Notes under the pieces: generated by a model
Told to the model about the DNA's origin: nothing
Databases searched by the model: none
Seen by the model: only the letters and a program-made list of their open reading frames with translations
In this document: in pieces, positions 1-36,353 of the stretch
Position numbering within the stretch: position 1 is the stretch's first letter
Layout of the letters: the number at the start of each line of letters is the position of its first letter
From: Bacteroidales bacterium
GTDB taxonomy: Bacteria; Bacteroidota; Bacteroidia; Bacteroidales; UBA932
Reading direction: 5' to 3'
Length of the DNA: 36,353 bases
Assembly: GCA_009781275.1 (NCBI GenBank)
Contig: WQYK01000002.1
Location: 1-36,353 of the forward strand
Position numbers and translations under genes: made by a program

Positions 1-180
1 GAGTTGTTGACACATGCGGGGAGTATCAGTCATCAAATGGCTTTGGAGCGTTCGGGTCAAGAGTATTCCAAATATCAGTTGGAGTATAGAAAAATGGAGA
101 AAGAACAGAGTCTTAAAGAGATAGAAGATGACATCAAGCGGTTGGAAAATAAAGGTATATCATCAAACCTAGAAAATTAA
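1..180 (+). CDS. RhuM family (virulence RhuM-like) protein, C-terminal end only, truncated by window start
   Basis: Frame 1 reads ELLTHAGSISHQMALERSGQEYSKYQLEYRKMEKEQSLKEIEDDIKRLENKGISSNLEN-stop (TAA 178-180); LTHAG.ISHQ.A....EY.KY is typical of RhuM C-termini. Confidence 0.75.
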   Translation, partial: ELLTHAGSISHQMALERSGQEYSKYQLEYRKMEKEQSLKEIEDDIKRLENKGISSNLEN

Positions 181-185
181 AGATT

Positions 186-410
186 ATGTCTAACAATCAA
201 ATACAACCCACCACCAGCCAATTCATCCTTTACCAAGATGATAACGGCACAACAAATCGTATGAAATCGCAGATTGCAACGCGGTTTAGGCAATGGGCTA
301 CACAGCGATGGTTTTATTTGACAGGCAAAAATTTTGATGCCTTTTTTCAAACAATGCTCACCACCCTACCGCTGATAAATCGCAAGCCCAAATTCTTTGA
401 CAATTGCTAA
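186..410 (+). pseudogene. Degenerate/internally deleted RhuM-like remnant
   Basis: 74-aa ORF with a RhuM-like N-terminus (SQFILYQDDNGTTN) followed shortly by the mid-protein motif RFRQWATQR, then unrelated sequence running into the convergent channel gene. Confidence 0.55.
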
Positions 411-1595
411 CAAATGATCAAAAATATCTGCCTGAACGCTTTCGTAAACATCCCATCTTGTGTCGTTTGTAAAAGTGTACAGTTCGAGTGGAATGCCGAG
501 TTCTTTGGGTTCAAGTTGTCGTACGATCATCGTCAGATCCTGATGGATTTTGGGGTGCGACTTAAGGTAGGCAAGGCAATAAGCTCTGAATGTACCCAGA
601 TTGGTAAGGTGGCGCCCACTTTTATCTTCGGCAATCTCTTTAAGTTTCTCATCCAAATAGGGACGAATAAGGTCTATCTTTTTCCAACGTTCCAGCATCT
701 CCTCATCGGCAAAACGAATGGTTTTCACATCTATGTGCATCGCCCTTTTGATGCGCCGTCCACCCGTTTCATTCATGCCGCGCCAATTCTTAAAAGAACC
801 AGAAATCAGGTCGTATGCAGGTATCGTGGTGATGGTCTTGTCCCAATTCTGTACCTTTACTGTGGTAAGCGAAATGTCAATGACGTCTCCATCGGCTCCG
901 GCAGAGGGCTTTTCGATCCAATCGCCAACACGCACCATTTTGTTGGCTGCAAGCATGATGCCCGCAGTGAACCCTAAGATGGTGTCCTTAAACACAAGCA
1001 TCAGTACGGCTGTGAGTGCGCCCAACGCAGAAAGAACGACAAGCGGCTGCTTATCGAACAAAACAGAAATGATGAGAATGATCGCAACCAGAAGGATAAC
1101 AAGTTTAACGGCTTGAACAATACCTCTGATCGGATGGCCTGAAAGATTTTTGTTTTGCTGCGTAATAATGTAAATGGCTTCAAGAAATGAAAAGAACACG
1201 GTAACTGCAATCACAATGTAATACAAGGCCAATAGTGTATCTATGAAAGCGTGTACTGTGGGATTGTCTGAGAAAAAGAGGCTTCCAAAAGCGCTGATTA
1301 CAAATGCGGGAACAAAGTGGGCCAGACGCGCAAAGAACTTGGTTTCAAGAAATGCATCGTCCCACTTTATTTTGCTTTTGATTAAAATACGATGTATGAC
1401 ACGCTCAACTATGATCTTTGCCAACCAGTATGTAAGCGTAGCGAGTAGCAGAATAAAGATGCCTGTTATGATATTGGTAGTGATGTCGATAACTTTTTCT
1501 CCAATACCTTGCGAAGTCATAAACCCATGAAGATACTCTTTGAGTCCAAAAAGGGATTTAATCGTTGCAGTAATGTAATTATCAGCCGTATTCAT
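366..1595 (-). CDS. Mechanosensitive ion channel family protein (MscS/YbdG-like)
   Basis: 409 aa, multiple TM segments then VGDWIEKPSAGADGDVIDISLTTVKVQNWDKTITTIPAYDLISGSFKNWRGM, the MscS beta-domain pattern with YbdG-like C-terminal region. Confidence 0.9.
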   Translation of the reverse strand: MNTADNYITATIKSLFGLKEYLHGFMTSQGIGEKVIDITTNIITGIFILLLATLTYWLAKIIVERVIHRILIKSKIKWDDAFLETKFFARLAHFVPAFVISAFGSLFFSDNPTVHAFIDTLLALYYIVIAVTVFFSFLEAIYIITQQNKNLSGHPIRGIVQAVKLVILLVAIILIISVLFDKQPLVVLSALGALTAVLMLVFKDTILGFTAGIMLAANKMVRVGDWIEKPSAGADGDVIDISLTTVKVQNWDKTITTIPAYDLISGSFKNWRGMNETGGRRIKRAMHIDVKTIRFADEEMLERWKKIDLIRPYLDEKLKEIAEDKSGRHLTNLGTFRAYCLAYLKSHPKIHQDLTMIVRQLEPKELGIPLELYTFTNDTRWDVYESVQADIFDHLLAIVKEFGLAIYQR

Positions 1596-1615
1596 AGTAT
1601 TATTGAAATCTTATT

Positions 1616-3592
1616 TTAATGATTGCTAAAAACAACCAGCTTATCTTCGCCGGAGAGGTTTACGTTGATTTTTGACTGATCGCCTTCAAACAAGATGAAC
1701 TTGCCGCCGGACTGCACATAACCCAGCACAATGGTTTTATTCTCACTGGGTGAAGCGTGATAAACAGCCCTGATCAGATCGGCTGCGGTGCAAGGCCCGG
1801 GGATTTCTTTAAAGTATTCAGACACCTTTTTAGTATAGAGCTCTTTGGAGTCTGTCTCTTCATCCTCAGCGTCATCGTAGGTTAGAATATCGTAGTAGAG
1901 GTCAAACAGCGCCTCTTTTTCGCCGATCTGTGCGATTAATTTGCTGATGTAGCGGTTGCTGATCACAATATTCTCTGTACTGTAATTAGATACAATGTCG
2001 TAGTTTTTGGGATTCAGAATCTCAACAACCATGTCGATGGTGTTGGGGTCAAAGTCGGGGTGGTTGATAAGCCGGGTGTTGATCACCTCCTGAACCAAAA
2101 TAAGGTACGTCAACGCATCGGCGTCGATTTGTTCATCGGAAACGTCTTCGTCAGAAAGAATCAATATACATCTGTGTCCATTATGGGCGCCGATAAACCC
2201 TTCGATGATGTCGCAAATGAGATCCTTCTCACTAATGTCGGTCGCGATGACTTTTTTGACAAAGGGATATTGTTTATAGTGATCGTGCTCTTCCAAATAG
2301 TCTTCGTTGTCGATTACAGTGACGTCCAACACTTCCGGTCCGTCCTTTTGCTTCCATTCATTGCTGAATGCCGCGAACCCCTCCATAATCGCTTGGTTCT
2401 TGCTGTTATGTCCCAAAATGATGACATGTTTGTCCTTTATTTCAAAATCGGAATTGATTGAGACCTTAAGGTCATTGCCCTGGGATACGGTTTTAGTGCT
2501 GCGTTTATGTACAGCGCTGTTGGAGAGGTAGTAGAACATTGGTTTACCCGTTCCGTAGCATGTTACGGAAAGAGGGATCGATTCCAAATGATTGTCAAAG
2601 TATCCGGAGATGAACTCATCCTCAGAAGTCGAATGATCCACAGCAGATTGAGAGTGAAAAGTGGCGCCTTTGTGCGAAAACAGATCGTTAAAGACGAGGT
2701 TGAGCTCAGGCATGATCGATATTTGGGGAAAGATCTGCCCCAGGATGTGGTTCACGGCTACGGGCACGATATTGCGCTTGCCTTTTAGCTTAGTGCGACC
2801 GATAATCGTTTCGATCAGTTCAAAGGTCCAGTCGTTTTCGACCTCTACGATCACCTGTTGATTGTCCGCAGAATCTTCTTCTGCCGTCATCTGTACAACC
2901 TGAAGCAGCGTTTTTATCGTAAGCACGTCCTCCTTGTTGAGGATGATCACACTCTTCGCTTTTTTAATCGAAATGTCGTTCAACTGTTTTGTAGACCATG
3001 AATCGCCTTCGCGTACAATGATGGTCAATTTATTTTTCCTGACGGCTTCTTTTTCATCTTCGAGGGTAGCTGACAGCCGTTCATTGATATCATTAAGCAC
3101 CTCCTCCCTGTCGCTCTCCACAAGAATGACGATCTTCTCTTTTGTGTTTTTGTACAAAAACTCATTGACGATTTCGGCAGCGCGGGAGTTCCAGTTTAGA
3201 ATGACGATATGGTTCGATATGTGAAGTTTGCGTGACCCGGAACCGGCATCCTCAATGAAACTTGAGATGAACTCCGTCATATAACCGATCACTGCGCCGG
3301 TAAAGACGATCATTCCCAATATGGCGGTGACAACGCAAAACATGACAAGCAGAGCGCCTATTTCGCCAATATCCTGCACCACAATTTCCAAATAGCCCGT
3401 CAAAAGCATGGTAACGGCGTAGTACACACAGTGCCAATAATCTGTGTTTTCCATAGAAGGCGGAGCGAGCCACATAATGATCAGCGCCGCAATGCTGATA
3501 AAAAACACGTTTGCTATAAGAATCCCCAGTATCACGACCAGCTTTGGCGACTTTGCCGTATATACACTGATCCATTCTCGAATTTTACTCAT
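1616..3592 (-). CDS. CASTOR/POLLUX (DMI1)-like ion channel with TrkA-N/RCK-like domains
   Basis: ORF 1616..3667; likely start at MSKIREW (3592). N-terminal TM/pore region, then HIVILNWNSRAAEIVNEF and HVIILGHNSKNQAIMEGF nucleotide-binding-like repeats. Confidence 0.8.
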   Translation of the reverse strand: MSKIREWISVYTAKSPKLVVILGILIANVFFISIAALIIMWLAPPSMENTDYWHCVYYAVTMLLTGYLEIVVQDIGEIGALLVMFCVVTAILGMIVFTGAVIGYMTEFISSFIEDAGSGSRKLHISNHIVILNWNSRAAEIVNEFLYKNTKEKIVILVESDREEVLNDINERLSATLEDEKEAVRKNKLTIIVREGDSWSTKQLNDISIKKAKSVIILNKEDVLTIKTLLQVVQMTAEEDSADNQQVIVEVENDWTFELIETIIGRTKLKGKRNIVPVAVNHILGQIFPQISIMPELNLVFNDLFSHKGATFHSQSAVDHSTSEDEFISGYFDNHLESIPLSVTCYGTGKPMFYYLSNSAVHKRSTKTVSQGNDLKVSINSDFEIKDKHVIILGHNSKNQAIMEGFAAFSNEWKQKDGPEVLDVTVIDNEDYLEEHDHYKQYPFVKKVIATDISEKDLICDIIEGFIGAHNGHRCILILSDEDVSDEQIDADALTYLILVQEVINTRLINHPDFDPNTIDMVVEILNPKNYDIVSNYSTENIVISNRYISKLIAQIGEKEALFDLYYDILTYDDAEDEETDSKELYTKKVSEYFKEIPGPCTAADLIRAVYHASPSENKTIVLGYVQSGGKFILFEGDQSKINVNLSGEDKLVVFSNH

Positions 3593-3629
3593 GGTATGAT
3601 ATTTAATATTGTATTTTAATGACTTGGCT

Positions 3630-3824
3630 TCATACATCGACCTCTTCCACTCCCCGCTCCACACCACGAAGGTAATCCCTGCAATACTTCACCAAAAAAG
3701 CAGCGCGCTCCAAATCGGCGGCAGCGTTCGACAAATCGGGTTGGTCGTTTTCCCATTTTTTGACTAAGGCGGTAAGCTCTGCCATCGCCTGTGTGTAGTT
3801 GAGTTGGGGGGTCTCTTTTGTCAT
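3630..3824 (-). CDS. xseB: Exodeoxyribonuclease VII small subunit
   Basis: 64 aa, LNYTQAMAELTALVKKWENDQPDLSNAAADLERAAFLVKYCRDYL; directly downstream of xseA. Confidence 0.85.
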   Translation of the reverse strand: MTKETPQLNYTQAMAELTALVKKWENDQPDLSNAAADLERAAFLVKYCRDYLRGVERGVEEVDV

Positions 3825-3839
3825 ATTTTTTCTTTTTAC

Positions 3840-5033
3840 TTATTTTTTTCCTTTTACTTCCACATCCAGACACCCATGCGCCAAAAGCACATCAAGCCGC
3901 TCACCCAAAGCTACACTATGGGCGTCGTGCAACGCCTTTTCCTGATGCAACACCAGGGCATAGCCCCGCTGCAAGGGGGCCAAAGGATTGAGGTTCCTGA
4001 TTGCCTGCTCCAAGAGGTCAACAGCGTGGCTTCTTCTGCGAATTTCCATGGTTATCAACATTTTTAATCGTTGTACCAAAGGGGTGAGCGCCTCATTATG
4101 GGCAGATAGTCTGCCCAATATCAGTTGTTGCATCCGCTGACCGGATGCCGTAACCTGTTGATCGAGTCTCTCCATTTGATCCAGCAAAAATTGGGCCAAA
4201 GCGGTGGGTGTTTTGACTGAAGTGTGCGCCACCAAATCAATCAGGTGTTCATCATGATCGTGCCCAATGCCGGTGAAAACGGGCAGGGGAAACTGTGCAA
4301 TGTGGTATGCTAAATTGTAGTCGTCAAAACAGTGCAAATCCGATACGGAGCCACCTCCGCGCATAATCGCCACTACATCAAATTGATGAATCTGTTGTGC
4401 AATGGCGTCTAAAGCTGAGATGATGCCGGAAGGGGCTTCCACTCCCTGCATGAGGGATGGAAATAGCTCTATGTAAAAGGTGTAACCCGCAGGGTTATGG
4501 TTGATTTGTTGGGTAAAGTCGCGGAATCCGGCTGCTTGGGGAGCGGAGATAACGGCAACTCTTTGGATAGGGATGGGGAGATCCAACTGTGCGTTCATCT
4601 CCAACACACCCTCCTGCCGCAATCGCTCCAATGATTTTTTTCGCTCCAAAGCGATGTTTCCGATGGTATAAACGGGATCTATATCGCTTATTTGAAGACT
4701 TATACCGTAAAGGGGATGGTATTGAACCGACACACGAATCAAAACAGAGAGTCCGGGGGCAAGGGCGACGCCTGCGGTGCTCTCAAAGTAGGGGCGTAGC
4801 ATTCTGAATGTGGAGGCGGGGATCCATGCCTGCGCCTTGGCAATCAGTTGTTTCTCTGCGTGGTCGTAGTCGACCAATTCTAAGTAGCAATGACCTGAGG
4901 GCTTGGCGGTGATGTCGTTAATCTCTGCAGTAATCCAAAAATATTTGGACAAATGACCCTCTATGGCCGATTTAATTTGGGCCTGAAGTTCGCTTAGGCG
5001 TATGGATGATGGTGATTCCAAGTTTGTTCTCAA
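3840..5033 (-). CDS. xseA: Exodeoxyribonuclease VII large subunit
   Basis: 397 aa with OB-fold N-terminus (YFWITAEINDITAKPSGHCYLELVD) and AVISAPQAAGFRDF, VVAIMRGGGSVSDLHCFDDYNLA, TGIGHDHDEHLIDLVAHTSVKTPTALAQFL. Confidence 0.95.
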   Translation of the reverse strand: MRTNLESPSSIRLSELQAQIKSAIEGHLSKYFWITAEINDITAKPSGHCYLELVDYDHAEKQLIAKAQAWIPASTFRMLRPYFESTAGVALAPGLSVLIRVSVQYHPLYGISLQISDIDPVYTIGNIALERKKSLERLRQEGVLEMNAQLDLPIPIQRVAVISAPQAAGFRDFTQQINHNPAGYTFYIELFPSLMQGVEAPSGIISALDAIAQQIHQFDVVAIMRGGGSVSDLHCFDDYNLAYHIAQFPLPVFTGIGHDHDEHLIDLVAHTSVKTPTALAQFLLDQMERLDQQVTASGQRMQQLILGRLSAHNEALTPLVQRLKMLITMEIRRRSHAVDLLEQAIRNLNPLAPLQRGYALVLHQEKALHDAHSVALGERLDVLLAHGCLDVEVKGKK

Positions 5034-5039
5034 TACAGG

Positions 5040-7208
5040 TTATAACGAAATGACCGTGGTGTTCACGATTTGAGACGCGGTTACAGTGAGGGGGGCGTAT
5101 CCGGCAACGGTAAATGTATATTGATGGTAATCTGTTTTTAAAACGGTTTCCTCATCTTTCCTGTGTTGCACGGTAAGCAGGTCAAAGCGAAGCTTTCCGC
5201 TGCTGTCTGTTGTTCCCGTAAAAGTGCGGACGCCGTCAATGGAGATGGCTACTACACTACTTCTTATGGGCTGGCCACCGCCTGTGACGGTCACTTCGCG
5301 GGCGGTTCCGTAGGTGACTTCCATATATCCGGAACTTCCGTAATAATGGGGTGACATTTCAGCAGTGGCAAAATTGATGAGTTCTGTATCTATCATCCTG
5401 TTGTTAAAAGTATTCCAGTTCCAGAAGCCAAGTCGGACGGGGCGAAAGTATTCGCTGTTTTGTTCAATTTTTTCCAATTTGGTGCGGTACATCCAAACGG
5501 AGGAGGTGATGCCGTACCCTTCGCCAATGATGAGAAGGTTTACGTTTCCAATCAGTCGGTTATCTTCAAAAACGACAGGGTCCGGCAGAGCGGGATTGAG
5601 GCCGGGATGGGAGAGGAGCGCTCCGCTAAAGGTGACGGCACAGATGGCGTTATTGACATCTCCGTTATAGTAGGGACTATTGGTGATTTTGACGTTGTCG
5701 GGCATGGCTTCTGCTTTAACGGTGTTGCGGCGATATGTGATCCGCTTATCATTAATCCCGTTGGTTGTCCAGATGCCGCGCGCAAGGGTGCAGCCGTCTT
5801 CTGCTTTAACAACAATTATATTATCTTCATAGAGCATGTAGTCGAAATTATTTTCGCCATAATTGGTGGTTCTGAGTCCTGCCACCGCCGATTTTCTGTC
5901 ATACTCAGTACTGCGAAGGGTAGGTGCATATCCGCGAAGGTAGATAAAGTTGCTCCTGACAATGATATTGTTTGCCCACCCAATGCCAATGGGGTTGTAA
6001 CCCATGCCAAACAGTTTGTTAGAATTGACCGTTGCCCCGTCTCCCGGTCCAATCATAAAGGAGTTGGTGTCAAAACTGTCGGAGTAGAGTTCGTTGTTGT
6101 GGATGCGACCGCTGCTGTAAAGTCCCTGATGGCGAAACCGACGGATTGAGTTCCAGGCCACTTCATTCGTCGTCCGGTTACCCAGCTCAAGAGCCTTAAT
6201 TCCCTGATGACGATTGTCTATCACCGAACCACGGTCAATAATCACATTGTGGTGCACCTTGCCGTTTCCGGCAAAGATGCCCGAAACGCTGTTCCCATAG
6301 TAGTCGACCGTTATCCCCGCCACTTCATTATTGGTATTTGGAGTCATGTGATTCAAAAATATTGGATTAAAACCAACTCCGATAAATCCCGAACCACCGT
6401 TGTCGCCCTGCCTGATGACTCCATTAAAAATTTTGGCGTTGGAAAAGTTCCAGAGTCCGGCCCTGATTCCAAAGGTTGCCTCTTCGCTGTATGCATAGTC
6501 GTTCCAGGCATTCCCGATAACCTTGGGGGTCTGGGTGTCGTAAGTAATTGTGTGTCCGTCTAAATCGATGGTCACGTTGTGCGCCTTAATGTTGATGGCC
6601 AATGTGGGAACCGTTAGGTCACAAGTAAGGACGTATAGAGCACCTCCGTGCGTCAGGTTATAGGGAGGGTCTCCCGTCATGTCGTCCGGAATACGGATGG
6701 CTTCCAAAGGGATTTGGGGAAGGGTAAACATATAATCTCCAGAAATGACCTCTTCTCCCCCTTCATCCATGGCCCTGATGCGGTAATGATAGGTGACGCC
6801 GGGTTCTAATCCTCTTATATAATGGAGATGTTGATAATAGTAAGAGTCGGAAATCTGGGTGTGTTGTCCATACAACACCGTTTTGCCATATTCGACAATA
6901 GAAACCGAAGGGATGTTGGTGGCAAAACCAACGGCAAGCGATGTGTAAGAGGGATGCTCCCAAAAACCGGCCGGCTCTATGAACAGCGTGTTGCCAAATG
7001 TTTCCCTGACCAGAGGCTCCGTTTTGGGAGCAAAATTGGCAATGCAATAGTTAAAAAAGTGTTCATAGTCGTCTTGAGGAGGGGAATAGAGCTCAGGTGG
7101 AAAAAGCAGTTTCTCCGGAATAACCTCCCTTTCTTTGTCATCTGTGAAAATGCATGAAGATAAATGAATCAAAATGACTAAAATACAGATGTTTTTAAAA
7201 AGATTCAT
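5040..7208 (-). CDS. Lipoprotein with fibronectin-III-like region and right-handed parallel beta-helix
   Basis: ORF 5040..7217; start probably M4. Signal peptide with lipobox-like LIHLSSC, FN3-like YYQHLHYIRGLEPGVTYHYRIRAMDEGGEEV, then N/G-rich beta-helix repeats. Confidence 0.7.
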   Translation of the reverse strand: MNLFKNICILVILIHLSSCIFTDDKEREVIPEKLLFPPELYSPPQDDYEHFFNYCIANFAPKTEPLVRETFGNTLFIEPAGFWEHPSYTSLAVGFATNIPSVSIVEYGKTVLYGQHTQISDSYYYQHLHYIRGLEPGVTYHYRIRAMDEGGEEVISGDYMFTLPQIPLEAIRIPDDMTGDPPYNLTHGGALYVLTCDLTVPTLAINIKAHNVTIDLDGHTITYDTQTPKVIGNAWNDYAYSEEATFGIRAGLWNFSNAKIFNGVIRQGDNGGSGFIGVGFNPIFLNHMTPNTNNEVAGITVDYYGNSVSGIFAGNGKVHHNVIIDRGSVIDNRHQGIKALELGNRTTNEVAWNSIRRFRHQGLYSSGRIHNNELYSDSFDTNSFMIGPGDGATVNSNKLFGMGYNPIGIGWANNIIVRSNFIYLRGYAPTLRSTEYDRKSAVAGLRTTNYGENNFDYMLYEDNIIVVKAEDGCTLARGIWTTNGINDKRITYRRNTVKAEAMPDNVKITNSPYYNGDVNNAICAVTFSGALLSHPGLNPALPDPVVFEDNRLIGNVNLLIIGEGYGITSSVWMYRTKLEKIEQNSEYFRPVRLGFWNWNTFNNRMIDTELINFATAEMSPHYYGSSGYMEVTYGTAREVTVTGGGQPIRSSVVAISIDGVRTFTGTTDSSGKLRFDLLTVQHRKDEETVLKTDYHQYTFTVAGYAPLTVTASQIVNTTVISL

Positions 7209-7302
7209 CGCATACAACCTTTAGATGAAGTTGTTGCAAAGATAGTGAAAATCTGCCAAAATCACATATTTTTGTACCTTTGGCGCGAAAAAACATTTAA
7301 AA

Positions 7303-7914
7303 GTGAAACCAAACACCATCTCTTCTGCGATCTTTGTATGCAGCAGCCCCGATGCATCCAAAATGCCGGTGCATCGTCTGCCCGAATACGCTTTTATTGG
7401 GCGCTCCAACGTGGGTAAATCGTCTCTAATCAACATGCTCACCGGACAAAAAAACCTGGCCCACACCTCTGCCACACCAGGGAAGACGCAGATGATTAAC
7501 CACTTTTTAATCAACAACGCCTGGTACATCGTTGACCTTCCAGGCTACGGTTTTGCCAAGACTTCCAAAAGCCAACGTGAGGTATTGGGTAAAATGATTA
7601 CAGACTACCTCAAAATCGGACAACAAATGACCCTGTTATTTGTGTTAATCGACATCAGGTTAGAACCACAAATAATTGATTTGGAATTTATTGAACAACT
7701 TGGTCAATGGGGAATTCCTTTTGCAATTGTCTTTACCAAGGCCGATAAGTTAGGCCCTGTTGCTGTGTTGCAAAGGGTAGATGCTTATAAGAACCGTCTA
7801 TTGGAACAGTGGGAAGAGCTCCCACCTGTCTTTATCACTTCGTCCGAAAAAGGAGCCGGTCGTCAAGAACTTATCAATTATATTGAGTCAGTAAACCGGC
7901 AGATAGAAAATTAA
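7303..7914 (+). CDS. engB: Ribosome biogenesis GTP-binding protein YihA/YsxC (EngB)
   Basis: GTG start; YAFIGRSNVGKSSLINMLTG, TPGKTQMINHFLIN, DLPGYG, FTKADKLG. Confidence 0.95.
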   Translation: MKPNTISSAIFVCSSPDASKMPVHRLPEYAFIGRSNVGKSSLINMLTGQKNLAHTSATPGKTQMINHFLINNAWYIVDLPGYGFAKTSKSQREVLGKMITDYLKIGQQMTLLFVLIDIRLEPQIIDLEFIEQLGQWGIPFAIVFTKADKLGPVAVLQRVDAYKNRLLEQWEELPPVFITSSEKGAGRQELINYIESVNRQIEN

Positions 7915-7960
7915 TTCCTATCTTTGTCGTTCATAACCGCTTCTAACCAACCACACAGAA

Positions 7961-8914
7961 ATGATTGACTCCATTCATAAAATCAAGATTTTTAGCTGTG
8001 TAAATTCTTGGTATTTGGCCGAAAAGATTGCCAAAGCACTCAAGATTCATTTAGGCTCATCAAGTGTTACCCGTTTTAGCGACGGAGAGTTCCAGCCCGC
8101 CCTTGACGAGAGCGTTCGCGGCGCCACTGTATTTATTGTGCAGTCAACCTTTCCGCCGGTGGACAACCTCTTTGAGTTGCTGCTCATGATCGACGCCGCC
8201 CGTCGCGCTTCGGCCTATAAAGTGATTGCCGTCATGCCCTACTTTGGCTGGGCCCGCCAGGACCGCAAAGACCGGCCCCGCGTCTCCATTGGCGCCAAAT
8301 TGGTGGCCAACCTGCTGCATGCAGCCGGCTGCGACCGCGTCATGACCACCGACCTGCACGCCGATCAGATTCAGGGTTTTTTTGATTTTCCGGTTGATCA
8401 TGTCTATGCCAGCTCCGTTTTTTTGCCGTATATCCATAATCTTAAAATAGAGAACCTTTCGGTGGCAGCACCCGATATGGGGGGCGCCAAACGTGCCAAC
8501 GCCTACGCCCGCCTCTTGGAGTGCCCCATGATTATCTGTCACAAATCGAGGGAAAAAGCCAATGTAATAGGCTCTATGACCGCCATTGGGGATGTAGAAG
8601 GGCGCAACATCATTATTCTTGACGATATGGTCGATACGGCAGGGACGATTGCCAAAGCCGCCGACATGATGATGCAAAAAGGAGCTCTGAGTGTCCGCGC
8701 CATGGCCACCCACCCCGTCCTCTCCGGTCCTGCTTACGACAATATTGCCCGTTCTGCGCTCCAAGAACTCATTGTAACAGACACCATTCCACTACGGAAC
8801 ACCCCCGAACAAGATATTTCCAAAATAAAAGTGCTTTCGATTGCCGAGCTTTTTGCCGACATTATTGACAAAGTATATAATTTTCAATCCATCAGCGGAA
8901 AATTTCTTTTTTAA
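7961..8914 (+). CDS. prs: Ribose-phosphate pyrophosphokinase
   Basis: 317 aa; SDGEFQPALDESVRGATVFIVQST, YFGWARQDRKDRPRVSIGAKLVANLL, DLHADQIQGFFDFPVDH, IIILDDMVDTAGTI. Confidence 0.97.
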   Translation: MIDSIHKIKIFSCVNSWYLAEKIAKALKIHLGSSSVTRFSDGEFQPALDESVRGATVFIVQSTFPPVDNLFELLLMIDAARRASAYKVIAVMPYFGWARQDRKDRPRVSIGAKLVANLLHAAGCDRVMTTDLHADQIQGFFDFPVDHVYASSVFLPYIHNLKIENLSVAAPDMGGAKRANAYARLLECPMIICHKSREKANVIGSMTAIGDVEGRNIIILDDMVDTAGTIAKAADMMMQKGALSVRAMATHPVLSGPAYDNIARSALQELIVTDTIPLRNTPEQDISKIKVLSIAELFADIIDKVYNFQSISGKFLF

Positions 8915-8917
8915 TCC

Positions 8918-9742
8918 ATGCACAGTATCGAACATAGTTACCACACATTGGTGAATGGCGTTAAAAAATTCTTTGCCGATGCAGGCAAAAGGCACGCCAT
9001 CTTGGGTTTGTCAGGAGGAATCGATTCTGCCGTTGTATTGTGTATTGCCATTGATGCCCTGGGAAGTGAGTGTGTCCATGGCTTGATGATGCCTTCGCCC
9101 TTCTCCACGGTACACTCCCTCACCGATGCGGTCAAGATAGCCGAGCAGGCTGACGTTCATTACGATATTGTTCCTATTGACGCCATCTACCACAAATTTC
9201 TCAAAGAGCTGGCGCCCCACCTGGGACACGGCCAGCCCGACGTTACAGAAGAGAACATTCAGGCGCGCATTCGTGCCACCCTCCTGATGGCTTACGCCAA
9301 TAAAAAGGACTATCTGCTCCTAAATACAACCAATAAGAGTGAATTGGCCATGGGTTACGGAACACTCTACGGCGACTTGGCAGGCGCACTGATGGTGCTT
9401 GCAGACGTCTATAAAACAGAGGTATACGACTTGGCCATCTATATCAACAGCGAATCAACGCGCATTCCCCTATCCATTCTCCACAAGGAGCCATCTGCAG
9501 AGTTGCGGATCGACCAAAAAGATAGCGACTCCTTGCCCCCCTACTCTGTTCTGGATCCTGTACTAAGGGCACTTATAGAAGAGGGCGAAACCCCTGATGC
9601 CGTCATCGCCAAAGGCGCACCCAAGGAGGTGGTAGAGCAGGCTGTTATTGCCATGCGCAGCTATACTTTTAAATATCTTCAACTTCCACCCCTCGTTAAG
9701 GTGTCGGAGCGCCCTTTGCTCTCTCAGGAAAAATGGCGCTAA
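8918..9742 (+). CDS. nadE: NH3-dependent NAD+ synthetase
   Basis: 274 aa; AILGLSGGIDSAVVLCIA, ENIQARIRATLLMAYANKKDYLLLNTTNKSELAMGYGTLYGDLAGAL. Confidence 0.96.
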   Translation: MHSIEHSYHTLVNGVKKFFADAGKRHAILGLSGGIDSAVVLCIAIDALGSECVHGLMMPSPFSTVHSLTDAVKIAEQADVHYDIVPIDAIYHKFLKELAPHLGHGQPDVTEENIQARIRATLLMAYANKKDYLLLNTTNKSELAMGYGTLYGDLAGALMVLADVYKTEVYDLAIYINSESTRIPLSILHKEPSAELRIDQKDSDSLPPYSVLDPVLRALIEEGETPDAVIAKGAPKEVVEQAVIAMRSYTFKYLQLPPLVKVSERPLLSQEKWR

Positions 9743-9981
9743 CCCTCCTCATATCTATTATTCTATTAGCCCTTTGCATTGCAGGTATGGCCATCTCCAT
9801 TTTGGTTAAGAGGAATGGGAGATTCCCCATTACAGAAATCGGCGCCAATCCCCATATGCGTAAGCTTGGGTTGCGTTGCGCCAAGGAGGAGGCTTCGGAG
9901 CAATGTTCCTCTTGTTCATTAACTTATCACCAATCTTCCCATGAGCATTGTAGCCATCGTAGGCCGCCCGAACGTAGGTAA
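9733..9981 (+). CDS. Small single-TM Cys-containing membrane protein
   Basis: 82 aa; overlaps the nadE end and der start; N-terminal hydrophobic helix then [36 protein letters not shown], resembling small conserved Bacteroidetes membrane proteins. Confidence 0.55.
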
Positions 9982-11248
9982 ATCGACCCTCTTTAACCGA
10001 TTGGTTGGCATGAGGCAAGCCATTGTGGACGAAACGTCCGGCGTCACCCGCGACCGCCATTACGGCTCGTCTGAATGGAACGGCCGCACCTTTTCTGTCA
10101 TTGACACCGGCGGGTATGCCGTCAACACCGACGACGTTTTTGAAGAGGAGATCCGCAAGCAAGTACACTTAGCCATCGACGAAGCTGACGTCATCCTCTT
10201 TATGGTAGATGTGGGCACCGGCATCACCGACTTTGACCAAATCATCGCCAACATCCTGCGCCGTCAAAAAAAACCGGTCATCATTGCCGTCAACAAAGTC
10301 GACACCTCTGACCGAATGTTTGACAGCCATCAGTTTCACGCCCTTGGCATGAATGGCGACCTCTTTTGCATCTCCTCCGCCCAAGGGCACGGCACAGGCG
10401 ATCTGATGGACAAAATCCTGGAACTATTGCCCCCGGCAAGAGAGGAACAACAGGAGCTGCACATTCCCCACATTGCGATTGTCGGGCGACCCAACGTGGG
10501 CAAATCGTCGTTGACCAACGCCCTCCTGGGAGAAGAGCGCAACATTGTGACACCGGTAGCCGGTACTACCCGCGACTCAATTGCCACCCGTTACAACAAA
10601 TATGGGCACGACTTTATGTTGGTCGATACCGCCGGTCTGCGCAAGAAAGGAAAGGTGCACGAAGACCTTGAGTTTTACTCCGTCATGCGCGCCATCCGCG
10701 CTATTGAATACGCCGATGTGTGCGTGTTGATGGTGGACGCTTCGGTGGGAATCGAAAGTCAGGACATGAGCATCTTTAACCTCATCATCCGCAACAAAAA
10801 GGGATGTGTACTGGTGGTCAACAAGTGGGATGCCGTAGTCAAGGACACCCACACCATGAAAGCATACACCCAACTCATCACCAAACGCATCGCCCCCTTT
10901 ACCAATTTGCCGGTTATCTTTACGTCGGTCACCCAAAAACAACGGATATTGGATGTGCTAAACGCAGCCGCCAAAGTGTATGAAAACCGCAAGCGGAAAA
11001 TCAGCACCTCAAAACTGAACGAGGCGATGCTTCCCGAAATTGAGAACTTTCCGCCGCCTGCCATTAAAGGCAAATTTATAAAAATCAAATATATTGTCCA
11101 ACTCCCTACCCCTGCTCCCTCTTTTGCCTTCTTTTGCAATCTGCCCCAATATGTGCGGGAGGACTACAAGCGATTTTTGGAGAACAAATTGCGGAGTCAC
11201 TTTGACTTTACAGGCTGTCCTATTCAGATTTTTATCAGGCAAAAGTAA
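9941..11248 (+). CDS. der: Ribosome biogenesis GTPase Der (EngA)
   Basis: Two G domains: [20 protein letters not shown] and [22 protein letters not shown]-like C-terminus. Confidence 0.97.
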
Positions 11249-11251
11249 CTA

Positions 11252-14200
11252 CTACACAGACAAAACCGGTAGCTTAATCGTAAAGCTTGCGCCGCCCCAC
11301 TCGGAGGTTGTGTATGAAATCGTTCCTTGACTCTGCTCAATGATGCTGCGACATATCGCAAGCCCAAGCCCGGTGCCTCCGCTCTTTGTGGTAAAGTTGG
11401 GGGTGAAGAGTCGGTTGCGGAGTTTTTCGGGTACGCCGGGGCCGTTGTCCTCAATGTGCAGGGCAAACCAATCGCCCTGCTGTGTTAAGCGCAACCGGAT
11501 TTGACCGTTTTGAATCCCCTCCAGCGCCTGCCTGGAGTTGGAAATGAGGTTGACCAATACACGCGACAACTGTTGTTTGCGTCCCAGGACTGTGGCCGGG
11601 TCGACTTCGGATAGAAAATAGAGATGCACGGCCTCTCCGGTGCTAAACAGCGTGCATTGCTCCCTTATCAAGTGGTTAAGTTCTACAGGGGTAGACTCTT
11701 CGCTGTAGAAACGGGAAAAGCTGGAGAGTTCTGATGCTGCATCGCTGAGAATATCTATTTGTTCGATGAGGGTATGTGCCAATCCATCAAAACGCTCAGG
11801 CCAATCGGGGACATTTTCTCTTTTGAGCCTCATCAAATGCTGGAGACTTAAGCGCATGGGAGTCAGGGGATTTTTTATCTCGTGGGCAATTTGACGCGCC
11901 ATCTCCCTCCACGCTTGCTCCCTCTCCGTATCGGCCATACGTCGAGAGGCTTCGGCTACGTCGTCCACCATTTTATTGTAGGTTCGAATCAACTCTCCCA
12001 GCTCGTCTTTTCCCTTATAGTTAATGTGTTCCCGCTGTTTGGTTAAATCCAGGCGTTGCATTTTCTTGGCGACCTCAATCAATGGCCTGCCCAATTGGTT
12101 GGAGATGGCCGTGCCGGTGAGGATGGCTGCCAGCAACAACAAAATGTAAATGTTTACAATGGTCGCTACAATCGAGGCCAAGTCATTGGCAACGTCCGAC
12201 TCTCTTGAGAAATAGGGAAGATTCAGATAGGCAATCAGTTTTCCTTTGTTGTTAAAGAGCGGGGCGTAAGCCGAGTGGTAATTCAAGTTTCCAATATGCT
12301 CCCGATGGAAAAACTTTAGGTTGTGGGCACGGGCCATCATTTGAAAAGCTTTGCTGTTCATGCGCCGTCCCATGAGGTACTTTTCAAGGATTTCGGGTTG
12401 AGATGTCTGAACAAGCCATCCTTTTGAGTCATATATGTTTATATCAATATGCACATTTGTTGAGAGCTGAACTAACGACTGAAACAACAGCTCTGCATCT
12501 ACATCTTCGAGCCTGTCCCTACCTGTAAAGTAGAGCTCCAGCATCGATTGCGCTGTTTGTATCTTCTCCTCCATGGCCCTCCGGTTGTTGTCGTTAAACA
12601 GCTTTACACCAAACCAGATGCTCCCGTATCCCATAAAAATGAGCGCCCCGATCAGAGAGATGGCAACCAAAAGCGTTATCTTTCTCCTAAACGACCGGTT
12701 AGGAATAATTCGCCAAAACTTAGCGGTCGGAAACCGTATGATGGAAAGAACGATCAGCCCATAAAAGAGCGTCAGATAGGAGAACGATACTAAATAGAGA
12801 AATGGGGTATAAATGGGTCGACTGAGGGTAATAACAGTGTAAATATCAAAAGTGTTTATGTAATGTATGTATCCACCCTGTTTGACCACCTCAAAAGAGC
12901 CCTGCGAATAGGTTGTTGTTGATTGGGTGGGATAGATGTAGTTCCCCGAAGAAGCGTGGATCTCTCCCAGTACATACTTGGCAAAAGAATAGTTATGAGG
13001 CACCCTGGACAATTCACGGGGGGATTGGTCGCGAAGCAGCTCGGGATAGCCTATTACCTCCTTGACTGTACGCGAATTCAATTCAATATAGAGGTCGCAA
13101 TACCCTCCAAAGAATTGAAAAGGAAAAACACCAATGTAGCTGATTCTGCCGTTTGGGTTGTTTAGATGGTAAAAATGAGCGTCTTCAAATAACTGTGTTC
13201 CATAAGACGATATCATCTGATGGAAAAAGTTATAACAATTGACCACAGGATAGGTACCGTCAACAAGCAAATTCATGCCCGGAATGCAAGTGGTCACCTG
13301 AATCTCGTACTTATTTTTTAGCGACTGAGGAAAGCGTTCTCCCAAGCGTTCTATAATCATATCGTTTGGTAGATTGTTCTCTAAAAAAAACTTGAGCATA
13401 ATGTCAGAAGCTATATAGGACTCTATCTCACTCAATTTAAGCTCTGTATCGGGGTCTCGTTCGATGGCCATCTTTTGAGTCCAAACCTTGTTCCGTTCCA
13501 ACTCTTTACGGGCGCCGTATATGGATACGATCACAAGGCTGTAGAGGGAGACCATTACAATATATACAGTCAACATTCTTTGTGAGAACAATGTAGAACG
13601 TGACCCCTTTTTGACCCACACAGGCCAGCCAAGGCAGATCAGAAAATAGAGCGCAGCAAAAAGAAGTCCAAAAGAAGCGTACACAAGAATCGAATATACC
13701 GACACCTCATTCAACTTGATAATCTGCATTGCTATGTTCGAATTGATAATGATCGACTGAAACGAGGCGTGAATATAAATGAAGAGTAATACCGGAAACA
13801 ATGCAAAAAAAAGCGACCAAAGGATACGCTTTGATCCTCGAAAAGGCATCTCTCTTAACTGATAGAAAAAGTGGGAAAAGGATGTCCGTAAAACAAAAAC
13901 TGTCGATATCAAAAAGAAAATAAAGAGATTATTTAACAACAAATTTGCTAACGATTCTGAAAATCTTGGGTCTGCATACAAAACAGGAGAAGCAATGGGC
14001 AAGCCGACCAGTTGCCTCTCCCAAAAGAGGCAAAGCAATCGAAGCAAACCAAAAAGTGACAACACGATCCACAGAGTTTGCCTTCCACCTCTTTTTCCCA
14101 TAAAGCAAAAAAGAGCCAAAACAGCGCACAACACGGACAACCATCTAAATATCATGGATGACTGTTGGTTGTACGTTTGTACGTCAACCAGGAGGTTAAA

Positions 14201-14845
14201 AAGCACAGTTCGTCCGTTTCGGCTAAAAACAGGGTATCCCTCATCTACATTTACTTGAATAATCGAAAAGTGATTGCCCAAACGTAGACGAGGGTTGACT
14301 GCATTCTCTACAAAAGCATTGGAAAATGGAGATTCGGTTTGAACCAACAGCGCCGCAATAACGATATAGGGACTTTTGTAATACGCCCTTACCACATACC
14401 AAGCATTACCAAAGTTCATGTATCGTTCACTCTCATTCACATATAGCAAAGGGTATTGTGAAATCGACTCCATTCGGTAAAGGTTGTGCATGACTAAATC
14501 CGGAAGGGTCGCAAAAATTTTATCGTTTGCAATAGGCAGCGTATTGGCCCAAAAACAAAGCGAGTCGTTGTAGTATTTGTAAATAATCAGGTCTTCGCTT
14601 ACACTCTCCGGATTAATGAATTCATCCTTAGGTGTGTTTAACACATTCAGTGCTATTGCTTCCAACTTATTTAGTCGGTCATGAAGTCTTTTTTCCAAAC
14701 GTATGTGTTCCTTCCTAAAATCGTGAAAACGACTAAAATCGACTATAGAAAGGGAGAACAATATCACCGCCAGCAAGGAAAAGGAGACAACTCCCAAGCG
14801 TACCAAAAAACGACTATTCCCGAAAAACTCTTTAAAAATCCTCAT
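11252..14845 (-). CDS. NtrY-like membrane sensor histidine kinase
   Basis: 1197 aa; many TM segments, HAMP-like region, EMARQIAHEIKNPLTPMRLSLQHLMRL, NLISNSRQALEG, DNGPGVPEKLRNRLFTPNFTTKSGGTGLGLAI. Confidence 0.9.
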   Translation of the reverse strand: MRIFKEFFGNSRFLVRLGVVSFSLLAVILFSLSIVDFSRFHDFRKEHIRLEKRLHDRLNKLEAIALNVLNTPKDEFINPESVSEDLIIYKYYNDSLCFWANTLPIANDKIFATLPDLVMHNLYRMESISQYPLLYVNESERYMNFGNAWYVVRAYYKSPYIVIAALLVQTESPFSNAFVENAVNPRLRLGNHFSIIQVNVDEGYPVFSRNGRTVLFNLLVDVQTYNQQSSMIFRWLSVLCAVLALFCFMGKRGGRQTLWIVLSLFGLLRLLCLFWERQLVGLPIASPVLYADPRFSESLANLLLNNLFIFFLISTVFVLRTSFSHFFYQLREMPFRGSKRILWSLFFALFPVLLFIYIHASFQSIIINSNIAMQIIKLNEVSVYSILVYASFGLLFAALYFLICLGWPVWVKKGSRSTLFSQRMLTVYIVMVSLYSLVIVSIYGARKELERNKVWTQKMAIERDPDTELKLSEIESYIASDIMLKFFLENNLPNDMIIERLGERFPQSLKNKYEIQVTTCIPGMNLLVDGTYPVVNCYNFFHQMISSYGTQLFEDAHFYHLNNPNGRISYIGVFPFQFFGGYCDLYIELNSRTVKEVIGYPELLRDQSPRELSRVPHNYSFAKYVLGEIHASSGNYIYPTQSTTTYSQGSFEVVKQGGYIHYINTFDIYTVITLSRPIYTPFLYLVSFSYLTLFYGLIVLSIIRFPTAKFWRIIPNRSFRRKITLLVAISLIGALIFMGYGSIWFGVKLFNDNNRRAMEEKIQTAQSMLELYFTGRDRLEDVDAELLFQSLVQLSTNVHIDINIYDSKGWLVQTSQPEILEKYLMGRRMNSKAFQMMARAHNLKFFHREHIGNLNYHSAYAPLFNNKGKLIAYLNLPYFSRESDVANDLASIVATIVNIYILLLLAAILTGTAISNQLGRPLIEVAKKMQRLDLTKQREHINYKGKDELGELIRTYNKMVDDVAEASRRMADTEREQAWREMARQIAHEIKNPLTPMRLSLQHLMRLKRENVPDWPERFDGLAHTLIEQIDILSDAASELSSFSRFYSEESTPVELNHLIREQCTLFSTGEAVHLYFLSEVDPATVLGRKQQLSRVLVNLISNSRQALEGIQNGQIRLRLTQQGDWFALHIEDNGPGVPEKLRNRLFTPNFTTKSGGTGLGLAICRSIIEQSQGTISYTTSEWGGASFTIKLPVLSV

Positions 14846-14853
14846 GATACAAA

Positions 14854-15327
14854 CTACTTATGGTGATAAGGCTCGCCTTTAATGATGGTAAAACATCTGT
14901 ATAACTGCTCCAAAAAGATGATCCTCACCATTTGATGAGAAAAGGTGAGTTGTGAAAGGGCTCTGAGTTCGTTTGCCCTTGCATATACAGCCGATGAAAA
15001 CCCATACGCCCCCCCTGCAACAAACACCAATGATTGTGCTCTGTGTATCATTTTTTTTTCTAATTGTAATGCCAGCTGCTTGGAAGTGGCTTCTGTTCCT
15101 CGTTCATCCAACAGAATCAACTCATCCTGCGCCTCAATTCGTTTTAACAACATATCCCCCTCCTGTTCTTTTATCTGTTCAACAGTCAAATGGGCCCTCG
15201 ATTTGAGATCGGGAATCTCTATTCGCTCAAAACTACAATAGTGTTTTAATCGCTCTTCGTAGCAAGATATCCCCTTTTGCAGCCAAAGCTCTTGTGTTTT
15301 TCCTATCGTAATAAATCGTATGCGCAT
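14854..15327 (-). CDS. rlmH: 23S rRNA (pseudouridine1915-N3)-methyltransferase RlmH
   Basis: 157 aa; LLDERGTEATSKQLA, VFVAGGAYGFSSAVYARA, LTFSHQMVRIIFLEQLYRCFTIIKGEPYHHK. Confidence 0.95.
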   Translation of the reverse strand: MRIRFITIGKTQELWLQKGISCYEERLKHYCSFERIEIPDLKSRAHLTVEQIKEQEGDMLLKRIEAQDELILLDERGTEATSKQLALQLEKKMIHRAQSLVFVAGGAYGFSSAVYARANELRALSQLTFSHQMVRIIFLEQLYRCFTIIKGEPYHHK

Positions 15328-15382
15328 GAAGTGTGGCGTGATTTTTGCAACGTATCGTCTGTTTGATTCATTCTATTGCTTT

Positions 15383-15790
15383 ATGAAGTTTACAAGTTTG
15401 CTCCTTTTTCTTCTTTTGTCGCTCCTGCCACCAGCCTCAGCACAGACCCGGCAATCTACTTCAGAAACTTTTTCGTTAATTGAGAAAGCTTTAAAGACAG
15501 GGGATGTAGATGCTTTTTCCCAGTGGTTTTCTGATAATTTAGACCTGGACATTTTGGACGCCTCCAACATTTATAGCAAAAATCAAGCCAAACAAATACT
15601 TAAAAAATTCTTTGACAAATATACGCCAAAAAACTTTACGTTAATCCATCAAAGCGGTAATGGAAGAGTGTACTACGGAATTGGGCGGTTAATTGCAGGA
15701 GGAGAAAACTTTCGCGTCACCATTTTTGTACAGGATAACGACAAAAAACTCCAGATTCAGCAAGTCAGAATCGAGGTTGAAAAGAACTAA
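15383..15790 (+). CDS. DUF4783-type secreted protein
   Basis: ORF 15320..15790; internal start MKFTSLLLFLLLSLLPPASA is a signal peptide; body SLIEKALKTGDVDAFSQWFSDNLDLDI...YSKNQAKQILKKFFDKYTPKNF. Confidence 0.75.
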   Translation: MKFTSLLLFLLLSLLPPASAQTRQSTSETFSLIEKALKTGDVDAFSQWFSDNLDLDILDASNIYSKNQAKQILKKFFDKYTPKNFTLIHQSGNGRVYYGIGRLIAGGENFRVTIFVQDNDKKLQIQQVRIEVEKN

Positions 15791-16950
15791 TGAAAGAGCG
15801 GGTTAGCGTAAGCCCGCACGTCTTCTTTGGTAATCTGCTTACCGCTTAAAATCAACAATCGCTCCATCACATTCCGCAGTTCCCTGATATTACCAGTCCA
15901 CTCATGCTTCATTAACTCCTCAACTGCTTGCGGATTAATCTGCCTGGAACCCATGCCATACTCCTCGCACAGTTGGTTTAAAAAGTGCGCTGACAAGAGT
16001 GTGATGTCCTCTTTTCGCTCCGCCAGAGGGGGTACATGAATGATAATCACGCTTAGGCGATGGTAAAGGTCTTCTCTAAAGTTTCCCTGCTCAATCTCTG
16101 ACGATAAATCTTTATTTGTTGCAGCCAATACCCGTACACGTACCTGTATGTCTTTGTCGCTCCCCACGCGGGTGATTTTATGTTCCTGCAATACACGCAA
16201 CACCTTTGCCTGCGCGGCTAAGCTCATGTCGCCCACTTCATCTAAGAAGAGCGTTCCGCCGTCTGCCTGCTCAAACTTTCCCTTGTGCTGCTTGATGGCA
16301 GACGTAAAGGAGCCTTTTTCATGTCCAAACAATTCACTCTCAATAAGCTCCCCGGGAATGGCTGCGCAATTGACCTCTACAAAGGGCATGTTGGCGCGGG
16401 CGCTCTTCTCGTGCAACCAACGTGCCACCAACTCCTTACCTGTACCGTTTGAGCCTGTAATCAAAACCCTTGCCTCTGTAGGAGCCACCCTCTCAATCAT
16501 CTCCTTGATGCGCATGATGGCGGGAGAGGCGCCCACAATCTCCGGAATCTTACTCACCTTTTTCCGTAAAATCTTGGTTTCCTTAATCAGCGTCGATTTA
16601 TCCGTAGCATTACGCAACGTAATCAAGATTCGGTTCAAGTCTAACGGTTTTTCTATAAAATCGTAAGCCCCTTTTTTGATACACTCCACCGCCGTATCGA
16701 TTGAGCCATGCCCCGATATCATCACCACCGGAACATCCAAACCCATTGAACCAATCTTTTCCAACACCTCTATTCCATCCATGCCTGGCATCTTAATATC
16801 ACAAAAGATAAGGTCGCACGTGATACCCTTTATCAATTCCAGCGCCTCTGTGCCTGATTCCGCGAGTTTTACGGTATGACCTTCGTACTCCAAAATCTCT
16901 TTGAGCGTATTCCTGATGCTGCGTTCGTCGTCTATCACCAAAATGTTCAT
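15787..16950 (-). CDS. Sigma-54-type (NtrC-like) response regulator, receiver plus AAA+ domain, no obvious HTH
   Basis: 387 aa; receiver (ILVIDDERSIRNTL...DIKMPGMDG), AAA+ (ITGSNGTGKELVARWLHE, GHEKGSFTSA, GGTLFLDEVGDMSL), ends right after GNIRELRNVMERLLILSGKQITKEDVRAYANPLFH. Confidence 0.93.
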   Translation of the reverse strand: MNILVIDDERSIRNTLKEILEYEGHTVKLAESGTEALELIKGITCDLIFCDIKMPGMDGIEVLEKIGSMGLDVPVVMISGHGSIDTAVECIKKGAYDFIEKPLDLNRILITLRNATDKSTLIKETKILRKKVSKIPEIVGASPAIMRIKEMIERVAPTEARVLITGSNGTGKELVARWLHEKSARANMPFVEVNCAAIPGELIESELFGHEKGSFTSAIKQHKGKFEQADGGTLFLDEVGDMSLAAQAKVLRVLQEHKITRVGSDKDIQVRVRVLAATNKDLSSEIEQGNFREDLYHRLSVIIIHVPPLAERKEDITLLSAHFLNQLCEEYGMGSRQINPQAVEELMKHEWTGNIRELRNVMERLLILSGKQITKEDVRAYANPLFH

Positions 16951-17011
16951 AAGTCACTTTTTTTGCAAAGGTAGGGACTTTTTGTGTAAGTTTGCAGCAT
17001 TGTACACACAC

Positions 17012-17704
17012 ATGTTCAAAGAAAAAATCATTATAGCCATTGACGGATACTCCTCTACCGGAAAAAGCAGCTTTGCCAGGGCAATTGCAGCCAAGTTGGG
17101 ATATACATATATAGATAGCGGCGCCATCTATAGAGCCATCACCTTTTTTGCCATCAAAAACGACTTGTTCAAAGAGGGTTGCGTTGATGAGGCAGCGTTG
17201 CTAAAGAGACTCCCTACCCTCTCCGTATCGTTTTCACCTCCCTCCCCTCCGGATGAGTCTGAAGTGTTGTTGGACGGTACCGATGTCTCACGGGAGATTA
17301 GGTCGCTTGCTGTGTCGGAGATGGTAAGCCCATTAAGCGCACTCCCTTTTGTACGGAATTATGTGGACGGGCTGTTGGAAAAATGGGGCGAACAAAAGGG
17401 GATTGTGATGGATGGACGGGACATTGGTACGGTGGTTTTCCCTCACGCCGAGCTTAAGATTTTTATGACGGCCACTCCGGAAGTTCGTGCACAAAGGCGT
17501 TACAGGGAGCTGCTGAGTCAGGGAGAGGCTCCTTCCTATGAGGACATTTTGAATAATCTTCAAAAACGGGACAATTTAGACCAGCACAGAACCCATGCCC
17601 CTTTGCGTTGCGCATCCGATGCCCTCGTTCTGGATAACTCCCAACTCACTCCACAAGAGCAGATGCAATGGATAGAACAGATTCTTGCGGAACGCTGGGG
17701 TTAA
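17012..17704 (+). CDS. cmk: Cytidylate kinase
   Basis: ORF 16901..17704; likely start MFKEKIIIAIDGYSSTGKSSFARAIA; GIVMDGRDIGTVVFPHAELKIFMTA. Confidence 0.95.
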   Translation: MFKEKIIIAIDGYSSTGKSSFARAIAAKLGYTYIDSGAIYRAITFFAIKNDLFKEGCVDEAALLKRLPTLSVSFSPPSPPDESEVLLDGTDVSREIRSLAVSEMVSPLSALPFVRNYVDGLLEKWGEQKGIVMDGRDIGTVVFPHAELKIFMTATPEVRAQRRYRELLSQGEAPSYEDILNNLQKRDNLDQHRTHAPLRCASDALVLDNSQLTPQEQMQWIEQILAERWG

Positions 17705-18573
17705 CGGTCTCTGTTGACTCCCATTCGGGGTTTTGCTACGGAGTGGTGCGCGCCATCAGAGAGGCAGAGCGCCATCTTAATCAAGATACTCCGTTGTATT
17801 CTCTTGGCGCCATTGTGCACAACAATGAAGAGTTGACCAGACTGTGCGCCATTGGACTCCATGCCATTGAGCCTGAAGAGCTATCCACCCTCTATAACCA
17901 AACCATCATTATTCGCGCCCATGGAGAGCCTCCCGACACTTACGCAATAGCGCACAAGCAAAAACTTACCATCATTGACTGTACCTGCCCGGTAGTGCTC
18001 AAACTTCAAAAAAAGATTAAGGACGAGCACGCACGCATTGCCCCCATCAACGGGCAAATCGCCATCTTTGGAAAAGTGGGGCATGCCGAAATCAACGGGC
18101 TTGTGGGACAAGTGGATGGAGATGCCCGCATCATTGAGCACAGTAGTCAAATTGAGCAGATAGACTATAGTCGACCACTCTCCCTTTTTGCCCAAACCAC
18201 ACAAGATCCCATTGCATTTTTAACGCTTTGCCGCAATATTGAGGAGCAGTACCAACAACATGGAGTTGACCCTGCCTCCTGTTTTAGAGCCTTTAACACC
18301 ATCTGTAAGCAGGTTGCCGAAAGGAGGCCGATTTTGCATCAATTTGCAAAAAGTCACCACACCCTCATCTTTGTAAGCGGTAGAGAGAGTTCCAACGGAA
18401 AAGTTTTGTTTGAAGCGTGTAAAGAGGCTAACCCTCACTCTTTTCATATTGAAAATAGTACCGAACTTTGTCGTGATTGGTTCTCCGCCAAAACTTTGGT
18501 AGGTGTTTGCGGCGCTACTTCCACGCCCAAATGGTTGATGGACGAGGTCGCACAAGCCATTAAAAAGATGTAG
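17668..18573 (+). CDS. ispH: 4-hydroxy-3-methylbut-2-enyl diphosphate reductase
   Basis: 301 aa; HSGFCYGVVRAI, IIRAHGEPP, IDCTCPVV, NTICKQVAERRP, VGVCGATSTPKWLMDEV. Confidence 0.95.
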   Translation: MDRTDSCGTLGLTVSVDSHSGFCYGVVRAIREAERHLNQDTPLYSLGAIVHNNEELTRLCAIGLHAIEPEELSTLYNQTIIIRAHGEPPDTYAIAHKQKLTIIDCTCPVVLKLQKKIKDEHARIAPINGQIAIFGKVGHAEINGLVGQVDGDARIIEHSSQIEQIDYSRPLSLFAQTTQDPIAFLTLCRNIEEQYQQHGVDPASCFRAFNTICKQVAERRPILHQFAKSHHTLIFVSGRESSNGKVLFEACKEANPHSFHIENSTELCRDWFSAKTLVGVCGATSTPKWLMDEVAQAIKKM

Positions 18574-18577
18574 GACG

Positions 18578-20356
18578 ATGATGGTTGCAGAGATCCTCTT
18601 TCCCATGGCGCTGCCGGGCACACTAAGCTATCGAATCTCAGAAAAGGAGGGAGCGACCCTCTCTGTGGGTACTTTTGTCAGGGCTCCTGTGGGAAACCGC
18701 ACCTATTTGGGTATTGTCCACGCCATCCACGCTTCCTGCGACACTTCTCACCTCCCCAACCTTAAGTTCATTACCTCCGTCGAATCTCATCTAATCCCCG
18801 TAAGTCCTAAGAGAATCGAATTATGGAACTGGATTTCTGAATACTACATGTGCTGTTTAGGAGAGGTGATGAAAGCAGCCACAATCACCGGACTTCCCAT
18901 CCGTCACACACCGGCATCGGAGAAACAGGTGGCCGATTGCGACCTTTCCCATATAGCCCTCTCCACACTCTCTCCTCAACAATCAGAGGCATTCCAACAA
19001 ATTCAAGAATGTCTTGTACCTTCCCGGGTGGTGTTGCTTCAAAGTGTTCGCAAAAAAACAGAAATCTACCATCACCTGCTAAAGCAAGCGTTGATTTCCG
19101 GCAAAAGCGTCCTCTTTTTGTTGCCCGAAATTGGGGTCAGCGAGCAATTTTATCAGCAACTCAAATCGCTGTTTGGAGCACGAGCCTATCTCTTTCACTC
19201 CGGCCTGACATCCGTCCAACGGCGAAATATGTTACAAGAGATGGCACAACAAACAGAGCCGATTATTGTAACGGGATTACGTTCTTCTCTTTTACTGATC
19301 GATTTAGAGAAGTTCGATCTGATTATTGTGGACGAAGAGCAAGACGTATCGTACAAACAGACCGACCCCGCCCCGCGTTTTCATGCAAGGGACTTGGCAG
19401 TTGTGGCAGGACATCTTTACCGGATACCCATATTGTTGGGAACTTCCTGCGCCAGTTTGGAGAGTGAATACAACATTAGGACAGGTAAATATCTGCGTAT
19501 CAAAATTGATGAGTCGGATATTGTCACGCCCCACACAGAAGTGATCGACACATCACGGTTGTATAAGAAAAAACAGATGGAAGGCATGATCTCTCATCCC
19601 CTTTTGCAAGCGCTGACCCAAAACCTGACCCAACAAAAGCAGGCGTTGCTTTTTTGCCGACGATGCGCACTGTTGCAGGAGCAGTTGCAATCACTGATCC
19701 CCTTTGCCCGGATCGCCCGACTGGATGAAGATCACACGCCAGCAGCGCTCCGCAGCTTATTGCAAAAGTTTGCCCAAAAAGAGATTGACCTGCTCATTGG
19801 AACGCAAACCATCCACAAAGGGCTATCATTTAACAACATTGGCGTTGTCGGCATATTAGAAGCAGACAAACAGCTTTCCCGACACGACTTTAGAGCACAT
19901 GAACGCGCCTATCAGATATTCATCATGTTGTCCCATCGAATGGAGAGCCCCCCCCTCATCTTTCTTCAAACCGCTCAAGCCGACCACGCATTTTTTAGCC
20001 ACTTTACCCACGGTGATAACGAAAACTTTATCTTAGAACAGCTTCAGGAACGAAAAGAGTTTGGATACCCCCCCTTTACACGCATCATCGCGCTGCGTTT
20101 TAAACACCGCGCTCCCCAAATCTCCCTCGAAGCCGCCCAACAGTGTGCAAATGAGTTAACCAAAACCGGCATCACCCACATCAGCGGCCCCTTCTCTGCC
20201 TACACCCCCAACGCCAAACTCCACACCCAACTGCTTTGGATTCACCTGCCACGCCACTTGGATGGGAACGCGCTAAAAAAGAGACTCTACGAAAAAATCA
20301 CGACGTACTCCTTTCCCAAAGGGGGGGTTATTCAGATTGATGTTGATCCGTATTGA
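18578..20356 (+). CDS. priA: PriA-family primosomal protein N', apparently catalytically degenerate
   Basis: 592 aa, collinear with PriA (VDEEQDVSYKQTDPAPRFHARD, GTQTIHKGLSFNNIGVVGILEAD, DFRAHERAYQ, ERKEFGYPPFTRI, IQIDVDPY) but lacking Walker A, DEEH, GRAGR and the Zn-binding insert. Confidence 0.85.
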   Translation: MMVAEILFPMALPGTLSYRISEKEGATLSVGTFVRAPVGNRTYLGIVHAIHASCDTSHLPNLKFITSVESHLIPVSPKRIELWNWISEYYMCCLGEVMKAATITGLPIRHTPASEKQVADCDLSHIALSTLSPQQSEAFQQIQECLVPSRVVLLQSVRKKTEIYHHLLKQALISGKSVLFLLPEIGVSEQFYQQLKSLFGARAYLFHSGLTSVQRRNMLQEMAQQTEPIIVTGLRSSLLLIDLEKFDLIIVDEEQDVSYKQTDPAPRFHARDLAVVAGHLYRIPILLGTSCASLESEYNIRTGKYLRIKIDESDIVTPHTEVIDTSRLYKKKQMEGMISHPLLQALTQNLTQQKQALLFCRRCALLQEQLQSLIPFARIARLDEDHTPAALRSLLQKFAQKEIDLLIGTQTIHKGLSFNNIGVVGILEADKQLSRHDFRAHERAYQIFIMLSHRMESPPLIFLQTAQADHAFFSHFTHGDNENFILEQLQERKEFGYPPFTRIIALRFKHRAPQISLEAAQQCANELTKTGITHISGPFSAYTPNAKLHTQLLWIHLPRHLDGNALKKRLYEKITTYSFPKGGVIQIDVDPY

Positions 20357-20357
20357 T
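20336..20357 (+). repeat. 22-bp direct repeat, copy 1 (priA 3' end)
   Basis: ATTGATGTTGATCCGTATTGAT. Confidence 0.85.
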
Positions 20358-20471
20358 GTAATTTCAATATCTTGCACAAATCGACAATCAATGCTAAATT
20401 TCAAGGGCTTTTGGATAAAAACGGAGAAGAATTTTGTTTCAGGGGATGGCCGGCTTAAGAGGGCAGGCATT

Positions 20472-20501
20472 TTTGTAAGTCAAAAAAAAAAGATACCTTT
20501 G
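20472..20501 (+). promoter_or_regulatory. Candidate Bacteroidetes promoter for the Rpn-like gene
   Basis: TTTG at 20472 and TACCTTTG (TAnnTTTG) at 20494-20501, 22 nt start-to-start, upstream of ATG 20526. Confidence 0.5.
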
Positions 20502-20525
20502 GGGCGAATCTAAACAGCAGATGTC

Positions 20526-21365
20526 ATGGCTCACTATCTTGACCCCAAAAATGATTTAACATTCAAACGTGTTTTCGGCGAACACAAGCATCTTTGTATA
20601 AGTTTAATCAACAGCATGTTGCCGCTTGAAAAACCTGTGGTTAATATTGAATACCAATCCGGCGAGTTGATACCAAGATTGACAGATGTATTGCGCAATA
20701 CGATTGTAGATGTGCGCTGTACCGATTCTGACAATCGTCAATTTATTGTTGAAATGCAGCTGTACTGGTCAGAAAGTTTCAAGAGCCGCGTACTGCTTAA
20801 CGCCTCCAAGGCTTATGTGATGCAGTTGGACAAAGCTCAAGAGTTTGAACTACTTCAACCGGTATATGCCTTAAATTTTGTAAATGATAAATTTGAGAAA
20901 TCACCAGAAATGGCAAACGAGTATTATCACTATTACAAGATTGTAAATATCAGGAATACAGAAAAACAAATTGAGGGGTTGGAGTTTCTTTTTGTTGAGC
21001 TACCCAAGTTTGTGCCACAAAATCGTGCTGAGAAGAAACTTCATGAGTTGTGGATGCGTTTTTTTACAGAGATCAACGAAAACACAAAAGAAATTCCTGT
21101 GGAGTTGTTAGACAATGAGTTCACTCACGAAGCTATAGAATATTTAGAGAAAGCCGCTTACACAAAAGAGCAATTAGAGGTGTACGACAAATGGAAAATT
21201 GCGGCAATGACAGAGCGTAGTGCCTTAAAAGATGCACGAAAAGAGGGAGTCATGGAAGGGATAAAAGAAATTGCTCTAAAAATGTTAAAAAAAGGAGTGT
21301 CTATCAATGAAATTTGTGATTATACAGGCTTATCCCAAGAAAAAGTCAAGGAACTCTCTTCCTGA
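20526..21365 (+). CDS. PD-(D/E)XK nuclease family transposase (Rpn-like)
   Basis: 279 aa; MAHYLDPKNDLTFKRVFGEHKHLCISLINSMLPL, IVDVRCTDSDNRQFIVEMQL, C-terminal LKKGVSINEICDYTGLSQEKVKEL. Confidence 0.92.
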   Translation: MAHYLDPKNDLTFKRVFGEHKHLCISLINSMLPLEKPVVNIEYQSGELIPRLTDVLRNTIVDVRCTDSDNRQFIVEMQLYWSESFKSRVLLNASKAYVMQLDKAQEFELLQPVYALNFVNDKFEKSPEMANEYYHYYKIVNIRNTEKQIEGLEFLFVELPKFVPQNRAEKKLHELWMRFFTEINENTKEIPVELLDNEFTHEAIEYLEKAAYTKEQLEVYDKWKIAAMTERSALKDARKEGVMEGIKEIALKMLKKGVSINEICDYTGLSQEKVKELSS

Positions 21366-21369
21366 CTAT

Positions 21370-21391
21370 ATTGATGTTGATCCTTATTGAT
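21370..21391 (+). repeat. 22-bp direct repeat, copy 2 (4 nt after the Rpn-like stop)
   Basis: ATTGATGTTGATCCTTATTGAT; one mismatch to 20336-20357. Confidence 0.85.
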
Positions 21392-21451
21392 TTTGCAACA
21401 AAAGTAGCTAATATTTTTGTAACTAACAAAAATGCAACATTGCATCAGTCT

Positions 21452-22399
21452 CTAAATCTGACACTTTCTCCCAACCACCACATGAAGAGAACGTGGCAAC
21501 ACCTCAAAAGAGAAGGGAGAGTATCCCAACGCTTCGCCATCAATTTCGATAGGGCCTGCGGGAAAAGTTTCGATACGAATCGACTTCCCCTGCGCATGTT
21601 TCACTTTGGGGTATTGGTAAATCTTTCCGTCAAACAGGTGTTTAAAATGGCGAAGCATCCAAATTTTGCTCGCCTTGCAGATGAGGGTTAGATCCATAAG
21701 TCCATCGTTGACTTCTGCGTAGGGCATCTGAATCATTCCTCCGCCATTGTATTTACCAATCCCTACAGTCGCCGAAAAAACTTTTCCGTCAAAAAAGAGC
21801 CGCTCGTCCACAAAAACTTTAAAATGTGTGGCACGATGGCCCAGCAACAACTTAAAAATAGTCCGCAAATAGAGCCGTTTGCCCATACGCCCCTCGTCTC
21901 TTAGGCGGTTGTATTCACGACTTACTCTGGCGTCAAAGCCAAGTCCGGAGACATTAGCCATGTACCGTACCTGAGGCACGCGCGTCTCCACAAAAGAGAC
22001 TTTTCCTATATCCTGAAGTACGGTGCGGTATTCTGCCATGGCCTGTACCGCCTCGTTGTAGGTATGCGGAATTCCAAACATGCGCACCCAATCATTACCC
22101 GTTCCGGTAGGAATCACAGAGAGGGTAATTTCTGACGGGGCAACCTCTTTTTGATGAAAAATGCCATTCACCACTTCATGCACCGTACCATCTCCCCCCA
22201 CAGCGACCAATCGACGGTATCCATCACGCAACGCTTTTACTGCAAGCTCTACGGCATGATATTTGTGCTCAGTAAAAACACAGGTAAACAAGATGCCCGC
22301 CCTGTTCATTTGGTTTGAAATAACCGGCCAGTCGCTCAAACCGCGACCCGAGCCCGCTTTTGGGTTTACAATGACCATCCATGCAATTTGTTGTACCAT
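21452..22399 (-). CDS. Diacylglycerol kinase family / YegS-like lipid kinase
   Basis: ORF 21452..22423, likely start MVQQIAW; VNPKAGSGRG, VAVGGDGTVHEVVNGI, IPTGTGNDWVRMFGIP. Confidence 0.93.
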   Translation of the reverse strand: MVQQIAWMVIVNPKAGSGRGLSDWPVISNQMNRAGILFTCVFTEHKYHAVELAVKALRDGYRRLVAVGGDGTVHEVVNGIFHQKEVAPSEITLSVIPTGTGNDWVRMFGIPHTYNEAVQAMAEYRTVLQDIGKVSFVETRVPQVRYMANVSGLGFDARVSREYNRLRDEGRMGKRLYLRTIFKLLLGHRATHFKVFVDERLFFDGKVFSATVGIGKYNGGGMIQMPYAEVNDGLMDLTLICKASKIWMLRHFKHLFDGKIYQYPKVKHAQGKSIRIETFPAGPIEIDGEALGYSPFSFEVLPRSLHVVVGRKCQI

Positions 22400-22442
22400 A
22401 TCAGTTAAAAAAAAACGATGCACAAAAGTAAGATAAATAGTA

Positions 22443-22469
22443 TTTGCTGGAAAAGATTTCGTATTTTTG
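22443..22469 (+). promoter_or_regulatory. Candidate Bacteroidetes promoter for parA
   Basis: TTTG 22443-22446 and TATTTTTG 22462-22469, 19 nt start-to-start, upstream of ATG 22492. Confidence 0.6.
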
Positions 22470-22491
22470 CCACGATATACATTATAAAACT

Positions 22492-23256
22492 ATGGGAAGA
22501 ATTATAGCCATTGCCAATCAAAAGGGAGGAGTCGGAAAGACCACTACCGCCATCAATCTTGCAGCCTCTTTAGCTGTCATGGAAAAAAAAGTCCTATTAG
22601 TCGACGCTGATCCACAGGCCAATACGACTTCTGGACTCAACATTGATCCTAATTCAGTAACAACAAGTCTATATGAATGCTTGATCGGAGAGACTCCCCT
22701 GGAAAGAGCATGCTGTGATACCGCCATCAAAGGACTAAAACTTATTGCTTCCCAAATCGACCTGGTTGGTGCCGAAGTCGAATTGCTCAACACCCCTGAC
22801 CGGGAAAAAATGCTCAAGCAACTCTTGGCAAACATTTCTGACCAATTTGATTTTCTCATTATCGACTGCTCCCCTTCTTTAGGTCTCATCACTGTTAATG
22901 CGCTTACGGCTGCTGATTCCATTGTTATTCCCGTTCAGTGTGAATTCTTTGCTTTAGAAGGTTTAGGAAAACTACTTCACACAGTTAAACTGATACAAAC
23001 AAACCTCAATCCCAATTTAGAGATCGAAGGATTTTTACTCACCATGTACGATGCCCGCCTCAGGCTTGCCAATCAGGTTGTCGATGAAGTGCGCCATCAC
23101 TTTGGAGACATGGTGTTTCATACTGTTATTCAGCGAAACGTACGCTTAAGCGAATCGCCTTCTCATGGGAAACCGGTCATCTTATACGACGCCGTATCAA
23201 TCGGTGCAAACAACTACCTTAGCTTAGCTAAAGAAATTATCAAAAAGCATTCATAG
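22492..23256 (+). CDS. parA: Chromosome partitioning ATPase ParA/Soj
   Basis: MGRIIAIANQKGGVGKTTTAINLAASLA, DADPQANTTSGL; ORF 22444..23256 with likely internal start. Confidence 0.95.
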   Translation: MGRIIAIANQKGGVGKTTTAINLAASLAVMEKKVLLVDADPQANTTSGLNIDPNSVTTSLYECLIGETPLERACCDTAIKGLKLIASQIDLVGAEVELLNTPDREKMLKQLLANISDQFDFLIIDCSPSLGLITVNALTAADSIVIPVQCEFFALEGLGKLLHTVKLIQTNLNPNLEIEGFLLTMYDARLRLANQVVDEVRHHFGDMVFHTVIQRNVRLSESPSHGKPVILYDAVSIGANNYLSLAKEIIKKHS

Positions 23257-23276
23257 ATTAATCATAGAAAAATCAC

Positions 23277-24182
23277 ATGGCCAAACAAAATGCACTTGGG
23301 AAAGGACTTGGAGCGCTCATTTCTGAAGCCAACGCACAAGCTGCGCGTGCACCAAGGGATATCTCTACTCCTTTTGACACAGAGGGGATCAACACCGTTG
23401 CCCTCTCAGAAATCGAAGTCAATCCCTATCAACCTCGTGACAACTTTGATCAAGAAGCATTAGGAGAACTTGCCGAGTCCATTCGAACACTGGGACTCAT
23501 CACCCCCATCACAGTTAGGTTGATCTCTCCCGGAAAATATCAGCTCATAAGCGGAGAACGCCGTTGTCGTGCCGCTCAGATGGCGGGCCTTACCCATCTA
23601 CCCGCTTACGTCCGTCAAGCAAATGATCAAGGCATGCTGGAGATGGCTTTGGTTGAAAATCTTCAGCGGGAAGATCTCAATGCCATAGAAATTGCTCTTG
23701 GTTTTCAACGCCTGATCGATGAGTGCAACCTTACTCAGGAAGCTATGGCAGACCGTGTTGGCAAAAATCGCACCACAGTTACCAACTACCTCCGTCTTCT
23801 TAAATTGCCTCCGGAAATTCAATTAGCGCTTCGTAAAGACAGGCTTACCATGGGACATGCCCGCGCCCTGCTCTCCATAAACAGCAAAGAGCAGCAATTA
23901 GCGCTTACTGAGCAAATACTTGAGAAAGGACTCTCTGTCCGTCAGATAGAAGCTTTTGCAAAAAGCGCAAAAATGCCCAAGCCCACTTCGAGAGGAGGAG
24001 GAAAGACTCCTCCTGATTTGCCCGAAACCTACTTCTCTTTTGTCGAAAAAGTGGGGCAATATTTTAATAATGAGATCAATTTTAAACGAACTACCCGTGG
24101 AACGGCAGTCATTACCATACATGTTTCTAACGACAGACAGGTTGAAAATTTTCTCCATGTTTTAGAATTTCTCAAAAAATAG
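23277..24182 (+). CDS. parB: Chromosome partitioning protein ParB/Spo0J
   Basis: IEVNPYQPRDNFDQEALGELAESIRTLGLITPITVR, LISGERRCRAAQMAGL, ALVENLQREDLNAIE, HTH region. Confidence 0.95.
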   Translation: MAKQNALGKGLGALISEANAQAARAPRDISTPFDTEGINTVALSEIEVNPYQPRDNFDQEALGELAESIRTLGLITPITVRLISPGKYQLISGERRCRAAQMAGLTHLPAYVRQANDQGMLEMALVENLQREDLNAIEIALGFQRLIDECNLTQEAMADRVGKNRTTVTNYLRLLKLPPEIQLALRKDRLTMGHARALLSINSKEQQLALTEQILEKGLSVRQIEAFAKSAKMPKPTSRGGGKTPPDLPETYFSFVEKVGQYFNNEINFKRTTRGTAVITIHVSNDRQVENFLHVLEFLKK

Positions 24183-24185
24183 ATC

Positions 24186-25124
24186 GTGCGCCGCTTTTTC
24201 CTGTTTTCTATATGCTGTTTCATCATGATCCTTCCGGCGAAAGCACAATTTGGGCAAAGCGGCGGATTCAACACAGACCCGACACGGCAACAAAATAGCA
24301 GCCAAAGCGACTCACTTCAACATGAACCTCAGACCCACGAATCTTTTAAGATAAAGACTTACATTACCTCTTTACAATGGGTCAAAGACTCTTCCGGAGT
24401 CGGGAAGAGACAAAAAGATACCTTAGAGATCACCCGAATGTTTAGCGCCGCCGTTGTGTTGCCAGGATATAGTCAAGTTTATAACCGACAATATTGGAAA
24501 CTCCCGATTGTATACGGCGCCATTGGTTCCTCTCTATATTTTGGGTATAAGAATAACCTTAAGTTTTTAGAAACAGACAACGACCGATATGCAAAAAACC
24601 GGGATCTGCTCTATACAGGCGCTTTTTTGGCTTACTGGGGCACCTTGCTGGACGGAGTGATCAGCTACAAATCGACAATAGACATTTTACCCGGACGCGC
24701 TTCACTCTACTCTGCCCTCATTCCAGGATTAGGACAGGCATACAATGGGGACTATTGGAAAATACCCATTTATTGTGGGGGGCTCATGATCTGCGGATAT
24801 TTTATCCAGTTCAATAATATGCAGTACCAGCGATACAGAAATGACTACAATAATCCCAACTATACAGGTCATCATTCCTCTGATAACTTAAAATGGTATA
24901 GGGATCTTTCTCGCCGCTACCGCGACTACGCCATTCTTGCAGGGGGTTTGGTTTATGCCCTTACGATTATTGATGCCAATATATTTGCCTACTTTAACGA
25001 CTTTGATGTCAGCGACGACCTCACCATCAATATCCGGCCCGGGTTTATTGAACCCGTTGGTGCCCGCTTTGCAACAAACACTCAATCGCTACCGGTAGGA
25101 CTTACCATGAAAATATCCTTTTAA
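24186..25124 (+). CDS. DUF5683-type protein
   Basis: GTG start, signal peptide, SAAVVLPGYSQVYNRQYWKLPIVYGAIG and SALIPGLGQAYNGDYWKIPIYCGG; located between parB and an MltD-like gene as is common in Bacteroidetes. Confidence 0.8.
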   Translation: MRRFFLFSICCFIMILPAKAQFGQSGGFNTDPTRQQNSSQSDSLQHEPQTHESFKIKTYITSLQWVKDSSGVGKRQKDTLEITRMFSAAVVLPGYSQVYNRQYWKLPIVYGAIGSSLYFGYKNNLKFLETDNDRYAKNRDLLYTGAFLAYWGTLLDGVISYKSTIDILPGRASLYSALIPGLGQAYNGDYWKIPIYCGGLMICGYFIQFNNMQYQRYRNDYNNPNYTGHHSSDNLKWYRDLSRRYRDYAILAGGLVYALTIIDANIFAYFNDFDVSDDLTINIRPGFIEPVGARFATNTQSLPVGLTMKISF

Positions 25125-25133
25125 ACATACACC

Positions 25134-26969
25134 ATGTCCATGAAAAAAATTCTTCTTATCCCTTTTCTTTTTCTCCCTTTTATCACCATCAACGCACAGG
25201 AAAAGGTGACAGGCACACGCAAGCAAATGATTCAGGAAATCCTCTCACTTCGCAAAGAACTTTCTGATTTACAAGCAATAATCGACCAGAATAATATTCC
25301 ACTCTCCGATACCCTTACCGTTAACGATACACTCAATTGGGGCAATTACTATACCAATTATCCAGGTTTCAGAGATGAAATCGAGATACCTATCAATACA
25401 GATAGTTTGTTGTCAATCTTTTATCTGCAACGCTCACTGCATCATAATATTCCGGACGACTTTATGGATATCGATAACCTTGACATGGTGGCAGACTTGC
25501 CCGATTCGGTCTACATCAGCCGGCTTACTGCGCTCAACTCCATCATTACCCTTCCTTACAATGCAACTGTACGAAACAGCATTGTGTTCTACACCCAGAG
25601 AATGTCGTCAGAAAGGATTGGAACTATTCTGGGATTAGCCACATACTACATGCCCATCTTTGAAGAGATTTTTGACCAACACGATATGCCGTTGGAATTG
25701 AAAGCAGTGGCCATCATCGAATCTGCACTTAATCCGGTTGCTGTCTCCAGGGCCAAGGCAAGGGGAATGTGGCAATTTATGCACCGTACCGCTCTTCAAT
25801 ACGACCTCACCATCAACTCTTATGTGGACGAGCGTTACGACCCCATCGTCTCCGGACATGCCGCGGCAAAGTATCTTAAGGACGCCTATACCATTTTTGG
25901 CGACTGGGCTTTAGCCATATCCTCTTACAACTGCGGGGCAGGGAATGTAAACAAAGCCATTCGCAGAGCAGGCTCCCGATCGTTTTGGGATATCTACCCT
26001 TATCTCCCAAGAGAGACACGTGGCTATCTTCCCGCTTTTGTAGCGGCCCTTTATACATTGACGTATTATAAAGAACATGGGATCAAGCCATTGAGGATAG
26101 AAATGCCTACTCACCTGGACACTTTACATGTATCACAAAAAGTTCATTTTGAGCAAATTGCAGAATTAACCGGCATCTCTGTGGATGAACTGCGCGACCT
26201 CAATCCGCAATACATTAGGGATGTTATTCCCGGAAGGCCCTTTATTTTGCGTCTTCCCCATCAATATACCCCGCTATTTGTTGACAACGAGAAAGAAATA
26301 TACACCTACAACGAAAACACCTACTTTAATCCCATTCTCTTGGCACAAAGCACATCACCTGCGACTGCTGCCCGTAACCAGCTCGTACACACGGTACGAT
26401 CCGGAGAGACTTTGGGAGGTATAGCCCTAAGGTATCGTGTCAAAGTTTCTGATTTACAATACTGGAACAATTTAAAAAACACCACCATCCGTATTGGGCA
26501 AAAATTAGTGATCTATTCTGCGCAAGCTCCTGCCCCTCAAACAACCACAAGCACACCAACTTCAAGCTCAACAGCTTCAAACGCATCCTCTATACCCGCA
26601 AACTCAACCAAAATTACCCATGAGGTCAAATCGGGCGAAACGTTGGGGTTAATTGCACAAAAGTATAGGGTAAGCACAGCCAACTTGCAGTCTTGGAACA
26701 ATATAAAAGGCACCACCATTCGTGTAGGACAAAAGCTGACTGTTTATACACAAAATGCTCCCGCTTCCACCAACGTTACCACTACCGCTGCCGCCACTGC
26801 GTCTGCCTCTAATGCCTCTTTTCAATGGTACACTATAAAAAAGGGAGATACCCTGTGGAGCATCGCCAGCAATCACGGCGTGAGCCTTAATGACCTTATG
26901 GCGCTAAACGGGCTAAACAGAGATTCAAAAATCATTGTGGGGAACAGGTTAAAGATTAAACCGCTTTAG
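25134..26969 (+). CDS. MltD-like lytic transglycosylase with three LysM domains
   Basis: Signal peptide; AIIESALNPVAVSRAKARGMWQFM...ISSYNCGAGNVNKAIRRAG; LysM repeats HTVRSGETLGGIALRYRV, HEVKSGETLGLIAQKYRV, YTIKKGDTLWSIASNHGV. Confidence 0.93.
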   Translation: MSMKKILLIPFLFLPFITINAQEKVTGTRKQMIQEILSLRKELSDLQAIIDQNNIPLSDTLTVNDTLNWGNYYTNYPGFRDEIEIPINTDSLLSIFYLQRSLHHNIPDDFMDIDNLDMVADLPDSVYISRLTALNSIITLPYNATVRNSIVFYTQRMSSERIGTILGLATYYMPIFEEIFDQHDMPLELKAVAIIESALNPVAVSRAKARGMWQFMHRTALQYDLTINSYVDERYDPIVSGHAAAKYLKDAYTIFGDWALAISSYNCGAGNVNKAIRRAGSRSFWDIYPYLPRETRGYLPAFVAALYTLTYYKEHGIKPLRIEMPTHLDTLHVSQKVHFEQIAELTGISVDELRDLNPQYIRDVIPGRPFILRLPHQYTPLFVDNEKEIYTYNENTYFNPILLAQSTSPATAARNQLVHTVRSGETLGGIALRYRVKVSDLQYWNNLKNTTIRIGQKLVIYSAQAPAPQTTTSTPTSSSTASNASSIPANSTKITHEVKSGETLGLIAQKYRVSTANLQSWNNIKGTTIRVGQKLTVYTQNAPASTNVTTTAAATASASNASFQWYTIKKGDTLWSIASNHGVSLNDLMALNGLNRDSKIIVGNRLKIKPL

Positions 26970-26976
26970 CTGATCT

Positions 26977-28830
26977 CTACCACGTTACTCTTAGTTGAAG
27001 TTTAATCTCAGGCTCCCACAACGAACGCCCCGGTTTAGCTGACGTAGAGGGATGCTTTGCCGACAAGTAACGTGTGACAGACCCCCTAAACCAAAAATCA
27101 TAATTACGGCTTGGGGAATAGCGGAGGTTGATGTATCCTCTGGTTCCATACCCATATATTGGAGGAAAGGAGAATCCCTGCATGGCGTCTCGTTCGTATA
27201 GATAGATTCTGGTAGACCAATCGGTGGTGCGAAAAAGGGCGACTCGGGCACTCCCGCTCAGGGGATACTGCTTGGGTGAAAAGACAACATCCGACAGCAC
27301 TACCCCACCACCGGCCGGCCGGGTTGCATCCGTTTTTTTTACTACGCAGTACTCAACTCTGTGCGCAAACAACCATGCATCGCTACTCCCATACTGAAGG
27401 TGCAGGCGTAAGCTATATCTGTCGTTCAGAATTAATGGCAGGCGACTCCCCGACTCGGTATGTTTATAGTCCATCTTTACATAACACAACCCTCTGCGTC
27501 CGATGTTTCTACTCAACTGAACCATTGCTGTTTTCCCATACGAGGGAGCCGCCACGTTGTACCGCAGCCATGGAAAATGGCACCACTCACCTGAAAACAA
27601 TAACCGCCAATGCATCCATGCGTATTCAAAACTGCCCGTCAATGCATGCTCGTTAAATGGCCTGCTGTTTCTGGAGTAAGCGCCCGAAAAAGGCGCTGTG
27701 TAGCCTTTGCCGTAATTTCGGTAGATGACTCCCGCTTCTAATCCATCTCCGCCATCCCATAGCACCCCAAAGAGTCCCGCCATCTGTGCCCGGGCGTCTA
27801 TGGCCCATTCGCCAAAAAAACGCCAGTCGCCCGGGACGGCTAATACATCAATACCGGCGCTGCCAAATGGGAGTCTGCGGGATTGATAACGGTTGTCCGG
27901 CCGGATGGTGGAAGCGTTTCTGTGGTCGTAGGTGTATCCCAATGCGGTGCCTCCGATCTTGAACCGGTCAAAGCGAAACGAGAGGTTGCCTCCGGCTATA
28001 TATTCACCTAAGTTATAGCGTCTCTCTAATTCTGTGGCTGTCCGGTGCAGACCGGTGCGAAGTAAGGAGGTGAAACCGTCTGAGGTGATGCGGGCGTCCA
28101 CTTTTTTGGCCGAACCAAAGAGGGTGGCTTGTATCCTGCCCCGCTCATAAGTTGCTCCTAAGCCTCTGAAGAACATCACCTCATTGCTTCCGGTGTAGGC
28201 TGTGAGGCCCATCTCGCTCCGGCGTAGGCTCTGTACCGGGCCCAAGCCGCTCATCGAAAAACCGTTCCAAGCCACCAAACCTTGTCCGAAACGTACCGTA
28301 TAGTCGCCCGCGACAATTCGTTTCCAATGGCCGATTCTGCTTATTTGCAGGTGGAAAGAGGCAAAGTCGACCCAAATTCCTTTGCTGAACAGGGGCTCTC
28401 CAGGATCGTGGTCTAAGGTGACGCCCCATTGCAGGCGATTGCCCGATGCAAAACGATAGAAGAGGGTGGCTCCGGGCTCCCAGTCGTCAACTCCACGCGC
28501 TTTGGTTCTAACTAATAAGAGGTGTCTCCCGCGTTTCCATAGTTCTCCAGGTTTAAAGGGTTCGACTTGTCCGGGCCTCCAAAGCTTGATGTGCGGGCGT
28601 AGCCATGTGTCCGCTGTGGTGTCGTAGGCAGGGAGCATACTGAGCTCTTCCCATGAAAAGAGCGGGCCATACTCATCGTTGTAGGCCATCAACTCTCCGT
28701 AAAGTTCTGCAAATTCTTCGATTCTTGAAATAATCGTGGTGTCTGTGTCACGTTTTGTTTGCGCAGTAATTGTATCTGCGTTCCATACGCTCGCGGCTGT
28801 TAGCCCGAGCGTCCAAATCCATCGCCTCAT
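26977..28830 (-). CDS. Outer-membrane beta-barrel-like protein with vestigial helix-hairpin-helix-like N-terminus
   Basis: 617 aa; signal peptide, SWEELSMLPAYDTTADTWLRPHIKL, then alternating amphipathic strands ending in LKLQLRVTW (C-terminal aromatic residue). Confidence 0.6.
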   Translation of the reverse strand: MRRWIWTLGLTAASVWNADTITAQTKRDTDTTIISRIEEFAELYGELMAYNDEYGPLFSWEELSMLPAYDTTADTWLRPHIKLWRPGQVEPFKPGELWKRGRHLLLVRTKARGVDDWEPGATLFYRFASGNRLQWGVTLDHDPGEPLFSKGIWVDFASFHLQISRIGHWKRIVAGDYTVRFGQGLVAWNGFSMSGLGPVQSLRRSEMGLTAYTGSNEVMFFRGLGATYERGRIQATLFGSAKKVDARITSDGFTSLLRTGLHRTATELERRYNLGEYIAGGNLSFRFDRFKIGGTALGYTYDHRNASTIRPDNRYQSRRLPFGSAGIDVLAVPGDWRFFGEWAIDARAQMAGLFGVLWDGGDGLEAGVIYRNYGKGYTAPFSGAYSRNSRPFNEHALTGSFEYAWMHWRLLFSGEWCHFPWLRYNVAAPSYGKTAMVQLSRNIGRRGLCYVKMDYKHTESGSRLPLILNDRYSLRLHLQYGSSDAWLFAHRVEYCVVKKTDATRPAGGGVVLSDVVFSPKQYPLSGSARVALFRTTDWSTRIYLYERDAMQGFSFPPIYGYGTRGYINLRYSPSRNYDFWFRGSVTRYLSAKHPSTSAKPGRSLWEPEIKLQLRVTW

Positions 28831-28874
28831 GCTTTCTTGTTTTATTTGTTGTTGTTATGTTGTTGTTCCCATGT

Positions 28875-28895
28875 GGGCGGGTGTGAAACCCGCCC
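28875..28895. repeat. Perfect 8-bp stem palindromic repeat GGGCGGGT-GTGAA-ACCCGCCC (plus CCTACACGG flank)
   Basis: Stem 28875-28882 / 28888-28895; resembles the widely dispersed GTAGGGGCGGGTTT...AAACCCGCCCCTAC class. Confidence 0.7.
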
Positions 28896-29399
28896 CTACA
28901 CGGTGGTTGTTTGTAATTCCTGGTTGGCTTGGCGGACTTTGTTGGCCAGCTCTTTTTTGAAGGCGCACATCTTTTCCATTAGGGCGGGGTCGCTAAGAGC
29001 CAGTATTTGAAGTGCTAAGATGCCGGCGTTTTTGGCGCCGTTTAATGCCATAGTGGCTACCGGTATGCCTGCGGGCATCTGGAGGATTGACAATATGGAG
29101 TCCCAGCCATCAATGGAGATGGATGCTTTGATGGGCACGCCGATGACCGGCAGCGGGGTCATGGCTGCGATGACTCCGGGTAGATGGGCTGCTCCGCCCG
29201 CACCGGCGATAATCACTTTGATGCCTCTGTCGACAGCTCCTTTGGAAAATTGGAGTACGTCCTCCGGTACGCGGTGGGCAGATAAGGCCAATATTTCATA
29301 AGGCACATCTACGCTCTTTAAAAATTGGGCGGCCTCTTTCATCACCGGAAGGTCGGAAGTACTGCCCATTACAATTGATACTTTTGGTTTTATATCCAT
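28896..29399 (-). CDS. purE: 5-(carboxyamino)imidazole ribonucleotide mutase
   Basis: 167 aa; VSIVMGSTSDLPVMKEAAQFL, LSAHRVPEDVLQF, VIIAGAGGAAHLPGVIAAMTPLPVIGVP. Confidence 0.97.
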   Translation of the reverse strand: MDIKPKVSIVMGSTSDLPVMKEAAQFLKSVDVPYEILALSAHRVPEDVLQFSKGAVDRGIKVIIAGAGGAAHLPGVIAAMTPLPVIGVPIKASISIDGWDSILSILQMPAGIPVATMALNGAKNAGILALQILALSDPALMEKMCAFKKELANKVRQANQELQTTTV

Positions 29400-29448
29400 A
29401 TGTGATTTATATATTCAAATGACGGCGCTAAGATAGATAAAAAATCGT

Positions 29449-29456
29449 TACTTTTG
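29449..29456 (+). promoter_or_regulatory. Candidate -7 element of hpt promoter
   Basis: TACTTTTG (TAnnTTTG) 24 nt before the ATG at 29481; no clear -33 element seen. Confidence 0.4.
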
Positions 29457-29480
29457 TACCAAATTTTTACATTCATTGCT

Positions 29481-30020
29481 ATGAACACCATTCGCCTGCA
29501 CGACAAAAGTTTTAAACATTACATCACTGCCAATCAGATACATAAGGCCATTGATGCATTAGCAGAACAGATGAATAACGATTTAAAAAATGAAAATCTG
29601 CCGCTCTTTTTAAGCGTCCTCAACGGCGCTTTCATGTTTACGGCCGACCTTATTCGAAAGATGGAGTTCGATTTAGAGCTCTCTTTTATCAAGCTTGCAT
29701 CCTATAGCGGGACTCAGTCCACCGGAGAGGTCAATGAGATTATCGGGCTTAATACGTCGGTAGAGGGACGTACCGTTGTGATTGTAGAAGATATTGTTGA
29801 CACGGGTGTTACGATTGAAAAACTGGTAGAGACTCTAAATGAACACCATCCAAAGCAGGTAAAGATCTGCACCCTGTTGCTCAAGCCCGACCAATACAAG
29901 AAATCGCTTTACCTTGATTATGTAGGTCTAAAAATTCCAAATGCATTTATTGTGGGCTATGGCCTTGACTATAATTCATTAGGGCGACAGCTTCCTGAAA
30001 TTTATGTAATTGATTCTTAA
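29481..30020 (+). CDS. hpt: Hypoxanthine phosphoribosyltransferase
   Basis: ORF 29454..30020 with likely start MNTIRLHDKSF; VVIVEDIVDTGVTIEKLVETL; FIVGYGLDYN. Confidence 0.94.
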   Translation: MNTIRLHDKSFKHYITANQIHKAIDALAEQMNNDLKNENLPLFLSVLNGAFMFTADLIRKMEFDLELSFIKLASYSGTQSTGEVNEIIGLNTSVEGRTVVIVEDIVDTGVTIEKLVETLNEHHPKQVKICTLLLKPDQYKKSLYLDYVGLKIPNAFIVGYGLDYNSLGRQLPEIYVIDS

Positions 30021-30025
30021 TCATA

Positions 30026-30610
30026 ATGTTACACCTTATTTTATTTGGCCCTCCGGGCGCCGGCAAAGGTACACAGTCTAAAATCCTTATCTCCAGGTAC
30101 AACTTGGTACACCTCTCTACCGGAGATATGTTGCGGATTCACCTTAAAGAACAGACGACCCTGGGTGTAGAGGCTGCCCGTTATATCAATCAGGGACTCC
30201 TTGTTCCGGATGAAGTAGTGATCGATATGATTAAAGAACATATTGAATCAAATCCTCATGCTCATGGATTTATCTATGACGGATTTCCGCGCACCATTGA
30301 ACAGGCTGCCAAGTTAGATGAGCTACTTGCAGCGCGTGGCCAACAGATTGGTCTGATGATTGCATTAGATTTACCCGATTCCCTTATCCGCGAACGTATG
30401 TGTAAAAGGGCTGAAATCGAGGGGCGTGCAGACGATGCCAAAGATGAGGTCATTGCCACACGGATTGCTACCTATCATCAAAAAACCAAACCACTGCTCG
30501 ACTACTACAGCACACAAAACAAGTGCGTACAAGTTGGTGGGGCGCAGACCATTGACGAAGTAAGCCAGTGCACCTGCCACATCATTGACCGTTTGATCCA
30601 ACATGGGTAA
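30026..30610 (+). CDS. adk: Adenylate kinase
   Basis: [41 protein letters not shown]. Confidence 0.97.
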
Positions 30611-31601
30611 TTCCAATTTTGTAGATTATGTGCGCATCTTTTGTGTCTCCGGAAACGGGGGAAAGGGCTCCATGCACCTTCGCCGTGAAAAGTTTATTCC
30701 CAAAGGAGGTCCCGACGGAGGAAACGGAGGCAGAGGCGGACACATCATCCTAAGGGGAAACAGTCAATACTGGACGCTGATTCACCTCAAGTACCGCAAG
30801 CATATTCGAGCCGAACATGGCCAGTCGGGGAGCGGAAGCCTCTGCACCGGAGCCGACGGCCCCGACATTGTCCTGGATGTACCCCTTGGCACCGTTGCCA
30901 GAAGTACAGAAACAGACGAGATCCTCTTTGAAATCACCCAAAATGGAGAGGAACAGATTCTATGTAAAGGGGGACGCGGAGGCATGGGTAACGCCTTTTT
31001 TAAAAGCGCCACGCTACAGACGCCCCGCTTTGCTCAACCAGGCGAACCGGGCGTAGAAGGGTGGTTTGTTCTTGAATTAAAACTTTTGGCCGATGTGGGG
31101 TTGGTGGGATTTCCCAACGTTGGGAAATCAACGCTGCTCAGCGCCGTTTCAGCTGCCCGCCCCAAAATCGGGGACTACGCCTTTACAACCTTAGAACCTA
31201 ACTTGGGAATTGTGTCGTATAGAGACGATAAGTCGTTTGTCATGGCCGACATTCCTGGAATCATTGAGGGAGCGAGTGAAGGCAAGGGTTTAGGAATTAG
31301 ATTTTTAAGGCATATAGAGAGAAATTCAATTCTGCTTTTTCTGGTGCCTGCAGAGAGCCCCGACCCCCAAAAAGAGTACCGGATATTGGTCAACGAATTG
31401 GCTCAATACAATCCCGAGCTCTTAGACAAAGTGAGGCTATTGGCCATCTCTAAATCCGACATGTTGGACGCCGAGTTGGAAGCCCAAACAAAAGCGCTAT
31501 TACCCAACGACATTCCCCATGTTTTTATCTCATCTATAACCGGCAAAGGATTGACGGAACTTAAAGACCTCCTTTGGAAAACGCTAAATCAGGATGCTTG
31601 A
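30603..31601 (+). CDS. obg: GTPase Obg/CgtA
   Basis: Gly-rich N-terminus ([30 protein letters not shown]), [54 protein letters not shown]. Confidence 0.97.
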
Positions 31602-32184
31602 CAAACTGCTTGAATTTGACCGTTGGCTCTTTTTGCTGATCAACGGAGCGCACACTTCCTGGTTGGATAGTGTAATGGTAGCGTTCTCCGCACACTATAC
31701 ATGGATTCCCATCTATCTTTTATTGCTCTTTCTCTTTTTTCGCAACCACTCCCTTAAGCGTGCGTTGTTGGCCATTGGCGCTGTACTCTTGTGCTTTATG
31801 CACACTGACCGCACCTCGGTGCTACTCTTTAAAGATGTCTTCTGCCGCCTCCGCCCTACTTACGAACCCACTTTAGAAGGGATGGTCCATCTTTTGGAAA
31901 GGCGGGGAGGTCTCTATGGATTTGTATCAAGCCACGCAGCCAATCTCTTTGGCCTATCCACTCTGAGTTGCCTGATTATAAGAAAGAAATGGCTAAACTG
32001 GACTCTCTTTACACTCATTTCCTTAGTCGGATACAGCCGTATCTATGTAGGAAAGCACTACCCATTTGATGTGCTCTGCGGCGCCCTTTGGGGCATGCTC
32101 ATCGGTTGGCTGATTTTTAAACTCTACACATATCTATGCTCCTCATTCTTGACCACCAAACCACCTGCCCCGCCTGGAACTTAG
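31594..32184 (+). CDS. PAP2-family phosphatase
   Basis: 196 aa, TM-rich, [42 protein letters not shown]. Confidence 0.92.
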
Positions 32185-33065
32185 CCGCCGAAGAGTACCT
32201 GCTCACCCATTTTACCGACTCGATATTTCGCCTTTGGCGCAACGCCCCCTCTATTATTGTAGGCCGTCACCAAAATACCTGGGCAGAGGTCAATATCCCC
32301 TACATTCAACAACACCAAATCCCCATCATCCGCCGCTTGAGCGGAGGTGGCGCCGTCTTTCACGACTTAGGAAACGTCAACTACAGCTTTATGGAGCCCA
32401 AACCCCCCGGCGAAGAGAGCTCCGGCACCTTTAAACGCTGCACCCAACCCATCCTCTCAGCCCTCAACCACATAGGCATTGCAGCCTACCTATCGGGCAG
32501 AAACGACCTGCTCATCGACGGAAAAAAATTCTCCGGTACCGCCCAATGCCAAATAGGAGGCCGCATCTTACTCCACGGCACCCTCCTATACACCTCCGCC
32601 CTCTCAAACTTAAGCCAAGCCCTCCAAGGCCCCCGCACCAAATTCACCCAAAAAGCCGTCCCCTCAACCCCCTCCCCCATATGCAACATCAGCAGCCACA
32701 TGCAAGACGCCCCACCCATTGAGCAATTCATGGAATATCTATCACAACACCTGTACGGGCAGACCTACGTGTCTGCCCCCTACACCTACACCCCCCAAGA
32801 CCTCACCGCCATCGAACTCCTCGCCACCTCAAAATACCGCACCCACTTATGGAACTGGGGAGACGAACCCCAATTCTCCCACCAAACCGACCTCAAAACC
32901 GACTTTGGCACCCTCCAACTCCACTTTGACACCGACACCAACGGACTCATCTCCCGCATCCACATCTTCGGCGACTACATTAGCAACTTTGAGCGCGAAG
33001 CCCTGGAAGCCCGTCTCATAGGCTGCCAGCCAATTGAATCAGCATTGAAACAAGCACTTATATAA
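32136..33065 (+). CDS. lplA: Lipoate--protein ligase family protein
   Basis: IIVGRHQNTWAEVN, RRLSGGGAVFHDLGNVNYSF, NDLLIDGKKFSGTAQ. Confidence 0.9.
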   Translation: MLLILDHQTTCPAWNLAAEEYLLTHFTDSIFRLWRNAPSIIVGRHQNTWAEVNIPYIQQHQIPIIRRLSGGGAVFHDLGNVNYSFMEPKPPGEESSGTFKRCTQPILSALNHIGIAAYLSGRNDLLIDGKKFSGTAQCQIGGRILLHGTLLYTSALSNLSQALQGPRTKFTQKAVPSTPSPICNISSHMQDAPPIEQFMEYLSQHLYGQTYVSAPYTYTPQDLTAIELLATSKYRTHLWNWGDEPQFSHQTDLKTDFGTLQLHFDTDTNGLISRIHIFGDYISNFEREALEARLIGCQPIESALKQALI

Positions 33066-33068
33066 AAA

Positions 33069-33100
33069 CCGCCCCATCAACGGGGCGGCTCACTTTTTTT
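33069..33100. terminator. Bidirectional rho-independent terminator between lplA and hpf
   Basis: CCGCCCC-ATCAAC-GGGGCGG stem (33069-33075/33082-33088) with T tract on the right (+) and TTTTT on the minus strand. Confidence 0.85.
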
Positions 33101-33119
33101 TATGTAGGACTGATTATCA

Positions 33120-33413
33120 TTACTTTTTTCTCATCTTCTCCTTAGTCTTTTTCAACTGCTCTTTGATGATATCCACACATAACGATATCGACTCCTCAAA
33201 TGATTCGCAATTGCGCTCCACGATAATATCGTTGCCGGGTATTTCGGCTCGCATGGATGCTTTTTTGTTTTGATGGTCAGGCAATAGGCTCAATGTAACG
33301 TCCACTGCAATAATCCCTTCAAAAAACTTGTCCAACTTGGCTACTTTGTTATTGATTAGATCAATTAACTTTTTGTCCGCGTCAAATCTGACCGATGTAA
33401 TTCTAATGTCCAT
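33120..33413 (-). CDS. hpf: Ribosome hibernation promotion factor (HPF/RaiA family)
   Basis: 97 aa; MDIRITSVRFDADKKLIDLINNKVAKLDKFFEGI...ASMRAEIPGNDIIVERNCESFEESISLCVDIIKEQLKKTKEK. Confidence 0.9.
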   Translation of the reverse strand: MDIRITSVRFDADKKLIDLINNKVAKLDKFFEGIIAVDVTLSLLPDHQNKKASMRAEIPGNDIIVERNCESFEESISLCVDIIKEQLKKTKEKMRKK

Positions 33414-33452
33414 GATATTTAATATATTTGTAAGTTGCTTTTATTCAGTTAA

Positions 33453-33528
33453 AAAAGCCCGCTGTTACAGGTAGCTGGTGACAAACGAGTGACAAAAAGG
33501 GTCATTAATGGCCATTTGACGGGCTTTT
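33453..33528 (-). terminator. Terminator-like inverted repeat at the edge of the accessory island
   Basis: AAAAGCCCG (33453-33461) ... CGGGCTTTT (33520-33528); read on the minus strand it ends in GCGGGCTTTTTT downstream of the 33568..33945 ORF. Confidence 0.5.
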
Positions 33529-33567
33529 CTGACTTCAAAGATACAACTTTTTCCCAAACTGCCAACC

Positions 33568-33945
33568 TCAACCATTCATCAACTTCTCATAATGGTAGTA
33601 AATGTCATCTATTCCGGTCAGTGCCCCTATCTTTTCTCCAATCACTGATGCGACGGTGTCAATCTGAAATGTATATGGTATTAGGTCTTCTATCAACCTT
33701 TTACATGACTTATCCGCTGTTTGCTTTACCAAAGAATCTATGTCATCTCGCTGTTTGTGTGTTACGGCTTTAATCACATCACATAAATGATCCATAACAA
33801 TGGCAGTATCAGCTCCTCCATCAATTGTGCTTTTTAGCTCCCTTATGCTCTCTAAAAGGTTGTTTAACTTACCCGCATCGTGGGTTGACGTTGGCAGCTG
33901 GCTACTGTTATTCACCTGCTGGCCTGTCTGGTTAGGGGCTAACAT
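33568..33945 (-). CDS. Hypothetical protein, accessory island
   Basis: 125-aa ORF; overlaps the preceding ORF start/stop, suggesting an operon. Confidence 0.55.
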   Translation of the reverse strand: MLAPNQTGQQVNNSSQLPTSTHDAGKLNNLLESIRELKSTIDGGADTAIVMDHLCDVIKAVTHKQRDDIDSLVKQTADKSCKRLIEDLIPYTFQIDTVASVIGEKIGALTGIDDIYYHYEKLMNG

Positions 33946-34229
33946 GCTTCACCTGCTTTTTGGATGAGTGATTCAACACAGGCGGCATGGGCATTTTTCC
34001 CGCGATTCTGCTCACAAAATTCTGCATAGTCATTTAGGCTACCTGTTGACAAAATGAAGCTGTACGCCCTGTTTTTAGCGTTCATTTCCACATTGAAACA
34101 TCTGGATAACTCCGTTAGGAGGTCTTCAAAAAGTACTATACCATGTTCATTGTTTACCGGCAAAGTGATGGTTGCCGTCTTTTGCCTGTTTTTAGCCACG
34201 GCGGGGCCTTGATTCTTATTGTAACTCAT
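33939..34229 (-). CDS. Hypothetical protein, accessory island
   Basis: ORF 33939..34262; likely start MSYNKNQGPAVAKNRQK. Confidence 0.5.
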   Translation of the reverse strand: MSYNKNQGPAVAKNRQKTATITLPVNNEHGIVLFEDLLTELSRCFNVEMNAKNRAYSFILSTGSLNDYAEFCEQNRGKNAHAACVESLIQKAGEAC

Positions 34230-34270
34230 TGATATAAGAATTGTGATAAAAAGATTGCCCACCGTAGGTG

Positions 34271-34398
34271 TGAGTTACACTTCACGACGGGCGTATAAGT
34301 AGCGGATAGTTTCCACGCCGCCACCATAGCGGGCAATCCGTTTTATCGGTTTAAATAAAGTTCTTGGGTTATTTGCCCCGATTGTGAAATGTAACTCA
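34271..34398. repeat. Imperfect inverted repeat flanking the intergenic control region
   Basis: TGAGTTACACTTCAC (34271-34285) and GTGAAATGTAACTCA (34384-34398), 14/15 bp complementary; inner GGGCAA (34331-34336)/TTGCCC (34373-34378). Confidence 0.65.
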
Positions 34399-34442
34399 AT
34401 GGCAAAGGTAGGAAACTTTCCCATACCTGTACCTTTTTTTCC

Positions 34443-34470
34443 TTTGTTTATCCAAAAATTCTTACTTTTG
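34443..34470 (+). promoter_or_regulatory. Candidate Bacteroidetes promoter for the toxin-antitoxin operon
   Basis: TTTG 34443-34446, TACTTTTG 34463-34470, 20 nt start-to-start, upstream of ATG 34490. Confidence 0.6.
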
Positions 34471-34489
34471 CAGCAAACTCTTATTATCA

Positions 34490-34695
34490 TGGCAGCAGTA
34501 GCAGGAATAAAATATACCAAAAGCACCAATGGAGGCCGGGGCTTTGTCCGCGTCGATTTAGGCATACATGGCGACAATCAGCTGTTAGCGGACTTTCTGG
34601 ATTTAATTGAAATAGAGGCTTGCATGAATGAACCAAAAAGACCTCTACATGAAATTATTAAGGAACAAAACCAAAAAAGGGGATTAGATGTATAG
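34490..34695 (+). CDS. Putative type II antitoxin
   Basis: 68 aa MAAVAGIKYTKSTNGGRGFVRVDLGIHGDNQLLADFLDLIEIEACMNEPKRPLHEIIKEQNQKRGLDV; overlaps the toxin start. Confidence 0.7.
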
Positions 34696-34942
34696 CGTTG
34701 TTGTGGGCTTAAAGGCAGAAAAAGTGTTGGATAAACTGCCTAATGAGTACTACAAATTAATATCCAAACACCTTTTGGAGCTCGAGAAAGACCCCCGCCC
34801 CTTTGGGTACAGGAAATTGACAGGCTTTGAGAATCTTTACAGAATACGTGTCGGCGCTTATCGCATCATTTACTCAATCAAAGATAATGTATTGACTGTT
34901 GAGGTGATAAAGATTGACCACCGTAGGGACGTTTACAGGTAA
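34688..34942 (+). CDS. Type II toxin-antitoxin system RelE/ParE family toxin
   Basis: 84 aa; AEKVLDKLPNEYYKLISKHLLELEKDPRPFGYRKLTGFENLYRIRVGAYRIIYSIKDNVLTVEVIKIDHRRDVYR. Confidence 0.92.
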   Translation: MYSVVVGLKAEKVLDKLPNEYYKLISKHLLELEKDPRPFGYRKLTGFENLYRIRVGAYRIIYSIKDNVLTVEVIKIDHRRDVYR

Positions 34943-34953
34943 TCCCACAAAAA

Positions 34954-34992
34954 GCAGCGCCCAAATGAGAAAGATACCCATTTGAGCGCTGC
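34954..34992 (-). terminator. Rho-independent terminator of the minus-strand island operon
   Basis: GCAGCGC-c-CAAATG ... CATTTG-a-GCGCTGC; minus-strand reading is followed by TTTTT. Confidence 0.75.
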
Positions 34993-35009
34993 AATGATTA
35001 CAGGATTAT

Positions 35010-35153
35010 CTACCTTAACCACATGTTTGCCACAATGTTATCGTAATACTCCTCTTCTTTTTGTTTCTTGAGGGCGCCTAATTTGTTTTCCAACTCCTCT
35101 TTTGCCTCTCTTTCAAAGCGTTGTTCTATTGTTTCATTGTTAATTTTTTCCAT
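35010..35153 (-). CDS. Small hypothetical protein
   Basis: Within ORF 35010..35285; likely start MEKINNETIEQRFEREAKEELENKLGALKKQKEEEYYDNIVANMWLR, overlapping the end of the upstream ORF. Confidence 0.45.
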   Translation of the reverse strand: MEKINNETIEQRFEREAKEELENKLGALKKQKEEEYYDNIVANMWLR

Positions 35154-35394
35154 GATTGTCAAGCTGTTTAAAAAGTTTTTGTAGTTCATCCATAAGCCCA
35201 TCAGCTTTAACTCTGAGTACTTTAAGATCTTCCAGATGGCTTGCCATCTGGTTTCGATTATTGCCCTCAAGCGGTCTATTTGCAATCAAAGAATTCCAAA
35301 CATTAAATTCTGCATCAAGCCATTTCCTCTTAGATTCAACGAGTTGCATGTTTTTTACCTTTATCGATTCCCTAATCGATTCTTTTGTTTCCAT
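35140..35394 (-). CDS. Hypothetical protein, coiled-coil-like
   Basis: 84 aa METKESIRESIKVKNMQLVESKRKWLDAEFNVW... Confidence 0.5.
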   Translation of the reverse strand: METKESIRESIKVKNMQLVESKRKWLDAEFNVWNSLIANRPLEGNNRNQMASHLEDLKVLRVKADGLMDELQKLFKQLDNHGKN

Positions 35395-35407
35395 AAATAA
35401 TTGATTT

Positions 35408-35551
35408 TTAATTAGTACTAATATTTTGTTGATTTTTTAATGATGCCCAAGCTTTCTTTAAATGCCTTCCAAAGTCGGTTTTGGCTTCGGGTTCTCGTTT
35501 TTGCAATCGCCACGCATTTTCCATGGCTTTGGTGTGAATCTTTTTTTTCAT
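35408..35551 (-). CDS. Small 47-aa ORF not in the supplied track
   Basis: Translated by hand: MKKKIHTKAMENAWRLQKREPEAKTDFGRHLKKAWASLKNQQNISTN-stop; fits the gap between neighbouring minus-strand ORFs. Confidence 0.5.
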   Translation of the reverse strand: MKKKIHTKAMENAWRLQKREPEAKTDFGRHLKKAWASLKNQQNISTN

Positions 35552-35555
35552 ATTA

Positions 35556-35789
35556 TTAATTATTTAAATGATAGACTTTTGTTAGAATCCTGTGATATTC
35601 TTTCAACTCCCCAGCCGACAATATCGATAAGTCCCGTATTTGATTTGCCTCAACATGCAAAGGCGGGAACATCTTGAGGTCAGTTACCAAGAGGTAACCT
35701 CGTTTCAATGACTGCAAAAGCATGATTTTCATGTCCCTGTCAATTTTAATTATCGCTTCTTTCATGTTCTGATTGTTCTGTGTCGTCAA
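35556..35789 (-). CDS. Small hypothetical protein (KIDRDMKIMLLQSLKRG family)
   Basis: 77 aa; paralogous to the adjacent 35746..35928 ORF. Confidence 0.55.
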   Translation of the reverse strand: MTTQNNQNMKEAIIKIDRDMKIMLLQSLKRGYLLVTDLKMFPPLHVEANQIRDLSILSAGELKEYHRILTKVYHLNN

Positions 35790-35928
35790 TTCCGTGGTTT
35801 TCCCTCATTTGAGCAAACGGATCGTTTACAAATGGCAATAATTCGGGTAGGCGATCCGTGTCTATAAAGCCATCTTTCAGGGCTTTAAGCAACCTGATTT
35901 TTAGCTCTCTATCGATTTTAATTTTCAT
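35746..35928 (-). CDS. Small hypothetical protein (KIDRELKIRLLKALKDG family)
   Basis: 60 aa; overlaps both neighbouring ORFs. Confidence 0.55.
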   Translation of the reverse strand: MKIKIDRELKIRLLKALKDGFIDTDRLPELLPFVNDPFAQMRENHGIDDTEQSEHERSDN

Positions 35929-36214
35929 TGCTCAAATCTTTGGTTATTTCTGTAATTATTGCATCCAACTGATAGTCTGTTAGTTTGTTTAGGTCGATCT
36001 TTGCTTCTATAGCCTGTTGACGTGGGAGCACGTGATCAATCAACTTGGTCAGTATTGATAACCGTTGGTATGGCTCTAATGCCTTAAGGTCTTTAGCTAT
36101 TACTCTCCTGTTGTCGTCCAATAACTTTGCTATCCACGCTCTTAAGTCGGCTCCCACTTTATTAGGAGTGCCGCGAACTCTTCCACCTGTCTTCTTACAT
36201 CCTTTAGTTTTCAT
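35918..36214 (-). CDS. Hypothetical protein, possibly phage terminase-small-subunit-like
   Basis: 98 aa MKTKGCKKTGGRVRGTPNKVGADLRAWIAKLLDDNRRVIAKDLKALEPYQRLSILTKLIDHVLPRQQ; the GGR.KGTPNK start is common in phage small-terminase-like/DUF5681-like proteins. Confidence 0.45.
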   Translation of the reverse strand: MKTKGCKKTGGRVRGTPNKVGADLRAWIAKLLDDNRRVIAKDLKALEPYQRLSILTKLIDHVLPRQQAIEAKIDLNKLTDYQLDAIITEITKDLSNEN

Positions 36215-36353
36215 TCTATTTTTTTCTACTTTAACCTGAGTTTCGCTTAAGCGACAGCTAAGAACAATTGTGTATCGTTGGTTTTTTGGATGTTAAGCGA
36301 GGGTTTTTTGGGGAAGAAACAATAAGCAGTTAGAGCACTTAAAATGTTCATGA

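Follow-up and report, generated by a model that had tools for sequence, protein, structure and literature searches.

A PriA orthologue with broken helicase motifs and no zinc ribbon, kept under purifying selection in a Bacteroidales family

The priA locus and its product

The stretch of DNA analysed here, referred to as the window, comprises 36,353 nucleotides from a Bacteroidales genome (assembly GCA_009781275.1, contig WQYK01000002.1) that is 72% complete and distributed over 238 contigs. The open reading frame at 18578-20356 on the plus strand encodes a protein of 592 amino acids, identified by profile search and alignment as a priA orthologue in which the helicase motifs are broken and the zinc ribbon is absent. 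According to the gene order its immediate upstream neighbour is ispH (17668-18573, plus strand). A gene resembling transposases of the PD-(D/E)XK nuclease family (PF12784) is found directly downstream at 20526-21365 on the same strand, and two open reading frames on the minus strand, 1616-3667 and 5040-7217, encode proteins of 683 and 725 amino acids with no Pfam-A match over the cut-off.

The protein matches the PriA profile TIGR00595 over its full length (290.3 and 288.8 bits, cut-off 230.35). The N-terminal 3'-DNA-binding domain (3'BD; residues 1-103, 18578-18886) is conserved and matches PF17764 with 65.6 bits (cut-off 22.7, E 3.7e-18), and Pfam helicase domains are matched as well. The C-terminal domain (CTD; 19988-20353), which contains FGYPPFTR and IDVDPY, is also conserved, and its match to PF18074 of 26.4 bits falls slightly below the cut-off of 26.9. 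Between these ends lie a short linker (18887-18967) predicted to be disordered, with pLDDT below 50 at residues 104-121, at the site where long PriAs have their winged-helix domain, and two degenerate helicase lobes. Lobe 1 (residues 131-310, 18968-19507) was delimited by Pfam, alignment and predicted structure, and lobe 2 (residues 311-470, 19508-19987) by alignment and predicted structure.

An AlphaFold model of the whole protein, as the first-pass annotation had proposed, gave a PriA fold with a pLDDT of 85.7 and a pTM of 0.85, although the input alignment consisted of canonical PriAs and may favour a canonical-looking fold. When this model was used in a Foldseek search the top nine matches were all PriA structures, 6dcr, 8fak, 6dgd and 4nl4 among them, and the best relatives in the PDB are the Klebsiella and E. 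coli PriA proteins. The overall PriA fold is thus predicted to be intact. Like canonical PriA (TIGR00595/PRK05580; E. coli, Klebsiella) the window protein has a 3'BD, two RecA-like lobes and, going by the full-length profile and the fold matches, a CTD, but unlike it the protein has neither P-loop, motif VI, zinc ribbon nor winged-helix domain.

The state of the motifs was determined by aligning the protein to E. coli PriA (NC_000913) and about 110 relatives. None of the signatures GxxxxGK[ST] (Walker A), DEEH and GRxGR is found, nor is the eight-cysteine zinc ribbon. The Walker A motif, canonically GVTGSGKTE, has become QSVRKKTE (residues 155-162, 19040-19063), which is one residue shorter and has lost every glycine. 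Motif II reads DEEQ instead of DEEH (19331-19342), a change common to all four genomes of the genus and placed exactly by the first-pass annotation. Translation and comparison with the PriAs of relatives likewise bear out motif III as GTSCAS (19439-19456), and the alignment gives IMLSHRME in place of QVAGRAGR at the site of motif VI (about 19922-19945). The region with the eight zinc-binding cysteines is wholly deleted between residues ~363 and 366, near 19655-19675. No displaced catalytic motifs were found elsewhere in the reading frame, neither in the translation nor in the alignment.

The earlier claim that all catalytic motifs are lost holds for the P-loop and for motifs III and VI, but motifs Ia, Ib and V (LIGTQTIHKG) are still present, together with the first three residues, DEE, of motif II and the aromatic-rich loop SYKQTDPAPRFHARD. 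The catalytic centre is broken, yet with these motifs and the DE of motif II in place weak nucleotide binding may still be possible. The short length of the protein had been ascribed to the loss of the zinc region, which explains it in part; canonical relatives of 665-680 amino acids already carry the short linker at the winged-helix site.

Copy number, orthology and selection

A profile search with TIGR00595, of the kind that the first-pass annotation had suggested, detected no second PriA in the incomplete window genome. The profile otherwise gives weak and partial matches within further long open reading frames, which would fit helicases such as Mfd and RecG. Exactly one 3'BD is present in every one of the four genomes of the genus, of which two are about 90% complete, and a search for the PriA zinc ribbon found none in any of them. 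The orthologues of the three other members of the genus are 74, 63 and 48% identical to the window protein and display the same losses in open frames, the one in G003 being interrupted by a contig end. Since the losses are common to three congeners with open frames they are not due to chance, and the same observation rules out an assembly error.

The ispH-priA order is shared by the congeners, by genus g22, where PriA is also degenerate, by g14, and by g12 with its canonical PriAs. This common position establishes orthology for the window genus, g22, g14 and g12. In the remaining genera priA has other neighbours, and orthology there rests on sequence and single copy. That the gene might be a paralogue of PriA, one of the options first suggested, is ruled out by the ispH-priA position and by the single 3'BD of each congeneric genome, and the window protein is the organism's true PriA.

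The ratio dN/dS is 0.17 between the window gene and that of G002, 0.15 between the window gene and that of G001, and 0.15-0.19 within the genus. For pairs of degenerate PriAs with an estimable dS it spans 0.15-0.33, and for canonical pairs 0.10-0.20; the degenerate genes of genus g23 have somewhat higher ratios, up to 0.33, and the values for the more distant pairs are approximate because dS is near saturation. As judged from these ratios the window priA is under purifying selection. Together with the open degenerate gene of the congeners they rule out a simple pseudogene, and the suggestion that the frame is intact and the fold selected agrees with the open frames, the dN/dS values and the predicted structure.

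Recurrent losses in the family

The survey of the family covered 399 genomes, of which 208 were rated good. The 3'BD (PF17764) is present in 372 of the 399 genomes and in 203 of the 208 good ones, while the zinc ribbon (PF18319) is found in 282 and 133, respectively. Genomes of the order that fall outside the family carry the ribbon in 190 of 194 cases. Genera g1, g13, g14 and g22 are entirely without it and g23, whose members include close relatives of Ca. Cryptobacteroides merdigallinarum, is split. About 115 PriA sequences were extracted, a sample enriched for short frames, and in 29 of these the P-loop, motif VI and the ribbon are all missing. All 29 have open frames, with identities down to 48% within genus g1.

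An IQ-TREE phylogeny of RpoB from 71 genomes, with ultrafast bootstrap, was used to map the losses under no-regain parsimony; the window genome, having no RpoB, is represented in it by its congeners. On this tree the ATPase motifs and the ribbon were each lost about five times, counts that are approximate because some of the deeper nodes are weakly supported. Both modules were lost in the ancestor of g1 and g22 (97% support), in g13, in the pair G344 plus G374, and in a subclade of 11 genomes within g23. Genus g23 alone accounts for at least two separate losses at nodes with 100% support, with canonical species between them. Two genomes have lost one module each. The PriA of G033, from g12, a genus that includes UBA5548, has kept the eight cysteines and reads NSSNFSGKN and DNEH at the catalytic motifs, motif VI being absent. 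The PriA of G016 (g14; L010) is without ribbon, but has kept GEPASGKS, EEEH and QIAGRAGR. As these two lost different modules, neither loss needs to come first. The zinc-less G016 protein also provides a natural test of whether helicase activity can do without zinc.

Two further variants were observed in the survey. Three PriAs of genus g18 (L049, L195 and L196) have an intact P-loop, while their motif II has changed from DEEH to DEEN and their motif VI contains GRCAR, which may represent decay at an early stage. In G014 (L012, genus g12) ispH and priA lie within one open frame of 969 amino acids, a possible IspH-PriA fusion, and the frame in G253 is equally long.

Retention was measured at the positions where canonical PriAs show a conservation of 90% or more. 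Of these the degenerate PriAs keep 10 of 13 within the 3'BD and 6 of 8 within the CTD, but proportionally fewer in the motor, with 23 of 57 for lobe 1 and 6 of 35 for lobe 2; on this sequence measure the two DNA-binding ends have been preserved and the motor has degenerated. Arginine occupies the position of E. coli K230 in 23 of the 29 proteins; the window protein has lysine there, without the glycines. DciA is encoded by 31 of the 32 genomes with an altered PriA.

Degenerate PriAs are also met with outside Bacteroidota. The PRK14873 models (NF011452-NF011455), which we take to represent the actinobacterial type of PriA, are annotated as being without detectable helicase motifs. The window protein matches the PRK05580 models far better (E 5.6e-96) than PRK14873 (7.6e-15) and is therefore a case independent of the actinobacterial type. 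In a control scan of Corynebacterium (C. glutamicum) the 3'BD was matched and the PriA zinc ribbon was not, consistent with a separate loss of the ribbon in actinobacteria.

A proposed role for PriA without a motor

The PriA of Deinococcus radiodurans is a demonstrated pseudohelicase: it binds forks and DnaB, yet shows neither ATPase nor helicase activity (Lopper et al., 2015; PMC4504706). Its Walker A and B motifs are degenerate, the P-loop lysine being replaced by arginine (PMC4504706), and the same replacement is the commonest state of the Bacteroidales proteins described above. Both are orthologues that have lost catalytic motifs, and in the Bacteroidales case purifying selection has been measured. 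The Bacteroidales proteins differ in that the ribbon is deleted and motif VI gone, and in that the losses recur beside canonical sister genera; the Deinococcota controls Deinobacterium and Thermus keep the ribbon, as seen from their PF18319 matches. For E. coli PriA the substitution K230R is cited as abolishing the ATPase while primosome assembly is retained (in PMC4504706). This demonstrates with an engineered protein that PriA can work without ATPase, although, unlike the window protein, K230R is a point mutant that retains its zinc fingers.

We consider it likely that the degenerate Bacteroidales protein is an ATP-independent pseudohelicase that serves as a fork-recognition scaffold for the reloading of DnaB. 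A structural, catalytically dead restart factor was among the options first listed, and it is the reading best supported by the single copy, the dN/dS values, the predicted fold and the recurrence throughout the family. The 3'BD and the CTD would recognise the branch and the nascent 3' end of a stalled fork, and the dead motor would serve as a scaffold contacting DNA. The conservation of the 3'BD and the CTD suggests that fork binding and the contact with DnaB are preserved. The scaffold might then recruit DnaB, probably together with DciA, without remodelling the fork, and lagging-strand unwinding, if needed at all, would be supplied by another helicase. The presence of DciA means that a helicase operator is available, and a contact between PriA and DciA would fit this scheme.

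Recruitment without zinc fingers is not an obvious property, since in E. coli these are reported to be indispensable both for assembling the primosome and for contacts with partners (PMC7290993). This is also what speaks for a shift in role, by which the protein would now act as a regulator that binds DNA, or would recruit a different machine, with forks being restarted by some other system. We find such a shift unlikely, given that the fork-binding ends are the part of the protein that is retained and that the near-universal presence of the gene, its ispH-linked position and the retained DciA all fit restart. Bacteroidota are commonly held to lack PriB and DnaT, the partners of PriA in E. coli, so the zinc requirement may be relaxed, and loss of the ribbon suggests a set of partners that does not use the zinc fingers.

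It is also improbable that the protein is an ATP-binding switch, in which the altered P-loop (KKT) and DEEQ bind nucleotide without hydrolysing it and thereby regulate the association with the fork. K160-T161 and D252-E253 are indeed still present in the window protein. However, the P-loop ends in KT only here and in G001, the corresponding pair being RK in G002 and RT in G003, the glycines are gone in all four genomes of the genus, and motif VI is absent. Slow erosion of a gene whose helicase has become dispensable would account for the strong degradation of lobe 2 in several lineages and for the elevated dN/dS of some g23 pairs, but it is very improbable and largely refuted by frames that stay open over deep divergence, by dN/dS far below 1, by the canonical positions retained in the 3'BD and CTD, and by the rarity of loss that the near-universal 3'BD of the good genomes implies. 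A binning or sequencing artefact, conceivable for so incomplete and fragmented an assembly, has a negligible chance of being the explanation and is refuted by the preserved coding constraint and by the same state in independent assemblies, both those of the congeners and good ones assembled into few contigs, G332 and G082 for instance.

The scaffold reading suggests that restart in these lineages needs PriA to recognise forks and not to act as a helicase. A wider proposal, tentative and in our judgement somewhat short of an even chance, is that restart was rebuilt several times in one family around a PriA free of motor and zinc that passes forks straight on to DnaB (with DciA), so that the modules for helicase activity and zinc binding would be separable and optional add-ons.

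No earlier report of a pseudohelicase PriA in Bacteroidota was found in the open-access literature. A PriA pseudohelicase as such is already known; what is new is its repeated origin in one family, the additional loss of the ribbon, and the intermediates that lack a single module. Genomes annotated as encoding the replication restart helicase PriA may thus encode no helicase. The prevailing view of PriA is that of a near-universal restart helicase whose zinc fingers primosome assembly cannot do without. The repeated loss of both modules, in either order and beside canonical sisters, offers a natural experiment on what PriA is essentially for, and the question of why its helicase activity is kept at all becomes testable by comparison of close relatives.
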